A stretch of 64,000 nt of DNA, from positions 1 to 64,000 of the forward strand of contig JANDLT010000019.1 in assembly GCA_024330265.1 (NCBI GenBank), written 5' to 3'. This document shows positions 1 to 64,000 of this stretch, in pieces. The notes below the pieces were generated by a model. The model was not told the origin of the DNA. It ran no database searches and was given only the letters and a program-made list of their open reading frames with translations. The stretch comes from Pyrinomonadaceae bacterium MAG19_C2-C3. Its GTDB lineage: Bacteria > Acidobacteriota > Blastocatellia > Pyrinomonadales > Pyrinomonadaceae. The number at the start of each line of letters is the position of its first letter. The first letter of the stretch is position 1. The translations under genes and the position numbers were made by a program.

Positions 1-38
1 TTTTCTTTTTTTGTGTTGTGGGGGCGGGTGCCGCGCGC

Positions 39-69
39 GGGGGGGGGGGGGGGGCCCCCCCCCCCCCCC
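39..69. other. G16C15 homopolymer block
   Basis: Sixteen G followed directly by fifteen C, preceded by a T/G-rich stretch. This perfect homopolymer palindrome is unlike anything else in the window. It is most simply a read or assembly artefact at a contig end (poly-G read tails joined to their complement) rather than biology. The first 100 bases should be treated with caution. Confidence 0.6.
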
Positions 70-107
70 ACCAAAACGACGATTATTTTCTTAACTTAAT
101 GCCATTG

Positions 108-220
108 CCTGAAAGGGTCGCATCACACCGGATTATGCGACCCTTTCAGGGTCGGGATACAACTGCCGATAAGGACGTAGGGCGTTGCCCTACGCTATTG
201 AATCCGTCGCTTTCAGCGAC
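108..220. repeat. Intergenic palindrome cluster, type I (partial)
   Basis: Three successive hairpins lie ahead of the glycerate kinase gene. The first has a perfect 16-bp stem (108-123 with 135-150) built on CCTGAAAGGGTCGCAT; the second is 176-194 (CGTAGGGC/GCCCTACG); the third is 206-220 (GTCGC/GCGAC around TTTCA). The linker CTATTGAAT and the CCTGAAAGGG stem recur in the element at 51707-51925, so this is probably one half of the same element class. It lies in the 5' leader of the kinase gene and could also shape its mRNA. Confidence 0.65.
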
Positions 221-261
221 CGGAGAACACTTTGTCAGACACGTTCTGAGAGGAAAATCTT

Positions 262-1446
262 ATGTCTACTTTGCGTGTCCTGATTGCGCCGTCGGGTTTT
301 AAGGAAAGTTTGAGTGCGGAAGAAGCCGCCGCCGCGATTGCCGAAGGCGTGCGCCGCGCCGCGCCCGATGCGGAGATTACCGAAGCACCACTCGTTGATG
401 GCGGCGAAGGATTTTCCGAAGCACTGGTCGCGGTGACGAAAGGCGAATTGAAGCGATTGAAAGTCACGGGTCCCGTCGGCGACGAGGTTGATTCGCATTT
501 CGGAATGCTCGGTCGTGACGACAATCAGGACGGTGACACACAAACGGCGGTGTTGGAAATGGCGGCGGCGGCGGGGTTGCGATTAGTCCCGAAAGACAAG
601 CGTGACCCTTTGCAGACGACGACGCGCGGGGTTGGTGAATTGATTAAAGCCGCACTCGACGCGGGTGCGACGAAGTTGCTTATCGGGTGCGGCGATTCGG
701 GAACGAACGACGGCGGGGCGGGTGCGGCGGAAGCTCTCGGCGTCAAACTTTTGAAGGCGGATGGTTCACCGATTGAACGCGGAGCGGCGGGACTCATCGA
801 ACTCGACCGGATTGATTTGAGCGGGCGCGATGAAAGGTTAAACGACACGGAAATTGATGTTGCCTTGAACATCCATAACATCCTGTGCGGCGAGCAGGGC
901 GTGGCGCGCGTCTTCGGACCCCAAAAAGGGGCGTCGCCGGAAACCGTCGAACAGATGGAACAAGGACTCGAACGCTTCGCGGAAATCATCAAGCGTGATA
1001 CCGACATATATGTTCGTTTGATGCCGGGCGGCGGAGCAAGCGGCGGACTCGGCGCGGGACTTCACGCGCTGTTGGGTGCGCGCCTTCATCAACGCTATGA
1101 CATCGTGATGAAGTATCTGGAGATTGACGAAGCGTTGAAGAATTGCGACATCGTGATAACGGCGGAAGGCGGGATTGATTTTCAAACGCCGCGCGGCAAA
1201 ATCCCCGCCGAAGTTGCCAAACGCGCCAAGCAACACGGCTTACCCGTGTTCGCCCTCGCCGGGACGATTGGCAAAGAGGCGGAAGTGAATTACGAACACG
1301 GGATTGACGCGATGTTCAGCATGATTTCAAAACCTTGCACGCTCGAAGAAGCAATCGAGAACGCACGGGAGATGCTCGCGTCGTGCGCCGAAAACCTGAT
1401 GCGCGTCGTGGTGGCGAGTCAGAAGATTGGTTCATCGGTTCATTGA
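262..1446 (+). CDS. Glycerate kinase (GlxK/GarK family)
   Basis: Predicted to phosphorylate D-glycerate with ATP to 2-phosphoglycerate in the cytoplasm, feeding glyoxylate or serine-type carbon into lower glycolysis. The 394-residue length fits the type I glycerate kinase family. Family features seen include the N-terminal IAPSGFKESLSAEEAA, the DGGEGF motif near residue 50, GCGDSGTNDGGAG near 140-152, and the C-terminal ITAEGGIDFQTPRGKIPAEVA. The start is supported by a GAGAGGA ribosome site about 8 bases upstream. The last residues (GSSVH) and the TGA stop lie inside the CATTGATT-type repeat that follows, so the native C-terminus was probably altered by that repeat. It stands alone, without glyoxylate pathway neighbours. 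Confidence 0.92.
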   Translation: MSTLRVLIAPSGFKESLSAEEAAAAIAEGVRRAAPDAEITEAPLVDGGEGFSEALVAVTKGELKRLKVTGPVGDEVDSHFGMLGRDDNQDGDTQTAVLEMAAAAGLRLVPKDKRDPLQTTTRGVGELIKAALDAGATKLLIGCGDSGTNDGGAGAAEALGVKLLKADGSPIERGAAGLIELDRIDLSGRDERLNDTEIDVALNIHNILCGEQGVARVFGPQKGASPETVEQMEQGLERFAEIIKRDTDIYVRLMPGGGASGGLGAGLHALLGARLHQRYDIVMKYLEIDEALKNCDIVITAEGGIDFQTPRGKIPAEVAKRAKQHGLPVFALAGTIGKEAEVNYEHGIDAMFSMISKPCTLEEAIENAREMLASCAENLMRVVVASQKIGSSVH

Positions 1447-1836
1447 TTCATCGGTTCATTGATTCGTCGTTCATTGATTCATTGTAACTACTCAGCCGTC
1501 TTCAGACGGCTTTCCGCGAAGCGGCACTTAGACCAGCCGTTTGACGGCTGGGGACGGTGACAAACTAATCTTTTCAGCCCGTTTCAACGGGCTTTTGCGT
1601 GAGGCTTGAGCCGTTCGGGTCGTGTGGCTAAAGCCGGATGAGAGAAGGGCGTTAAAACGCCCTCGCCGGTTTTTTGCCGCTTTCACCCAGCCGTCAAACG
1701 GCTGGTCTATGCGCCCTTCGGGAAAGCCGTCTGAAGACGGCTGAGTAGTTACGATTCATTGCCGAAGAATGAACCAATGAGTCAATAAGTCAATGAACCG
1801 ATGAATGAACCGATGAATGAATCAATGAATCAATCT
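1431..1836. repeat. Composite inverted repeat: STRR arms around a 269-bp type A element
   Basis: Outer arms are degenerate arrays of CATTGATT/CGGTTCATTGATT units (about 1431-1483) answered by the complementary array GAATGAATCAATGAATC (1753-1836). Inside is a type A element (1484-1752) whose ends GTAACTACTCAGCCGTCTTC and the complement form an inverted repeat of about 30 bp. Nested within are palindromes at 1495-1510 (GCC-GTC-TTCA-GAC-GGC), a CAGCCGTTTGACGGCTG unit and its mirror, 1577-1592 (GCC-CGT-TTCA-ACG-GGC) and AGGGCGTTAAAACGCCCT. There is no ORF. Near copies lie at 45686-45955 and 53207-53475. The left arm overlaps the end of the glycerate kinase gene. Confidence 0.9.
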
Positions 1837-1840
1837 CTTT

Positions 1841-3325
1841 ATGTCTGAACAGGTTAATCAAAGTATCTGGGCGCAGTTCGATGAGCAACGCGCGAAGCAG
1901 GAAAAGGCAGCGAAGAAAAGCGAAGCGAGTGGGCGCAAATTTCGGTGGGTCGTGGACGCGATATTGCCGGTCGCACTCGCGCTTGTCGTCGCGGTCGCGG
2001 TGTCGCTGCCCCAGACGTTGCCGACCGAAGCCCGCATCGCATTGTTCGCGTTTGCGCTGGCGGCGATTTTGTGGTCAACGACTTCGCTTAACGCCGCTTA
2101 CGTCGCCCTTGCCGTGACGGTCTTGATGATTCTGGCAGGCGGCAGCCCGCAGGATAAACTTTTCGATGCCTTAGCAAGTGATGTTATCTGGTTGATGATC
2201 GGGGCGTTCGTGTTGGGCGGTGCGGTGCAGCAAACCGGACTCGCGGAACGCATGACCGGCATTGTCATCGGGCGCAAACGCAAGGTTAGCAGTATGTTCT
2301 GGTTATTGACCGCCGCACTTGTCCCGCTCTCGTTTTTCATTCCTTCGACATCGGGACGCGCCGCCGTCACGATTCCGGTGTTTCGCAGTATCGCCGATGC
2401 CGCCGACGACGCGCGCATCACACGCGCCCTCGCGTTGTTGATTCCGACGATAATTTTAGTCGCCACGATAAGCACGCTCATCGGCGCGGGGTCGCACTTA
2501 ATCGCCAACGATTTACTGAATCAAATCTCGAATACGCGCATCTCTTTCGCGCAGTGGGCGATGTGGGGCGTGCCGTTCGGCGTGGCGGCGAGTTTCATTT
2601 CGGCGTGGGTGATTATGTGGCTGTTTCTCGATAAGGAACGGCGCGAACGTGAATTGGAAGTTCCTCATCGAAAGAAAAAAGCGTGGCAAATCGCGGAGTG
2701 GAAAACAATTGTCATCGCCGCCGTGATGATGATCTTCTGGGTCACGGAAAGTTATCACGGCATCGAAATCGCCACCGTCACCGTCGTCGGGGCGTTGCTT
2801 TTGACGTTGCCTAAGTTCGGCGTACTGTCTTGGAAAGACGGGCTGAAAGCCGTGTCGTGGAACTTGGTGATTTTCGTCGGGGCGGCGTTGGTGTTGGGCA
2901 AAGCGTTGATTGAAACGAAAGCCGCGCAGTGGCTTATCGAAGGCATCTTTGAACTGAGCGGCATCGCCGGAGCGGATTCGCATCTCGTCCTGTTGCTGGC
3001 TCTCGCGTTCATCACGCTGACCTCGCACATCTACATGACATCGCACGCCGCACGCGCCGCCGCCCTCGTGCCGCCGATACTTTACCTCGCGGGAAATTTG
3101 GAACTAAATCCGGTGGCGGTGTTGTTCATCGGCACGATTGGCATGGATTACTGTTTGACTTTTCCGGTCAGTTCAAAAGCCCTGTTGCTCTTTCAAGAAC
3201 TCGACACCGACACGTTTCAACCGAGCGACCTGTTAAAACTCTCATCGGTCTTACTCATCGCTCACTTGCTTTTAATCTTCGCGTTCTACTACGGCTACTG
3301 GCGTTGGGTCGGGCTGGCACTCTGA
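1841..3325 (+). CDS. SLC13/DASS-family anion transporter
   Basis: An inner-membrane carrier of the divalent anion:Na+ symporter (DASS, ArsB/NhaD-like) superfamily, probably moving a dicarboxylate, sulfate or similar anion. The protein has 494 residues, a charged cytoplasmic N-terminus of about 35 residues, then around twelve hydrophobic segments in two inverted halves. The two family signature loops are recognisable but altered: residues around 168-180 read PSTSGRAAVTIPV and those around 398-410 read TSHAARAAALVPP, where sodium-coupled members usually carry Ser-Asn-Thr. Substrate and coupling ion therefore cannot be assigned. A repeat array follows the stop directly and separates it from the sensor kinase. 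Confidence 0.8.
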   Translation: MSEQVNQSIWAQFDEQRAKQEKAAKKSEASGRKFRWVVDAILPVALALVVAVAVSLPQTLPTEARIALFAFALAAILWSTTSLNAAYVALAVTVLMILAGGSPQDKLFDALASDVIWLMIGAFVLGGAVQQTGLAERMTGIVIGRKRKVSSMFWLLTAALVPLSFFIPSTSGRAAVTIPVFRSIADAADDARITRALALLIPTIILVATISTLIGAGSHLIANDLLNQISNTRISFAQWAMWGVPFGVAASFISAWVIMWLFLDKERRERELEVPHRKKKAWQIAEWKTIVIAAVMMIFWVTESYHGIEIATVTVVGALLLTLPKFGVLSWKDGLKAVSWNLVIFVGAALVLGKALIETKAAQWLIEGIFELSGIAGADSHLVLLLALAFITLTSHIYMTSHAARAAALVPPILYLAGNLELNPVAVLFIGTIGMDYCLTFPVSSKALLLFQELDTDTFQPSDLLKLSSVLLIAHLLLIFAFYYGYWRWVGLAL

Positions 3326-3436
<111 letters not shown>

Positions 3437-3438
3437 TT

Positions 3439-4920
3439 ATGAACCTCAAACGAAAACTCTTGACCGTGTTCGGGGCGTTGGCGTTGTTGTCGTTGCTCAC
3501 TGCCGGAATGACGTTGTGGATGATCGGTCAGTGGCGCGCGACGAATCAGCGCATCGAAAATCATTATCAACGCAGCCTTCTGTTGCAGCGCGTGCGGGCG
3601 ACGATGTTTCGCTCTTTTAAGGAAGTCCCCGACGCCGTGACGGGTGATGACCTCGATTCGCGCGAGGAATTTAACGAGTACATAAAACCGGCGGAAGATG
3701 ATTTCGCGCAGTGGTCGAAGCTTGCCGAAACGAACGAAGAACTTGAGCAAGTCAAACAGGTGCGCGCCGCCTACGATGCGTTGGTCGCCGTCGCCAACCA
3801 GACTTTCGATTTAGTCGAAGCGGGGCGTATGCGCGAAGCCTTCGAGTTGATGGAAGGCAAACTTGAAGATGATGACCTTGCGACGTTTCAGCGTTTGACG
3901 GAACAAGCCGCCGAATCAGATCGCAGTTATCGTGAACAGGTGCGGGCTTCGGTTGACGGGACGCGCCGCACCGCGCAAATCGTGTTATCCATCGCTGCCT
4001 TTGCGACCGTCTCGCTGGTCTTGCTGCTCGCGGCGTATCTCGCTTCGGATTTATTTAAGCCGCTCAAGGAAGTCGAACAGGCACTAAAGCGCGCGGGGAG
4101 CGGCGATTGGAAAACACGCTTGACGGAAGAACGCGCCGATGAGTTTGGCGCAATCAACAAAGCCTTCAACCGGATGGCGGAATCCGTCGCCCAACGCGAA
4201 CAACGCGCCGGCATGGGTGTGACGGACGCGGACAGTGACCCGACGAGCGACGGAACTTGGCACAACACGACTTCGCGTCTAACTCTGCATACGCTTGTCG
4301 CACAGCTGCGGGCGCGCGTCTTGCGCCTTGCGGACAACGGTGAATCAAACGGCAACGCGAATGCCAACACAGCGGACGATGAGCGTCGCAAGTTGGTCGA
4401 GAAAGTCGAGCAGCTTTCGCAAGCCGTCGTGCGCGTCACCGAGTTTGGCTTTCCGCTTGACCTCAATCTCGCGCGCACGGACATCCGCGAACTGCTTTAC
4501 GAAACTCTGTTGCGCTTTCACGAAGAACTGACTTCACGCGGCATCAGCTTTGAAATTGACATCGCACCGGAAGTTTCCTTTGCGATTGTTGACCGTTTGA
4601 AGTTGCGCGAAGCGATTGGCGAACTCGTGCGAAACGCGCTTCGCGCTTTGCCGGAACGCGGCGGGCGTATCGGCTTGCGTTCGCGTGTCGAAGCGGACGA
4701 AGAATTGATAATCGAAGTTGCCGACAACGGCGCGGGCAGCGACGACTCTTTGATTGACAACACGTTTTCGCGCGAGAAAATTTCCGCATCAACAATCAAA
4801 GGCGGCGTCGGCTTGCGTTTAATCAAAGCGATTGCCGAACAACACGGCGGCAAACTAAGCATCACCAGCGAACGGGGAACGGGAACTTTCGTGCAGTTGA
4901 AACTACCCGTGCGCGAATAA
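3439..4920 (+). CDS. HAMP-domain sensor histidine kinase-like protein
   Basis: A membrane sensor with an N-terminal helix (residues about 8-28), a periplasmic four-helix-bundle-like region rich in acidic residues (about 30-195), a second membrane helix near 200-222, HAMP (about 223-275), a poorly conserved linker, and a C-terminal HATPase domain with N box GELVRNALRAL, G1 VADNGAG and G2 KGGVGLRLIKAIAEQHGG. No standard H-box (HE-x-x-TP) is seen; the dimerisation region holds LHTLVAQLRARVLRL and an Asn/Asp-rich insert, so the phosphoacceptor is uncertain. I start at ATG 3439, because the in-frame upstream extension from 3358 is encoded by the repeat array. No response regulator is adjacent; the next gene encodes an outer-membrane protein. 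Confidence 0.8.
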   Translation: MNLKRKLLTVFGALALLSLLTAGMTLWMIGQWRATNQRIENHYQRSLLLQRVRATMFRSFKEVPDAVTGDDLDSREEFNEYIKPAEDDFAQWSKLAETNEELEQVKQVRAAYDALVAVANQTFDLVEAGRMREAFELMEGKLEDDDLATFQRLTEQAAESDRSYREQVRASVDGTRRTAQIVLSIAAFATVSLVLLLAAYLASDLFKPLKEVEQALKRAGSGDWKTRLTEERADEFGAINKAFNRMAESVAQREQRAGMGVTDADSDPTSDGTWHNTTSRLTLHTLVAQLRARVLRLADNGESNGNANANTADDERRKLVEKVEQLSQAVVRVTEFGFPLDLNLARTDIRELLYETLLRFHEELTSRGISFEIDIAPEVSFAIVDRLKLREAIGELVRNALRALPERGGRIGLRSRVEADEELIIEVADNGAGSDDSLIDNTFSREKISASTIKGGVGLRLIKAIAEQHGGKLSITSERGTGTFVQLKLPVRE

Positions 4921-4938
4921 TTTTCGGAGAACGAATTG

Positions 4939-5613
4939 ATGATGCGAATCAGCAACCTAATTTTAGTCTTGATGCTTCTGCTATCTGGCAACACGACGGC
5001 GCAAACCGTCGGGGCGGACGACGACCTCGAACCGCGCGAAGAAAATCAGTATCGCACTCAACTTAGATTCAATATCAACATTTATAAGAACCTTGAGGCG
5101 ACCGCCGAGTATCGCGCCGCCGTCAGTCGCAACACCGAAACCCGTGAACGCTACACGCTGAATTACTCTTGGCAGCCAAGCAAGTATGTGAAAATCGAAC
5201 CGGAATACCTGTTCCAAGTCGAGCGCGAAATACGCGGCGAAACCGAACCCGAACATCGCCTAAGATTTTCAGTAAGCGGCATCCTGCCCTTTAAGCGTTG
5301 GCGATTCAGTGTGCGTAACCTCATCGAACGCCGCTACGTCGAAGGCGAAAAATCATATCGCTATCGTCCGCGTATTCTGGTCGAACGCGAATTCAAAATA
5401 CGCGATAAAAAACTCACCGCCTACGTCCTCGATGAGCCTTATTACGATTCGCGCGTCGAGGCGTTTCGCTTTAACCGCATCTATGCCGGATTCGAGTATG
5501 AAATCTCGAAACGCCTTGAGTTTGAAACCTTCTACTTTCTTCAAAACGGAAGCTTCAGCCGCCCGACAGACCGCCATGTCGTCAGCACATCTCTGAGCAT
5601 ACGCTTACGGTGA
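4939..5613 (+). CDS. DUF2490-type outer-membrane beta-barrel protein
   Basis: Exported protein of about 224 residues with a signal peptide (ISNLILVLMLLLSGNTTAQ) and a body of alternating hydrophobic/charged strands rich in Tyr, Arg and Glu (for example YRTQLRFNINIY, ATAEYRAAV, LEFETFYFLQNGSF), ending in an aromatic/basic strand. This pattern fits the DUF2490 family, small barrels of unknown function predicted to sit in the outer membrane. A GGAGA ribosome site at 4926-4930 favours the ATG at 4939 over the TTG just before it. It follows the sensor kinase by 18 bases and is probably co-transcribed, so it may be a structural partner or target of that signalling pathway, but this is not shown. 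Confidence 0.7.
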   Translation: MMRISNLILVLMLLLSGNTTAQTVGADDDLEPREENQYRTQLRFNINIYKNLEATAEYRAAVSRNTETRERYTLNYSWQPSKYVKIEPEYLFQVEREIRGETEPEHRLRFSVSGILPFKRWRFSVRNLIERRYVEGEKSYRYRPRILVEREFKIRDKKLTAYVLDEPYYDSRVEAFRFNRIYAGFEYEISKRLEFETFYFLQNGSFSRPTDRHVVSTSLSIRLR

Positions 5614-5629
5614 CGAAAGATTTTTAGCT

Positions 5630-6187
5630 TCAGTTATCCGTCGGGACGGATGGCGTCGAGAGTGGTTCTTCGACGCTCAAGACTTCGATGATAAACACGA
5701 GCGTCGAATCGGGCGGGATGTCGCTGCCCGCGCCTCTCGCGCCGTAGCCGAGTTGCGGCGGGAGTATGAATGTCGCATGGTCGCCGACGCGCAATCGCCC
5801 GACGCCTTCATCCCAACCTTTAATCACGCGCCCCGCCCCAATCTGAAACGTGAACGGCGCGCCTCTGTCAAGTGAACTATCGAACTTCGCGCCATTGGTC
5901 AGAAGTCCCGTGTAATTGACCGTCACCCTATCGCCCGATTTCAAAGGGCGACCCGCGCCGCGACGTGTGACGATGTAGGTCAAGCCCGATGCGGTCGTCA
6001 CGGCAGCGGATGACGGCGGCGCGGCGACGACGGGCGGACGACGAACGGGCGGACGGCTTCGCGTCGCACGTCGCGGGGCGCGGCGGTTGACAGTCCCGCG
6101 ACGTGTTTGACCGACGACACTGTTAGTGAAACTTCCGGCGACAAAGAGATTGATAAAGATTAAAAAAACGGTGATGGTTTTGTTCAT
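5630..6187 (-). CDS. Exported FKBP-type peptidyl-prolyl cis-trans isomerase
   Basis: Predicted to catalyse prolyl isomerisation in the periplasm. The ATG at 6187 gives a clear signal peptide (MNKTITVFLIFINLFVAGSF), whereas the longer in-frame form adds 17 basic residues. After the signal comes a low-complexity Arg/Pro linker (RRAPRRATRSRPPVRRPP), then a complete FKBP domain: GDRVTVNYTGLLTNGAKFDSS, PFTFQIGAGRVIKGWDEGV, LPPQLGYGARG, IPPDSTLVFIIEVLSVE. Active-site aromatics of the family (Tyr, Phe, Trp) are present. It is convergent with the DUF2490 gene, their stops only 16 bases apart. Confidence 0.9.
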   Translation of the reverse strand: MNKTITVFLIFINLFVAGSFTNSVVGQTRRGTVNRRAPRRATRSRPPVRRPPVVAAPPSSAAVTTASGLTYIVTRRGAGRPLKSGDRVTVNYTGLLTNGAKFDSSLDRGAPFTFQIGAGRVIKGWDEGVGRLRVGDHATFILPPQLGYGARGAGSDIPPDSTLVFIIEVLSVEEPLSTPSVPTDN

Positions 6188-6230
6188 ACTATTTTCGTGG
6201 GAACGTTTATGTCTAAATCTTTTTGGTAAC

Positions 6231-6348
6231 GGTTTCATAAATTCAAACCGAATGTTTAGAGGAGGGCGGAAGCCCTCCTCTGCGACTCGGCGGCGGAGGG
6301 CGGAAGCCCTCCTCTAAACGAACGTAAAGCTACTTACGAAACTGCTTC
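6231..6348. repeat. Type D inverted repeat (copy 1)
   Basis: The core 6254-6319 is GTTTAGAGGAGGGC...GCCCTCCTCTAAAC with two internal GAGGGCGGAAGCCCTC palindromes. Outer arms GGTTTCATAAAT (6231) and TTACGAAACTGCTTC (6334-6348) pair with each other. Copies 2 and 3 are at 10189-10306 and 40110-40225. The right arm here is the last 15 bases of the dinB-like gene, supplying its final residues Glu-Ala-Val-Ser and TAA stop. Confidence 0.85.
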
Positions 6349-6876
6349 TAAATATCTCGACAGCAAAATGTTTCGGTGATGAAGTTCATGCCCGGCGATG
6401 ATGTAAGCCAGTGCGCGAACACTGACCGGGTTGTCACTGGCGATGCCTGAACGTTGCCACGCTTCTTTTGTGAGTGGCTTTAAGAGTGCGATGGTCGCGC
6501 GCCTGACGGATTCAAATTCGGCGGCGAGTTCGGCGAGATTACAATCATCGAAACGGGCGTTGACGACGTAAGCGTCTTGCTCGAAACCGGGCAGCGGCGT
6601 CGCGTCACCGCGTGCGAAACGAAGCGCGCGATAAGCGAAGATGCGTTCCGTATCCGCGACGTGTCCGACGACTTCCTTAATGCTCCACTTGTCGGGGGCA
6701 TAGCGCGTGTTGCCGTCGGCTTCGGGAATGCCGCGAAGCAATTCGAGCGTCTCATCGAGTTGGCGATGCAAGACGGAGATTATCTCCCGGTCAACGGGTA
6801 CGAGTGCGACATACTTGCCGTAGTAAGCGGCGTATTCGGCGGCGTCGGGTTTGGTGAAGGTGGTTTGTAGGTTCAT
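6334..6876 (-). CDS. DinB-superfamily protein
   Basis: A 180-residue four-helix-bundle protein of the DinB/YfiT superfamily, whose members are metal-dependent and often transfer thiols (bacillithiol or similar) or act in unknown stress roles. The three-histidine metal site is complete: His72 in VVGHVADTE, and His163 and His167 in AGHELHHRN. The PDKWSIKEVVGHVADTE block is typical of the family. Its ATG overlaps the TGA of the upstream histidine kinase gene by four bases, so the two are translationally coupled. The last four residues EAVS plus the stop come from a dispersed type D repeat. The actual substrate cannot be told from sequence. Confidence 0.85.
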   Translation of the reverse strand: MNLQTTFTKPDAAEYAAYYGKYVALVPVDREIISVLHRQLDETLELLRGIPEADGNTRYAPDKWSIKEVVGHVADTERIFAYRALRFARGDATPLPGFEQDAYVVNARFDDCNLAELAAEFESVRRATIALLKPLTKEAWQRSGIASDNPVSVRALAYIIAGHELHHRNILLSRYLEAVS

Positions 6877-8411
6877 GAGATGGTATCGGTTTTATCGGGT
6901 TGTGGATTGGCGACGGCGGCTTGAAGCGGCAGGCGAATTTGAAAGCATGTCGCGCCGGGTTTGGATGTGACGCGGATGTCACCGTGATGAGTGCGTATGA
7001 TGCGGGCGACGGTATCGAGTCCCAAGCCCGTGCCTTCGCCAACCTGTTTGGTGGTAAAGAACGGCTCGAAGATGCGCGGTTGAACGTCTTCAGGGATGCC
7101 CGCGCCGTTGTCGCGGATTTCGATTAACACATCGGTCGGTTCGCGCTTTGTCTTTATCGTCACTTGCCCGCCTTCAGTCATCGCGTCAATCGAGTTGTCG
7201 AGCAGGTTCGTCCAGACTTGATTGAGTTCGTTGCCGTAAGCCGTGATGCGCGGCAGGTCTGCGGCATAGTCGCGCGTGACGTTGATGCTTTTGATTTTCA
7301 GTTCGTGCTTGAGTATGACGAGCGTGTTATCCAAGCCTTGATGCACGTCAACTTCTTGAAGCGGAACTTTGTCCATGTACGAGTATTCTTTAATCGCCCC
7401 GACGATTTCCGAGACGCGCCCGGTACTGGTCTTAATCTCCGCGACGAGTTTCGCAGTCGCAAGTTGCGCCGCGATGCGCGACAGGACATCGCCCAACGCC
7501 GCGTTGCCGATTTGGTTTGCGACCCGTTCGAGTTCCGATTTTTCCACGCCCGATTCAACCAACGACGGGGCGAGCAGCCACGCCTCCTCGATGTTTCGAC
7601 GCTCAAGCCATGTCATCAACTCATCTTCCAAATCACTGTTGGCGAGAGCGTCGAAGGTTCGCGTGTGTGATTGATGCTCAATCGCTTTGGCTTCAAATTC
7701 GGCGATGAAGCGGCGTTGGTCGGGTGTCAGTTGATGTTTGCAAAGATTTAAGTCGGCATGGCGCAGGCGTTCAAGCGTCGTGGTCAATTCATCGGCGGCG
7801 CGGCGTGCGGCGGAAGCAGGATTATTGATTTCGTGCGCGAGTCCGGCGGAGAGTTTGCCGAGTGCCATCAGCTTATCGCGTTGCTGCGACGCGCGTTCAA
7901 AGCCGCGCACGCGGTCACTCATCAAACCGACACAGCGTTCGGCAAGTAAAGGCATTTGTTGAATCAGTTCGGGAAAGTATTTTATGTCAAGCAACAGCAC
8001 GCGCGTCGGTTGGACGGCGTGCGCGGTGCCGCCCCAGTGCGTCATCCGCGAGAAAGGTAAGCGTCCACTGACTTCCGTGTCGGGGTCTCCGGCGCGGGCG
8101 ATGAAGATGTAAGAATCGAGTGCCGCGTCATCCGGGCGCGAGTGGATTTCGCCCTCAAGATAAACGCTCATCCAGTTGGCGGGTTCGCCTTTACGAAATA
8201 CCAACTCGCCCGTCGCAAAGCGTTTCTCAACGGCGCGCGTCGCAAACCACGCGAGTTGTTCCGGCGGCAAATCGGCAAAGACCGTGACTTGTTTCAAAGC
8301 CGCGACGCGGTTATTCAATTCACCTTCGCTTGGCACACCGCCCGCCTGTACATCCGGCGAAAGGTCATTGTTGTCCGGCGTGAAATGTCCTTCCATGATG
8401 CGCCTTTCCAT
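6873..8411 (-). CDS. Cyclic-nucleotide-binding-domain sensor histidine kinase
   Basis: Soluble two-component kinase of 512 residues. It has an N-terminal CRP-type cyclic nucleotide-binding fold (about residues 38-155: VTVFADLPPEQLAWFA, GELVFRKGEPANWMSVYLEG), a DHp helix with H-box LSAGLAHEINNPASAA (His193 the expected phosphoacceptor), and a HATPase domain with N box NQVWTNLLDNSIDAM, G1 EIRDNGAGIPE and G2 VGEGTGLGLDTVARII. There are no membrane segments, so it senses a cytoplasmic signal. It follows the receiver-reductase fusion by 54 bases on the same strand, which makes that protein the likely cognate partner. An alternative start is Met6. Confidence 0.93.
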   Translation of the reverse strand: MERRIMEGHFTPDNNDLSPDVQAGGVPSEGELNNRVAALKQVTVFADLPPEQLAWFATRAVEKRFATGELVFRKGEPANWMSVYLEGEIHSRPDDAALDSYIFIARAGDPDTEVSGRLPFSRMTHWGGTAHAVQPTRVLLLDIKYFPELIQQMPLLAERCVGLMSDRVRGFERASQQRDKLMALGKLSAGLAHEINNPASAARRAADELTTTLERLRHADLNLCKHQLTPDQRRFIAEFEAKAIEHQSHTRTFDALANSDLEDELMTWLERRNIEEAWLLAPSLVESGVEKSELERVANQIGNAALGDVLSRIAAQLATAKLVAEIKTSTGRVSEIVGAIKEYSYMDKVPLQEVDVHQGLDNTLVILKHELKIKSINVTRDYAADLPRITAYGNELNQVWTNLLDNSIDAMTEGGQVTIKTKREPTDVLIEIRDNGAGIPEDVQPRIFEPFFTTKQVGEGTGLGLDTVARIIRTHHGDIRVTSKPGATCFQIRLPLQAAVANPQPDKTDTIS

Positions 8412-8465
8412 GCCATTTCCGTTTAGGTGCGTCGCTAAATGCGTCGGGCGTTTGCGGTTTGCCGC

Positions 8466-10145
8466 TTACACCACGCGCGCCAGATATTGATGAATAAACG
8501 AAACGGCGATTGAACCTTCACCGACGCCGCTCGCCACACGTTTGATTGAATTTTTCCGCACATCACCGACCGCGAACACACCCGGCACATTGGTTTCCAG
8601 AAGGTACGGTTCGCGCTCCAGTTGCCACCCGCGCGGGCGCGTGCGTCCATCGCGCAACAGTTCGCGCCCTGTGAGTATGAAGCCGCGTTCGTCGCGTTCA
8701 ATCGTCTCGCCGAGCCATCTGGTGTGCGGTTGCGCTCCAATGAAAATAAACAAATAGCTGGCGGGAACGCGGTTCGTTTCACCGCTCACGGCGCAATGCA
8801 CCGACACCGCTTCAAGGCGTTCATCCCCGTGAACTTCGGCGACGGATGAATTGAGTTCGACCTTGATGTTGGGCGTGCTTTTGATTTGCTCGACGAGGTA
8901 TTGCGACATGCCTTGCTCCAGCGCGTCGCCGCGCACGAGCATCACGACGCGGCGCGCGTACTTCGCAAAGTGCATCGCGGCTTGACCCGCCGAGTTCGCC
9001 CCGCCGACCACGAAGACTTCCTCATCCTTGCACGATAAAGCTTCGGTCATCGCCGCCCCGTAATACACACCCGCGCCGTACAATCGTTCCATACCCGGCA
9101 CGTCCAATTTGCGCCACTCAACGCCCATCGCCAACAACACGGCGTGACAACTGATTTCGCTCTCATCGCGCAACTTGAGTACGCGGTACATGTCTTCGAC
9201 GCGCAGTTGTGTCGCTTCCTGCGGCGCAAGCATTTCGACGCCGAAGCGTCGCGCTTGTATCACGGCGCGGCGCGCCAAATCGCCGCCCGAAAGTCCCGAC
9301 GGAAAGCCAAGATAGTTTTCAATCCGCGAAGACATTCCGGCTTGTCCGCCCGGCGCGGTGCGCTCAATCATCACCGTGCTTAAACCTTCGCTCGCGCCAT
9401 ACACGGCGGCGGCGAGACCGGCGGGTCCGCCGCCGATAATCGCTAAATCGTAAAACTGATTTTCGGGGCGTGTCTGTAACCCGACGCGATTCGCAATCTC
9501 ACTGTTCGACGGTTCGTGCAGACGTTCGCCGTTCGGGAAAATCACAATCGGCAGCCGCTTCGTTTCATCTTCGTTGAGGGCATCAATCAGTTTTCCTGTT
9601 TCAGCGTCCTGAGTGCGCGCTTCGACATCGAACCATTGATAAGGAACATGATTACGTGCGAGAAAGTCTTTCGTCTCGTGCGACTTTGCCGACCAACGAT
9701 TGCCAATCACCCGTATGCCTTCAAACGGCGGGCGGAAATTCGCCATCCATTCTTCCAGTAAATCATCCAAGACCGGATACAAGTTTTCTTCCGGCGGATG
9801 CCACGGTTTCAATAAATAATGATGTATCGCGGCTTCGTTAATCGCCTTAATTGCCGCGTCCGTATCGGCATAAGCGGTAAGCAGTGCGCGCTTGGCTTCC
9901 GGGTAGAAATCCATCGCGTGCTTGATGAACTCGACGCCCGACATCTGCGGCATACGTTGGTCAACAAGCAACAAGGCGACCGCATCGCCGCGCAGTTTCA
10001 ATTCCTTAAAAAGGGCAAGAGCCGTCTGTCCCGACCCGGCGCGCAGGACGCGAAACTTTTCCGCATAGCGGCGGCGCAAATCTCTTTCGACCGCCCGCAA
10101 AACTTCCGCGTCATCATCAACGCAAATCAAAACCGGTTTCGCCAT
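8466..10145 (-). CDS. Fused response regulator / glutaredoxin-like / thioredoxin-reductase-like protein
   Basis: Three domains in 559 residues. Residues 1-125 form a receiver (VLICVDDDAEVL, phospho-Asp in LLLVDQRMPQMSG, Lys in YLLKPW). About 140-225 is a glutaredoxin/thioredoxin-like fold (VIGNRWSAKSHETKDFL, then LPIVIFPNGE with the cis-Pro position). About 240-559 is a pyridine nucleotide-disulfide oxidoreductase (FAD motif IIGGGPAGLAAAVYG, NADPH motif VVGGANSAGQAAMHFA, FAD motif PGVFAVGDVR). The redox Cys-x-x-Cys of thioredoxin reductase is absent (VYYGAAMTEALS), and so is that of the glutaredoxin-like part (WSAKS). It is therefore unlikely to reduce disulfides; a phosphorylation-gated FAD/NADPH enzyme or sensor is more plausible. 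I start at Met 10145, where the receiver begins. Confidence 0.9.
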   Translation of the reverse strand: MAKPVLICVDDDAEVLRAVERDLRRRYAEKFRVLRAGSGQTALALFKELKLRGDAVALLLVDQRMPQMSGVEFIKHAMDFYPEAKRALLTAYADTDAAIKAINEAAIHHYLLKPWHPPEENLYPVLDDLLEEWMANFRPPFEGIRVIGNRWSAKSHETKDFLARNHVPYQWFDVEARTQDAETGKLIDALNEDETKRLPIVIFPNGERLHEPSNSEIANRVGLQTRPENQFYDLAIIGGGPAGLAAAVYGASEGLSTVMIERTAPGGQAGMSSRIENYLGFPSGLSGGDLARRAVIQARRFGVEMLAPQEATQLRVEDMYRVLKLRDESEISCHAVLLAMGVEWRKLDVPGMERLYGAGVYYGAAMTEALSCKDEEVFVVGGANSAGQAAMHFAKYARRVVMLVRGDALEQGMSQYLVEQIKSTPNIKVELNSSVAEVHGDERLEAVSVHCAVSGETNRVPASYLFIFIGAQPHTRWLGETIERDERGFILTGRELLRDGRTRPRGWQLEREPYLLETNVPGVFAVGDVRKNSIKRVASGVGEGSIAVSFIHQYLARVV

Positions 10146-10188
10146 GAACCGCTTTTCCCTTCGTGCCGCTTCATCAAAATTATAAGAG

Positions 10189-10306
10189 AGGTCTCGTAAA
10201 TAAAGATGCGTTGTGTTTAGAGGAGGGCTATGCCCTCCGGTGCGACGTGCGGCGGAGGGCATAGCCCTCCTCTAAACGGTTGATAGATATTTATGAGACC
10301 GCTTCC
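10189..10306. repeat. Type D inverted repeat (copy 2), in a divergent promoter region
   Basis: The core 10215-10277 is GTTTAGAGGAGGGCTATGCCCTCC... mirrored by GGAGGGCATAGCCCTCCTCTAAAC. Outer arms AGGTCTCGTAAATA (10189-10202) and TATTTATGAGACC (10288-10300) also pair. It lies between the divergent starts of the receiver-reductase gene (10145) and the antiporter gene (10386), so promoters for both must lie in or beside it. Confidence 0.85.
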
Positions 10307-10385
10307 GGTTGTGACTTTAACACCACATCGCTTATAACTTCACGTCAGCCCAACCCGACTAAAAGATTCAAGATTGCTCAACTCG

Positions 10386-12512
10386 ATGCACATTTTCTTT
10401 GCTGCCGGAGCGATTCCGGCATTCATGACCGAAGTGGTGACGTTGCTTGTCGCGGGCGCAGTCATCGCCTACATCTGTTACCGTTTCGGGCTTGTGCCAA
10501 TCGTCGGTTTTCTCGTTGCAGGCGTCATCATCGGACCTAACGGCTTGCGCCTTGTGCGCGACCAAGCACTCGTTGACGCGGCGGCGGAAGTCGGCGTTAT
10601 TTTGTTGCTTTACACCATAGGCATCGAGTTCAGTCTGGAAAAACTGGCGCGCATCAAGCGGCTTATCTTTGTCGGCGGCGGGCTTCAAGTCGGACTCGCC
10701 ACCGCTTTGACTCTGGCAACGCTCGCGGCGTTTGGTGTCCGGTGGCAAGCGGCATTGTTCACAGGGTTTCTCGTCGCCCTTAGTTCGACCGCGATTGTCT
10801 TAAAACTCCTCGCCGACAAAGGCGAAACCAACACCGCGCACGGACAAGTCGGGTTAGGCTTACTGATATTCCAAGACCTTGCGATTATCGTGATGGTGCT
10901 TCTGATTCCGGTCTTGAGCGGAGCGGGCGGTTCGGGTTACGAAATCTTTTTCGCCCTCACCAAAGCCGGAGTTATCATCGCTATCGTGCTGTTATTCGCC
11001 CGACGATTGATGCCACCGATGCTGGAGATGGTGGCGCGGACGTGTTCGCCGGAACTGTTTCTTTTAACCGTTATCGCCATCTGTTTCGGCACAGCTTACC
11101 TGACGAGTCTGGCGGGCGTCAGTCTCTCGCTCGGTGCTTTTCTCGCCGGACTTCTGGTTAGTGAAAGTCGTTTTAGCGAACACGCTTTGAGCGAGATTTT
11201 GCCACTCCAAATTCTGTTCAGCGCGACGTTTTTCGTATCCGTCGGAATGCTGCTCGATGTCGGATTTTTAATCAATAACCTGCCGCTCGTCGTGGGTTCT
11301 ATCGGGCTGGTACTGGTTATTAAAATCGTTACGACCGGCATCGCGGTTCGTGTTCTCAACTACAAAACGCAAGTCGCCGCCGCGTCAGGTTTGATGCTCG
11401 CGCAGATTGGCGAATTTTCGTTTGTGTTAGAGCGCGCCGGACGCGAAGCCGGTCTATCCCCGGCGGGACTCGGTGCGGCGGGTTCGCAAACTTTTATCGC
11501 GTCGTCCGTCGTGTTGATGGTTTTGACGCCGCTCTTGATGCGCTTCGGCTCTCAACTCGCGGGCAAACTCGAAGCCAACCAAACGGCGCGCTCAGTGGCG
11601 GACATCGAAGCAAACGGTGAATCGGAAACGATGGGCAAAGATTTACCGTCGCTTGAAAATCATGTCATCGTCGCGGGTTACGGACGGGCGGCACGCGCTC
11701 TGGTTCGCGTGCTTGGCGAGTCGCGCGTTCCGTTCATCATCACGACCCTTAGTCCCGAAGGTGCGAACGAAGCCGAAAGCGAAGGGTTAATCGTTTTGCG
11801 CGGCGATTCGACGAAGCAACGCACGCTCGAACTCGTGGGCATCGCCCGCGCCCGCGTGCTGGTCGTCGCGGACGATGAACCGATTATCGCGGGACGCATC
11901 GCCAGCGTCGCCCGCACACTCAATTCAAACTTGCGCGTCATCATCCGCACACGTTACGCCGCCGACATCAATTCACTCGCCGTCACGGGAGCGAACCACG
12001 TCATCTCGGAAGAACAAGAATCAATCATCAAACTTTTCAGCGAAGTCTTATCCGACTATGATTTCACGATTCAAGAAATCGCCCGCCACGAAACGAGTTT
12101 TCGACGCGACGCTCACCCCCCGACCACGAATATCGAATCACATCAAGCGCAATCAAATCTTTCTATGAACCACGACACCCTTTCAAATTCCGACGATAGC
12201 CACCTCAAGAATCCGGTTGACACCGAGCGCGTCATAGAGTTGCGCCTGACTAATGACACCGCCGCGTGTTCGCACGTCGCCCAAACCCGTCCCGTCGTGC
12301 CGGGCGCGAAAGGCTGTGAGGAATGTTTGCGAATCGGTGATACATGGGTTCATCTTCGCGTCTGCATGACGTGCGGGCATGTCGGCTGCTGCGAGTCATC
12401 GAAGAACAAACACGCCCTACAACACTACACCTCAATCAATCACCCGATTGTCGCGTCGCTTGAAGCTAACGAAGATTGGGCATGGTGCTACACCGATAAA
12501 ACTTACCTTTGA
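10386..12512 (+). CDS. CPA2-type cation:proton antiporter (KefB-like) with TrkA-N and UBP zinc finger
   Basis: Inner-membrane monovalent cation/proton exchanger of the KefB/KefC group, 708 residues from ATG 10386. About twelve membrane segments (residues 5-390) include FGLVPIVGFLVAGVIIGP and the FQDLAIIVMV segment. A cytosolic Rossmann RCK/TrkA-N domain (about 424-560) opens with HVIVAGYGRAARAL. The C-terminus (about 625-708) is a UBP-type zinc finger with its Cys/His ligands in order (CSHV, CEEC, CMTCGHVGCC, HALQHY, NHPI). A zinc finger is a rare add-on to this transporter class and may report a ligand or protein partner to the gate. The short linker before it is polar and probably disordered. 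Divergent from the redox-signalling operon. Confidence 0.9.
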   Translation: MHIFFAAGAIPAFMTEVVTLLVAGAVIAYICYRFGLVPIVGFLVAGVIIGPNGLRLVRDQALVDAAAEVGVILLLYTIGIEFSLEKLARIKRLIFVGGGLQVGLATALTLATLAAFGVRWQAALFTGFLVALSSTAIVLKLLADKGETNTAHGQVGLGLLIFQDLAIIVMVLLIPVLSGAGGSGYEIFFALTKAGVIIAIVLLFARRLMPPMLEMVARTCSPELFLLTVIAICFGTAYLTSLAGVSLSLGAFLAGLLVSESRFSEHALSEILPLQILFSATFFVSVGMLLDVGFLINNLPLVVGSIGLVLVIKIVTTGIAVRVLNYKTQVAAASGLMLAQIGEFSFVLERAGREAGLSPAGLGAAGSQTFIASSVVLMVLTPLLMRFGSQLAGKLEANQTARSVADIEANGESETMGKDLPSLENHVIVAGYGRAARALVRVLGESRVPFIITTLSPEGANEAESEGLIVLRGDSTKQRTLELVGIARARVLVVADDEPIIAGRIASVARTLNSNLRVIIRTRYAADINSLAVTGANHVISEEQESIIKLFSEVLSDYDFTIQEIARHETSFRRDAHPPTTNIESHQAQSNLSMNHDTLSNSDDSHLKNPVDTERVIELRLTNDTAACSHVAQTRPVVPGAKGCEECLRIGDTWVHLRVCMTCGHVGCCESSKNKHALQHYTSINHPIVASLEANEDWAWCYTDKTYL

Positions 12513-13069
12513 GATTCAACAACGACGCTCAAGTGTGTCGGCAAATACTAAAGATGAAGGATGATGCCGTTTTGCCTGTTCTTCTTCAAACGAGTCGGCT
12601 GCACGCCCGGCAAAAGTGGATAAAGTTCAGCTTAGATAACTTGGTTGCGTCTATTGATGCTGTGCCTTTATAGTGTAGCTATGCTATCTCATTCAGGTGC
12701 AAGTCCTCGCGGAATGCTGTGAAAGCGTCGCCGGATAGATTCTTCATCTTCCCAATTTGCTACGGAGAAAATTGATGAGGTGAATCGAGCATTGATTCAC
12801 CAACCTTCGTATTCAACAATATGGAGTTATAGATGATGCTTCCGCATCGTCTTTGCTTCACAATCATAAGGGACAATCGAATTTCCGCCTCGCGTCAGAG
12901 GTTTCCCGCAATTTGGGCATCGTGTGAAGTTGCTGTCTAAAGTTTTATTTAGCAGTCTTCGTCATACAGGCAACGGGTGCGTCCAAAATCCCAATCGTCG
13001 AAACCTTATATTCGCTTTCACTAAAGCTTTCGTTGTCCTCTCCGCCGTCATTATTCAAGACCCGATTAC
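12513..13069. other. Long leader region ahead of the exopolysaccharide locus; no convincing gene
   Basis: 557 bases without a supportable gene. Around 12695-12750 the plus strand carries GGTGCAAGTCC, then GCGG, GCTGTGA and GTCGCCGGA, which loosely resemble parts of a cobalamin riboswitch but lack a clean B12 box. On the minus strand 12827-12961 is an open stretch of 44 codons reading CPNCGKPL then a later Cys, like a zinc ribbon, but it has no start codon. The region probably carries the promoter and leader for the downstream autokinase operon. Confidence 0.4.
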
Positions 13070-15508
13070 ATGGAAAAGTCACGAGACCTTATCAAGCCCA
13101 CCGTCGCGCCGTTGATTGAACGCGCGGGCGAAGCGTCTTATCAGCCTTCGTTCAATCGCCCGCCGGAAGCGAGTGACAGCGCGCACTACAGATTGCGTGA
13201 ATACTTGCGCGCGGCGCGCAAACATCTCGGCATCATCATCTCAATCGTCGTGTTGTGTTCGATGCTCGCGGCGACGTACATGGCGCGCCAGCCCGACGTT
13301 TTTGAAGCCCGTTCGCGCGTGCAAGTTGATCTGGAAAACACGAGTCCCGGACTCGGCTCGTTGCGCTCCGGTTCCGTCATCCTCAACACGCCCTCATATG
13401 ACCCGGCTTACTTCAACACGCAGCTTGAGATTCTTTCAAGCACGGGACTTCTCGGGCGCGTCGTTAAAACTCTTGACCTCGAACACAATCAAGCGTTTCT
13501 TAATCCGAACGGGACGCAGACGCGCTCGACGTGGCACAACTTGCGGCGCATGTTCGGCTTCAGGTCGGAAGACGACAAGCCGACGGAGCCGGATGTTGCG
13601 CGCGTCGAAATCACGAGTTCAAATGCTCCGGCGACTGACAACAATGATTTAGTCGAAGTCAACCGTCTCGCGCCTTACGTCGGAATTTTGCAAGGCAGCT
13701 TGTCAGTCAAACAAATCGGCGAAACGCGCCTTATCGAGTTGCGTTACAGGCATTCGGACGCCGCAATCGCGGCGAAAATTCTCAACGCGATTGCGGATGC
13801 ATATGTACTCTCAAACTTGGAGAATAAATCTGCGAGTAGCGGCGACGCGAGCAGCTTTCTGCAACGCCGCATCGCCGAACTGCAACTTGAAATTCGACGC
13901 GGCGAAGAACGACTTATCAACTACGCCAACAGCAAACAGATTCTGTCGCTCGACGGCACGCAGAACACCGTCGTCGAACGCCTCGCCGCCCTCAACGCGC
14001 AATTGACCGAAGCCGAAAACGCGCGCAAAACCGCCGAAGCCGCGTACCGAGCCGCCCTTGCGCCGAACGCCATCGCCGCCCGCGTCAACGCCGGAAGCGG
14101 CGGCAGCAATTCGCTTGTCCAAACGCTTAACGCGCAACTCGCTTTGCTGCGTCAAAAACGCGCGCAACTTCTGCTTCGATACACCGAAGAATGGGGGGAA
14201 GTTAAAGACGTTGAGAAGCAGATTGCGGTCATCGAAAATCAAGTTAAAGAAGCCGGACAAACCGCGACCGCGACCGTCGCCACCAACCTCGAAACCGATT
14301 ACCGTCAGGCACTCGCCAAAGAGCAGGCGATACGCCTCGACTTTAACCGGCAACGCGGCGAAACTCTGACGCAGAACGAAGCCGCGATTAACTACCGCAT
14401 CATTCAACAGGAAACCGCGACGAACAAAGAACTGCTCGACAGCTTGCTTCAAAAACAGAAAGAGAACGATGTCGTCATCGCCGGAACGCCGAACAACGCG
14501 CACGTCGTTGATTACGCCGCCGTGCCGCGCGGAGCGGTCGGACCGCGTCGTTTGCAAACCGTGTTCTTCGTCTCCATCATCGCGCTCGCGTTCGGCGTCG
14601 GGCTGGCGCGCTATCTCGAATTTTTAGATAACACCGTACAAACGACGGACGATGTGATGTGGATGCTGAATCTGCCGACGCTCGCCGTGATTCCCGTTAT
14701 CGGAAGTTCAGCCAAACGTCGCCTGATTCAAGGCGTGACCACCGCGCTTCAAAGACGCGAAGACAACGGCAATGGTTCGGAACTTTTGCTCCATAATCAA
14801 GACCCGCGTTCGCCGCTCGCCGAAGCGTATCGTCAACTGCGTACTTCGATTTTATTATCGTCCGCCGGTGGCGCGCCGCAAACCCTGCTCGTCACGTCGA
14901 GTCAACCGTCGGAAGGCAAGACGACGACCGCGCTTAACACCGCGCAAATCCTGTCGCAAGTCGCGTCAAACGTGTTGCTCATTGACGCCGATTTGCGCCG
15001 CCCGCGCTTGCACAATCTTTTCGACCTCGATAACAGTCGCGGCTTGAGTACGGTCTTGGCGAGTGACATGGACGACGCCGAAATCTTTTCGATGATTACG
15101 CACGACCGGCAAAGCAATCTTCACGTTTTAACTTCCGGTCCCGTGCCGCCGAATCCGGCTGAACTGCTCGGCTCTGAACAGATGCGCCGTTTGCTTGAAA
15201 CACTGCGCGGAACTTACACGCACGTCATCATAGATTCGCCGCCGATTGCGACGTTCACCGACGGCGTGCTGCTTTCGACGATGGTGGACGGCGTGCTGCT
15301 CGTCGTCCATAGCGGCGTCGCGCTTCGCAACGTCGTCCTTCGTTCGCGCGAAATGTTGCAAGACGTGGGGGCGCACATCTTCGGTGTGATTCTCAACAAA
15401 GTCAGCGTCCGCGAACACGGCTCTTACTACGACACTTATTACACACAGAATTATTATCAAGAAGTTGACCCGACGCTTGAGCGACCCGGTTCGACTCTGC
15501 GAAGTTGA
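13070..15508 (+). CDS. Polysaccharide biosynthesis tyrosine autokinase (Wzc/BY-kinase)
   Basis: Co-polymerase and BY-kinase controlling chain length and export of a Wzy-dependent exopolysaccharide at the inner membrane. It has a Wzz domain and first membrane helix near residues 40-70, a long periplasmic coiled-coil (about 250-480), a second membrane helix near 490-515, and a cytoplasmic kinase (about 570-790) with Walker A SSQPSEGKTTT, Walker A' VLLIDADLRRPR and Walker B HVIIDSPP. The C-terminal tyrosine cluster (YYDTYYTQNYYQE) is the usual autophosphorylation site. At 812 residues it is a full-length, single-chain proteobacterial-type kinase. It is the first gene of the polysaccharide locus; the phosphatase Wzb and outer-membrane Wza are not in the window. 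Confidence 0.95.
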   Translation: MEKSRDLIKPTVAPLIERAGEASYQPSFNRPPEASDSAHYRLREYLRAARKHLGIIISIVVLCSMLAATYMARQPDVFEARSRVQVDLENTSPGLGSLRSGSVILNTPSYDPAYFNTQLEILSSTGLLGRVVKTLDLEHNQAFLNPNGTQTRSTWHNLRRMFGFRSEDDKPTEPDVARVEITSSNAPATDNNDLVEVNRLAPYVGILQGSLSVKQIGETRLIELRYRHSDAAIAAKILNAIADAYVLSNLENKSASSGDASSFLQRRIAELQLEIRRGEERLINYANSKQILSLDGTQNTVVERLAALNAQLTEAENARKTAEAAYRAALAPNAIAARVNAGSGGSNSLVQTLNAQLALLRQKRAQLLLRYTEEWGEVKDVEKQIAVIENQVKEAGQTATATVATNLETDYRQALAKEQAIRLDFNRQRGETLTQNEAAINYRIIQQETATNKELLDSLLQKQKENDVVIAGTPNNAHVVDYAAVPRGAVGPRRLQTVFFVSIIALAFGVGLARYLEFLDNTVQTTDDVMWMLNLPTLAVIPVIGSSAKRRLIQGVTTALQRREDNGNGSELLLHNQDPRSPLAEAYRQLRTSILLSSAGGAPQTLLVTSSQPSEGKTTTALNTAQILSQVASNVLLIDADLRRPRLHNLFDLDNSRGLSTVLASDMDDAEIFSMITHDRQSNLHVLTSGPVPPNPAELLGSEQMRRLLETLRGTYTHVIIDSPPIATFTDGVLLSTMVDGVLLVVHSGVALRNVVLRSREMLQDVGAHIFGVILNKVSVREHGSYYDTYYTQNYYQEVDPTLERPGSTLRS

Positions 15509-15549
15509 AGCCGATTAAGTGAAGCCGTTTCGTCCGAGTTCCGTTACGA

Positions 15550-16773
15550 ATGAAAATCACTTACTTGAGTCCGACGGCGCAGATGGGCGGAGCGGAAGTC
15601 AGTTTGCTTGATATGTTGGCAAGTCTGCGTCAGGCGCAACCCGCGTGGAAGTTACAGTTGATTGCCGCCGGACACGGCGCGCTGGTTGAACAAGCCGCCG
15701 CGCTCGGAGTTGAAGCCTTAGTCGTGCCGTTTCCCAAATCGTTCGCGCAACTGGGCGACGCCGGAGCCAGCCGACTCGCCGGAGGACGGCGAACATCCCG
15801 CTTGAAACTTCCCGGCAAGTTGATAGCGGCGACTGTGAGTGTTTGGCGTTACCGCCGTCAATTGCGCCATGCATTAGAGGGAAGCGCGCCCGACATCATT
15901 CACACCAACGGTTTCAAGATGCACATTTTGGGAATGTGGTCGCGCCCGCATGTTCCAATCATCTGGCACATACACGATTACATCAGCCCGCGTCCCGTGA
16001 TGCGGCGATTGCTGCGACACTACGCGCACAAGTGCGCCGTCATAATCGCCAATTCCAACAGCGTCGCCGCCGATGTCAAAAGCGCGTGTCCGCGTGCGAA
16101 AGAGATTCATACCGTTTATAACGCCGTTGATTTGGATAAATTTTCACCCGCCGGTGGTACGTTAGATTTAGACGAACTCGCCGGACTTCCGCCCGCGCCG
16201 AAGGGTACGATTCGCGTCGGATTAGTCGCCACGTTCGCGCGCTGGAAGGGACACGAAACTTTTTTGCGTGCGCTGGCGATGCTGCCTTCCGATTTGAGCG
16301 TGCGCGGCTACGTCGTCGGCGGGGGGCTTTATCAAACACACGGCAGTCAATACACACTCGCCGAACTCAAACAACTCGCCGCCGCCTTGAAGATTACAAA
16401 CCGCGTCGGCTTCACGGGCTTTACAGACCAGCCCGCCGCCGCGATGCGCTCATTAGACATACTCGTTCACGCCAGCACCGAACCCGAACCGTTCGGCTTG
16501 GTTATCGCCGAAGGCATGGCGTGCGGACGTGCGGTAGTAGTAAGTAACATAGGCGGGGCGAACGAGATTATAAATTGTGGTGCTGATGCTCTTTGTCACA
16601 CTGCGGGCGACGCTATGCAGTTAGCCGAATGCTTGAATAGATTGGCGACAGATTCGCATTTACGCTCAAAAGTCGGCGTCGAAGCGAGGGCTACTGCCGA
16701 GCGTCGTTTTCACCGAATGCGTTTAGCAAAACAGTTGCCGCCAATCTATATCAATGCAGTGCAGGGCAACTGA
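15550..16773 (+). CDS. GT4-family glycosyltransferase
   Basis: Cytoplasmic GT-B retaining glycosyltransferase (407 residues) expected to add a sugar to the lipid-linked repeat unit. The acceptor-side N-terminus has the loop TAQMGGAEVSLLDML; the donor domain has LVATFARWKGHETF, and the catalytic E-x7-E motif is in TEPEPFGLVIAEGMACG. It starts 41 bases after the autokinase gene and its end overlaps a possible upstream start of the next methyltransferase gene, consistent with one operon. Donor and acceptor cannot be assigned from sequence. Confidence 0.9.
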   Translation: MKITYLSPTAQMGGAEVSLLDMLASLRQAQPAWKLQLIAAGHGALVEQAAALGVEALVVPFPKSFAQLGDAGASRLAGGRRTSRLKLPGKLIAATVSVWRYRRQLRHALEGSAPDIIHTNGFKMHILGMWSRPHVPIIWHIHDYISPRPVMRRLLRHYAHKCAVIIANSNSVAADVKSACPRAKEIHTVYNAVDLDKFSPAGGTLDLDELAGLPPAPKGTIRVGLVATFARWKGHETFLRALAMLPSDLSVRGYVVGGGLYQTHGSQYTLAELKQLAAALKITNRVGFTGFTDQPAAAMRSLDILVHASTEPEPFGLVIAEGMACGRAVVVSNIGGANEIINCGADALCHTAGDAMQLAECLNRLATDSHLRSKVGVEARATAERRFHRMRLAKQLPPIYINAVQGN

Positions 16774-16783
16774 AAATACATTC

Positions 16784-17542
16784 ATGGAAATCGCTCACAA
16801 GGTGTCGCCCGACATCGCTCGATACAACTTAATGCACCCGATTCGTTGGATACCCGCAGAGGCATCCTCGATATTGGACGTAGGTTGTAACGTCGGAGAA
16901 TTACTTTGTTTGTGCCGCGACTTGTATCCGGCGATGCAGTTGTCCGGCGTTGAAGTAAATCAAAAAGCTCTCATTTGCGCGAAGCAGAATTTGCCGTCTG
17001 CGGATTTGCACGGTGCAGAAGCCGGGACGCTGCCTTTCCCCGATGCGAGCTTCGATTGCGTTACATGTATAGAAGTTTTAGAACACATCAAAGCGAAAGC
17101 CAGAGCAAAATCTTTAGCAGAGATGCGGCGAGTTTTACGTCCCGGTGGACGCCTGATATTGCGTGTACCACATGCCGGACTGTTCGCTTTTTTGGATGCT
17201 AATAATTTCCGCTTTCGCGCGCCTAAGCTATACAGCAAGTTATTGAGACAAGGGCAGCGAGATGCGGGTTATGCAAATCAATCAGAAGATGTAGTGTGGC
17301 ATCACCACTTCACACGCGACGAATTAATCGCGCTGCTTGGCGATGGTTGGGAAGTCAAAACCATCCGCACCGGCGGGTTATTACTGTTTCCTCTCGCCGA
17401 CATCGCAGGTTTCCCGTTCTATCGCTTGAAGCGAATCAACAATTCAGCTTTCAAATTGTTACAGCGCATCGCCGATTTTGACATCGGACGCGATTACGGA
17501 AGCGCATCATTCGATATTCTTCTCGTGCTTGAACGAACATAA
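16784..17542 (+). CDS. Class I SAM-dependent methyltransferase
   Basis: About 252 residues with a Methyltransf_11-type Rossmann fold: motif I ILDVGCNVGELLCL, acidic residue in LSGVEVNQKAL, ADLHGAEAGTLPFPDASFDCVTC for motifs II and III, and VLRPGGRLILRVPH. Probably O-methylates a sugar or the nascent glycan. I choose ATG 16784 because it begins just after the preceding stop; an in-frame ATG at 16754 would overlap the upstream gene by 20 bases. Its stop shares bases with the next start (TAATG at 17540-17544), a clear sign of translational coupling. Confidence 0.85.
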   Translation: MEIAHKVSPDIARYNLMHPIRWIPAEASSILDVGCNVGELLCLCRDLYPAMQLSGVEVNQKALICAKQNLPSADLHGAEAGTLPFPDASFDCVTCIEVLEHIKAKARAKSLAEMRRVLRPGGRLILRVPHAGLFAFLDANNFRFRAPKLYSKLLRQGQRDAGYANQSEDVVWHHHFTRDELIALLGDGWEVKTIRTGGLLLFPLADIAGFPFYRLKRINNSAFKLLQRIADFDIGRDYGSASFDILLVLERT

Positions 17543-18675
17543 TGCGCGTCCTTCACATTTATAGCGGCAATCTCTACGGTGGCGTTGAGCGCGTTCTGGT
17601 CACACTCGCGCAACATCGGGATTTGTGTCCGGCGATGCGACCTCACTTCGCGCTCTGTTTCGACGCTCAATTAAGTACCGAGTTGGAAGCCACCGGCGCG
17701 CCCGTCCATCGTTTAGGAAACGTTCGTGTAAGCCAACCGTTCACCGTTTTACGCGCCCGCCGCACGCTCGCCAATCTATTGCGAAGCGAACAATTCGATT
17801 GCGTGATATGCCACTCGGCATGGTCGCAAGCCATCTTCGCTCCCGTCATCCACGAAGCGAAAGTAAAGCAAGTTTTCTGGCTTCACGACGCCATCACCGG
17901 AAGCCACTGGCTCGAACGCTGGGCGCGCCGCACGCCACCTGACTTGGCGATTTGCAACAGCAAATTCACGGCTGGCACACTGCCTAATTTATATCCCGAA
18001 ACGAACTTTGAAGTAATCAATTATCCGGTTGCGCCGTCCGATGAAAATCATTCGCAATCTGATTGTGTCGCGCTTCGTGCCAAACTTAGCACCGCAGATG
18101 ATGCGACGGTAATCATCCAAGTCAGCCGCATGGAGCGGTGGAAGGGACACGTATTGCATTTAGAAGCCCTCGCCAAAATCAGAGGTGTTCCCGATTGGGT
18201 GTGCTGGATAGTCGGCGGCGCGCAACGCCCGCACGAAGCGGCGTACATGGAAGAACTCAAACATCTTGCCGCCCGTCACGGAATCACCGACCGTGTTCGC
18301 TTTCTCGGTCATCGTACAGACGTTCCGAAACTCTTAGCCGCCGCCGACATACATTGCCAACCGAACACCGGACCAGAGCCTTTCGGCATCACGTTTATCG
18401 AAGCCATGTATGCTCATTTGCCCGTCGTCACCACCGCGATGGGCGGGGCGTGTGAAATCATAGATGAAACATGTGGTGCGCTTGTCCCACCGTTCGACTT
18501 TACATCTCTCGCCACCACCTTGAAGCGGTTAATCAAAAGTCGTGAGCTGCGGGTTAAGCTGGGAACAGCCGCGCCCGCGCGCGCTCTCCATCTCTGCGCG
18601 CCGCAAACGCAGATGAAGCGTCTCTACCAAGTGCTTGCTTCAACGCAAGAAAGACAAACGGCAGAAGAGAATTGA
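17542..18675 (+). CDS. GT4-family glycosyltransferase
   Basis: GT-B glycosyltransferase of 377 residues. Features: N-terminal SGNLYGGVERVLVTLAQ (Gly-Gly-Val-Glu acceptor loop), donor-domain start IQVSRMERWKGHVLHLEAL, and E-x7-E in GPEPFGITFIEAMYAHLP. Coupled on both sides: its ATG overlaps the upstream methyltransferase stop, and its TGA overlaps the TTG start of the next gene. A sugar-adding step in the locus is likely; specificity unknown. Confidence 0.9.
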   Translation: MRVLHIYSGNLYGGVERVLVTLAQHRDLCPAMRPHFALCFDAQLSTELEATGAPVHRLGNVRVSQPFTVLRARRTLANLLRSEQFDCVICHSAWSQAIFAPVIHEAKVKQVFWLHDAITGSHWLERWARRTPPDLAICNSKFTAGTLPNLYPETNFEVINYPVAPSDENHSQSDCVALRAKLSTADDATVIIQVSRMERWKGHVLHLEALAKIRGVPDWVCWIVGGAQRPHEAAYMEELKHLAARHGITDRVRFLGHRTDVPKLLAAADIHCQPNTGPEPFGITFIEAMYAHLPVVTTAMGGACEIIDETCGALVPPFDFTSLATTLKRLIKSRELRVKLGTAAPARALHLCAPQTQMKRLYQVLASTQERQTAEEN

Positions 18676-19526
18676 TAACCAGCCAACAGATTGCGCGATT
18701 ATGTTTGCCGCGAAATTTACGCAACTGGCTACGTTCGCCCGCAAAATCTTGCCGCTGGGCAACCGACGAAATTATGTATGCGATTGGTGCTGTCAGCACA
18801 ATTGAAATGCGTGGCGATTGGTCGCTGAAATGTCACCCCGCCGCATACCGTCTGGCGTATCGCAGTCAGCATGACGACGACGAACAGGTAGCGGAATTTG
18901 ATTCGTTCATCTCCAACGCGCGGGATGAAATGGTGTTCTTTGATGTCGGAGCGCACTTCGGTTTATTCAGTCTCGCGGCGATTCATTATGGCGGGGCGCG
19001 TGCCAGAGCGTTCGCCGTCGAACCTTCGCCGACGGCGACGCGCATCATCGAGATACAGGCGCGGCTCAATCAAGTCAGTGACCGCCTCCGTATCATTCAA
19101 GCATCCGCGAACAGTCAAGCGGGTTGGGAAGACATGGTGTCCGTCGGTGTCATCGCCGGTGGATACTTTGTCCTCCCAACCGAAAATCATTCAGCAAGAG
19201 AACTCACCAAAGTTCAATCAATCACGCTCGACGGTCTGGCTGAAAGTCAGTCCGTGATGCCGACTCACATCAAGATTGATGTTGAAGGAAACGAGGCATC
19301 CGTCATCAAAGGCGCGCAGCATGTATTGTCTCAATCAAGACCGCCGACGCTGTTTCTCGAACTGCACAATAAAATGATTAGGAATCAAAACGGTAATCCG
19401 TGTGAAACTCTTAACCTGCTGAAAAATCTCGGATACGAAACTTTTTCTCTGGATAAAACTCTGCTTCATCAAGAAAGTATTCTCGACAAAGACTTGGTAC
19501 GCATCATTGCCGAAAAGCAGTCATAG
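18672..19526 (+). CDS. FkbM-family methyltransferase
   Basis: SAM-dependent methyltransferase of the FkbM type (284 residues), commonly O-methylating sugars in exopolysaccharides. Seen: MVFFDVGAHFGLFSLAAI (SAM-binding motif I), AFAVEPSPTATRI, and the family block THIKIDVEGNEASVIKGA. The TTG start at 18672 overlaps the preceding stop; the next in-frame ATG, about 35 codons later, would remove the N-terminal helix but leave the catalytic core. Follows directly in the operon. Confidence 0.85.
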   Translation: MITSQQIARLCLPRNLRNWLRSPAKSCRWATDEIMYAIGAVSTIEMRGDWSLKCHPAAYRLAYRSQHDDDEQVAEFDSFISNARDEMVFFDVGAHFGLFSLAAIHYGGARARAFAVEPSPTATRIIEIQARLNQVSDRLRIIQASANSQAGWEDMVSVGVIAGGYFVLPTENHSARELTKVQSITLDGLAESQSVMPTHIKIDVEGNEASVIKGAQHVLSQSRPPTLFLELHNKMIRNQNGNPCETLNLLKNLGYETFSLDKTLLHQESILDKDLVRIIAEKQS

Positions 19527-19566
19527 CTAAATTGGTAGTGGCACGAAGCGTGGGTGAAGGCACGTT

Positions 19567-19674
19567 ATCTTTGCTCTGCGGTTCTTGGCGTTTTCACTTG
19601 GCGGTTCTTTGCGATACACGAAGAAGTAACGCCAAGGAGCGCAAAGATGGGAGACGCAAAGGAGCGCAAAGATT
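19567..19674. repeat. Type H inverted repeat (GCAAAG/CTTTGCG)
   Basis: ATCTTTGCTCTGCGGTTCTTGGCGTT on the left is answered by AACGCCAAGGAGCGCAAAGAT and a further GGAGCGCAAAGAT copy on the right. It fills most of the 227-base gap between the FkbM and O-antigen ligase genes. Related arrays of CTCTGCG/CGCAGAG units lie at 48677-48716, 49715-49822 and 57367-57456. Confidence 0.7.
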
Positions 19675-19753
19675 CTCCCGCCTTTGAGCCACTACTGCTA
19701 AATTTATATCCCGTATCGCAGCGATCTTTTGGACTTAGGTTATTGAACGACGC

Positions 19754-21157
19754 ATGAGAGAATTTGCCCGGTTCGATTTGAAAAACAGATTCGCGGCACG
19801 CGAACGTCCCGCCAGCGCGCAAGGGTCGTCAATCGCGCCCGTGCAATGGTTTCTGTTGTTTCAATTCGCCTGTCAACTAATCCTCATCTTCACCGACATC
19901 GGCACGCTTCGACCACTATTGCGTATCGCATCTTTCGGGGCGAGTCTGGCGTTGCTGATTTTCATTCAGGGGTGTGGGCGAAGGCATCCGGCGAGCAGTG
20001 CCGCCGTGCTAATTTTAATAATCGCCTTTATCTCGATTCTTCATCCGACGACAAACTCTTTAATCGGCGGCGCGGCACAGGCGGCGTTGTATCTCGCCAT
20101 CATCGCGCCGCTCTTTTGGGTATCACGGCTTGAAGTCAACCTCGACGGTTTGCGCCGCGTGGTTTTGATTATCTGGTTGTTCAACACGGCGGGCGCAGGT
20201 GTGGGAGTTTTACAGGTCGTGTTTCCGGGCAGGTTTCAACCGAATTTGTCATCCGTCGTGCAGGGCGTGGGCAAAGGCTACGTTGACAGCTTGATGATTA
20301 CGACGCCGGACGGCGCACGCACGTTTCGCCCTATGGGTTTGACGGATATACCGGGCGGAGCGTCTTCCGCCGGTTTCTACGCGATTCTGTTTAGCGTCGC
20401 TTTTTTGCTCACGCGAACCTCGCCGCCGCTAAAAGTTTTGTGCGGCGTGAGCATCTTCTTGGGCGTCGCGTGTCTTTACCTCGCGCAAGTTCGCTCGACC
20501 GTCGTACTCGCCGGAATCAGTATGACGGTGTTCGCAGGGTTGCTGGCTTCGCGTCTGCGGTTGGCGAAAATGACGGCGTTGGCGACGATACTCGGCGCGG
20601 TTATCGTCGTCGGTTTCGCGTACTCGGCGGTTGTCGTCGGCGATAAGTTTGAGAGTCGCTTGACGACTCTCACCGCCGAAAGCCCCGGCAGTGTATATTT
20701 CAAAAATCGCGGCATGTTTCTCCAACAAACGATTGATGAATTGCTGCCGCAGTATCCATTCGGAGCCGGACTTGCCCGGTGGGGCATGATGAATTATTAC
20801 TTCGGTCAAAAGTCGGATGCCGACCGCGAACCGATTTACGTCGAAATTCAATGGACGGGTTGGCTGCTTGACGGCGGCGTGCCGCTGATTCTCGCCTACT
20901 GCGCCGCGATCTTCATCGCCACGCTGACAGCTTATCGAATCGTCCACCGCACCTTCGATACCGAGTCCGATGAATTGATTATCTGGGGCGCGCTTGTTGT
21001 TGGCTACAACGTCGCCATGTTCGCCCTCACCTTCAGCTACACGCCGTTTATCGGGCAAGCCGGAATCGAGTTCTGGATTCTCAACGCTTTAATCTTCGCC
21101 GCCGCGAATTATTATACGAGCGACAGGCAAAATCGCACCGCCATGTTTCAGGGATGA
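19754..21157 (+). CDS. O-antigen ligase / Wzy-type polymerase family membrane protein
   Basis: Integral membrane protein of 467 residues with about ten to twelve hydrophobic segments and a large periplasmic loop between roughly residues 300 and 380 (around FESRLTTLTAESPGSVYF and FGAGLARWGMM), as in the WaaL/Wzy_C family. In a locus with Wzc and Wzx it is best read as the polymerase that joins repeat units in the periplasm, although ligases look the same at this level. Its last four bases overlap the start of the next glycosyltransferase gene (ATGA). Confidence 0.8.
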   Translation: MREFARFDLKNRFAARERPASAQGSSIAPVQWFLLFQFACQLILIFTDIGTLRPLLRIASFGASLALLIFIQGCGRRHPASSAAVLILIIAFISILHPTTNSLIGGAAQAALYLAIIAPLFWVSRLEVNLDGLRRVVLIIWLFNTAGAGVGVLQVVFPGRFQPNLSSVVQGVGKGYVDSLMITTPDGARTFRPMGLTDIPGGASSAGFYAILFSVAFLLTRTSPPLKVLCGVSIFLGVACLYLAQVRSTVVLAGISMTVFAGLLASRLRLAKMTALATILGAVIVVGFAYSAVVVGDKFESRLTTLTAESPGSVYFKNRGMFLQQTIDELLPQYPFGAGLARWGMMNYYFGQKSDADREPIYVEIQWTGWLLDGGVPLILAYCAAIFIATLTAYRIVHRTFDTESDELIIWGALVVGYNVAMFALTFSYTPFIGQAGIEFWILNALIFAAANYYTSDRQNRTAMFQG

Positions 21158-22278
21158 AAACATATTTGATTGTCTCCGGCGATTTCGTGCAAACGGGCGG
21201 GATGGACATCGCAAACTTTGCTCTTGCTTCGTATCTTGCCGAACAAGGAAATGAGGTTCATCTCGTCGCGCACCATGTTGATTCCGCGTTGCTCAATAAA
21301 CCAAACGTGACGTTTCACCGTGTACCGAAGCCTGCTAAATCGTATTTGCTCGGTGAACCGCTGCTTGACCGCGCGGGTCGCTATTGGGCGGCGAAGATTT
21401 CAGCACGCGGCGGGCGCGTCATCGTCAACGGCGGCAACTGTCTGTGGGGCGATGTGAATTGGGTACACTACGTTCACGCCGCATATACGCCGCACGTTGC
21501 CGGAAACATATGGCGGCAATTTAAGACGCCCTTGGCGCATCGTCGTTTCCTCGCCCACGAACGTCGAGCGATTAAAGGCGCACGCCTCATCATCGCCAAC
21601 TCTGAACGCACGAAGCGCGACATCGTCGAACATTTCGACGTTCCCGCCGAGCGCGTCAACACGATTTACTATGGCATTGACCCCGAACGCTTCCGTCCCG
21701 CAAGCATCGAAGAACGCCGCGCTGCGCGCCGCATGCTTGGTTGGAAAGTAGACGGCATCACCGCCGTCTTTATCGGCGCACTTGGCGATAGCCGCAAAGG
21801 CTTCGACACGCTGTTTGAAGCGTGGCAGCGTCTTTGTGCAGACCCGACGTGGGATGTTGATCTCATCGTCGTGGGCACGGGCGCGAAACTCTCCGCATGG
21901 CAAATGCGCGCCGCGCAGCATAACCTACGTATCCAATTCCTCGGCTTTCGCCGCGATGTGCCGACGATTCTCGCCGCCAGCGATGCCCTTATCGCTCCGA
22001 CGCGCTACGAAGCTTACGGACTCAGCGTGCAAGAGGCTTTGTGTTGCGGTCTACCTTCGATAGTCACAAGTTCCGCCGGTGTGGTTGAAAACTACCCTAA
22101 AGCCCTTAGCTCACTGCTGCTCGACGAAGCTAAGAGCGTTGAAAAATTAACCGAGATGCTGCGTCAGTTGCATGACAACTACATGCAACTAAAAAGCTGT
22201 ACCGTGAAATTGTCTGAAGAACTGAGACGTTATTCTTGGACGGAGATGGCGCGACGGGCATCGGCATTGATTAACTGA
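21154..22278 (+). CDS. GT4-family glycosyltransferase
   Basis: GT-B transferase of 374 residues: acceptor loop GDFVQTGGMDIANFALASYL, donor-domain start FIGALGDSRKGFDTLFEAW, and E-x7-E in YEAYGLSVQEALCCGLP. Its ATG overlaps the ligase/polymerase stop and its own TGA is one base before the next start, so it sits inside a tightly packed operon. Sugar specificity unknown. Confidence 0.9.
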   Translation: MKTYLIVSGDFVQTGGMDIANFALASYLAEQGNEVHLVAHHVDSALLNKPNVTFHRVPKPAKSYLLGEPLLDRAGRYWAAKISARGGRVIVNGGNCLWGDVNWVHYVHAAYTPHVAGNIWRQFKTPLAHRRFLAHERRAIKGARLIIANSERTKRDIVEHFDVPAERVNTIYYGIDPERFRPASIEERRAARRMLGWKVDGITAVFIGALGDSRKGFDTLFEAWQRLCADPTWDVDLIVVGTGAKLSAWQMRAAQHNLRIQFLGFRRDVPTILAASDALIAPTRYEAYGLSVQEALCCGLPSIVTSSAGVVENYPKALSSLLLDEAKSVEKLTEMLRQLHDNYMQLKSCTVKLSEELRRYSWTEMARRASALIN

Positions 22279-22279
22279 G

Positions 22280-23227
22280 ATGAGTGAGAAAAACGTAAGC
22301 TCCGACTGTGATGTTTCAATCATCATGGTCAACTGGAACACGCTGGAAATTACCAGTACCGCGATACGCTCGGTATTTCAGCATGTCAAAGATGTCACTT
22401 ACGAAATAATTCTTATTGATAACGGCTCGACAAAAGATGAAAGCACGAAAGAACTTCCGGCGCGTTTCCCGCACGTCAAGTTTATCGCTAATGGCAAAAA
22501 CTTAGGGTTCAGTAAAGCCAACAACCAAGGCACCACGGTTGCGCGAGGACGCTTCGTTTTGTTGCTTAACAGCGACACCGTGCAAATCGAAAACGCCATC
22601 GGTAAATCAGTCGCTTACATGGACGCGCACGCAGAGGTTGGCGCACTCGGCGTTTTGCACCTCAATAATGATGCTGCTCACACAGTGCAGCCGTCCGCTT
22701 TTGAGTTTCCACGACCACTAAATGAGATCGAAGGTCTACTAAAATTTTCAAGCGACTACCAACCGCAGTTGCCGGATAAAACTCTGGTGGAAGAAAAGGA
22801 TGTTGATTGGATTGTCGGGAGCTACTTATTTATGCGGCGTGAATGTTTAATCCAAGTTGGTGAACTAGACGAACGCTTCTTTGTCTACGACGAAGATATT
22901 GATTGGTGCAAGCGAACGCAAGCGGCAGGCTGGAAAATTCGTTTTTGGTCTGGTGCGTCAATGGTACACATCGGCTCGGCAACACATCCACACATCAAAG
23001 ACAAAACCTTCATGCACTTCAGCAGCCACTTAACGTACATTCACAAGCACCATACGTTCTTTGTCGCCGCGCTCTACTATATGGTGATGAATGTTCGCCT
23101 TGGCATGGCAACAGCAAGACAACTCCTCCGATTGCTCACTGGCAAAACCACCCCCGCTGACTTGCATGAGCGTTACCAAAGGCAATTGCAATTCTTATTG
23201 CTGCGCTCAAGCCGCGCCGGAGTTTAA
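22280..23227 (+). CDS. GT2-family glycosyltransferase
   Basis: Inverting GT-A transferase of 315 residues, similar in layout to rhamnosyltransferases: VSIIMVNWNTLEITSTAI, IDNGST, GKNLGFSKANNQG, the metal-binding LLNSDT, and FFVYDEDIDWCKR near residue 210. The hydrophobic stretch near residues 255-275 (FFVAALYYMVMNVRLGMA) may anchor it to the membrane. It is the last gene before a 276-bp palindromic element and an AT-richer block. Confidence 0.9.
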   Translation: MSEKNVSSDCDVSIIMVNWNTLEITSTAIRSVFQHVKDVTYEIILIDNGSTKDESTKELPARFPHVKFIANGKNLGFSKANNQGTTVARGRFVLLLNSDTVQIENAIGKSVAYMDAHAEVGALGVLHLNNDAAHTVQPSAFEFPRPLNEIEGLLKFSSDYQPQLPDKTLVEEKDVDWIVGSYLFMRRECLIQVGELDERFFVYDEDIDWCKRTQAAGWKIRFWSGASMVHIGSATHPHIKDKTFMHFSSHLTYIHKHHTFFVAALYYMVMNVRLGMATARQLLRLLTGKTTPADLHERYQRQLQFLLLRSSRAGV

Positions 23228-23231
23228 TTAA

Positions 23232-23507
23232 CTCACCTTACGCGGTTTTGGTTTTCAGCCTCGTTCACGAGGCTTTCCCGTAGGGCGACTAGCCACGCGA
23301 TTTATCGCGTGGTCAGCCGGGTAATAATTCCTCAGCCCGGTTCACCGGGCTTGTCATCCGCTGGCTTAAGCCACCGGGAGAAGGACGTTAAAACGCCCTT
23401 TGGTCTTGAGATTGAAAGCGACCACGCGATAAATCGCGTGGCTAGGTGCCGCCTGCGGCGGAAAGCCCGATGAATCGGGCTGTAAAATCTCAACCGCGTA
23501 GGGTGAG
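23232..23507. repeat. Type B nested palindromic element (copy 1)
   Basis: Ends CTCACCTTACGCGG and CCGCGTAGGGTGAG form an inverted repeat with one mismatch. Inside are the palindromes 23258-23273 (GCC-TCG-TTCA-CGA-GGC), a CCACGCGATTTATCGCGTGG pair mirrored later, 23335-23350 (GCC-CGG-TTCA-CCG-GGC), GGCTTAAGCC, GACGTTAAAACGCCC, GCCGCCTGCGGCGG and 23465-23480 (GCC-CGA-TGAA-TCG-GGC). The middle resembles the type A elements; the termini match the element at 55476-55689. No ORF. Confidence 0.9.
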
Positions 23508-23513
23508 AACTAA

Positions 23514-24458
23514 ATGCACTGCTGTCAAATATGTGGAAACGAGCATGGTAATTCTTCTCATATCGCTCGTGAAATGATGTTCGGCTTAGGCGGCGAATTT
23601 AAGTATCTTGAATGTGCTCACTGCGGGTGTCTCCAACTCCTGAATGTTCCCAAATCTATGTCTGTATATTATCCCGAGAACTACTATTCACTAGGTAACA
23701 TAAGTACTGTTAACTTCGGTCGTATGAGGAAGTTCTTTAGGCATCAGAAACATTCTTATTGCTTGTTCGGAAGGAATATGCTGGGAGCCTTATTAGTAAA
23801 ACGCGGAGGGTTTCCAATTCACTACGAGTGGTTGCGGGAAGCGAACTTGAACTTTAACTCTGCCATACTAGACGTTGGGTCAGGCGTTGGGTCTTTTTTG
23901 AACATGCTGCGCTCTGAAGGATTTACAAATCTCACGGGCATTGACCCTTATATAAGAAAAGATATTTGTTACGCGAATGGAATCAACATTTGGAAGAAGA
24001 CGATTGCTGAAGTTGATCAAGAGTATGACTTTGTAATTATCAACCATGCTTTTGAACACATGTCCGAACCCAGAGTTGTGCTGCGCGAACTACGTCGGAT
24101 TCTCAAGCCAAATTGTTGTACGTTAATCAGAATTCCAATCGCTGGCTCTTACGCTTGGAATAAATATGGCGTCAATTGGGTTCAATTGGACGCTCCTCGT
24201 CACCTGTTTTTGCACACGTCCAAAAGTATGGAGATACTCACAGCACAGACAGGATTTACGATTAGAAAGATCTTTCAAGACTCTAATGAGTTTCAGTTTG
24301 TAGGCAGTGAAATGTATTTGAAGGGACTGCATCTCTTAGATGAAACGAAAGCCGGTTTATTTCCGCCGGAGGTAATAGTGAGCTTTCGCAAAAAGGCTGA
24401 ACTACTCAATAAAGAGGGGAAGGGTGACCAAGCAGGATTCTTTTTATGGAAGAGTTGA
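23514..24458 (+). CDS. SAM methyltransferase with N-terminal zinc ribbon
   Basis: 314 residues. The N-terminus carries two Cys pairs (CQICG near residue 4 and CAHCG near 34) that would bind zinc, as in C-methyltransferases of sugar biosynthesis (NovU/TylC-like) and other Methyltransf_23 proteins. The SAM fold follows: ILDVGSGVGSFLNMLRSEGF, LTGIDPYI, YDFVIINHAFEHM, LRRILKPNCCTLIRIP. It begins six bases after the type B element. Codon choice is visibly more AT-rich than in the upstream part of the locus, which suggests a separately acquired block. Confidence 0.85.
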   Translation: MHCCQICGNEHGNSSHIAREMMFGLGGEFKYLECAHCGCLQLLNVPKSMSVYYPENYYSLGNISTVNFGRMRKFFRHQKHSYCLFGRNMLGALLVKRGGFPIHYEWLREANLNFNSAILDVGSGVGSFLNMLRSEGFTNLTGIDPYIRKDICYANGINIWKKTIAEVDQEYDFVIINHAFEHMSEPRVVLRELRRILKPNCCTLIRIPIAGSYAWNKYGVNWVQLDAPRHLFLHTSKSMEILTAQTGFTIRKIFQDSNEFQFVGSEMYLKGLHLLDETKAGLFPPEVIVSFRKKAELLNKEGKGDQAGFFLWKS

Positions 24459-24639
24459 AGTCACCCCTAATTATCTAATTTCCGGCAAATTTATGTTGAG
24501 CAACATCACGTCGAACCTCACCTTGCATAAACTCACAACGATAGGTTTATGAACGCGGTGTCAACATAATATGTGCTGCCTGCCGTAATAGTCATCGATT
24601 GTGATGCAGCATGAAGATGCTTTTCCTGCCGCCCGGTAA

Positions 24640-26205
24640 ATGAGTTCATCAAGTCAAACAATCATAACTGCGACGCCCATACGATTCGGCAAAGCAGCGC
24701 GAGCCATCGCTACCGGCGTCGCATCGTGGCTGCAAATCTCCGTGGCGACGCTGCTAGGCTTCGCGGCGACACCGTTGCTGCTCAAGTATTTAGGTGCGGA
24801 ACGACTCGGTGCTTACCGGATCATTGAGCAGTGGATCGGCTATTTAGGATTTCTCAGCATAGGCTTGGGCGCAGCACTCAGCGTGCTCATCCTCAAAGCG
24901 CGTAACCGACAAGATTTCGCACAAACGGCGGCACTCGCGCGAACCGGCATCCGCTTACAAGTCAAACAGATGCTGCTCTACCTTCCAATGACGATAGCAT
25001 TAGCGTGGGCGATGCCGTTGTTAGTTCCGGTGCAAGAAAGCCTCAGAACTGAACTGCGTATCAGTGCGCTCATCGGCATCGGCATTGTCGCGTTGATCTC
25101 GCCGCTTGGCATCTTCCGCACGATTCTTGAATGTTCGCAGTCCGGCTACTACGTCAACGCCGCATTGATTGTGCAATCGGTTTTCATTACGGGTTTGTCG
25201 GTGTTGTTCGGCTGGCTCGGCTACGGCATGTTAGGTCAAGCCACGGCATCTGTCGTCGGCTACATCGCCTACAACGCGCTGCTCGTCTACTTTGCCAAAA
25301 AATGGTTGACGGAGATGCGAACCGTCACCGCCGCAACCATCGAACGCGCCGAACTGTGGCGTCTGAGATTGCCTCTTGCGTTTGCCGGTGTCGGCAATCA
25401 AATCAATCTGATGACCGACTTTATCGTCATCGGGTATCTGTTCGGACCGGCTATTGTCACCACCTTCATCATTACACAACGTTTTATAAACTTTGTCGGG
25501 GGTTTTGCTACTTCAATTAGTGGTGTGAGTTGGGCTGCACTGGCTGACTTACGTACCAACGCTGATGCCAAACATTTTGAAGCACGTGTTTTGGAAATCG
25601 TACAGTTGATTGTCGGAGTCTGCATTACATTTATCAGTATCGTCGCTTCGTATAATCATCACTTCGTAAATTTGTGGGTTGGAAGTGACTACTATGGGGG
25701 TGATTTGTTAAGCGTTTTAATCGCAGTGCAGTTGGTTATCGTCGGCTTCGTTTGCTTCTTCGGTTTTATGATCGATACACAAGGAGACACAAGGAAGCGT
25801 GTTTATGTTAGTGCTATTGGATCAGTCTTCAACTTGGTGCTTAGTATCGTGCTAGGTCGCGCAATGGGTTTAAGTGGGGTCACGCTTGCTACATGCATTG
25901 CTTTTATACTAACGGACGCATGGTTTTGCCCTTATATCTTCTGTCGTGATTATGGAGTTCAGGGTACGAAGTTATTAGCTACTCTGTTTAGAACAGTGAT
26001 TCTAACCATGCCGTGGGCTATAACAGTGTGGGTTGTTGCACATCTTAGAACAGGCTCTCTGAGTTGGTCTGCGTTGCTCTTGGAACTTAGCGTGGTTATG
26101 ACATGCGCTTTTTTATATTGCTGGCTTGTCATATTCAAAACGCCGGAGCGCGAGTTATGGCGAGGTCGTTTGCGTGCCATGTCGAGCATCTTTAATAAAC
26201 CCTAA
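24640..26205 (+). CDS. Polysaccharide flippase (Wzx, MVF/MATE superfamily)
   Basis: 521 residues with about fourteen hydrophobic segments, the layout of Wzx-type repeat-unit flippases that move the undecaprenyl-linked glycan across the inner membrane. Typical pieces include ISVATLLGFAATPLLLKYLGAERLGAYR near the N-terminus and the conserved AWAMPLLVPVQ helix region. It is separated from the methyltransferase by 181 bases with no recognisable element. With Wzc and the Wzy/WaaL-like protein it completes the core of a Wzx/Wzy pathway. Confidence 0.88.
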   Translation: MSSSSQTIITATPIRFGKAARAIATGVASWLQISVATLLGFAATPLLLKYLGAERLGAYRIIEQWIGYLGFLSIGLGAALSVLILKARNRQDFAQTAALARTGIRLQVKQMLLYLPMTIALAWAMPLLVPVQESLRTELRISALIGIGIVALISPLGIFRTILECSQSGYYVNAALIVQSVFITGLSVLFGWLGYGMLGQATASVVGYIAYNALLVYFAKKWLTEMRTVTAATIERAELWRLRLPLAFAGVGNQINLMTDFIVIGYLFGPAIVTTFIITQRFINFVGGFATSISGVSWAALADLRTNADAKHFEARVLEIVQLIVGVCITFISIVASYNHHFVNLWVGSDYYGGDLLSVLIAVQLVIVGFVCFFGFMIDTQGDTRKRVYVSAIGSVFNLVLSIVLGRAMGLSGVTLATCIAFILTDAWFCPYIFCRDYGVQGTKLLATLFRTVILTMPWAITVWVVAHLRTGSLSWSALLLELSVVMTCAFLYCWLVIFKTPERELWRGRLRAMSSIFNKP

Positions 26206-26245
26206 TTTCTAGGCTGATTTGTAGTGCCTCTTTTAGAAGAAGAAG

Positions 26246-27181
26246 ATGGATTTAACCGTATCTTTGATTAACCATAGTAATCCTACTTTGTTGTTGGACT
26301 GTCTTCGCTCTATCTATGCAAACACCAATGGTATCGATTTTGAAGTGTGGGTAGTTGACAATGCTACTGACGGTGACGGGGTTGAAAAAATAAAAGCAGA
26401 GTTTCCAGATGTTAAATGGATTGTGAATAGTGAACGCCGAGGATTTTCAGCTAATCACAATCAAGTTTTGCTTAAAGCCAAAAGCCGATATGTTTGTATT
26501 CTTAATGACGATACGATTATTCACGGCAACTGCTTTCGGGAAACGATAAGCTTCATGGAAACAAATTGCGATGTTGGAGTTGTCGGTCCAAGAATCCTCA
26601 ATACAGATGGCACCTTACAAAGCAGCACATTTAACTTCCCCAGTCTTAAAATTGCACTCTTTGACACTCTTCATTTGCCAAATGCTTTTATCAGGTTCAA
26701 GTGCCTCGGAATTAGCGGAGCACAGTATGAAAATAACCCTGTAGAGTCAGATTGGATATTAGGTGCATGTATATTTGTTCGTTCAGTGGCACTTGATCGC
26801 GTGGGGCTTCTTGACGAAGAATTGTCTCCGGTAGTCTACATGGAAGATGTCGATTGGTGTCGTAGGTTTTGGAATGCAGGTTGGCGAGTGATTTATTATC
26901 CCGCTGCTATAATTACACACATAGGCGGTCAGTCCACCAAACCAAGTGTCATAGGTTCAGACAAAATGCGCGTTTTGCTTCACCAAGCCTGCGTTAGATA
27001 CTTTCGTAAACATCTAGGGCTAATCAGGACTTCGCTGCTGAAACTTATTTACATTATGAATATACCTTGGAACTTCGTAATGTTACTGCAATCTTTCTTA
27101 CGGAAGAAGAAAAAATTATCTGAATGTAAAGCAGAATTAACTACACGAATTAAGATAGCTGGAGTTAGTGCCTTGAGCTAG
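26246..27181 (+). CDS. GT2-family glycosyltransferase
   Basis: GT-A transferase of 311 residues: VSLINHSNPTLLLDCLRSI, VVDNATDGDG, RRGFSANHNQ, metal-binding CILNDDT, and VVYMEDVDWCRRFWNAGW. It is a paralogue in layout of the gene at 22280, but in a distinctly more AT-rich coding style. An AGAAGAAG purine run just before the ATG can serve as ribosome site. Confidence 0.9.
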   Translation: MDLTVSLINHSNPTLLLDCLRSIYANTNGIDFEVWVVDNATDGDGVEKIKAEFPDVKWIVNSERRGFSANHNQVLLKAKSRYVCILNDDTIIHGNCFRETISFMETNCDVGVVGPRILNTDGTLQSSTFNFPSLKIALFDTLHLPNAFIRFKCLGISGAQYENNPVESDWILGACIFVRSVALDRVGLLDEELSPVVYMEDVDWCRRFWNAGWRVIYYPAAIITHIGGQSTKPSVIGSDKMRVLLHQACVRYFRKHLGLIRTSLLKLIYIMNIPWNFVMLLQSFLRKKKKLSECKAELTTRIKIAGVSALS

Positions 27182-27243
27182 TTTGCACCTAACTTTTAGG
27201 GGGCATTTCACCGAAAGCAAATTCCACAAGACATTGAATACTT

Positions 27244-28014
27244 ATGTCACGCAATTCAGTTTCCGCCGTCATTCCAACTAAAAACGTAGCCGATATAATT
27301 ACCCCGACGCTTGAGTCTCTACGGTTCTGCGACGAGGTAATTATCGTTGATATGTTTTCTACAGACGAGACACGCAGCGTTTGCGAGAAGTTTTCTAACG
27401 TCCGGTTCTTCCAGCGTGAAGACTACATTTATGGCAACTTCAATTATGGTGTTGAGCAAGCGACGAGTGAGTGGATAATCAGGATTGACAGCGATGAAGT
27501 GATTAGTCCCGAACTGCGAGATTCTATTATCGAAGTTCTTCAGAGTGAAAATAGCCGACACAACAGTTACGAAGCTTTCTGCCATTTGTACTTCTTCGGA
27601 AAGCATCGGTTGCGGCATGGCTTCGGAAATCAGTGGCGGACAATGCTTTTTCGTAAAGAAACCGCTCGTTACGAAGTGCGGAGTGAGCACGAAGGTTTGG
27701 TATTGCAGGGGTCGGTCGGACGACTCAAAGGTCATTACGATCATTTTACCAATCCAACGATTACCGCCTGGATAGAAAAAACGAATTACTACACTTCGCG
27801 TGATGTTGAACGCCTCGCCGAACCACAGCCGCTTAGTAAAGTAAAGGTCATCTATCAAACCGTCCGTATGTTTCAACGATTCTACTTGCGACCCTATTGG
27901 CTTTGTCGGGATGGTTATATGGGATTTGTGGTTGCCGGAATAGTGGCGTTCTCGTTGTTTGTGCAACACTCCAAGACTTGGGAGAAGTACGAACAACAAA
28001 AAACACGAACATGA
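27244..28014 (+). CDS. GT2-family glycosyltransferase (WaaE/KdtX-like)
   Basis: Short GT-A transferase (256 residues) resembling lipopolysaccharide core beta-glycosyltransferases: VSAVIPTKNVADIITPTLESL, VDMFSTDET, the acidic metal site IIRIDSDEVI, and a C-terminal hydrophobic segment GYMGFVVAGIVAFSLFVQ that may bind the membrane. Same AT-richer coding style as its two upstream neighbours. Likely to modify the glycan core or side chain. Confidence 0.87.
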   Translation: MSRNSVSAVIPTKNVADIITPTLESLRFCDEVIIVDMFSTDETRSVCEKFSNVRFFQREDYIYGNFNYGVEQATSEWIIRIDSDEVISPELRDSIIEVLQSENSRHNSYEAFCHLYFFGKHRLRHGFGNQWRTMLFRKETARYEVRSEHEGLVLQGSVGRLKGHYDHFTNPTITAWIEKTNYYTSRDVERLAEPQPLSKVKVIYQTVRMFQRFYLRPYWLCRDGYMGFVVAGIVAFSLFVQHSKTWEKYEQQKTRT

Positions 28015-28176
28015 ATTAACGGCAGCGTTTGATGATCGTGTGACATATTGGAACATGAACGAACTTGGCAAATGCGAATGTCAGCGCGGTTTGAGTAAGT
28101 TCTAAATGGAGTGCGACCGTTCACCGCTTGAAGGTATATGTAGGTTCGAGTACAACAAAACCGTTTTTCATAAGGC

Positions 28177-29334
28177 TTGTTCTCCAGCTTGACTCAAACT
28201 TGGCATATCATCACGGGCGAGTATCCGCCGCGACCGGGGGGCGTAAGTGACTATACGCAACAAGTGGCGCGAGGTTTGGCGGAAGTGGGGGATGATGTCC
28301 ATGTATGGACATCATCGTGGCAAGGAATGAAGGCAGATGACGCGCTTGTGTCGGTTCATTCTCTTACCGACGGCTTCGGGTTATATGGGTTACGAGAGTT
28401 GAGCGATGGGCTTATGCGCTTTCCAAAAGGGCGGCGTTTGCTCGTCCAGTATGTGCCGCACGCTTACGGATGGAAAGCTTTAAATTTGCCGTTCTGCATC
28501 TGGCTATGGTCTCGTCGAAAGCGCGGCGATTCAGTGTGGGTAATGTTTCATGAAGTGGCGTTCCCTTTGTCGCGTAGGCAGCCGATACTCCACAATCTCC
28601 TAGGGGTGGGGACGCGCGCAATGGCATGGGTTACTGTGCGAGCCGCCGAACGAGTGTTCGTCTCAATTCCGGCATGGGAAGATTTACTGAAGGGTTTTAC
28701 CTCTGCGCGACCAACGACGTGGCTGCCGATACCGAGCAACATTCCGTTGGTTGACGATGCCGCGAGCGTCGCCGCTTGGCGAAATAGGATTAAACCGGAA
28801 GGCGGAAAAATAGTCGGACACTTCGGCACTTACGGAAGCTTGATAGTTGAGCGGTTGCGTCGCGTATTGTCTTCGCTGTTGGAAAAAGCCCAAAACGCGA
28901 GCGTGTTGTTAATAGGCAGAGGCGGCATCGAAATGCGACGTAATCTTGTCGTAGAGCAACCTCAATTCGCGCGGAGGATATATGCCACGGGTGTCCTTCC
29001 AGCCACTGACGTTTCCAGTTGCGTGACGGCGTGCGATCTCCTAATCCAGCCTTATCCTGACGGCGTGAGTAGCCGCCGCACTTCGATGATGGTCGGGTTG
29101 TCTCACGCGCGTCCGCTCATCACCAACTTAGGTCATCTCAGCGAGCCTTTTTGGGGCGAATGTGGGGCAGTGGCAGTGGGCGACTGGGGGCGACCGGAGA
29201 GCGTCGCCGCACTCGCCGTCGAACTACTCGCTGACGAAGGATGGAGCCGCAGTCTGGGCGCGGCGGGACGCAGACTTTATGACGAGTACTTCGACATGCG
29301 AAACACCATTGCCCGATTGAAGAATGAAGCTTAG
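28177..29334 (+). CDS. GT4-like glycosyltransferase
   Basis: About 385 residues with a GT-B layout: WHIITGEYPPRPGGVSDYTQQVARGL (shown by its Gly-Gly acceptor loop), then IVGHFGTYGSLIVERLRRVL starting the donor domain. The usual E-x7-E motif is not intact; the corresponding stretch reads QPYPDGVSSRRTSMMVGL, so catalysis may be altered. The start is uncertain: TTG at 28177 or TTG at 28189; no ATG fits without losing the first strand. GC content returns to the level of the earlier genes here. Confidence 0.78.
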   Translation: MFSSLTQTWHIITGEYPPRPGGVSDYTQQVARGLAEVGDDVHVWTSSWQGMKADDALVSVHSLTDGFGLYGLRELSDGLMRFPKGRRLLVQYVPHAYGWKALNLPFCIWLWSRRKRGDSVWVMFHEVAFPLSRRQPILHNLLGVGTRAMAWVTVRAAERVFVSIPAWEDLLKGFTSARPTTWLPIPSNIPLVDDAASVAAWRNRIKPEGGKIVGHFGTYGSLIVERLRRVLSSLLEKAQNASVLLIGRGGIEMRRNLVVEQPQFARRIYATGVLPATDVSSCVTACDLLIQPYPDGVSSRRTSMMVGLSHARPLITNLGHLSEPFWGECGAVAVGDWGRPESVAALAVELLADEGWSRSLGAAGRRLYDEYFDMRNTIARLKNEA

Positions 29335-29367
29335 GCTTCATTCGGAAAACAAAGTTAACCGGAATCA

Positions 29368-30693
29368 ATGCACATTGCCATTATCAACGATAACAGGCGA
29401 CTCGTCGGCGGTGTCGAAACCTACCTCAACGGAGTTATTAAAGCACTCGCCGACCGCAATCACTCTTTATCATTTTTCAGCGAGATTAGCTTGCCCGTCG
29501 AACGTGCCGAGATCGGGCTTCCAACAAACTCGCCCGTGTGGTGTGTCGCCGAACTTGGGGTCAAACGTGCGCTGGACAGTTTGCGTGCTTGGCAGCCAGA
29601 CGTGATTTACGCTCACGGTTTGGGTGATACGGAATTGGAAGCCGAGACAATTAAAATCGCGCCTTCCGTATTCTTCATCGAAAATTACTACGGAACATGC
29701 ATTAGCGGTTCAAAGACGCACAAGCACCCGACAGCGCGTCCCTGTCACCGACCCTTTGGCGTTGGATGCTTCGCCTACTACTACCCGCGTCGTTGCGGAG
29801 GGTTAAACCCATTAACAATGGTGCGCTCCTACAAGGAACAAGCACGGCGGTTGAAGTTGTTGTCCGAGTACGACGTGATCATCTCGACACCATATATGAA
29901 AGCCGAGATGGAGAAGCACAATTTTGAGGTGAAAGACGCTTACGACTTGCGTGGCATTGACGAGTCTGCCCCTGTTACCGTCAACAAGTTCCCACATTTG
30001 AACATTGGAATGCTTGCTCGACAGGAACTAGGCGCATACGTCGAAAAAAAACTAGGCGACAAACTCAACATTTTTTTCCTCGGTCGCCTGGAATTTCTAA
30101 AGGGAGGAGAATACCTGCTGGGTGCTTTACCGCTTGTGCATGAGGCGTTGAAGAAGCCGTTGCGGGTCATCTTCGCGGGTGATGGACCGGCGCGCGCCGA
30201 ATGTGAGCGGAAGGCAATTGAGTTACATAAGAGATTCCCTTTTGTGGAAGCGGTTTTCACCGGTTGGCTCGCGGGTGGCGAATTGGAGCAGGCATGGGCG
30301 CAGACGGACGTGATGGTGGTTCCAAGCATCTGGCCCGAACCATTTGCCACTGTCGGTCGAGAAGCCGCCATTCGGGGAGTTCCGGTCGCGGCGTTTGACG
30401 TTGGGGGTAACCGGGATTGGTTAATTGACAGTGTTAACGGAAGTCTTGCCACGGGCGACCCGCCGACAGCACACGGGTTGAGCAAGGCAATCATTAGTAT
30501 CCTTTCCGATCAAGAAACTAACTCTCGTCTACGGCGCGGCGCGGTTACGACTGTGGGACGATTCACGATGGACAATCACCTTGACAATCTTCTAGTTCAC
30601 TTCGAGTCCGCGATAGCCTTAAGAGAGCGCAAACTTGAATCTTCTGCCCGGTTTCACAAGCTATGTAGTCGTACCACCGAGGGAGTCACTTAA
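29368..30693 (+). CDS. GT4-family glycosyltransferase with Cys-rich insert
   Basis: 441 residues, GT-B. N-terminal DNRRLVGGVETYLNGVI, donor-domain start IFFLGRLEFLKGGEYLLGAL, E-x7-E in WPEPFATVGREAAIRG. Between the halves lies an insert with four Cys (TCISGSKTHKHP, PCHRPFGVGC, RRCGG) that could bind a metal; the same insert is seen in some other actinobacterial and acidobacterial GT4 proteins. Good GGA ribosome site six bases before the ATG. Confidence 0.88.
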   Translation: MHIAIINDNRRLVGGVETYLNGVIKALADRNHSLSFFSEISLPVERAEIGLPTNSPVWCVAELGVKRALDSLRAWQPDVIYAHGLGDTELEAETIKIAPSVFFIENYYGTCISGSKTHKHPTARPCHRPFGVGCFAYYYPRRCGGLNPLTMVRSYKEQARRLKLLSEYDVIISTPYMKAEMEKHNFEVKDAYDLRGIDESAPVTVNKFPHLNIGMLARQELGAYVEKKLGDKLNIFFLGRLEFLKGGEYLLGALPLVHEALKKPLRVIFAGDGPARAECERKAIELHKRFPFVEAVFTGWLAGGELEQAWAQTDVMVVPSIWPEPFATVGREAAIRGVPVAAFDVGGNRDWLIDSVNGSLATGDPPTAHGLSKAIISILSDQETNSRLRRGAVTTVGRFTMDNHLDNLLVHFESAIALRERKLESSARFHKLCSRTTEGVT

Positions 30694-30742
30694 TAGCCAG
30701 ATTGATCGACACGAATCCTGCCAGCTTGCTTCGTCGGCGTAA

Positions 30743-31894
30743 ATGAGAATACTGACGCTCAGTAATTGCCCGCTAGTTGAAACTCAAGGTTCAGGCTACG
30801 TCACACTCAACTTCTGCGAAGGGCTGCGGCGACGCGGGCATGAGGTTGATGTTTATGCACCGGAAGATTACGAACTATGCCCTACTTGGCGCAAAGCCGG
30901 TGCTTACCGGCGCGCGATAGGAATATTGAAATTCGTTCGAGACAAAGTCAATTCCAAGCCATATGACATTGTCGAATTTTACTGTGGAGAATCGTGGTTG
31001 GCAGCTTCGGTATTGAGCAAACTGCCCAAGCGGAAGTTTCTCCTGGTCAGTCACTCGAACGGCTTGGAAACGCACTTCCGCGAAAACTTAAACAAGCACA
31101 TCGGCAACGTAGCACCGGACGGTTGCTCTCCCCGCAAGTGGTATCACTTCAATCAACAAGCATTGTACGCGCGAGCATTCACACACGTTGACGGTGTAGT
31201 GACAGTGAGCGATTTTGATTGTCAGTTTGCTTTGGCGAACAAATATGGTGACGCTGAACATGTAGTCGCAATCAATAACCCTTTACCTGATGATTACCTT
31301 GGTATAGAAACTAACTTCAAACGCCAATCTGTCGTTGGTTACTGTGGTTCTTGGCTGGCTTGTAAAGGAACGGACATCATCGTCAACGACATGAAACGAG
31401 TGCTGACGGAGTTTCCGCAATGCAAGTTTGTGCTAATCGGTGTCGGCGCGGATTTTCACAAAGAAAAATACTTTGGCGGTGAACTGCACGAACGTATCGA
31501 GATTGTTTCGTTTGTCGAAAGCAAACAACGATTGCGTGAGTTGTATGAGTCATTAGCTATTCTGGTCGCACCTTCAATATATGAAAGCTTCGGTTTAGTC
31601 GTCACAGAAGCGATGGCGTGCGGTGTGGCTGTCGTCGCAACAAAGGTCGGCTTCGCTTACGGTTTGCAACATGAAGAAGAAGTGATGCTTCTCCAAGAAC
31701 CTCATTCGCCCCTGCTATATGAAGCCGTCAAGCGTTTGTTGGATGATGAACCTCTACGCCTTCGCATTGCTGTTTGCGGGTACAACCTGGTGCAGTCTTT
31801 ACATTGGAGTTTGGCTGTTGCCCGGCTGGAAAGCGTTTATCAAGATTGGCTTTATGAATTCAAAAGGTCTTCTGGACACACAACCTCATATTAG
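30743..31894 (+). CDS. GT4-family glycosyltransferase
   Basis: 383 residues, GT-B fold: acceptor-side QGSGYVTLNFCEGLRRRGHE, donor-side VVGYCGSWLACKGTDIIV, E-x7-E in YESFGLVVTEAMACGVA. It follows its neighbour by 49 bases. The long N-terminal half may bind the lipid-linked acceptor. Specificity unknown. Confidence 0.9.
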   Translation: MRILTLSNCPLVETQGSGYVTLNFCEGLRRRGHEVDVYAPEDYELCPTWRKAGAYRRAIGILKFVRDKVNSKPYDIVEFYCGESWLAASVLSKLPKRKFLLVSHSNGLETHFRENLNKHIGNVAPDGCSPRKWYHFNQQALYARAFTHVDGVVTVSDFDCQFALANKYGDAEHVVAINNPLPDDYLGIETNFKRQSVVGYCGSWLACKGTDIIVNDMKRVLTEFPQCKFVLIGVGADFHKEKYFGGELHERIEIVSFVESKQRLRELYESLAILVAPSIYESFGLVVTEAMACGVAVVATKVGFAYGLQHEEEVMLLQEPHSPLLYEAVKRLLDDEPLRLRIAVCGYNLVQSLHWSLAVARLESVYQDWLYEFKRSSGHTTSY

Positions 31895-31948
31895 ATCGAA
31901 AAGCCTGATGCAATTGATGTTTCAAAAACTTGGCTTCAAGCATATATC

Positions 31949-32533
31949 ATGAGGGATTTCAAGCATTTTATTTTGTGGCACTTAGAATTAGCGCAAGCCG
32001 AAACACAAACCAGCGCAGTCGAACGCGCTTGTCTTGCCCGCCACGCGGCGAACAGAAAACACCTTGTTGAGATTGGCGTCTGGCACGGTGTGACGACTTG
32101 CCGACTCCGCCGCGCGATGAAATCCGATGGGATTTTGTGGGCAGTTGACCCGTATCGAGCGGGACGATTAGGCTTCAGTATTCCGCAAAAAATCGCGCAC
32201 CGCGAAGTCGCTAAAGTACCGAACGGGAAAGTCGCGTGGCAACGCTTAACGGGCGTCCAAGCGGCGGCTGAGTTCGCTCGTTGCGAAGATAAAGCCGACT
32301 TTATTTTCATAGACGGTGACCACAGTTATGAAGGTATCAAAGCGGATTGGGAAGCATGGAAATACCTCATCGCCCGTGATGGAATCATTGCTTTGCACGA
32401 TAGTTGTTCAAGTGCGGGGCGACAAATTGACGAAGCAGGCAGCGCAATCTTCACTCGCACAGTCATTCTAAACGATGCCGACTTTGAATTGGTGGAGCAG
32501 GTTGACACTCTGACGATAGTTCGGCGCAAGTAA
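31949..32533 (+). CDS. Small class I SAM methyltransferase (Methyltransf_24)
   Basis: 194 residues. SAM motif HLVEIGVWHGVTTCRL, acidic residue in LWAVDPYRAG, and the family hallmark DFIFIDGDHSYEGIKADWEAW followed by GIIALHDS. Such proteins O-methylate sugars or other small hydroxyl groups in polysaccharide loci. It begins 54 bases after the preceding glycosyltransferase and ends six bases before the next start, so it is in the same operon. Confidence 0.85.
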   Translation: MRDFKHFILWHLELAQAETQTSAVERACLARHAANRKHLVEIGVWHGVTTCRLRRAMKSDGILWAVDPYRAGRLGFSIPQKIAHREVAKVPNGKVAWQRLTGVQAAAEFARCEDKADFIFIDGDHSYEGIKADWEAWKYLIARDGIIALHDSCSSAGRQIDEAGSAIFTRTVILNDADFELVEQVDTLTIVRRK

Positions 32534-32539
32534 CAGCCA

Positions 32540-33643
32540 ATGCAGAGTTCAACTAAAGCGGGGTTGGTGTTGGTCAATGGTTCTAGAACATCTGTGCAAG
32601 CTCCACGCGCACGGGCATTGTTCGGTGAATCGGCGCGAATCGTTTATAAAGACTTTGGGAGAATCAGTTCAATCAAACCCGTTTGGCAAGCTCTAAAAGA
32701 TACCGAATATGATTGGATTTACTGCATTGACCTGGGGCTTCCATCATCGGTGCTGGCGAATTTCCGGCGTCGGCTTTCATCTGATGTTCGTTTGATTTAC
32801 GAGTTGGGCGATCCGGCGCGACCTTTGCTGGCAAATCAGGGGCGACCGCGTTGGGAAGTTGCGTTCGCGCATCAAGCGGATTGTTGGCTGCCCGCTTTCG
32901 CTGACGGCTTGGTATTTCGCGGGTCTTACCTGCTTGATTACTTCGATAAGATAGCGGTGAAGAAAATTCCAAACTCAACGTGGATACCGGACGGAGTTGA
33001 TTGTGAGTTATTCAGACCGCGCTGTGACGACGCGCAAATTCTCGCCTTACGTCGCGCACACAATTTGGAAGGTAAGTTTGTCGTCGGCATCGTCGGCAAC
33101 ATTCATTTCAATCCAAAGGTGAATCTTTTCTACGGTTGGGAATTGGCAGAGGCTTTGGCAATGTTGCCGAATAAGCTACCCATTGCGGGCGTCATTGTCG
33201 GCGACGGTTCGGGACGCATGGTCGTCGAGCAAACCATTGAACGATTAAAACTCGGCGATAGGTTGCGGCTCGTAGGGCGAGTGCCGCACGCAGAAGTTGC
33301 AACGTGGATGAATTTGTTCGACGTTGCGTTATCAACTCAAACGGATGATGCAGTGGGATGGGGGCGGACGACGGCAAAGTTGCCGGAGTATCTCGCGTGC
33401 GGTACGCCGGTGATTTGTTCGGATGTCGGCGAGGCGCATCGGTGGTTGAATAAAAGCGGTCAAACACTGGGGTATCACGGTATGCGCGACGAAAATTACC
33501 CGCAACGATTGTCCGTCAAATTGCAAGAAATGTATTCTCAAAACTTATTGATTTTGAGCCATCATAATCGCAGACTCGCCCTCGAAGTTTTCGATTACAA
33601 AATTTTGCGCGAGCAATTACATAAATTTATCGCCGGTTGCTAA
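32540..33643 (+). CDS. GT4-like glycosyltransferase
   Basis: 367 residues with a shortened N-terminal domain. Donor-side features: VVGIVGNIHFNPKVNLFYGW, IVGDGSGRMVVEQTI, and TTAKLPEYLACGTPVICSDVG, which corresponds to the C-terminal donor site. The E-x7-E is imperfect. Six-base spacing from the upstream methyltransferase supports co-translation. Function as a sugar transferase is inferred from family and context. Confidence 0.82.
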   Translation: MQSSTKAGLVLVNGSRTSVQAPRARALFGESARIVYKDFGRISSIKPVWQALKDTEYDWIYCIDLGLPSSVLANFRRRLSSDVRLIYELGDPARPLLANQGRPRWEVAFAHQADCWLPAFADGLVFRGSYLLDYFDKIAVKKIPNSTWIPDGVDCELFRPRCDDAQILALRRAHNLEGKFVVGIVGNIHFNPKVNLFYGWELAEALAMLPNKLPIAGVIVGDGSGRMVVEQTIERLKLGDRLRLVGRVPHAEVATWMNLFDVALSTQTDDAVGWGRTTAKLPEYLACGTPVICSDVGEAHRWLNKSGQTLGYHGMRDENYPQRLSVKLQEMYSQNLLILSHHNRRLALEVFDYKILREQLHKFIAGC

Positions 33644-33662
33644 CCTGTAACAAAGTTTGGAG

Positions 33663-34826
33663 ATGACAAAATTAAGAGTCGCTATCATTTGCGATTACCT
33701 CGAAGAAGGTTGGGAAAGCATGAACTTGGTGGGCGACTCTCTGGTCAAACGCTTGAGCGAAGATTATGCGAGTGAGATACAGGTGCGGCAGATTCGTCCA
33801 ATAATGAAAAGGCGTTTGAGTCGCGTGTCGGCGCGCGGGGAAGCGCGTAACGCCGACCGTTTTATCAATCGGTTTTACGATTATTCACGGACGCTTAAAG
33901 GCTTGCGAAACCAACAAGACGCAATTGATGTTTATCACCTCGTTGACCATAGTTACAGCCAGCTTGTGCATAGCTTGCCCGCTGAACGGACGCTTGTGAC
34001 GTGTCACGACCTCGATACTTTTCGGTGCGTGTTAGAGCCGGAAAAGGAGGTGCGTCCACGTTGGTTCAAAGCGATGACGCGGCGCACGTTGATCGGGTTT
34101 CAACGTGCGGCTCACGTCGTGTGCGATAGTCGGGCGACGCGCGATGAAGTCTTGGCGCATAAACTGTTGCCGCCGGAGCGCGTGTCGGTTGTGCCGCTCG
34201 GTGTACATCCAACGTGTTCGCCGGAACGCGATGCGGAAGCCGACGCGGAAGCCGAACGATTGCTCGGAGTTGCCAATCGGACAATCGAAATACTGCACGT
34301 CGGAAGCACGATTGCGCGAAAGAGAATTGACGTGTTGTTAGATGTATTCGCGGGCGTGCGAAAGCGATTTCCGGGGGCGCGGCTGATTCGCGTCGGCGGC
34401 GCGTTCACACGGGCGCAGCAAGAACAAGTCGAGCGGCTCGCGTTAAGCGATGCAATCGTTTCGCTGCCGTTTATCAATCGGCGTGTGTTAGCGGCTGTTT
34501 ATCGCCGCGCCGCATTGGTGGTTTTGCCGTCGGAGCAGGAAGGGTTCGGTTTGCCGGTGGTCGAAGCGATGGCGTGTGGAACTCCAATCATCGCCAGTGA
34601 TTTGCCCGTGCTGCGCGAAGTCGGCGGCGAGGCGGCGGAGTATGGCGCGACGGCTGACGGCGCGGCTTGGATTGAAATTGTGATTCGTCTGCTGAATGAA
34701 AGAAGCGGCGCGTCATGCGCGTGGGAAGCGCGGCGCGCAAGTTGTCTCGCGCAGGCGGCGAAGTTTAGTTGGGCGACGTACACGAATCGCATGGTCGAGA
34801 TTTACCGGAATATCGCGGCTCGCTAA
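33663..34826 (+). CDS. GT4-family glycosyltransferase
   Basis: About 387 residues. VAIICDYLEEGWESMNLVG at the acceptor side, ILHVGSTIARKRIDVLLDVF starting the donor domain, and E-x7-E in SEQEGFGLPVVEAMACGTP. A TTG at 33657 in the same frame is the alternative start; ATG at 33663 is used here though its GGAG is very close. Resembles mannosyltransferase-type GT4 proteins, which fits the GDP-mannose enzyme encoded next, but that link is only suggestive. Confidence 0.88.
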   Translation: MTKLRVAIICDYLEEGWESMNLVGDSLVKRLSEDYASEIQVRQIRPIMKRRLSRVSARGEARNADRFINRFYDYSRTLKGLRNQQDAIDVYHLVDHSYSQLVHSLPAERTLVTCHDLDTFRCVLEPEKEVRPRWFKAMTRRTLIGFQRAAHVVCDSRATRDEVLAHKLLPPERVSVVPLGVHPTCSPERDAEADAEAERLLGVANRTIEILHVGSTIARKRIDVLLDVFAGVRKRFPGARLIRVGGAFTRAQQEQVERLALSDAIVSLPFINRRVLAAVYRRAALVVLPSEQEGFGLPVVEAMACGTPIIASDLPVLREVGGEAAEYGATADGAAWIEIVIRLLNERSGASCAWEARRASCLAQAAKFSWATYTNRMVEIYRNIAAR

Positions 34827-34850
34827 GATTGGTTTGGGAGTGAAATTGTA

Positions 34851-35834
34851 ATGTCGAAAAAAGCTCTTATCACCGGAATCACGGGTCAAGACGGCAGTTA
34901 TCTGGCGGAGCATTTGTTGTCGCTCGGCTATGATGTTCACGGCATCGTGCGCCGCGTCGCGCTCGAAGACGCGACGCGGCACTTTACGCGCATCGCGCAC
35001 TTGCTCGACCGTTTGCAGCTTCACGCCGCGAGTTTGGAAAGTTATCCGAGCATCTTTCACGTCATCAGTCGTCACGACTTCGACGAGTGTTATCACCTCG
35101 CGGCGCAGTCATTCGTCGCCGAAAGTTTCGCGGACGGCTTTTCGACGATGAACACGAACATCAACGGTACGCATTACATGCTCGCCGCGTTGCGTGAACT
35201 GCGCCCTGATTGTCGCTTCTATTTCGCCGGTTCATCGGAGATGTTCGGCAAAGTGAGCGAAGTTCCGCAACGAGAAACGACTGCCTTTCACCCGCGCTCG
35301 CCCTACGGCATCAGCAAAGTCGCGGGCTTTCAATTAACGCGCAATTACCGCGAAGCTTACGGCATGTTTTGCTCGAACGGGATACTGTTTAATCACGAAG
35401 GTGCGCGGCGCGGATTCGAGTTTGTGACGCGCAAAATCACTTCGACGGTGGCACGCATTAAATACAATCTGGCGAATGAATTGCGGCTTGGAAACCTCGA
35501 AGCGAAACGCGATTGGGGACACGCCGCCGATTATGTCCAAGCGATGTATCTCATGTTGCAGCACGACACGCCGGATGATTTCGTCATAGCGACGGGCGAG
35601 ACGCACAGCGTGCGCGAGTTTTGCGAATTGGCGTTTGCCGAAGTCAATCTCGATTACCAAGATTATGTGAAAGTTGACGAGCGATTTTATCGTCCGGCGG
35701 AAGTGGAACTGCTCGTCGGCGATGCTTCTAAAGCGCGCCGTGTGCTTGGTTGGAAGCCGACGCGAACGTTCAAAGATATTGTGAAAGAAATGGTGCGCGA
35801 AGACGTTGCCGCGCTCAAGTCTAATAGTGGATAA
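34851..35834 (+). CDS. gmd: GDP-mannose 4,6-dehydratase
   Basis: Converts GDP-D-mannose to GDP-4-keto-6-deoxy-D-mannose, the precursor of GDP-fucose, GDP-rhamnose and related deoxysugars. The extended SDR layout is complete: NAD(P) motif ITGITGQDGSYL at residues 7-18, catalytic Ser in FAGSSEMFGK, YGISK (Tyr-x3-Lys), GMFCSNGILFNHEG and RDWGHAADYV. At 327 residues it is near the short end of the family. Its last residues (SNSG) and TAA stop are read from the start of the TAGTGGATAACGGA repeat, so the C-terminus was changed by the element. No GDP-fucose synthase or reductase follows, so the second step must be encoded elsewhere. Confidence 0.93.
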   Translation: MSKKALITGITGQDGSYLAEHLLSLGYDVHGIVRRVALEDATRHFTRIAHLLDRLQLHAASLESYPSIFHVISRHDFDECYHLAAQSFVAESFADGFSTMNTNINGTHYMLAALRELRPDCRFYFAGSSEMFGKVSEVPQRETTAFHPRSPYGISKVAGFQLTRNYREAYGMFCSNGILFNHEGARRGFEFVTRKITSTVARIKYNLANELRLGNLEAKRDWGHAADYVQAMYLMLQHDTPDDFVIATGETHSVREFCELAFAEVNLDYQDYVKVDERFYRPAEVELLVGDASKARRVLGWKPTRTFKDIVKEMVREDVAALKSNSG

Positions 35835-36153
35835 CGGATAGTGGATAGTGGATAGTGAAGAACTTGTCTTTAACTGAAGCCTGTGCATAAATCGTCGCGT
35901 AGCGATGCAATGAATTTAGCCGTGCGTTTTAACGCACGGAAAACGTCGGAATCGCATCCTCGTCGCGTCAGCGACGATTGAAAACGCCGGTGATGTTCAA
36001 TCGTCGCTGACGCGACGACGGACATTTTCATCGGCTACCGTGCGTTAAAACGCACGGCTAAATTCAAGCTACCGCTAACGCGGTGAAAACACAGCATTTT
36101 TATTTGCACAAGCTTCCTTTAACTATCCACTCTCCACTATCCGTTATCCACTA
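35825..36153. repeat. Type C nested palindrome inside STRR arms
   Basis: Outer arms TAGTGGATAACGGATAGTGG (from 35825) and CCACTATCCGTTATCCACTA (to 36153) are mirror arrays of a TAGTGGA-type heptamer. Inside, AATTTAGCCGTGCGTTTTAA is answered by the complement near 36040-36066, and TCGTCGCGTCAGCGACGATT by AATCGTCGCTGACGCGACGA, each arm being itself a palindrome. It occupies the whole gap between gmd and the next glycosyltransferase, and its left end overlaps the gmd stop codon. Confidence 0.88.
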
Positions 36154-36179
36154 AAATTATCCCGCCACAGAAAACTATA

Positions 36180-37367
36180 ATGTCTTCAAATTACTCTCCG
36201 GCAGAAGCGGTTGACGCCGAATTGTGTTCGTCTCTCAAACGCGCGGCGGCGACTACGAGCGGTACGCGGGCTGTGCGCGTGTTGCAAATCGGCAAATACT
36301 ATCCGCCGCATAGAGGCGGCATGGAGTCTCATCTGCAAACGCTGTGCGCGCGGTTAAAGCATTTGATGGATGTCGAAGTCATCGTCGCTAATACCGAACG
36401 GCGTACCATTGAAGAAACGATTGACGGTATCAAAATCACGCGCGCCGGATGCATGATGAAGTTGGCTGCCGCGCCTGTTTGCCCGGCGATGGTACGAAAG
36501 ATTCGCCAATCGCAAGCCGATCTCATACATATTCACTTGCCGAATCCGACGGCGATTCTCGCCTATCTTGCGAGCAATCAACGCGGGCGACTTGTCTTCA
36601 CTTACCACAGTGACATCGTGCAACAGAAATACTTGAGTCGCGGTTTCGACCCCGTGTTGCGCTATGCCCTTGATAAGGCGGAAGCGATTATCGCTTCGTC
36701 GCCTAACCTGATTGATGAGTCAAGCGTGCTGAAGACTTTTCGTCATCGTTGTCACGTCATTCCTTTCGGCATCGAAACCAAAACTTTCGCGGCGGCGTGC
36801 GCGACGAAAGTGCGACGGATACGCGAGCAGTTCGGTTCGCGTTTGGTTCTTGGTGTCGGGCGACTCGTCTATTACAAAGGATTTGAATTTTTAGTGCGTG
36901 CGATGCGGCACGTTGACGCCAACTTGCTTATCGTTGGGCAGGGACCGTTGCATGAACATCTTGTGAATCTCGCCCAGTCGCACGGCATCGGCAACCGCGT
37001 TACTTTTTTAACCGACGTGAAAGACGTGACGCCTTATTATCATGCCGCCGATGTTTTCGCCCTGCCTTCGATTGCGCGCAACGAAGCCTTCGGCATCGTT
37101 CAACTCGAAGCGATGGCTGCCGGAAAGCCCGTCGTTAATACGCATTTGCCGTCGGGCGTGCCGTTCGTCTCCGTTGATAAAGTCACGGGGCTGACCGTTC
37201 CGCCCGCCGACGCGGAAGCACTCGCCGGAGCGATTAACGGTTTGCTCGACGACCCAAACCGGAGTACGGCTTACGGGCAAGCGGGCAAACGCCGCGTGGC
37301 GCGAGAATTCGACCTTGACTTGATGATGCGAAACACAATCGAACTGTACGAAAAAGTTTTGCGATGA
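36180..37367 (+). CDS. GT4-family glycosyltransferase
   Basis: 395 residues; GT-B. VLQIGKYYPPHRGGMESHLQ gives the acceptor-side loop, VLGVGRLVYYKGFEFLVRAM the donor-domain start, and E-x7-E lies in NEAFGIVQLEAMAAGKP. The first 35 residues are a polar extension not typical of the family. It is the last gene of the polysaccharide locus and is convergent with msrB, only 24 bases between stops. Confidence 0.9.
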   Translation: MSSNYSPAEAVDAELCSSLKRAAATTSGTRAVRVLQIGKYYPPHRGGMESHLQTLCARLKHLMDVEVIVANTERRTIEETIDGIKITRAGCMMKLAAAPVCPAMVRKIRQSQADLIHIHLPNPTAILAYLASNQRGRLVFTYHSDIVQQKYLSRGFDPVLRYALDKAEAIIASSPNLIDESSVLKTFRHRCHVIPFGIETKTFAAACATKVRRIREQFGSRLVLGVGRLVYYKGFEFLVRAMRHVDANLLIVGQGPLHEHLVNLAQSHGIGNRVTFLTDVKDVTPYYHAADVFALPSIARNEAFGIVQLEAMAAGKPVVNTHLPSGVPFVSVDKVTGLTVPPADAEALAGAINGLLDDPNRSTAYGQAGKRRVAREFDLDLMMRNTIELYEKVLR

Positions 37368-37391
37368 AAGGTCGTCCTTGATTATTGCCAA

Positions 37392-37790
37392 TCATCCTTG
37401 TTCGTCGAGCCTTAGCGCGACGGAATTCATGCAATAGCGCAAGCCCGTCGGCTTCGGTCCGTCGTCGAAGACATGACCGAGATGTGAGCCGCATCTGTCA
37501 CACACGACTTCCGTGCGAGTCATGCCGTGGCTGCGGTCAACATGCTCTGCCACGCTCGCAATGCCGATTGGCTCGAAGAAGCTGGGCCAGCCACAACCGG
37601 CGTCGAACTTTGCGTCTGACCTGAACAAAGAGTTGCCGCACGCCGCGCACTTGTACACGCCTTCCTTATCCGTCGCGTTATATTCGCCCGTAAATGGTCG
37701 CTCTGTTCCACGTTCGCGCAGCACGCGATACTGCTCCGGGGTAAGTTCCTGCCGCCATTGCTCATCGGTCTTCGTAATTTTCTCAGTCAT
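37392..37790 (-). CDS. msrB: Peptide-methionine (R)-S-oxide reductase
   Basis: Reduces methionine-R-sulfoxide in proteins, repairing oxidative damage in the cytoplasm. About 132 residues, a standalone MsrB. The zinc site is formed by CAACG and CDRCG, the substrate pocket by CGWPSFFEP and [10 protein letters not shown], and the catalytic Cys is in [12 protein letters not shown]. Start at ATG 37790 is supported by AGGAG a few bases upstream; a GTG directly before it is the alternative. It faces the end of the polysaccharide locus and is probably a separate transcript. Confidence 0.95.
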
Positions 37791-38224
37791 CACTGCTCCT
37801 TCATCCTCACGTTTGCTTTAGTGTTACTTGAGATTTAGATACACCGCAGGGCGAAAGCGTTCGTCGCGGTTGCCTTCCGGGACTGCTTCTCCCCGCAAGT
37901 GGAATTGACAACTCGCGTCGGGTGTTGATAATAGGCGCACCCAAAGTTAAACGGTTATTTATCAGATTTAAGCGATTACCTCATCCGGCTTTTCCGTTGC
38001 CAATCAGTATCATTAGCCGAAAACCCAGAACCGCGTTGTCCGGCTTGTACGCAGACGTTTGTTTGAAAGAAGGGAAGCGTTCGGTTCGTGGCGGTTGATA
38101 CCTTCCCGCCACTTGAGCCTTAGCTTTCATTGCCGACGAAACGACTTGTCGTAGCGGTTCGGCGGATTCGAGTTTTGGTGCTGCACAACCCCGCTATATA
38201 AAGAAATTCTTGACTGGAGAATCT
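37791..38224. other. Intergenic region between divergent msrB and GH2 genes; nothing recognised
   Basis: About 430 bases between two divergently transcribed genes. It must hold promoters for both. I see no ORF of note, no strong palindrome, and none of the repeat classes found in other gaps. A GGAGA ribosome site lies at its right end, in front of the glycoside hydrolase. Confidence 0.5.
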
Positions 38225-40111
38225 ATGCAATCGGCTCACGCGCAACAATTCAAATTCTCTTTGCTTAAATTTTCGTGTTGCCTGTTGGTGTTGTATCTGG
38301 CGGCAATCGCGGCGCACGCGCAAACATCGAACGTTGTGCCGCGTCCCGAATATCCCCGACCCGACTTTGTGCGCGCCGAATGGCAAACGTTAAACGGGAC
38401 TTGGGAATTTGATTTCGACGATGCGAACAAAGGTATCGCGGAAGGTTGGTACAAAGGTGAGAGGCGTTTGACGCGAACGATTCAAGTTCCTTTTGCGTTT
38501 CAAGCGAAGCTGTCGGGCATCGGTGATACAAGCTTTCACGATGTGGTCTGGTATCGCCGTCAGGTTTCCGTTCCCGATTCGTATCGCGCGGGTGGTAAGC
38601 GTGTGATGCTCAACTTCGGAGCGGTGGATTATGAAACGCGAATCTGGATTAACGGGGCGCAGGCGGGCGCGCATCGCGGCGGCAACATCGGCTTCGCTTG
38701 TGACATAACGCCTTATTTGAAAGCGGGGGATAACGTGATTGTCGTGCGCGCGTTCGACCCTTCGGAAGACCGCACGATTCCGCGCGGCAAGCAATTCTGG
38801 AAGCAACAATCGGAAGCGATATGGTACACGCGCACGTCCGGCATCTGGCAAAGCGTCTGGTTGGAATCCGTCGCCCCCACGCACATCAAACGCCTGCGGG
38901 TGACGCCCGATGTTGATAACTCGCAAGTCGCCATCGAAGCCGTATTAAATGATGATGCCGCGACGAACGTGGGCGCGTCGGATTTGCGCGTCCGTGTCGC
39001 TCTGCGCTTTGAGAATCAAGAGCGCGGGCGTTCGGAGATTGCGGCGACAAACATGGAGGACGGTTCGCGTCCCGTGATGTTAATCAAACTCCACAACCAA
39101 CAATTATGGAGTCCCGAACGTCCCGCGCTTTATGACATGACGATTGAACTCGTCGGCGCGAACGGGCAAGTTTTGGATAAAGTCGAAAGCTATTTCGGGC
39201 AGCGCAAAGTCTCTCATCATGACGGGCGGATTTACTTAAACAACGAACCGTACTATCTAAAGATGGTCTTAGACCAAGGCTACTGGCAGGACGGCATCTT
39301 GACGCCGCCTTCGGATGAAGCGATGCAGTACGACATCAGGATGACGAAGGCTTTCGGCTTCAACGGTTCGCGCAAACATCAGAAAGTCGAAGACCCGCGC
39401 TGGCTCTACCATTGCGACAAAATGGGTTTAATCGTGTGGGGCGAGATGGCGAATGCGTTCGATATTTACACCGATGCTTACGTCGCGCGCTTTATGGAAG
39501 AATGGCAACAGGCTGTCGAGCGTGACTATAATCATCCCTCAATCATCGCGTGGACGCCGATAAACGAATCGTGGGGCGTCACCCGCATCCTGACCGACAA
39601 GCGACAGCAGGCACACGTCAAAGCACTTTACTACTTGACTCATTCGCTTGATGCGACCCGTTTGGTTTCCGATAACGACGGTTGGGAACACACCGACACG
39701 ACCGATATTTTCGGCATCCACGACTACGCACGCACGGGCGACGAGTTCGCGGCGAAGTACAAGATTTTGGAAACCGATAAAACCAACATCCCGCGCAACG
39801 GTAGGGAAGCGTTGGCATTCGGATATAAATACAACAATACTCCGATTGTCTTGACGGAGTTCGGGGGCATCGCGTACCGCTTCAACGACCGGAGAGTTGC
39901 TAATGAATTCGGTTATGGCAACACCGAACCGACGAAAGAAGCGTTTATGAACAGGCTTGACGGTTTGGTGAGAGCCGTGCGCGCCAACCGTGCGATTGCC
40001 GGTTATTGCTATACGCAACTGACCGATGTTGAGCAAGAGATTAACGGCTTGATGACGTATGACCGCAAACCGAAAGCGACGGCGCAAGAGTTCGCGCGCA
40101 TCTTCAACTAG
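38225..40111 (+). CDS. Exported glycoside hydrolase family 2 (beta-galactosidase/glucuronidase-like)
   Basis: Predicted to remove beta-linked terminal sugars (galactose, mannose or glucuronate) outside the cytoplasm. The ATG at 38225, with GGAGA just upstream, gives a signal peptide (FKFSLLKFSCCLLVLYLAAI...AHAQ). The sugar-binding and immunoglobulin-like domains (about 40-330) precede the TIM barrel: the acid/base Glu is in WTPINESWGV and the nucleophile Glu in PIVLTEFGGIAYRF. About 628 residues, a short GH2 type. It heads a cluster with galactose kinase and uridylyltransferase, which favours galactosides as substrate. A type D repeat begins at its stop codon. Confidence 0.9.
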   Translation: MQSAHAQQFKFSLLKFSCCLLVLYLAAIAAHAQTSNVVPRPEYPRPDFVRAEWQTLNGTWEFDFDDANKGIAEGWYKGERRLTRTIQVPFAFQAKLSGIGDTSFHDVVWYRRQVSVPDSYRAGGKRVMLNFGAVDYETRIWINGAQAGAHRGGNIGFACDITPYLKAGDNVIVVRAFDPSEDRTIPRGKQFWKQQSEAIWYTRTSGIWQSVWLESVAPTHIKRLRVTPDVDNSQVAIEAVLNDDAATNVGASDLRVRVALRFENQERGRSEIAATNMEDGSRPVMLIKLHNQQLWSPERPALYDMTIELVGANGQVLDKVESYFGQRKVSHHDGRIYLNNEPYYLKMVLDQGYWQDGILTPPSDEAMQYDIRMTKAFGFNGSRKHQKVEDPRWLYHCDKMGLIVWGEMANAFDIYTDAYVARFMEEWQQAVERDYNHPSIIAWTPINESWGVTRILTDKRQQAHVKALYYLTHSLDATRLVSDNDGWEHTDTTDIFGIHDYARTGDEFAAKYKILETDKTNIPRNGREALAFGYKYNNTPIVLTEFGGIAYRFNDRRVANEFGYGNTEPTKEAFMNRLDGLVRAVRANRAIAGYCYTQLTDVEQEINGLMTYDRKPKATAQEFARIFN

Positions 40112-40225
40112 AAGCGATTTTATAAATAATTTCGTGTCCGTTTAGAGGTGGGCTATGCCGCCGAGTCGCACCGGAGGGCATAGCCATCCTCTAAACTTCC
40201 GGTCTGTATTTATGAGACCGCTTCT
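40110..40225. repeat. Type D inverted repeat (copy 3)
   Basis: The core 40140-40196 is GTTTAGAGGTGGGCTATGCC... mirrored by GGGCATAGCCATCCTCTAAAC with a few mismatches. Outer arms AGAAGCGATTTTATAAATA (40110) and TATTTATGAGACCGCTTCT (to 40225) pair. It starts at the last base of the GH2 stop codon region. Confidence 0.85.
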
Positions 40226-40276
40226 AATAAAGTTTGACGGTAGAAGTTCAATTTGAAAAGTCCGACACTCACGAAC

Positions 40277-40546
40277 ATGAACGACACCGCACCACACACG
40301 CCGCTTGATGCACGCCGCACGCGAATGGACGACGGGCGGTACTTGATTTATTTCACGTTCGAGGGAAGCGACGCATCGTCTCCGAACGTCGCGCCCGCCA
40401 ACGCCGCAAGGGTCAAATCCGAACCCGACGCGCAACAGATCGCCACCGATAGCGCGGCGACGGAAGCGGCTTTGGAGACAATCGAAAAGCCCGTGACCGA
40501 AAAGGCGAATAAAGAAACTGTAAGGGAAGGAGACGGAAATGTCTGA
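40277..40546 (+). CDS. Small hypothetical protein coupled to galT
   Basis: 89 residues, no family recognised. An ordered N-terminal half (TPLDARRTRMDDGRYLIYFTFEG) is followed by an Ala/Glu-rich, probably disordered tail. Its stop overlaps the galT start by eight bases (galT begins at 40539), a strong sign that it is translated and coupled. ATG 40277 is used; an in-frame TTG at 40253 is the alternative. The Tyr/Phe-rich segment could bind a partner enzyme. No function is claimed. Confidence 0.6.
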   Translation: MNDTAPHTPLDARRTRMDDGRYLIYFTFEGSDASSPNVAPANAARVKSEPDAQQIATDSAATEAALETIEKPVTEKANKETVREGDGNV

Positions 40547-41552
40547 ACTGCGCTGGAATCCGTTGATGGGCGAATGGGTTGCGACCGCGACCGAAAGACA
40601 GGAGCGGACTTTCTTGCCGCCCGCCGATTTCTGCCCTTTGTGTCCGACGAAACCCGGCGGCTTTCCGACCGAAATACCGGAAGCCGCATATGACATCGTG
40701 GTGTTTGAAAATCGCTTTCCTTCCTTGCGCTCACACCCGCCCGCCCCGGCTGTCGAAGGCACGGAACTCTATCCCGTGCGTCCGGCGCAAGGCGTCTGCG
40801 AAGTCGTGGTTTATTCCTCGCGCCACACTTCGACGCTCGCGGATGAGAGCATCGAACAGATTCATCAACTCGTTCAGGTTTGGACGCATCGCTTTCGTGA
40901 ATTGGACGCTTTGGATTTCGTCCATTACGTTTTCATGTTCGAGAACAAAGGCGAGGCAATCGGCGTCACGCTTCATCACCCGCACGGGCAGATTTACGCT
41001 TACCCGTTCATCCCGCCGCGCGTCGAACACGAGCTAAAGCAGTGCGCGGAACACACCGCCCGCACGGGACGCAACTTGATTTTAGACATCCTCGAACAAG
41101 AACGAACGGACGGGCGGCGCATCATCGCGGAGAACAATTCGTTCACCGCGTTCATACCTTTCTTCGCACGCTATCCGTTCGAGACGTACATCATCGCCCG
41201 TCGCCCTTTGGTTCTCGCGCCGACCGACTTTACACCGCAAGAAGCACGCGATTTAGCCGAGATACTGAAACAAGTTCTCGTCGCGTTCGATAACTTATTC
41301 AACGTCAAATTTCCTTACATGATGGTTCTGCACGGCAGACCTTCAGACAAATCCGGTGAAGCGGATTACAGTCACTATCAATTTCACATAGAGTTTTATC
41401 CGCCTTTGCGAACCGCGACGAAACTTAAATATCTCGCCGGTTCGGAATCCGGGGCGGGGCTGTTCATCAACGACACGCTCGCCGAAGTCAAAGCCGCAGA
41501 GTTGCGTTCGCACATCTCGCCCGTCGTCTGGCAAGCGAACGCCTCCGAATAA
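40539..41552 (+). CDS. galT: Galactose-1-phosphate uridylyltransferase
   Basis: Leloir pathway enzyme: exchanges UMP between UDP-glucose and galactose-1-phosphate. 337 residues. The HIT-type catalytic stretch LHHPHGQIYAYPFIPP holds the nucleophilic His; zinc-binding Cys positions are visible in FCPLCPT near residue 30, and the family C-terminal segment HYQFHIEFYPP is present. GGAAGGAGA just upstream serves as ribosome site although it lies within the small upstream gene. It precedes galactokinase by 70 bases. Confidence 0.94.
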   Translation: MSELRWNPLMGEWVATATERQERTFLPPADFCPLCPTKPGGFPTEIPEAAYDIVVFENRFPSLRSHPPAPAVEGTELYPVRPAQGVCEVVVYSSRHTSTLADESIEQIHQLVQVWTHRFRELDALDFVHYVFMFENKGEAIGVTLHHPHGQIYAYPFIPPRVEHELKQCAEHTARTGRNLILDILEQERTDGRRIIAENNSFTAFIPFFARYPFETYIIARRPLVLAPTDFTPQEARDLAEILKQVLVAFDNLFNVKFPYMMVLHGRPSDKSGEADYSHYQFHIEFYPPLRTATKLKYLAGSESGAGLFINDTLAEVKAAELRSHISPVVWQANASE

Positions 41553-41622
41553 AGACGAATAGAATCTTGTGACTGCGTTCACCGCGCTTTCCAAGCGTGG
41601 TGTGGATTGAAACAACAAAATC

Positions 41623-42882
41623 ATGCACGAAAGCGAAGCATCATCGCGCACGTTACCGACCGACGCGCAATCTGTAACCGCCGCGTTTCATAAACTTTTC
41701 GAGGGACACGAAACGGCGGAAGTGCGGCTATTTCGCGCTCCCGGCAGAGTCAACTTGATTGGCGAACACACGGATTACAATGACGGTTTTGTCTTGCCCA
41801 TCGCTATCAATTATCACTCGACGATTGCCGCCGCCGCGCGGGATGATTCCCGTGTGCGCGTGCATACGATGAACCGTGACGAAACGCTCGAATTCGATTT
41901 AGAGGACACGGCTAAACCGCCGCGCGGCAGTTGGCTCAACTACATCGCAGGCACGGCGCGCGGACTCACCGAAGGGGGAATTGCACTTCGCGGCGCGGAC
42001 ATGGTTCTGGTGTCGGATGTGCCGGAAGGCGGCGGGCTGTCGTCATCCGCCGCGCTCGAAGTCTCCGCCGGGTTCGCGCTTCTGCGGCTCGCGGGTGTGG
42101 AAGTTGACTTGATAAATCTCGCCCGCGCCGGACAGTACGCCGAACACAATTACGTCGGCACGCGCAGCGGAATCATGGATCAATACATCGCCGCGATGGG
42201 ACGCGAGAATCATGCCCTGTTGATTGATTGTCGCTCGCTCGAATCCGCGCTTGTGCCGCTCGATTCATCAAAGTATGAACTCCTGATTTGCAATACCAAC
42301 GTCAAGCATTCGCTCGCCAACAGTGAATACAACACGCGCCGCGCCGAGTGCGAAAAGGCGGTTGAACTTTTGCGCGAGGCGTTGCCGCACATCACGGCAT
42401 TGCGTGATGTCAGCATCGAAGATTTCAAACGTCATCAAGATTTGCTGCCCGATGTGATTAAACGCCGCGCCCGTCACGTCGTGACCGAGAACGAACGAAC
42501 GCTTGAAACGGTCGAAGCCCTGCGCCGCAACAACATGAAGAAAGTCGGTGAACTGATGTACGCCTCGCACGTCTCTTTGCGCGACGATTACGCGGTCAGT
42601 TGCCTCGAACTCGACACCTTAATTGAGATTGCGCGCGAACACGAAATCGTCGCCGGTGCGCGCATGACGGGCGGCGGTTTCGGCGGTTGCACCGTCAATC
42701 TCGTCCGGCGCGATACGATAAACAATACCGAGAATGGCGGCTTGAAAAGTTTCACTGAGAACCTCAAGCGCGAATACCATCTCCGCATCAAACGCAAAAC
42801 CGGACGCGAACTCCACGCGAGTATCTATCACGCCGTGCCGAGCGACGGGGTGCATGAACTATTTAACGACGTTACGCAGTAA
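41623..42882 (+). CDS. galK: Galactokinase
   Basis: Phosphorylates galactose with ATP, the first Leloir step. 419 residues of the GHMP superfamily: galactokinase signature APGRVNLIGEHTDYNDGFVLP split at residues 36-56, ATP loop PEGGGLSSSAALEVSAG, catalytic Asp in GIMDQYIAAMG, and motif 3 GARMTGGGFGGCTVNLV. A short N-terminal extension is polar. With galT just upstream it gives two of three Leloir steps; no galE is in the window. Confidence 0.96.
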   Translation: MHESEASSRTLPTDAQSVTAAFHKLFEGHETAEVRLFRAPGRVNLIGEHTDYNDGFVLPIAINYHSTIAAAARDDSRVRVHTMNRDETLEFDLEDTAKPPRGSWLNYIAGTARGLTEGGIALRGADMVLVSDVPEGGGLSSSAALEVSAGFALLRLAGVEVDLINLARAGQYAEHNYVGTRSGIMDQYIAAMGRENHALLIDCRSLESALVPLDSSKYELLICNTNVKHSLANSEYNTRRAECEKAVELLREALPHITALRDVSIEDFKRHQDLLPDVIKRRARHVVTENERTLETVEALRRNNMKKVGELMYASHVSLRDDYAVSCLELDTLIEIAREHEIVAGARMTGGGFGGCTVNLVRRDTINNTENGGLKSFTENLKREYHLRIKRKTGRELHASIYHAVPSDGVHELFNDVTQ

Positions 42883-42906
42883 GGAAAACGCGCTCGTCAG
42901 ACGGGC

Positions 42907-43947
42907 GTGTCCACAGTCTTCAGCAATTCTCAAAAAGAGATGCGAATTAAAGACATCGCCGATGCCGCAGGAGTTTCGACCGCGACCGTTTCGCATGTTA
43001 TCAACAACACGCGCTTCGTCACGGAGGAAACCCGCACGCGCGTCGAAGAAGTCATCAAAACCCTTAATTATTATCCGAACGCGCAAGCCCGCTCGCTCGC
43101 TTTAGGGCGCAGCATGACGCTCGGACTCGTCGTGTCGGACATTGCCAATCCGTTCTTCCCCGAACTCGTCAAAGCGATTGAGGCGGCGGCTTACGAACAC
43201 GGTTACGATGTGATTCTCGCCAACACTTCCTACGACGCCGGGCGCACGCTCAAGTATGTTCACCGCTTTATCGAACGCCGTCTGGCGGGTGTGGTGCTGA
43301 TGACTTCCGAACTCGACCCGCGCTTAATTGACGAACTCGCGCGCAAAGCCGTTCCCGTCGTGTTTCTCGATTTGGGTTCGGCGGGAGCGCAAATGTCGAA
43401 CATCGTCGTTGATTACGAACGCGGCATCGAAGACGCGATAAAGCATTTGCACAAACTCGGACATGAGCGCATCGCGTTTATCGGCGGACCCAAGCATCTA
43501 CGTTCGGCAAACAAGCGGTTGCAAGCTTTTCGTGATTCGCTCGCGCGTCACCTGCCGCACATCGCGCCGCTCATCTACGAAGGCGATTTTCAATTCACGG
43601 GCGGCGAATGTGCGGCGAATCAGATGCTTGCCGCCAACCCGAAACCGACGGCGGTCGTCGCCGCCAACGACATGATGGCGTTCGGCGTGATGCGCGCCGC
43701 TCACCACGCCGGAGTGTGTATCCCCGAAGATTTATCGCTCATCGGTTATGACGACATCGCGTTTGCATCGTTCACCCAACCCGGATTGACAACCGTGTGT
43801 CTGCCGCGCGCCGAACTCGGACGGCAAGCTGTGACCGCATTGATGCAAACAATAAATCACCCGGAGCGGCAAGGCATCGAGATTCACATTGCGACTTATC
43901 TTATCGAACGCGGTTCGACCGCTCCGCCGAACACGGAAGCACGATGA
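42907..43947 (+). CDS. LacI-family transcriptional regulator
   Basis: Sugar-responsive DNA-binding repressor of 346 residues. The N-terminal helix-turn-helix and hinge read MRIKDIADAAGVSTATVSHV, then VIKTLNYYPNAQARSLALG; the rest is a periplasmic-binding-protein-like fold with VVAANDMMAFGVMRA and DLSLIGYDDIAFAS. It sits 24 bases after galK, so it probably controls this galactose/arabinose-type glycan region. The GTG at 42907 or the ATG at 42940 may be the real start; the HTH begins right at the latter. Confidence 0.93.
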   Translation: MSTVFSNSQKEMRIKDIADAAGVSTATVSHVINNTRFVTEETRTRVEEVIKTLNYYPNAQARSLALGRSMTLGLVVSDIANPFFPELVKAIEAAAYEHGYDVILANTSYDAGRTLKYVHRFIERRLAGVVLMTSELDPRLIDELARKAVPVVFLDLGSAGAQMSNIVVDYERGIEDAIKHLHKLGHERIAFIGGPKHLRSANKRLQAFRDSLARHLPHIAPLIYEGDFQFTGGECAANQMLAANPKPTAVVAANDMMAFGVMRAAHHAGVCIPEDLSLIGYDDIAFASFTQPGLTTVCLPRAELGRQAVTALMQTINHPERQGIEIHIATYLIERGSTAPPNTEAR

Positions 43948-43978
43948 ATCGAGAAAACCAATCGGTCTGATAGATTTT

Positions 43979-45679
43979 ATGAAAACCAAAACACAACATG
44001 TCGCTTTACGTTGCCTTAACGTAACACTGCTTACCTTGCTTGTTCTGCTTGGAGCTAACTTCGACTTGGCGGCGTCACAACAGAGACGTGCGCCGCGTCG
44101 CGCCGCGCAGGTCGGCGCGAAGACTTATATCAATCCGGTGGTTGCCGGAGATTATCCCGACCCGTCTGTGATTCGCGTCGGACGCGATTACTACGCGACC
44201 GCGACATCGAGCGAGTGGGCTCCGCAGTTTCCGATTTTGCATTCGCGGGATTTAGTCAACTGGCAAGTCATCGGGGCGGTTTTCCAACAGCGTCCGGCGT
44301 GGTCTGTCGGCAATTACTGGGCTCCTGAAATCGCGGAAGACAAGGGACGTTATTACAATTACTACACCGCGCGCCGTAAGCCGCAGGGCGCGGAAAAAGA
44401 AGGTCCCTTGTGCGTCGCCGTCGCCACCGCCGCGCGTCCCGCCGGACCCTACACGGACAGGGGCGCGCTGGTTTGTCAGGATGCCGGTTCGATTGACGGC
44501 TTTCCGATTCGGGATGAAAACGGCAAACGCTTTTTGGTGTGGAAAGAGGACGGCAATTCGCGCAACTTGCCGACGCCGCTCTGGGCGCAAGAGTTGACCG
44601 AAGACGGAACTAAACTCATCGGACAAAAGCAGGAACTCATGCGAAACACCGAAGCGTGGGAAGCCCAACTCATCGAAGGTCCGGCGATTGTGCGGCGCAA
44701 CGGATATTTTTATATGTTCTATGCCGGCAACGCCTGTTGCGGTTTGGGGTGCAATTACGCGACGGGTATCGCCCGTTCAAAAACTCTTTTGGGGAATTGG
44801 GAAAAATACGATGCGAACCCGATTCTGAAAGGGAATGACGAATGGAAATGTCCCGGTCACGGTACGCTTGTTTCGACTCCCGACGGTAGGGACTTTTTGA
44901 TGTATCACGCTTATCACCCGCGAGATTTCGTGTATGTCGGACGGCAAGCACTGCTCGATGAAGTGACGTGGACAAGCGACGGTTGGGCGCAGATAAATAA
45001 CAATCAAGGCGCGTCCGGGCAATCCGTGTCACCGCTTCGCACTGTTGAGCGCAACGACGAATACACGTTCTTCGACGACTTCAATTCTCCCGCCTTGCTT
45101 CCCGGCTGGCAGTGGTTACAGAACAACGAACCGACGATTCGCATCGCGCGCGGCAGCCTTATGTTGTCACCTTCAACGCAAGCCAAAAATCCGAACGACA
45201 TGCTCGCGGCGGCAGTCGGTTACTGGACGACGACAGGGGATTACACGGCGACGACGATTGTAAATACGCGCCGTTTGAACGCGGGGGCAAACGCCGGAAT
45301 CACGGCGTTCGGCGACGCGGAAAACGCGCTTGGCTTGGTCGTCGAAAGAGACGGTAAGTTGACGTTGTTCAAGCGTGAGAAAAATCAAAACACCATGTTG
45401 CCGACGAATCAACCGAGGATTCGTCAAGTGTCTCCGCTCGTTCATCTTCGCATGACCGCGACGGGCGGCAACACGTTTCAATTCGCGGCGAGCGTTGACG
45501 GGCGGCGATTTACCGACATCGGCACAAGCGTTGACGGCAAGTTTCTACCGCCGTGGGACAGAGGCGTGCGCGTCGCTTTAACGGCGGGCGGCAATCGAAA
45601 CGCGACGGGTGCGTTTGGTTCGCTTCGCATCGAGCCGTCGGCAAATTCGAGCGCGATGCGTGCCGTCGCTGGGCGTTAA
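43979..45679 (+). CDS. Exported GH43-family glycoside hydrolase
   Basis: Five-bladed beta-propeller hydrolase acting on arabinose- or xylose-containing glycans outside the cytoplasm. Start at ATG 43979 gives a signal peptide ending near GANFDLAASQQ. The catalytic base Asp lies in DYPDPSVIR, the pKa-tuning Asp in GSIDGFPI, and the acid Glu in LIEGPAIVRRNG. After the catalytic domain (about 45-355) comes a C-terminal beta-sandwich (about 370-565: FFDDFNSPALLPGWQW). A longer in-frame reading from 43889 would overlap the lacI gene and lacks a signal peptide. Confidence 0.9.
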   Translation: MKTKTQHVALRCLNVTLLTLLVLLGANFDLAASQQRRAPRRAAQVGAKTYINPVVAGDYPDPSVIRVGRDYYATATSSEWAPQFPILHSRDLVNWQVIGAVFQQRPAWSVGNYWAPEIAEDKGRYYNYYTARRKPQGAEKEGPLCVAVATAARPAGPYTDRGALVCQDAGSIDGFPIRDENGKRFLVWKEDGNSRNLPTPLWAQELTEDGTKLIGQKQELMRNTEAWEAQLIEGPAIVRRNGYFYMFYAGNACCGLGCNYATGIARSKTLLGNWEKYDANPILKGNDEWKCPGHGTLVSTPDGRDFLMYHAYHPRDFVYVGRQALLDEVTWTSDGWAQINNNQGASGQSVSPLRTVERNDEYTFFDDFNSPALLPGWQWLQNNEPTIRIARGSLMLSPSTQAKNPNDMLAAAVGYWTTTGDYTATTIVNTRRLNAGANAGITAFGDAENALGLVVERDGKLTLFKREKNQNTMLPTNQPRIRQVSPLVHLRMTATGGNTFQFAASVDGRRFTDIGTSVDGKFLPPWDRGVRVALTAGGNRNATGAFGSLRIEPSANSSAMRAVAGR

Positions 45680-45685
45680 AATTTT

Positions 45686-45955
45686 GTAATTCCTCAGCCG
45701 CGTTCACGCGGCTTTCCGCGTGAACGCGGCACTTAGACCAGCCGTTCGACGGCTGGGGAAGATTGCCAACCAATCTCAGTAGCCCGTTTCAACGGGCTTT
45801 CGCATGAGGCTTGAGCCGTTCGGGTCTGGTGGCTAAAGCCGGAAGAGAAGGACGTTGAAACGCCCTCCTTAATTCTTTGCCGCTTTCACCCAGCCGTCAA
45901 ACGGCTGGTCTATGCGCCCTTCGGGGAAGCCGTCTGAAGACGGCTGCGGAATTAC
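45686..45955. repeat. Type A nested palindromic element (copy 2)
   Basis: Ends GTAATTCC.CAGCCG and its complement CGGCTG.GGAATTAC. Left palindrome 45697-45712 is GCC-GCG-TTCA-CGC-GGC, whereas the right-hand one is GCC-GTC-TGAA-GAC-GGC, so the two arms of this copy use different triplets though each arm still pairs with itself. Also CAGCCGTTCGACGGCTG with its mirror, 45782-45797 (GCC-CGT-TTCA-ACG-GGC) and the shared GACGTTGAAACGCCCTCC core. Located between the GH43 and sugar-binding-protein genes. Confidence 0.9.
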
Positions 45956-45999
45956 TAAATTTTATTCAAAATTAGAAAACGAAAAGGACAAACCCGTAT

Positions 46000-47031
46000 A
46001 TGAAATTCTCCACTCACACCGCGCGCCTATTTCTTGCGCCATTTCTCTTAACATTACTCGTCGTCCTCGCCGGATGCGCGAAGCAGGGCGGCGACTCTGC
46101 CGGAAGCGGAACATCAAGCACGGGAAGCAGTGCGCGTGAGAAGTGCAAGAGCGGCGAAAAAGTCATCGTCGGTTTCTCGCAAATGGAGAACAACGGACCG
46201 TGGCGCATCGCTGAAACGGCGAGTATCAAATCGGAAGCGGCGAAGCGTTCCGACAAGTTTGAACTAAAAGACACGGACGCCCGCGCCCAAACTTCACAGC
46301 AGGTTTCCGATGTCGAAGACTTAATCGCGCAAGGCGTGGATGTGCTGTTTCTCGCTCCGAAGGAATACGAAGGACTCGCCCCCGCGCTTCAAGCCGCGCG
46401 TGAAGCGAACATTCCCGTCTTCTTGATTGACCGTGAAGCCGCCGGAACGGTCGGACAGGATTACGTCTCGTTCTTAGGTTCAAACTTTATCGAACAGGGC
46501 AAACGCGCGGGCGAATGGCTGGCGCAAACCACGAACGGCAAAGCCAATATCGTCGAACTGACAGGCACGGCGGGGGCGAGTGTCGCCCGTGACCGCGCGC
46601 AGGGTTTCAGAGACGCGATCTCAAAATACCCGGACATGAAAATCATCGCTTCGCAAACCGGCGAGTTCACGCGCTCGGAAGGTCTGCGCGTGATGCAGAA
46701 CATCATTCAATCCAAAGGCAACGAGATAACCGCCGTCTATACGCACAACGACGAAATGGCTCTAGGCGCGATTGAAGCCCTCAAAGCGGCGGGCAGAAAG
46801 CCGGGCGTGGACGTTATCGTCATCTCGGTTGACGGTCAGCGCACGGCACTCGAAGCCATCGCACGCGGTGAACTTAACGCGACGGTCGAATCGAATCCGC
46901 GCTTCGGTCCCTTAGCTTTCGATACGCTCGAAAAGTATTTGAAGGGCGAAACAATCCCGAACAAAATCATTCTCGAAGACCGATTCTTCGATAAATCCAA
47001 CGCCGGACAATTCGCGTCGGAAGCCTATTAG
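46000..47031 (+). CDS. Sugar ABC transporter substrate-binding lipoprotein (RbsB/YtfQ-like)
   Basis: Lipoprotein that captures a monosaccharide in the periplasm for the transporter encoded downstream. Signal peptide with lipobox LLVVLAGC (Cys near residue 26), a Ser/Gly-rich linker, then a type I periplasmic-binding fold: VIVGFSQMENNGPWRIAET, DVEDLIAQGVDVLFLAPKEY, VFLIDREAAG, YTHNDEMALGAIEAL and VIVISVDGQ. The FSQMENNGPWR start resembles YtfQ/AraF-like galactofuranose or arabinose binders, matching the arabinose/galactose context. AAGGA precedes the ATG. Confidence 0.92.
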   Translation: MKFSTHTARLFLAPFLLTLLVVLAGCAKQGGDSAGSGTSSTGSSAREKCKSGEKVIVGFSQMENNGPWRIAETASIKSEAAKRSDKFELKDTDARAQTSQQVSDVEDLIAQGVDVLFLAPKEYEGLAPALQAAREANIPVFLIDREAAGTVGQDYVSFLGSNFIEQGKRAGEWLAQTTNGKANIVELTGTAGASVARDRAQGFRDAISKYPDMKIIASQTGEFTRSEGLRVMQNIIQSKGNEITAVYTHNDEMALGAIEALKAAGRKPGVDVIVISVDGQRTALEAIARGELNATVESNPRFGPLAFDTLEKYLKGETIPNKIILEDRFFDKSNAGQFASEAY

Positions 47032-47037
47032 CAAAAT

Positions 47038-47112
47038 GTAGGGGCAGGGCTTGTCCCTGCCCCCAGACGTTGCATAAACCGACGACGGGCAGGGACAAGC
47101 CCTGCCCCTACA
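47038..47112. repeat. Type E hairpin inside the sugar ABC operon
   Basis: TGTAGGGGCAGGGCTTGTCC and its complement give a perfect inverted repeat of about 26 bp, each arm also a palindrome (GGGCAGGGC...). It lies six bases after the binding-protein stop and 11 before the ATPase start. By position it could stabilise the upstream mRNA or limit read-through, keeping the binding protein in excess. Confidence 0.85.
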
Positions 47113-47123
47113 AAATAAATTTT

Positions 47124-48716
<1,593 letters not shown>

Positions 48717-48737
48717 AATTAAGTTTGGGGACAAACA

Positions 48738-49709
48738 ATGCAAGCGACGACAACCATTAAGCGGACGAACACTTCGACAATCAGGCAGCGCATCTCCGAT
48801 GCCGCGCCGACATACGGCGCGCTCGCCGCCCTCGTGTTGTTGCTCGTTTTCAACAGTTTATTCACGACGAATTTCTTCGCGGCGAACAACGTCATCAACA
48901 TCCTGTTGCAAGTTGCGACGACGGTTTTAGTCGCTATCGGGATGACGTTGGTCATCGCCACACGCGGCATAGATTTATCCGTCGGGTCGGTGATGGCGAT
49001 TGCTTCCGCGATTGCCGCGACGCAACTTCCGCGCGGTGTTGGGGTCGCTATGTTACTCGCGCTTCTCGCCGCGCTTATGGTTGGGACGTTCAACGGTTGG
49101 TTGATTTCGACGTTCGACATTCAGCCGATTATCGTTACGCTCGCTCTGTTAATCACGGGTCGCGGAATCGCGCAGGTAATCAACAACGGTCAACTTGTGT
49201 CGTTTGCGAATCCGACGTTCGAGTATTTCGGCAAAGGCTACATCGGATTTATCCCCGTGCCTGTGGTCGTGATGCTGCTTGTGGTCGCCGCCGCGATTTT
49301 CGTGATGCGTATGACCGCCTTCGGGCGTTACATCGTCGCTACGGGCGGCAACGAAGCGGCAGCGCGATTAGCGGGCGTGCGTACCAATCGCACAAAGATT
49401 GCTGTCTATGCGATTAGCGGGATGCTCGCCGGACTCGCCGGACTAATTCAAACAGCGCGCATTGGAGCCAGTGACGCCGGAACTATCGGGCAGTACATCG
49501 AACTCGACGCAATCGCGGCGGTCGTCGTTGGCGGCACACCGCTCACGGGCGGACGCGCGACGATTATCGGCACACTCATCGGCGCGCTTATCATGGCGGT
49601 CATCACGACGAGTTTTAACATGCTCAATTATCCGTATTCGTGGTCGCTGGTTCTAAAAGCCGCGATTATCCTTGTCGCCGTCTATATCCAACGTCCGAAG
49701 GTCGCGTAA
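48738..49709 (+). CDS. Sugar ABC transporter permease (RbsC/YtfT-like)
   Basis: Inner-membrane permease of the BPD_transp_2 family, 323 residues, eight to ten membrane segments. Typical stretches: VATTVLVAIGMTLVIATRGIDLSVGS near the cytoplasmic gate, VTLALLITGRGIAQV, GGNEAAARLAGVRT, and LDAIAAVVVGGTPLTGGRATI. Follows the ATPase by 63 bases. A second permease gene of the same family follows, as in the ytfT-yjfF arrangement where two unlike permeases form the channel. Confidence 0.93.
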   Translation: MQATTTIKRTNTSTIRQRISDAAPTYGALAALVLLLVFNSLFTTNFFAANNVINILLQVATTVLVAIGMTLVIATRGIDLSVGSVMAIASAIAATQLPRGVGVAMLLALLAALMVGTFNGWLISTFDIQPIIVTLALLITGRGIAQVINNGQLVSFANPTFEYFGKGYIGFIPVPVVVMLLVVAAAIFVMRMTAFGRYIVATGGNEAAARLAGVRTNRTKIAVYAISGMLAGLAGLIQTARIGASDAGTIGQYIELDAIAAVVVGGTPLTGGRATIIGTLIGALIMAVITTSFNMLNYPYSWSLVLKAAIILVAVYIQRPKVA

Positions 49710-49714
49710 GTTTT

Positions 49715-49822
49715 TTAACCGCAGAGGTGCAGAGAGCGCAGAGGCGACGCAAAGTTAAATCTCACATTTGTAATTTCAAATCTCTGCGTCTCACTTTGCG
49801 CTCTCTGCGCCTCTGCGGTTAA
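49715..49822. repeat. Type H inverted repeat (GCAGAG/CTCTGC)
   Basis: TTAACCGCAGAG...GCAGAGAGCGCAGAGGCGACGCAAAG on the left and CTTTGCGCTCTCTGCGCCTC ending CTGCGGTTAA on the right are close mirror images, separated by about 35 bases. Located between the two permease genes. Confidence 0.88.
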
Positions 49823-49865
49823 CGAATCTTTAATACTTGATTCTCTAAGTTCGACATAAAACATT

Positions 49866-50885
49866 ATGAGTGACGCAACTCTCACCGCCGATTCGATTGA
49901 CACTCAAGCGGGCGTGCGACGCGCGTGCGTCGCTTCGTTCATACAGAAACAGGGCGCGCTGATCGTGCTTGTTTTGTTGTGCGTCGTCGCGGCGTTTCGT
50001 TACGACAACTTTTTAACCGAAGCGAATCTGCAAAATATCTTGCGGCAGAACAGTATGCTCGCCCTTGTCGCTCTGGGGATGACGTTCGTGATTCTAACGG
50101 GCGGAATTGATTTATCGGTCGGTTCATTCGTCGCTCTCGCCGGAGTCATCGCCGCTAACCTCGCGGGACAAGGCACAATCGTCGCACTTCTCGCCGCCGT
50201 TGCCGCGACGACGGCTTTGGGATTAGTGAATGGTGCGGTGATTTCAAAGGCGCGGATTCAACCGTTCGTCGTGACGTTGGCGATGATGATTGCGGCGCGC
50301 GGGTTAGCGTTGATTGCGACGGGTGAAACGGCGGTGCGCGTCAATAGTTTGAATCAAGGTTTTACATGGCTTGGGCGTGGAACGATTTTTGAACTTAGTG
50401 TCGGCAGTATCAACATCGAATTGTACGTTCCGGTTTTAATCGCCCTCATCGCGTATTTAATCGGCTGGTTTGTGCTTAATCACACACGCTTCGGGCGGCA
50501 CACGTTCGCGCTCGGAGACAACGAAGAAGCGGCGCGTTTGATGGGCTTAAACGTGGGTCGCGTGACGCTCGGCGTGTATGCTCTGAGCGGCGCGCTCGCC
50601 GGACTCGCGGGCGTGATTCTCGCGTCGCGTCTTGGGGCGGGACAGCCTACGGAAGGCGTCGGGTGGGAACTCGATGCGATTGCGGCGGTGGTGGTCGGCG
50701 GCACACTTCTGACGGGTGGGAAGGGCGGCGTTGGGGCGACGATTATCGGCGTCTTGTTGCTCGGCGTGATTCTCAACATGATTAAAGCCGAAGGTTTGAG
50801 TTCGTGGTGGCAACTTGTTTTGCGCGGCGCGTTTCTGCTTGCCGTCGTCGTCGTTCAGAATCGGCTTAACAGCCGAAAGAAATGA
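49866..50885 (+). CDS. Sugar ABC transporter permease (RbsC/YjfF-like)
   Basis: Second permease, 339 residues. LRQNSMLALVALGMTFVILTGGIDLSVGS, VTLAMMIAARGLALI, GDNEEAARLMGLNVG and LDAIAAVVVGGTLLTGGKGG mark the same family as its neighbour, but the sequences are clearly distinct, so the transporter is probably a heterodimer. The TAA stop lies ten bases before the ribosome site of the next gene, so the oxygenase is probably in the same transcript. Confidence 0.93.
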   Translation: MSDATLTADSIDTQAGVRRACVASFIQKQGALIVLVLLCVVAAFRYDNFLTEANLQNILRQNSMLALVALGMTFVILTGGIDLSVGSFVALAGVIAANLAGQGTIVALLAAVAATTALGLVNGAVISKARIQPFVVTLAMMIAARGLALIATGETAVRVNSLNQGFTWLGRGTIFELSVGSINIELYVPVLIALIAYLIGWFVLNHTRFGRHTFALGDNEEAARLMGLNVGRVTLGVYALSGALAGLAGVILASRLGAGQPTEGVGWELDAIAAVVVGGTLLTGGKGGVGATIIGVLLLGVILNMIKAEGLSSWWQLVLRGAFLLAVVVVQNRLNSRKK

Positions 50886-50903
50886 ATTTTAGGAGTGATA
50901 GTT

Positions 50904-51707
50904 ATGAGTAACGGACGTTATACGGAAAATGAATTGAACGCTCTCGTCGAAGATTTCAAACGCGACGGGTTTTGTGTGCTGCGCGCTCATTTCTCGAAAG
51001 ATAAAATCAGAGAGTGGCGTGAAGCTTTTATGCCGTTGTTGAACGTGCATATCGAACGCGAAGGACACAAACAGAATCGCGGCTCGATGCGCTACTACGT
51101 CACGCTGCCGTTTGAAGCACCGTTTGCCGATACGTCCGTTTATGAAGACGCGGACATTTTGCACGTCTGCGAAAACATCGTCGGGCGCGATATGGTGATG
51201 TGCCAACTGGCAAGCGATACGCCGCTTAAAGGTTCGGATTATCAAGAGATTCACAGCGACGCGATGCCCTTGTTCCCCGAAACTAATTTCGAGACGCCGA
51301 CGTTTCAACTCGCCGTCAACTTTCCACTCGTTGACGTAACCGAAGCTAACGGTCCGTTTGAAGTCGCCCGCGCGACGCATTTATTGCCGAAAGCCGAAGG
51401 GTTAAAGTTGATTGAAACGGGAGCGGCGAAACTCGAATCAATCATGCTCGCGGCGGGCGATGTGATGATACGCGACGTGCGCGGACTGCATCGCGGCACG
51501 CCGAACAAAACGGACGAACCGCGCCCGATGTGCGTCATCGGTTATAGCCGTCGCTGGCTGTATCGCCCGGAAGTCAACATACGGATTCCGCGTGCAATGT
51601 ATGAAACTCTGTCCGAACGCGGGCGGCAATTATTGCGCTTCAATCCGGTTGTCGCGTCGCTTGATGAAGTGGAAAACGAAGAGGTTTATCAAGCCTTCGC
51701 ATTCTGA
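50904..51707 (+). CDS. Phytanoyl-CoA dioxygenase (PhyH)-family protein
   Basis: Fe(II)/2-oxoglutarate-type oxygenase, 267 residues. The iron facial triad is visible: His and Asp in YQEIHSDAMPLFPE and the distal His in RDVRGLHRGTPNKT, with Arg following for 2-oxoglutarate. AGGAG at 50891-50895 supports ATG 50904. It is last in the sugar ABC operon, so it may oxidise an imported sugar or glycoside, though PhyH substrates cannot be read from sequence. Its stop is immediately followed by a type I palindromic element. Confidence 0.85.
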   Translation: MSNGRYTENELNALVEDFKRDGFCVLRAHFSKDKIREWREAFMPLLNVHIEREGHKQNRGSMRYYVTLPFEAPFADTSVYEDADILHVCENIVGRDMVMCQLASDTPLKGSDYQEIHSDAMPLFPETNFETPTFQLAVNFPLVDVTEANGPFEVARATHLLPKAEGLKLIETGAAKLESIMLAAGDVMIRDVRGLHRGTPNKTDEPRPMCVIGYSRRWLYRPEVNIRIPRAMYETLSERGRQLLRFNPVVASLDEVENEEVYQAFAF

Positions 51708-51925
51708 GAAGCTGTGTTCAAAGCCCCAACGGGGCGAGATTTAATAGCCTGTGGCAGCGCCACAGGTATCGCATTCAGATTGTTTCGCCAGCCCTGAAAG
51801 GGCGACATAACTATGTCGCCCTTTCAGGGCTGAATCGCCTGACTGAACACTGACCCGGCGCGGTTGCGCCGGGCTATTGAATGTCGCCCCGTTGGGGCTT
51901 TCACGAACTTTGAACACAGCCTCTG
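51707..51925. repeat. Type I nested palindromic element between convergent genes
   Basis: Ends AGAAGCTGTGTTCAAAG and CTTTGAACACAGCCTCT mirror each other, with AAAGCCCCAACGGGGCGA also mirrored one step inside. Interior palindromes: CCTGTGGCAGCGCCACAGG, AGCCCTGAAAGGGCGACATA with its complement, and CCGGCGCGGTTGCGCCGG. It lies between the convergent oxygenase and GH172 genes, so it would act as a two-way terminator. The left part of the window (108-220) is related. Confidence 0.88.
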
Positions 51926-51933
51926 AAAACATT

Positions 51934-53133
51934 TCACTGGTCTTTGCGTTCGTTCACAAAGTCAGCCGTCAAACCTTCTGTGCGCTTACCGACAGGCTCA
52001 AGCGGCGGCAGATTATTCACCGGCTTATCGAGATAGAAGTAAGCGCAGCTTGACCAATCATCCGTGCGCTCGAACTTGCCGTCTTTGGATGTGTCCATTT
52101 CGACGTTTCCGGGAGCGGCGCGAATTAAGCGGCGGTTGTTTTCGACGATTGCCTTACGGCTGTGTTGGGCAAGGTAGCCGATTTGTTGCATCGTGACGCG
52201 CACGTCTTTGTAGAAAAAGATGGGGTCTGGAATGTGGTAGCGATAGAAGCACCAGCGGAATTTCGCTTCATCGGCGATGGGGCTGCCTTGAAAAAGATGT
52301 GCGTATTGCCCCTGTCCCCAAGCCGTGCCGACGTAATCTTCCGTTCCCGTTCCGGCAAGCGTCGGTAGTTCTTTATCGCCGTCAAGATAGATTTTGATTT
52401 CGCCCTCACCCCACCATGTTTTGAAGTAAGTTTTCTGATTGACGATGACGCCGACGTTGACGCCGAGATAACGCCCTCTGCCTTCGACTGTCGGCAGAAG
52501 TTCATAATCGCGTTGTATAGCCGTAGGGTTTTCACGACGATAATGCGCGTGAAAATAGAGCATGTTCGCCGGGTGCTTATCGCCAATGGTGTAGTTCACA
52601 TCGTAGAAAACTTCCGGCACATCTTCCGCGCTTTCGTTCGTCATCACGATTTTCATCGCAGACTTGAACGGCATCGGGACAATCGAATTGAAACTTCTGC
52701 CTTCGGGATTTGAAAATAAAGCCGATTGGAAAACTGCGGTTTGTCCGAGTCCGATGCCGAAGAAATCACCGAGCGGCGCACTGACCGCCGGACGCGCGGC
52801 ATTGTCCCAGTACATATCAATTCGCAAGCTTCGCAACATGCGCGGGCTGCGGTCGTTAAAAGTCATCCAGATTCTTCGCACCGTGCCGCTTGTCCCGGAA
52901 GCTTCCGCGAGCGTGCGACTTTCGCCCGCTTTGATGGCAATCGTCGGCGCGCCTTTGCGTCCGCCGTTGACTTGCCCGCCTTTGCCTTTTTCGCCGTTCG
53001 GATTTTCGGGACTCGCCCAACGCGCTTCGATGCCGTCCGCCATTTCGTAAAGCGTTTGCGCGCGGGTTTGTAATGCGCTCAACGTCATCGCTGCTATCAA
53101 AACCGCAAGCGTGATTTTTATGTTCGATACCAT
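51934..53133 (-). CDS. Exported GH172 (DUF2961) family protein
   Basis: 399 residues with an N-terminal signal peptide (IKITLAVLIAAMTLSALQTRAQ). The DUF2961 fold is clear: MADGIEARWASPENPNGEKG near the start, FFGIGLGQTAVFQS, and TLAGTGTEDYVGTAWG with a conserved Glu. Characterised GH172 enzymes act on fructofuranosides or D-arabinofuranosides, which fits the arabinose/galactose theme. It is the only minus-strand gene in this part and points toward the ABC operon. Confidence 0.88.
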   Translation of the reverse strand: MVSNIKITLAVLIAAMTLSALQTRAQTLYEMADGIEARWASPENPNGEKGKGGQVNGGRKGAPTIAIKAGESRTLAEASGTSGTVRRIWMTFNDRSPRMLRSLRIDMYWDNAARPAVSAPLGDFFGIGLGQTAVFQSALFSNPEGRSFNSIVPMPFKSAMKIVMTNESAEDVPEVFYDVNYTIGDKHPANMLYFHAHYRRENPTAIQRDYELLPTVEGRGRYLGVNVGVIVNQKTYFKTWWGEGEIKIYLDGDKELPTLAGTGTEDYVGTAWGQGQYAHLFQGSPIADEAKFRWCFYRYHIPDPIFFYKDVRVTMQQIGYLAQHSRKAIVENNRRLIRAAPGNVEMDTSKDGKFERTDDWSSCAYFYLDKPVNNLPPLEPVGKRTEGLTADFVNERKDQ

Positions 53134-53206
53134 AATGTTCTCCCGTAGAAAATGTTTCCCTGACTCTGCTTTTGAAAGTCGTATATGATTGAAGTTGAAA
53201 TTTATC

Positions 53207-53475
53207 GTAACTACTTAGCCGTCTTCAGACGGCTTTCCGTGAAGCGGCACATAGACCAGCCGTTTGACGGCTGGGGACGATTGCCAACCAAATTCATCAG
53301 CCCGTTTCTAACGGGCTTTTGCATGAGGCATAAGCCATTCGGGTCTGGTGGCTAAAGCCGAAAGAGAGAAGGACGTTAAAACGCCCTCCTTAGTTCTTTG
53401 ACTCTTCATCCAGCCGTCAAACGGCTGGTCTATACGCCCTTCGGGGAAGCCGTCTGAAGACGGCTGAGTAGTTAC
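53207..53475. repeat. Type A nested palindromic element (copy 3)
   Basis: 269 bp with ends GTAACTACTTAGCCGTCTTC and the complement of GTAACTACTCAGCCGTC. Palindromes 53218-53233 (GCC-GTC-TTCA-GAC-GGC), CAGCCGTTTGACGGCTG and its mirror, GCCCGT-TTCTA-ACGGGC (one base longer in the loop) and GACGTTAAAACGCCCTCC. Nearly collinear with the copy at 1484-1752. Lies between the divergent GH172 and CRTAC1 genes. Confidence 0.9.
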
Positions 53476-53603
53476 AATTTATCAACAAACGTGCAAGCCA
53501 CAAATGCCGACACAGGCGACGAAACCCGGCTTAACGAACATCAAATCTGCTGTGAATCCTATAAATTAAGAAGCCTGTTTGTCGCTTGAAATTATCACTG
53601 AAC

Positions 53604-55412
53604 ATGAAAGTTAAATGCGGGTACGAAAGCCTGCGCCGTAAGTTAAAAATCCGTCTTGTCGGATGGTTGATTATACCCGTGTGCGCGGTGAATCTGTTCG
53701 CCCAACAACCCGCCGCGCCGTCAACCGCGCGTCCGACGGGACGCTCATACAGCGAGGGCGACGAACGCGCGAAGCCGATTGTGAAAGCCGCGCGTGGCGT
53801 GTCGCCCGTGCAGTTCACAGATATAACCGCGCGCTCCGGGATAAATTTTCGTCACCACGCATCGCCCACATCACAAAAGTATCTGCTTGAAACGATGGGC
53901 GGCGGTGTCGCGCTTTTCGATTACGACAACGACGGACGTCTTGACATGTATTTCACTAATGGCGCGCAACTTCAAGAACAGATGAGTGCGAACGCGCGTC
54001 CCGACAAAACCGATGCGCGCTTCTGGAATCGTCTTTATCATCAAAAACCTGACGGCACTTTTGAAGACGTGACGGAGCGCGCCGGAGTGCGCGGAAGCGG
54101 GTACGCGATGGGCGCGGCGGCGGGCGATTATGACAACGACGGTTTGACGGATTTATACGTCACGGCTTACGGCGGCAATGCCTTGTATCGCAATCGCGGT
54201 GACGGTACGTTTGAAGACGTGACGCGGCGGACGAACACGGCGGGCGGCGGCTGGTCAACGAGCGCGGGCTGGCTTGATTATGACCGCGACGGGCGGCTTG
54301 ATCTGTTCGTCGCGCGATATATGGATTGGGACTTTCAGAACGGCTCGCTATATTGCGGTTTGATGAAGCCCGGCTTTCGTGCCTTTTGTCACCCCGACAA
54401 CTTCAAGGGTGCGGGCAATCTGTTGTTTCATCAAAAGCCTGACGGGACGTTTGAGGATGTGAGCCTGAAAGCCGGAGTCGCGGACGCGGAAGGCAAAGGC
54501 TTGGGGCTGGCGTTCGCTGATTTCAACGATGATGGTTGGACGGACATCATCGTCGCCAATGACAGCGTGCGGCAATCCTTGTACATGAATCGCGGTGACG
54601 GCACGTTTGACGACGTGGCTTTGCCCGCCGGTGTCGGCTTCGATGAAAATGGAAAGACGTTTGCCGGAATGGGCGTTGACGCGGCGGACTATGATGCCGA
54701 CGGTCGGGCGGACATCATCATCACCGCGCTTTCAAACGAAACCTATCCCTTATTTCGCAACAACGGCGACGATTCATTTTCTTATACGACGAACACGACG
54801 GGCGTCGGTCAGATAACTTTACTGCTCACGGGTTGGGGCGTGCGCTTCGCGGATTTCGATTTGGACGGAATGCGCGACATCTTCGTCGCGCAAGGGCATG
54901 TACTCGACACGATTGAGAAATCGTCATCCTATTTGTTGTACAAACAGCCGCCGCTTCTAATGCGAAACGTCGGCAAAACATTCCTGGATGTTTCGGCGTC
55001 CGCCGGATTCACCGTGCCACTCGCGGCGCGCGGGTGTGCGTTTGGAGACATTGATAACGACGGTGATACGGACATCGTGATTGGGACAACAAACGACGCG
55101 CCCGTGATGTTTCGCAATATGTTTAGTAATGACGCGGGGAAGAATCATTGGATAGGATTTAACCTTGTGGGAACTAAATCCAATCGCGCCGGGATAGGGA
55201 CGCGCGTCACCATTACCGACTCAAACGGGCGGCGACAAACTGCCGATGCAAATACGGCGGGCAGTTATCTCGCATCGAACGACGGGCGCATCGTATTCGG
55301 TTTGGGAGCGACGGCGAAAGTCGCTTCCGTCGAGGTGCGTTGGTCAACGGGTAAAACTCAGAAGGTGATGAATCCGATTATTGACCAATACCAAATCGTC
55401 AAAGAAGAATAA
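53604..55412 (+). CDS. Exported CRTAC1-family protein (FG-GAP/VCBS repeats + ASPIC/UnbV)
   Basis: About 602 residues with a signal peptide (LVGWLIIPVCAVNLFAQQ). Seven calcium-binding FG-GAP/VCBS-type blades are seen, for example DYDNDGRLDMYFTNGA, DYDNDGLTDLYV, DFNDDGWTDIIVANDS, DYDADGRADIIIT and DIDNDGDTDIVIG, forming a beta-propeller. The C-terminus has the ASPIC/UnbV domain (NRAGIGTRVTI...RIVFGLGATAKVASVEVRWSTG). Such proteins are abundant in Acidobacteriota and of unclear role, perhaps binding glycans or partners at the cell surface. Start at ATG 53604 rather than the TTG at 53586. Confidence 0.9.
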   Translation: MKVKCGYESLRRKLKIRLVGWLIIPVCAVNLFAQQPAAPSTARPTGRSYSEGDERAKPIVKAARGVSPVQFTDITARSGINFRHHASPTSQKYLLETMGGGVALFDYDNDGRLDMYFTNGAQLQEQMSANARPDKTDARFWNRLYHQKPDGTFEDVTERAGVRGSGYAMGAAAGDYDNDGLTDLYVTAYGGNALYRNRGDGTFEDVTRRTNTAGGGWSTSAGWLDYDRDGRLDLFVARYMDWDFQNGSLYCGLMKPGFRAFCHPDNFKGAGNLLFHQKPDGTFEDVSLKAGVADAEGKGLGLAFADFNDDGWTDIIVANDSVRQSLYMNRGDGTFDDVALPAGVGFDENGKTFAGMGVDAADYDADGRADIIITALSNETYPLFRNNGDDSFSYTTNTTGVGQITLLLTGWGVRFADFDLDGMRDIFVAQGHVLDTIEKSSSYLLYKQPPLLMRNVGKTFLDVSASAGFTVPLAARGCAFGDIDNDGDTDIVIGTTNDAPVMFRNMFSNDAGKNHWIGFNLVGTKSNRAGIGTRVTITDSNGRRQTADANTAGSYLASNDGRIVFGLGATAKVASVEVRWSTGKTQKVMNPIIDQYQIVKEE

Positions 55413-55475
55413 AGATTGAATGTGATAAAGCGATGATGCAAACAGCGATTGACGGGCGGCATCTTAAAGCCTTAC

Positions 55476-55689
55476 TCACCTTACGCGGGGGAAGTGTTTT
55501 GCGGCTGTGCCGCCTGATGTGCGGTGGGGCTTCGCCTCACCGTGAGACACTCTCCCAACTTCTTCGAGGCTCCGCCTCGAACACGAGGCGGCGTAGCCGC
55601 CATAAATTTTTAAGGGGCGGGTCGGAAAGGCACAGCCTTTCCGCACATCAGGCGGCTGAGCCGCAAAATCTCGTCACCGCGTAAGGTGA
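55476..55689. repeat. Type B nested palindromic element (copy 2)
   Basis: Ends TCACCTTACGCGG and CCGCGTAAGGTGA are a perfect 13-bp inverted repeat, the same termini as at 23232-23507. Interior modules differ: GCGGCTGTGCCGCCTGATGT mirrored by ACATCAGGCGGCTGAGCCGC, GGTGGGGCTTCGCCTCACC, CGAGGCTCCGCCTCG, GGCGGCGTAGCCGCC and GGAAAGGCACAGCCTTTCC. No ORF. Located between a CRTAC1 gene and a GH43 gene. Confidence 0.88.
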
Positions 55690-55771
55690 AAGCCTTATTC
55701 ACAACTCCTGTAACGGTCATTCAAACGATTGCTTACAACGTCCTTGTTCTACTTGCCGGAAGGTAAATGTT

Positions 55772-57337
55772 ATGAACTCAATGCGACAATCCACGCTCAT
55801 CAAACCGTTGATGAAAACTAATCTCATCGCCGTCATTTTAGTGTTGTTCGTGATAGGCGCACCCGCGATGTTGCGCGCTCAAACGCCGCGCTTTGCCAAT
55901 CCGATTGTCACCTCGCGCGATGCCCCCGACCCGTGGGTGATACGCAAAGACGGCTTTTACTATTTCACGGCGACGACGGGCGGAAGCATCTATGTTTGGA
56001 AATCTCCGACACTGACCGGAATTGATAACGGCTTGAAAGCGACGGTGTGGTCGCCACCGTCTTCGGGTGCGACGAGTCGTAATGTGTGGGCACCGGAACT
56101 GCATTTCTTAAACGGCAAGTGGTACATCTATTTCGCGGCGGATAATGGCGACAATCGCAATCACCGCATGTACGTTCTCGAAGCCGCGACCGATGACCCG
56201 CAAGGAGCGTACATTGAGCGCGGCAAAATCAGCGCGCCGACCGACCGTTGGGCGATTGACGGCACGGTGTTCCAAAAGCCGGATGGTTCGCTCTATTTTC
56301 TGTGGTCGGGTTGGGAAGGCTTCACCGACGGCATCGCGCAGAACATTTACATCGCGCCGATGTCGAACCCTTACACGATAAGCGGCGAACGGGTTTTGAT
56401 TTCCGCCCCGCATCCTTCACGCACAACTTGGGAATGGTGGATTAACGAAGCCCCGCAAGTCATCACACGCGAAGGGAAAACCTTTGTCGTCTATTCCGCG
56501 AACGGTAGTTTTACCCCAAATTATTGTTTGGGAATCTTAATGAACACCGACGGCGATTTGCTCAATCCGGCGTCGTGGGTGAAATCAACCGAACCCGTGT
56601 TTCAACGAATCGCGGGCGTGTATGGTCCCGGTCACAACTCATTCACCAAATCGCCGGACGGCACGGAAGATTGGTTCGTCTATCACGCGACCCCGAATGA
56701 AAACGACGGTTGGAACAATCGTCGCCCGCGCGCCCAAAGGCTGACATGGAACACCGCGACGGGTGTGCCTCTGTTCGGCTATCCGGTTGCGCCGTTCACG
56801 ACGCTGGAAGTTCCTTCGGGAGAAGCCGCGATGAATGAACCGCCGGACGGACGCGGCACGGGCTTGATGGGCGAGTATTTCGACACGGGAGATTTCACAG
56901 ACCTTAAACTGAAGCGCACCGACCCGACGATAAATTTTACATGGGGCGTCATCGGTGACACGGGCGCGCCGGTTGAGACGATGGATAAAGATTTCTTCTC
57001 GGTTCGATGGAGCGGATTTATCGAGCCGAAGTTTTCGGAAGATTACACGTTTCGCACCTTTGCCGACGACGGGATTCGCGTCTGGATTAACAACCAACTT
57101 GTGATTGACGATTTTCGCGTTCACGGTCCGACGTTGACGGAGAGTTCGCCCGTGCGCCTCAACGCCGGAACGCGCTATCCGGTTCGCATCGAATACTTCG
57201 AGTATGACATGGGGGCGACCGCGCGCTTCGAGTGGAAAAGTTCAAGCCAAGGCTTGGAAGTCGTACCGCGTTCGCAACTCTTTCCCGTGACTCCGAAACG
57301 CCGCTTAAAATTCGGAGCGCGCAATGTGCGTCAATAA
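55772..57337 (+). CDS. Exported GH43 + PA14 glycoside hydrolase
   Basis: 521 residues with a signal peptide (LIAVILVLFVIGAPAMLRAQ). The GH43 propeller (about 40-360) has catalytic Asp in DAPDPWVIR, Asp in WAIDGTVF and acid Glu in WINEAPQVI. The C-terminal PA14 domain (about 370-510: GLMGEYFDTGDFTDLKL, FADDGIRVWINNQLVIDD, YPVRIEYFEYDMGATARFEW) is a carbohydrate-binding module. Together with the other GH43 and GH172 it points to breakdown of an arabinose-rich glycan. AAGG lies a few bases ahead of the ATG. Confidence 0.91.
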   Translation: MNSMRQSTLIKPLMKTNLIAVILVLFVIGAPAMLRAQTPRFANPIVTSRDAPDPWVIRKDGFYYFTATTGGSIYVWKSPTLTGIDNGLKATVWSPPSSGATSRNVWAPELHFLNGKWYIYFAADNGDNRNHRMYVLEAATDDPQGAYIERGKISAPTDRWAIDGTVFQKPDGSLYFLWSGWEGFTDGIAQNIYIAPMSNPYTISGERVLISAPHPSRTTWEWWINEAPQVITREGKTFVVYSANGSFTPNYCLGILMNTDGDLLNPASWVKSTEPVFQRIAGVYGPGHNSFTKSPDGTEDWFVYHATPNENDGWNNRRPRAQRLTWNTATGVPLFGYPVAPFTTLEVPSGEAAMNEPPDGRGTGLMGEYFDTGDFTDLKLKRTDPTINFTWGVIGDTGAPVETMDKDFFSVRWSGFIEPKFSEDYTFRTFADDGIRVWINNQLVIDDFRVHGPTLTESSPVRLNAGTRYPVRIEYFEYDMGATARFEWKSSSQGLEVVPRSQLFPVTPKRRLKFGARNVRQ

Positions 57338-57366
57338 TTGAAAGAAGCTATCTCAAGAATGGTTTT

Positions 57367-57456
57367 CCTCTCTGCGTAGCTCTGCGTCATCACTCTGCGG
57401 TACTTTGCGTTAAGAAAATCTTTTGACGCAGAGAACCGCAGAGTTACGCAGAGTTT
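57367..57456. repeat. Type H inverted repeat (CTCTGCG/CGCAGAG)
   Basis: CCTCTCTGCGTAGCTCTGCG and ACTCTGCGGTACTTTGCGTT are answered by GACGCAGAGAACCGCAGAG and TTACGCAGAGTTTT. It fills most of the gap between the GH43-PA14 gene and the candidate selenoprotein gene. Confidence 0.85.
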
Positions 57457-57505
57457 TCAATCAATCAAAAGCTATTTTTGAGATAGGTTGTAATTGAAAG
57501 TTGGA

Positions 57506-60500
57506 ATGTTGAATTTCATAAAACTATTTATCGTCGCCTGTCTAACATGCGTCATCGTGTGGTTGCCGATGACGACACGGCACGCCGCGCAAACCACCTC
57601 TTTATCAACTTCACCGCCCGGCGAAGTTGATGCGCGACGGCTTGAAACAATCGAAGATTTATCCGAATCGCTTGCCAATCAGCTTTTGGAATTGTCTGTG
57701 GCGACGCGCGACCGCGACGGCAAATTGATTGCCGATTTCTTCCCTGCCGAACTCGCGGCGACGCCGTTTCCTTCCGTTCCGAATAAAGTCAAACCGGAAC
57801 TCAAATGGATTGGCACGCGCTCTTGGAGCGTTGACGGCGAGACATCATTAACGGGGGCGACCGGCTTGCAAACTCCGCGCGCACGCAAGATGACGCGAGT
57901 TGATTTTTTGCACGGCTTGACGAAGTTTCTTGATTACTTCGCGGAGATTGAAGACGTGCGCTTCAAAGTCAAAGAAGCGCAGTTTGACGCAAGCGCGCAA
58001 TCGGTGCGCGGGGCGAGTGAACCGACCGCCGTCGCGGGTGCGGGTGGGCGTGCGCGCGTCGCGTTCTACGTCATAGGGCGCAACGCGGAAGGCAACCGCG
58101 AATGGGCGCGCGGCGCGGCAAACGTCGCGGTGCGGTACGTTGAAACCAAACGTGAGCCGCGCGTGATGGAAGCCAAAGCATCACTTGAACGCACGAACGA
58201 AGCGGCGGATGTCGGACAAGGACGCTGGCAATTTGAAGCGTGGAACTTGGTGAGTATCGATTCGATGGTTGCCGAAACGGACATCTTTTCCGAAGTCGCG
58301 GCACCGGCGGGCGTCGCGGCGGAACTTCCCGGTTACGGCGCGGCGGGCAACGGTGGTTTCGTGTGGCATGGTGCGGCGGCGGCGGATTTCAACCGCGACG
58401 GCTTCGTTGATTTAGTCGTGACCGCGCCCGATAGAAACTATCTTTACCTTAACGACGGGGCGGGCAAATTCCGCGACGCTTCGCGCGAAGCCGGAGTCGA
58501 AATGTTGGCGAGCGGTTCGGGCGTCGTCGCCCTCGACTATGACAACGACGGCGATACGGACATTTTTATGGCTTCGGTCGGACAGCAAATTTTGCTGGAA
58601 AACCGCATCGTTCCCGACAATCGTTTCGAGTTTAATGACGTGTCTTTAGAAGCGGGCGTCGCGCAGGATGCGATAGGCTTTTCTGCGGTCGCGGGCGATG
58701 TCAACGGCGACGGATTATTGGACATTTACGTCACGAGTTATAACCGTTACGGGCAGGTCACGCCCGATTCGTGGTTTCGCGCGACGAACGGCACGCCGAA
58801 TCTTTTGTTCATTCAACAAAGCGACCACACGTTTCGAGAGCAAGCGGCGAAGTGGGGCGTGAACGATAAGCGTTGGAGTTACGCGGCGGCGTTCGCGGAC
58901 GTGAACGAAGACGGCAAGCTCGATTTATACGTCGCCAACGACTTCGGTGAAAAGGCGATGTACATCAATCACGGCGACAAGTTTATTGATGAAGCCAAGA
59001 CGCGCGGCGTACTCGACCCCGGCAACGGCATGGGCGTCTCTTTCGGTGATTACAACAACGACGGACAACTTGATTTGCACGCCTCGAACATGTCTTCGAC
59101 CGCCGGAAATCGCATCCTCGCGCGTCTGTTTCCGAATCAAACTTCGTCGGACAACGTGCTTAAAAAACTCGCCGCCGGAAACAATCTTTTCGAGAATCAA
59201 GGCAAGGGAGTTTATAAAGATGTGACGGGGGAAGTCGGCGGCTTCGGCGGCGGTTGGGCATGGGGCGGCGGCTTTATAGATTTCGACAACGACGGTTGGG
59301 AAGATATTTTTACACCGAACGGCTTTATCTCCGGCAAGTCCATGAAGGACACTTGAAGCCACTTCTGGCGTCAAGTTGTGACGCGCGATAACGACGGCAA
59401 AGAAGAGAAGGGCGCGCTTCGCGTTGACCAAACTTCGTTGATGAACAGGGAAGGTTTTTCGTTTAGCGGCTATGAACGCGACCCGCTCTATCTGAATTTA
59501 CAGAGCGAAGGCGTGAAAAAGTTTCTCGATATTTCCGGCATCTCCGGTATTGATTCGATTTCAGACGGGCGCGCCGGAGTCTTCGCCGACTTCGACAACG
59601 ACGGCGACCTTGATGTTTTTATGACGACGATTCAAGGGCAGTCGCATCTCCTGTTTCGCAACAACGTCGGGCAGGAAAACAATTCTCTGCGCGTGATGCT
59701 CGAAGGCGATGCGAAGATTGGACGCGATGCGTTTAGCTCCGTCGTGCGCGTCGTGACTTCCGCCGGAACACTGACGAAAATCAAGGACGGCGGCAGCGGC
59801 TTCATCTCCGAACACGACCCGCGTTTGCTGTTCGGTCTGAAACGCGACGCGGCGGTTAAGGACATCGAAGTCACTTGGTCAAACGGTCAAGTCGAAACAT
59901 TCAATGGTGAAATTCGTGCCGGACAAACCGTGCTTTTGCGTAAAGGCACGAAGCGTATTGAGACGGTCGCGGTTAAACGCGCGAAGCTTCCAGACCCTTT
60001 GACGCGCGCCGAAACTTTCGCGCGTGGACTTAAAATCGCGGTTGGAAAACCTTTGCCCGACGTGAACATAAAGACGATTGACGGCAAACCCGCGATGCTT
60101 AAAAATCAAATCCGCGCGGGACGCCAAACGCTCTTTAATGTTTGGGCGACGTGGTGCGTTCCGTGCGCGCAAGAGATGCCGGAACTCGAACGCCTGCGTC
60201 CCGCACTCGCACGAGAAGGCATTGACCTCGTAGGCTTAAACGTGGATTCAGACCCAACGGCGGACGTGCGCGGCTTCCTGAAAGACAATCCGGTCAAGTA
60301 CACGATTCTTGTCGGCGGCGTGGGGTTGATTGAAAGCTTGTACGCGACCGACCAGCTTTCCGTGCCGCTCTCCGTCCTCGTTGATGAGCGCGGCATCGTC
60401 ACCGAAATCATACCGGGTTGGTCAAACGAAACGCGCGCCCGCTTCGACCGTCTCGCGGGAATCAAAGACGCCGCGCCGCGCAAAGCGAACCGCACGATGG

Positions 60501-60517
60501 GGAAACGCTCACGCTAA
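57506..60517 (+). CDS. Candidate selenoprotein: CRTAC1/ASPIC beta-propeller with C-terminal TlpA-like thioredoxin domain
   Basis: One reading frame of 1004 codons interrupted only by TGA at 59354-59356 (residue 617 from ATG 57506). Both sides are intact and in the same frame: the N-terminal part has a signal peptide and FG-GAP blades (DFNRDGFVDLVVTAPDR, DYDNDGDTDIFMASVG, DVNGDGLLDIYVTSYN, DVNEDGKLDLYVANDFG), reaching SGKSMKDT before the TGA. After it come SHFWRQVVTRDNDG, another blade (DFDNDGDLDVFMTTI), an ASPIC domain, and a TlpA/ResA-like thioredoxin domain with WATWCVPC. An 11-base spacer and a 6-bp hairpin follow the TGA, as in bacterial SECIS elements. Insertion of selenocysteine is the best explanation; a nonsense mutation or sequencing error is the alternative. 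Translation as two proteins is less likely because the second half lacks its own signal peptide. Confidence 0.7.
59354..59384 (+). promoter_or_regulatory. Predicted bacterial SECIS: UGA plus downstream hairpin
   Basis: TGA (59354-59356), spacer AGCCACTTCTG of 11 bases, then a 17-base stem-loop: GCGTCA (59368-59373), loop AGTTG (59374-59378), TGACGC (59379-59384), all six pairs Watson-Crick. The minimal E. coli fdhF element is a 17-base upper stem-loop 11 bases after its UGA with a GU in the loop; the same geometry is met here, although the bulged U of fdhF is not seen. It would recruit SelB with Sec-tRNA. Confidence 0.65.
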
Positions 60518-60580
60518 AAATTTAAGTTGAACCAACCTGATTTGAGGCACAAGAAGTTCCAATTATAAGGAAGTAGAATT

Positions 60581-60805
60581 ATGCAAGTAACGACTTTTCA
60601 AGGCACGATTGAAAACGGACAAGTTCGATTTGCGACCGATGTGCGGCTACCCGAAAAAACCAAAGTTTATGTGGTTGTGCCGGATTTCGAGCCGACCGCC
60701 AACGGCGAGAAATTCGATTTAGCCGAAATGGTTTCGCGGATGCCTGCGGATTATCAAACTAGTGAGGAAGATTTTGGAACGCCGGTTAGCAAGGAAGAAT
60801 GGTAA
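60581..60805 (+). CDS. MazE/AbrB-type antitoxin (orphan)
   Basis: 74 residues. The N-terminal half (FQGTIENGQVRFATDVRLPEKTKVYVVVP) forms the small swapped-hairpin DNA-binding fold of type II antitoxins, and the C-terminal end MPADYQTSEEDFGTP then SKEEW matches the toxin-wrapping tail of MazE proteins. AAGGAAG precedes the ATG at good spacing. The toxin gene that should follow is missing: only about nine codons after the stop look like the start of MazF before sequence of the VOC gene takes over. It may be a relic or a solo regulator. Confidence 0.75.
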   Translation: MQVTTFQGTIENGQVRFATDVRLPEKTKVYVVVPDFEPTANGEKFDLAEMVSRMPADYQTSEEDFGTPVSKEEW

Positions 60806-60832
60806 ATGGCTGCTTACGTTCCAGAGAAGGGT
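60806..60832 (+). pseudogene. Possible remnant of a mazF toxin start
   Basis: ATG one base after the antitoxin stop reads MAAYVPEKG, which is how many MazF toxins begin, then diverges and stops after 25 codons. Beyond about 60833 the DNA belongs to the 3' side of the minus-strand VOC gene. This suggests a toxin lost by deletion, but nine residues are thin evidence. Confidence 0.3.
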
Positions 60833-60844
60833 AATTATAAACGG

Positions 60845-61264
60845 TCAATATATTATCCACAATCCGGGCGTAGCCAACTCTAATAAATGATTGTCCGGGT
60901 CTCGAAAGTAAAGGCTTGTTGCGCCGCGCGTCCATTTATATTCGCTTTCAATTTCAATGTTATTATCACGCAACCAATTCTTCCATTGTTCTAAATCGCT
61001 CGTTGCAATTGAAAAAGCTAAATGCAAATCGCCGTCGCCGTCGTGTGGTGGAATCACTCCGCCGGAACTGACGATTGCCGCGTTAGACGCGCGTTTCAAA
61101 AACAGAAGTAAAACTTGCTTGTTTGAAACACTCAAAGCGCAAAGCCGCTCGTCGGAATGAAGTGTTTCAAATTCAAAAATCTTTTTGTAAAACGAAAGAG
61201 ACAACTTTAGATCATCAACGTAAAGCGCAGTTTCCAACACGCCATTCAACTTTGGCACACTCAT
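60845..61264 (-). CDS. VOC-family (glyoxalase-like) protein
   Basis: 139 residues from ATG 61264 (a GTG five codons earlier is possible). Vicinal-oxygen-chelate fold in two beta-alpha-beta-beta-beta halves: TALYVDDLKLSLSFYKKIF at the start and SLYFRDPDNHLLELATPGLW at the end, with candidate metal ligands His in GDLHLAFSIA and Glu in LLELATPG. Members act in antibiotic resistance, methylglyoxal or ring-cleavage chemistry; none of these can be picked here. Convergent with the antitoxin gene. Confidence 0.85.
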   Translation of the reverse strand: MSVPKLNGVLETALYVDDLKLSLSFYKKIFEFETLHSDERLCALSVSNKQVLLLFLKRASNAAIVSSGGVIPPHDGDGDLHLAFSIATSDLEQWKNWLRDNNIEIESEYKWTRGATSLYFRDPDNHLLELATPGLWIIY

Positions 61265-61379
61265 AATTTCTAATCTCACATAGATTGACGTTTCATTTCA
61301 ACCACGACGCGCCCAACCCGTGTTTGGTGTTTGTGATGCTAGGCAACTCTTCGCATCTAAATCGTTTTCCAAAAAGTTT

Positions 61380-64000
61380 ATGAAGTTATTCTCCCGTTCT
61401 ACTTTCGCCGTCGCATCGGCAATAATTCTGCTCGCCGTAACCTTCGCTTCGTACATCGTCCATAGTCAAAGCACGAACGCGCCGCAAACGCCCGTGACGC
61501 AGGCGATGCGCGAAGACGCTTATCGTCAAAATAATTTGGGCGTCGCGCTGCTCGAACAATACAACCACAGAGAAGCGGCGGAAGCGTTCCGGCGCGCGTT
61601 GAAAATTGACCCGACTTTGCAAGTTGCTAACATCAATCTCGCCATCGCGCTTTATAACGTGCCGGAAACCGACGAAGCTTTGCGTGCTGCCGATGCCGCG
61701 ATGAAGATTGCGCCCGAAGCCGCGCAGCCCGTCTATATCGCCGGACTCATCGCCAAAGCACAGAACCGCACGGACGATGCCGTCGCGCTTTTCACCCGTG
61801 TACTCGCCATTGACCCGCAGGACGTTGGGGCGAATGTCAATCTAGGTCAACTCTACGCGCAGCAACGCAAGTACGCCGAAGCCATCACGGTGTTTCGCAA
61901 AGCACTCGCCGCCGAGCCGTACAACACGACCGCCGTTTATAATCTCGCGCTCGCGTTGCAGCGCAACAATGAACGCGAAGAGGGCGGGCGACTGCTCGCG
62001 CGCTTTCAAGAATTGCGTCAAACGGGCGCGGGAACTTCCATCGGTCAGAACTATCTCGAACAGGGACGCTATGCCGAAGCCGTCGTCTCGACGGGTGCGG
62101 AAAGCGATTTGGTCATACGCGCGACGCCCGCCGTCACGTTCGCGGACGCTTCCGCGCAAGTCTTGCCTGCGGGCGTGACGGGCAATCGCCGCGAAGGGAT
62201 TCCAGCCGGAACGAACGTCAATTCAAATGACTCGCAAGGCACTTCGATTCTGCCGGACGGACGCTTGAGCGAAGCCGCGCAACGCCGCGTCGCCGCCATG
62301 CACGGCGGCGTCACGCTGTTTGATTATGACGGGGACGGCGACCTTGATTTGTTTGAAGTCGCGCCCGACTTTCAACGTCTCTACCGCAACGACGCTGGGA
62401 AGTACAGCGATGTCACGAAGGATTCCGGCTTGGTTGACTTGCCCACCGGAAGCATCGGCATCGGCGCGGTCGCGGGCGATTATGATAATGACGGACGTGC
62501 TGATTTATTCGTACTGCGTTACGGCACGGGCAAGCCCGGTGTGCTGTATCACAACGAAGGAGCGGGGAAGTTCACCGACCGCACAATGAGCGCGGAACTC
62601 GCCGCGTATCCGTTTCTGTCAACGTCGGCGGCGTTCGTTGACGTTGACCACGACGGCGACCTTGACATCTTCATCGCCGGTTTCGCGGACTTTTCAAAAC
62701 CTGTGAGCGGTGATTTGAAACGCGCGACGGTCAGGCTTGACGAACTCGCGGGCGCGCCGAATCTTTTGTTGAGAAACAACGGCGACGGCAAATTTACGGA
62801 CATCACGGAAGCCGCGAAAGTCGCGGGTAAAGATAACCGCGCCGTCGCCGTCATCCCGACCGATTACGACAATCGGCGCGATGTTGATTTGCTCATCGTT
62901 AATTACAATCGCCCGCCCGTACTTTTTCGCAATCTGCGTGACCGGACGTTTCGTGATGTGGCGGCGGAAGTCGGCTTGAACGTCGCGGGGCGCGTGACGT
63001 GCGCGGCGGCGGGCGATCTCAACAAAGACGGCTTCACCGATTTCTTTTTCGGGCGCGTCAGTGATGCGAGTCTTTTAGCGTTGAGCGACGGACAGGGGAA
63101 GTTTCGCGTGCGCCCGATTGTGGAAAATGCGAAAGATAGCAAGACGGCTTCCGGCTCTCCGTTAGTGGCGATTGACGCGGCGCAGATTATGGATTACGAC
63201 GCCGACGGTCTGCTCGATGTCATCGCCGTTTCGGATAAAGGTTTGCGCGCATGGCGCAATGTCGGTGACGGTTTCGTTGATGTGAGCGAACGCCTCTTGC
63301 CTGCCAACGCGCAACCGCCCGCCGATGGCGGATGGTGGGCGCGCAGTTTCGCATCCGGCGACATAGACGCGGACGGCGACACGGACATGATTTTGCGGCT
63401 CGCTTCCGGTCAACTTAAAGTGGCGCGCAATGACGGCGGCAATCGAAACAATTCCGTGCGCGTGCAACTCGCGGGGCGCGTCAGCAATCGCAGCGCAATC
63501 GCCGCGAAAGTCGAAGCCCGCGCCGGAAGCCTGTGGCAGAAACTCGAAACTTATTCCGCCAGTCCCGCGCCCGCGCCCGCCGATGTGGTGTTCGGTCTGG
63601 GCAATCGCCTCGCGCCCGACGCGGTGCGCGTGATTTGGACTTCCGGCGTTGTCCAAGCGGAAACCGATTTAGCCGCGAAACCCGATACCGAATCCAACAC
63701 CCAACCTAAAACAAATGTTGCGACGCGCACACTCTCGATTCAGGAACTCGACCGCAAGCCGTCGTCATGCCCGTTTCTTTATACTTGGAACGGCGAACGC
63801 TTCGAGTTTATCACCGACATGATGGGCGGCGGCGAGATGGGAGCGTTCGTCTCGCAGGGGCAGTACAATTTTCCAGACCCCGATGAGTATGTGCGTATAG
63901 CGTCCGATAAGCTTAGGGAACACGACGGCAAATACAAACTCCGCATCACGAACGAACTCGAAGAAGCCGTGTTTATGGACAACGTGAAACTGCTCACCGT
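61380..64000 (+). CDS. TPR + CRTAC1/ASPIC-type exported protein (partial, runs off the window)
   Basis: Open from ATG 61380 to the window edge (873 codons and no stop). Signal or anchor segment FAVASAIILLAVTFASYIV, then TPR repeats (about 45-210: DAYRQNNLGVALLEQYNHRE, ANVNLGQLYAQQRKYAEAIT, TAVYNLALALQRNNEREEG), then FG-GAP blades (DYDGDGDLDLFEVAPD, DYDNDGRADLFVLRYG, DVDHDGDLDIFIAGFA, DLNKDGFTDFFFG, DIDADGDTDMILR) and an ASPIC-like region near 680-760 (VFGLGNRLAPDAVRVIWTSG). A further domain begins near residue 790 (SCPFLYTWNGERFEFITDMMGGG). Third CRTAC1-type gene of the cluster; no in-frame TGA in the visible part. Confidence 0.9.
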   Translation, partial: MKLFSRSTFAVASAIILLAVTFASYIVHSQSTNAPQTPVTQAMREDAYRQNNLGVALLEQYNHREAAEAFRRALKIDPTLQVANINLAIALYNVPETDEALRAADAAMKIAPEAAQPVYIAGLIAKAQNRTDDAVALFTRVLAIDPQDVGANVNLGQLYAQQRKYAEAITVFRKALAAEPYNTTAVYNLALALQRNNEREEGGRLLARFQELRQTGAGTSIGQNYLEQGRYAEAVVSTGAESDLVIRATPAVTFADASAQVLPAGVTGNRREGIPAGTNVNSNDSQGTSILPDGRLSEAAQRRVAAMHGGVTLFDYDGDGDLDLFEVAPDFQRLYRNDAGKYSDVTKDSGLVDLPTGSIGIGAVAGDYDNDGRADLFVLRYGTGKPGVLYHNEGAGKFTDRTMSAELAAYPFLSTSAAFVDVDHDGDLDIFIAGFADFSKPVSGDLKRATVRLDELAGAPNLLLRNNGDGKFTDITEAAKVAGKDNRAVAVIPTDYDNRRDVDLLIVNYNRPPVLFRNLRDRTFRDVAAEVGLNVAGRVTCAAAGDLNKDGFTDFFFGRVSDASLLALSDGQGKFRVRPIVENAKDSKTASGSPLVAIDAAQIMDYDADGLLDVIAVSDKGLRAWRNVGDGFVDVSERLLPANAQPPADGGWWARSFASGDIDADGDTDMILRLASGQLKVARNDGGNRNNSVRVQLAGRVSNRSAIAAKVEARAGSLWQKLETYSASPAPAPADVVFGLGNRLAPDAVRVIWTSGVVQAETDLAAKPDTESNTQPKTNVATRTLSIQELDRKPSSCPFLYTWNGERFEFITDMMGGGEMGAFVSQGQYNFPDPDEYVRIASDKLREHDGKYKLRITNELEEAVFMDNVKLLT

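Follow-up and report, generated by a model that had tools for sequence, protein, structure and literature searches.

A CRTAC1-like propeller protein with a fused thioredoxin domain is very likely a bacterial selenoprotein

Introduction

The function of bacterial ASPIC proteins is little known. Their described relative CRTAC1 (cartilage acidic protein 1) shares with UnbV-ASPIC proteins, and with the protein studied here, an FG-GAP propeller and an ASPIC domain, and CRTAC1 is not known to contain selenocysteine (Sec) or a thioredoxin domain. The TlpA/ResA/DsbE thioredoxins resemble the C-terminal domain of our protein and carry the same WCxPC type of motif, while in our protein this domain is fused to a propeller, and Sec is located in the propeller and not in the CxxC. 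The UGC/WAxxUGC-type TlpA selenoproteins (NF041054) are also thioredoxin-like redox proteins using Sec, and the UGC-containing TlpA family is an entry in the recent catalogue (PMC13188914, Table 1). However, their Sec lies inside the thioredoxin motif, while here the CxxC is intact and Sec is 267 residues upstream. Our protein does not belong to WAxxUGC_long (NF041054), as it scored 36.7 bits versus a cut-off of 300 and its motif is CVPC. PilB, in which thioredoxin is fused to methionine sulfoxide reductases, is an exported protein that includes both a redox-active residue and the thioredoxin that reduces it. It serves here only as a working analogy, as only its thioredoxin part is related (profile matches to 2h30 and 2fy6) and no MsrA/MsrB domain was found in the Pfam scan of our protein.

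Results

The gene continues in frame through a single UGA

The window analyzed here is a stretch of 64,000 nt from Pyrinomonadaceae bacterium MAG19_C2-C3. The gene occupies positions 57506..60517 of the forward strand, from ATG at 57506 to TAA at 60515–60517, and comprises 1003 codons, including the TGA at 59354–59356, which is residue 617. As claimed in a preliminary description made from the sequence alone, this TGA splits one frame into 616 codons on the 5′ side and 386 codons on the 3′ side, with no other stops. The claim that TGA is otherwise a normal stop in this genome also held, because the transporter gene at 49866–50885 stops at TGA, with a distinct PhyH gene behind it. When both strands were scanned, seven TGA triplets separated two open frames of 100 codons or more each, and only the TGA studied here and the transporter/PhyH boundary had 200 codons or more on both sides.

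The protein starts with a hydrophobic helix (57506..57586, + strand, approximately residues 1–27; helix 2–27 in the predicted structure), from which its export is inferred. Next comes an N-terminal domain (57623..58291, +, approximately residues 40–262), for which no Pfam family was found at E ≤ 0.01, and then the part of the FG-GAP/CRTAC1-like β-propeller located 5′ of the Sec site (58358..59341, +, about residues 285–612, with approximate boundaries). Downstream from the UGA there are a Pfam-defined UnbV_ASPIC domain (59738..59932, +, residues 745–809) and a TlpA/ResA-like thioredoxin domain (60041..60430, +, residues 846–975), which is supported by Pfam, NCBIfam, structure, and profile matches. 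The latter contains the redox motif CVPC (60155..60166, +; Cys884 and Cys887), which is kept alongside Sec in relatives. In the Pfam scan the read-through product matched FG-GAP_3, FG-GAP, UnbV_ASPIC, Redoxin, and AhpC-TSA, each above its curated cut-off (63.2 bits versus 26.6 for Redoxin). Hence, it qualifies as a CRTAC1/UnbV-ASPIC protein by FG-GAP repeats and an UnbV_ASPIC domain above gathering scores, and as a TlpA/ResA thioredoxin-like protein by a thioredoxin-like fold with a CxxC (WCVPC).

The best structural match was murine CRTAC1 (9etn; Foldseek E 6e-29; profile E 3.5e-40). In the profile alignment CRTAC1 covered positions 218–495 and 627–739, and the Sec-site stretch between them remained unaligned. 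In the predicted structure, which had a mean pLDDT of 90, residue 617 begins a helix (617–626) located between propeller strands. The Asp-Thr-U-Ser-His-Phe-Trp context assigned to this residue in the preliminary description, which placed it between two propeller blades, was confirmed. The propeller, ASPIC, and thioredoxin domains named there held as well, while the signal peptide could also be a membrane anchor. No conserved operon was seen, and open reading frames akin to the ASPIC neighbors of this gene were present in 14 of 50 sources, many of which had short flanks.

The selenocysteine machinery is encoded in the same genome

The genome encodes selA, selB, selD, and a tRNA-Sec with the anticodon tca, all above curated cut-offs, which meets the machinery criterion for bacterial selenoproteins. 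Its own selD also reads SGAGUVGK through a TGA. Among 65 genomes with a TGA copy (loci L013–L092), selB was above the cut-off in 59 and selA in four more, while neither gene was above the cut-off in the metagenome-assembled genomes of L071 and L080. Because selB was also present in 12 of 13 genomes with a TGA-less locus, this set yields no contrast. In a set of 149 Acidobacteriota genomes selA (E ≤ 1e-70) was found in 102 overall, in 18/19 of those with a TGA copy and in 3/7 of those with only TGA-less copies (Fisher p 0.007 and 0.010, uncorrected for kinship).

The UGA is conserved and is replaced by Cys in one distant clade

To define what stands at the TGA column, relatives of the gene were compared. 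TGA was present in 48/49 close relatives (L013–L061), a set that includes near-copies such as L013 and L015, and in 18/31 distant relatives (L062–L092). The record of L046 (Acidobacteria bacterium Mor1, a 5.99-Mb contig) is among those with a TGA copy. The TGA-bearing relatives span four phyla, and further TGA copies occur in additional locus sets. Since other assemblies share the TGA at this column, it is neither a chance occurrence nor a single sequencing error. As expected of a bacterial selenoprotein, the UGA also lies in frame within coding sequence that is conserved on either side of it: the sequence S-x-F-W-R-x-V-V directly 3′ of the UGA is kept in frame in relatives, with synonymous variation in the Arg and Gln codons.

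Eight copies (L157–L161, L163, L164, and L170) have Cys exactly at this column, in the context D-[YF]-C-x-x-F-W and without an in-frame TGA. They all come from the sampled phylum of L073, which we take to be Myxococcota. These ASPIC proteins have the same propeller and site as the protein studied here, with Cys in place of Sec, and they form a single clade with an SH-aLRT of 100, which is nested in Sec copies through joins supported at 82 and 96. Hence, the usual, although not obligatory, criterion that Cys homologs exist is met. The filter W-[RQ]-x-V misses these copies, which were recovered by an alignment re-check and a rescan, and a general claim that Sec cannot be replaced by Cys was consequently dropped. 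TGA triplets flagged outside the site in L158, L160, L170, and L186 were treated as over-runs, at which the first three were cut for the tree. The first tree omitted five truncated rows, five duplicate rows, and some near-copies, while the second omitted the near-copies L178 and L180 and used a simpler model. Some locus numbers denote the same copy, namely L152 = L070, L154 = L073, L165 = L077, L131 = L063, L137 = L088, and L189 = L049.

In 23 TGA-less copies from Acidobacteriota the column holds neither TGA nor Cys (0/23), but G, N, S, A, Q, D, E, or M, which suggests that the function of the site is perhaps lost there. Altogether, the site is kept in 31 TGA-less copies, with C in 8, G in 6, N in 4, S in 3, A in 3, Q in 2, D in 2, E in 2, and M in 1, while re-alignment of 35 TGA-less loci gave a gap in 8, C in 8, E in 5, I in 4, V in 3, N in 3, H in 2, K in 1, and P in 1. 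The Sec copies share 107 conserved positions. When 10 acidobacterial copies without Sec were compared with them, 76 of these positions, including S618, W621, and R622, persisted in at least 80%, while U617 persisted in none of the 10 and C884 in one. A third class without W-R (L080, L150, and L155), inspected by eye only, retains TGA. In one relative search 24 of 25 stop-less matches were examined, of which 20 had the motif and four did not (L185–L188); most TGA matches of that search were not checked at the column. The Sec-type site was absent from all nine stop-less matches of another search.

A covarying SECIS-type hairpin follows the UGA

The bacterial SECIS model requires a stem of 4–16 bp, a loop of 3–9 nt with G within its first two positions, 16–37 nt from the UGA, and an energy of at most −7.5 kcal/mol (PMC13188914, section 5). 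A hairpin at 59368..59384 (+), GCGUCA-[AGUUG]-UGACGC, fits this model with a stem of 6, a loop of 5, and a spacing of 17: it begins 11 nt past the UGA, its loop begins 17 nt past it, and G is the second loop position. Its energy was −7.1 kcal/mol by a strict single-helix calculation, by which 19/67 rows, including this one, miss the −7.5 rule, and −10.0 for a 39-nt stretch. Folded in isolation, the hairpin did not exceed dinucleotide shuffles in stability (z −0.19 and −0.56).

The support for the hairpin comes from shuffles, covariation, and the comparison with TGA-less copies. Against synonymous-codon shuffles the mean z was −2.20, with z < −1 in 64/67 rows, while 660 control windows gave a mean z of −0.03. 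The wobble base of Arg622 pairs with the first base of codon 626 in 56/56 sequences by five pair types (CG 24, TA 21, GT 6, GC 3, AT 2), and none of 10000 shuffles was as good. A stem of at least 5 was present in 53/62 Sec rows versus 1/21 TGA-less rows sharing the protein motif; TGA-less L125 still carries a 6-bp stem. The serine codon after the UGA was AGY in 68/74 cases, while elsewhere in the same genes it was AGY in 1389/4838. Unlike the gene studied here, the Cys copies have neither the hairpin (stem 1 in 6/6 distinct stretches) nor the AGY codon after the column.

The fused CxxC largely accompanies Sec

The CxxC of the thioredoxin domain is present in 83/89 Sec copies versus 1/30 in-family copies without Sec. 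The independent losses were few, and four independent pairs on supported branches gave p 0.125. The Sec copies without CxxC are L077, which has CxxxC, L083, L087, L150, L155, and L167, while L174 retains CRAC in the absence of Sec. In most acidobacterial TGA-less copies the thioredoxin domain still aligns and its cysteines are changed. Some Sec copies lack the domain or its CxxC, and the domain is absent from the alignment of all eight Cys copies, which indicates that Sec or Cys at this site need not be paired with a fused CxxC.

Discussion

The conserved UGA, the SECIS-type hairpin, the sel genes, the Cys in a distant clade, and the rarity of the CxxC in the absence of Sec together make it very likely that this gene of a soil bacterium encodes a selenoprotein, with Sec insertion at UGA617 all but certain; its export is inferred, and there is no evidence at the protein level. 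The selenoprotein reading of the preliminary description is thus supported, and the checks named in it came out in its favor: the sel genes and tRNA-Sec were found, and the column holds TGA in most relatives and Cys in eight more distant homologs. The covarying hairpin, largely gone where the TGA is gone, goes beyond that description, which also did not foresee the acidobacterial copies with neither TGA nor Cys or the CxxC largely accompanying Sec.

We propose that the protein is an exported oxidoreductase that depends on Sec and contains a thioredoxin as its reductant, although its export, its catalytic role, its substrate, and the direction in which electrons flow are all inferred. In this proposal SelB and tRNA-Sec would decode UGA617, guided by the hairpin, and translation would then produce the last blade as well as the ASPIC and thioredoxin domains. 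Most likely, a substrate of unknown identity (a peroxide, a sulfoxide, or a disulfide) would oxidize Sec617, and the CxxC in the fused TlpA/ResA-like domain would reduce it again, making the reductant part of the protein itself; no distance between Sec617 and Cys884 is available. Sec617 begins a helix, a position at which a reactive selenol is often found, and the Sec617/CxxC arrangement is analogous to that of PilB.

The UGA could alternatively be a true stop that ends a 616-residue protein, with a second gene directly behind it. This could be supported by the use of TGA as a normal stop and by a GTG-start frame at 59378–60517 in the same frame. However, such a stop would cut the propeller in two, it does not explain the in-frame conservation with synonymous Arg and Gln changes after the UGA or the covariation of the hairpin, and the TGA-less and Cys copies form one uninterrupted frame, which leaves this explanation all but excluded. 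Similarly little room remains for decoding of the UGA as a residue other than Sec (Trp or Gly, or a suppressor product). Gly is indeed the commonest residue in the acidobacterial TGA-less copies (6/23), but Trp occurs in none of the 31 site-keeping TGA-less copies, the Sec machinery is present, and a hairpin matching the bacterial SECIS model lies downstream. The stop with a second gene and the reading as Trp were both rejected on the basis of the column in relatives and the conserved frame. It remains possible that the protein is a selenoprotein in which Sec617 binds a metal or substrate, or is reduced by separate thioredoxins, while the fused domain serves other proteins. FG-GAP propellers bind Ca2+, the Cys copies and some Sec copies lack the domain or its CxxC, and the third class without W-R keeps its TGA. 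On the other hand, the distribution of the CxxC (83/89 versus 1/30) and the loss of cysteines from a still aligned domain in most acidobacterial TGA-less copies argue against this possibility.

It is unlikely that the family has already been catalogued or annotated elsewhere. The existence of Cys homologs means that standard methods based on Cys/Sec pairs (see the deep-Sep criteria, PMC12013277) could in principle detect it. However, FG-GAP, ASPIC, CRTAC1, and propeller entries are absent from the 2026 catalogue of 119 families (Table 1), and no NCBIfam release 20 model was above the cut-off for this protein and six other Sec members. No published CRTAC1/ASPIC selenoprotein was found in the literature searched, several supplementary tables excepted. 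Hence, within that literature and NCBIfam release 20, a Sec family combining propeller and thioredoxin domains appears undescribed, and the preliminary claim of a new family held to this extent only. We infer that pair-based methods may have missed it because the nearest acidobacterial TGA-less relatives have no Cys and the homologs with Cys are distant (~30% identical).

That Sec would lie in a CRTAC1-like propeller instead of a thioredoxin fold points to a redox activity of bacterial ASPIC proteins. The balance of the data tips slightly toward a bolder reading, in which ASPIC propellers would be an old, unrecognized class of selenoenzymes with several architectures, present in at least Acidobacteriota, Planctomycetota (not systematically searched), Verrucomicrobiota, and Myxococcota, with a Sec active site in a propeller insertion and a fused thioredoxin as the usual reductant. 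In Acidobacteriota, a site that lost Sec would not acquire Cys but would drift, usually together with the fused CxxC, as if selenium were irreplaceable there, while one myxococcotal clade would use Cys without SECIS or thioredoxin domain. The family seems widespread in environmental genomes, in which standard gene calling would truncate it at the UGA. A single tree offers several natural experiments: some copies retain Sec, one clade has Cys instead, and others have lost Sec to different residues, and the SECIS and the CxxC fared differently in each case.

Probable recoding of UGA617 and conservation of the TGA among relatives

The insertion of selenocysteine (Sec) at UGA617 of the CRTAC1-like gene at window positions 57506–60517 is very likely and rests on several kinds of data. 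Read-through of this gene gives a protein of 1003 residues with a single U, at position 617, and a TAA stop. Among the best 80 loci retained from a search of genome contigs (L013–L092), TGA was found at the aligned site in 48 of the 49 loci L013–L061, the exception being L060 with TCG (Ser), and in 18 of the 31 loci L062–L092. By record title and tree label, TGA copies come from Acidobacteriota, Planctomycetota, Verrucomicrobiota, and Myxococcota. The family was present in 26 of 149 Acidobacteriota genomes (E ≤ 1e-60); of these, 19 have a copy with TGA at the site and seven have TGA-less copies only. In a sample of 396, 66 genomes had it. The phylum of L073 (labelled Myxococcota) had matches in 23 of 235 genomes (E ≤ 1e-45), with 17 retrieved copies having TGA at the motif, two of them already known. 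The phylum of L063 (labelled Verrucomicrobiota) had matches in six of 194 genomes (cut-off 1e-50), where no TGA copy was found outside the starting genome, which itself has three.

The genome of the window contains selA, selB, selD, and tRNA-Sec, all above curated cut-offs; ARAGORN reported a tRNA-SeC with anticodon tca, and selD has its own UGA, within SGAGUVGK. In the L013–L092 set, selB was over the cut-off in 59 of the 65 genomes carrying TGA copies and selA was found in four more, while the genomes of L071 and L080 had neither over the cut-off. Because the 13 genomes with a TGA-less locus also have selB in 12 cases, this set provides no contrast, which comes instead from the 149 Acidobacteriota genomes. 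There, selA (E ≤ 1e-70) was found in 18 of the 19 genomes with a TGA copy, in three of the seven with TGA-less copies only, and in 102 overall (p 0.007 versus all others and 0.010 versus TGA-less, both uncorrected for kinship). The selA-negative genome with a TGA copy, G206, is apparently the same assembly as that of L050, which has selB over the cut-off and no selA match.

A SECIS-type hairpin follows the UGA

The stretch after the UGA was compared with synonymous codon resampling in 67 TGA rows (the window and 66 loci). The data showed a mean z of −2.20, with z < −1 in 64 rows, while 660 control windows from the same genes gave a mean z of −0.03. Covariation was analyzed in 68 distinct 36-mers, with the loci of the 149-genome search added, using the register chosen by better fit. 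This register fits 56 of them, and its pair 17–27 is paired in all 56 (CG 24, TA 21, GT 6, GC 3, AT 2), which was equalled in none of 10000 shuffles, although these ignore kinship. The remaining 12 fit a register offset by one with a GGUC-type loop. GU occupies loop positions 21–22 in 67 of the 68, partly because a Val codon imposes these bases. AGY codons encode the Ser that follows the UGA in 68 of 74 cases, versus 1389 of 4838 Ser codons (29%) elsewhere in these genes, hence the base after UGA is nearly always A. As a control, copies in which the motif (SFFWRQVV and similar) persists without a TGA were compared: their mean stem was 2.1 versus 6.2 with TGA, and a stem of at least 5 was formed by only one of 21 (L125) versus 53 of 62 (Fisher 2e-11, uncorrected for kinship).

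Residues replacing Sec

The 23 acidobacterial TGA-less copies keeping the site have G (6), N (4), S (3), A (3), Q (2), D (2), E (2), or M (1); L066 (Glu, K-L-H-W-T) was excluded from this count, and L178 and L180 are near-copies of L121 and L179. All eight Myxococcota-type copies of this kind, from eight genomes, have Cys (L157–L161, L163, L164, and L170; L158 and L160 are near-copies) in the context D-[YF]-C-x-x-F-W. Trp was found in none of these 23 and eight copies. In six of six distinct stretches, the Cys copies have a stem of 1 and energies from −0.9 to −3.2. Their Cys is not followed by an AGY codon, and the thioredoxin columns of the alignment are empty in these copies. They form one clade (SH-aLRT 100), which joins the Sec copies at support 82 and 96 in a 128-row tree built with a simple model and a short search. 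One G705 contig carries L162 and L170; there the Cys copy has as its neighbor a further ASPIC gene, encoded on the other strand.

Possible coupling of Sec to the thioredoxin CxxC motif

In the first tree (90 rows), 66 copies had both Sec and CxxC, three had Sec without CxxC, none had CxxC without Sec, and 21, including nine outgroup rows, had neither; four independent pairs gave p 0.125 at best. In the larger tree (128 rows), 83 Sec copies had CxxC and six did not (L077, L083, L087, L150, L155, L167). Copies with another residue at the site lacked CxxC in 21 cases and had it in one (L174, CRAC), and the eight Cys copies all lacked it; nine rows were outgroup. On average, 3.8 of the four independent pairs on starred branches had CxxC changing in the same direction as Sec, and none in the opposite direction (p 0.125).

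By alignment, the thioredoxin domain is still present in most acidobacterial TGA-less copies, with Pfam support shown for L122 alone (AhpC-TSA 67.6 bits); in the TGA-less L060, L173, and L181 it is missing or a stub. In Sec copies, 107 positions reach at least 90% conservation. Of these, 76, including S618, W621, R622, G534, R536, and W584, persist in at least 80% of ten Sec-less copies, while U617 was kept in none and C884 in one. Sec and CxxC thus seem to cooperate in the fused form, a reading that the small number of independent events leaves only suggestive.

L080:932, L150, and L155 belong to a third class of ASPIC/FG-GAP proteins, with TGA at the same place in the context D-[LT]-U-[ML] and with neither the W-R motif nor a thioredoxin domain. 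GGUC-loop hairpins were seen by eye after the UGA in L150 and L155.

The protein is inferred to be an exported oxidoreductase with an unidentified substrate. Sec617 would be its reactive residue, with the fused CxxC as the usual reductant, both also by inference. Since the Cys copies, some Sec copies, and the third class lack the fused domain, the reductant could also be separate.

Domains, structure model, and novelty

Pfam detected FG-GAP repeats, UnbV_ASPIC (residues 745–809), and Redoxin/AhpC-TSA (residues 846–975); sequence and model both indicate a hydrophobic helix at residues ~1–27. An N-terminal domain (window 57623–58291, residues 40–262), conserved in part by close relatives, matched no Pfam family. 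The AlphaFold2 model, obtained with a 62-row alignment (mean pLDDT 90, pTM 0.88), predicts that residue 617 starts a helix (617–626). Foldseek ranked murine CRTAC1 (9etn) first and ResA/TlpA proteins next. CRTAC1 aligned to the family profile at positions 218–495 and 627–739, while the Sec-site stretch between these blocks remained unaligned, in what is a profile and not a structural alignment.

No FG-GAP/ASPIC/CRTAC1 entry is present among the 119 families in Table 1 of a review (PMC13188914), which cites PMC12013261 and PMC9879109 in its table, although an unnamed candidate in supplementary tables is possible. Word searches of PMC5029168, PMC12013277, PMC9312934, and PMC2398784 gave no match; PMC4807772 was also consulted. 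Neither the window protein (searched at E ≤ 1) nor any of six other Sec members (E ≤ 1e-8) reached the cut-off of an NCBIfam release 20 model.

Neighborhood of the gene

Two other FG-GAP/ASPIC protein genes are located nearby, one at 53586–55412 and one at 61284–63998. The latter also encodes TPR repeats and is still open where the window ends. This gives the region three ASPIC genes; no stop was found in the scanned stretches of these two neighbors. The gene directly upstream of the selenoprotein gene (55772–57337) encodes a GH43 glycosidase that also carries a PA14 domain. The interval 57345–57489, just upstream of the gene, contains a cluster of imperfect inverted repeats, including arms at 57392–57413 and 57423–57444 (22 nt, 86%) and at 57370–57386 and 57437–57453 (17 nt, 94%).
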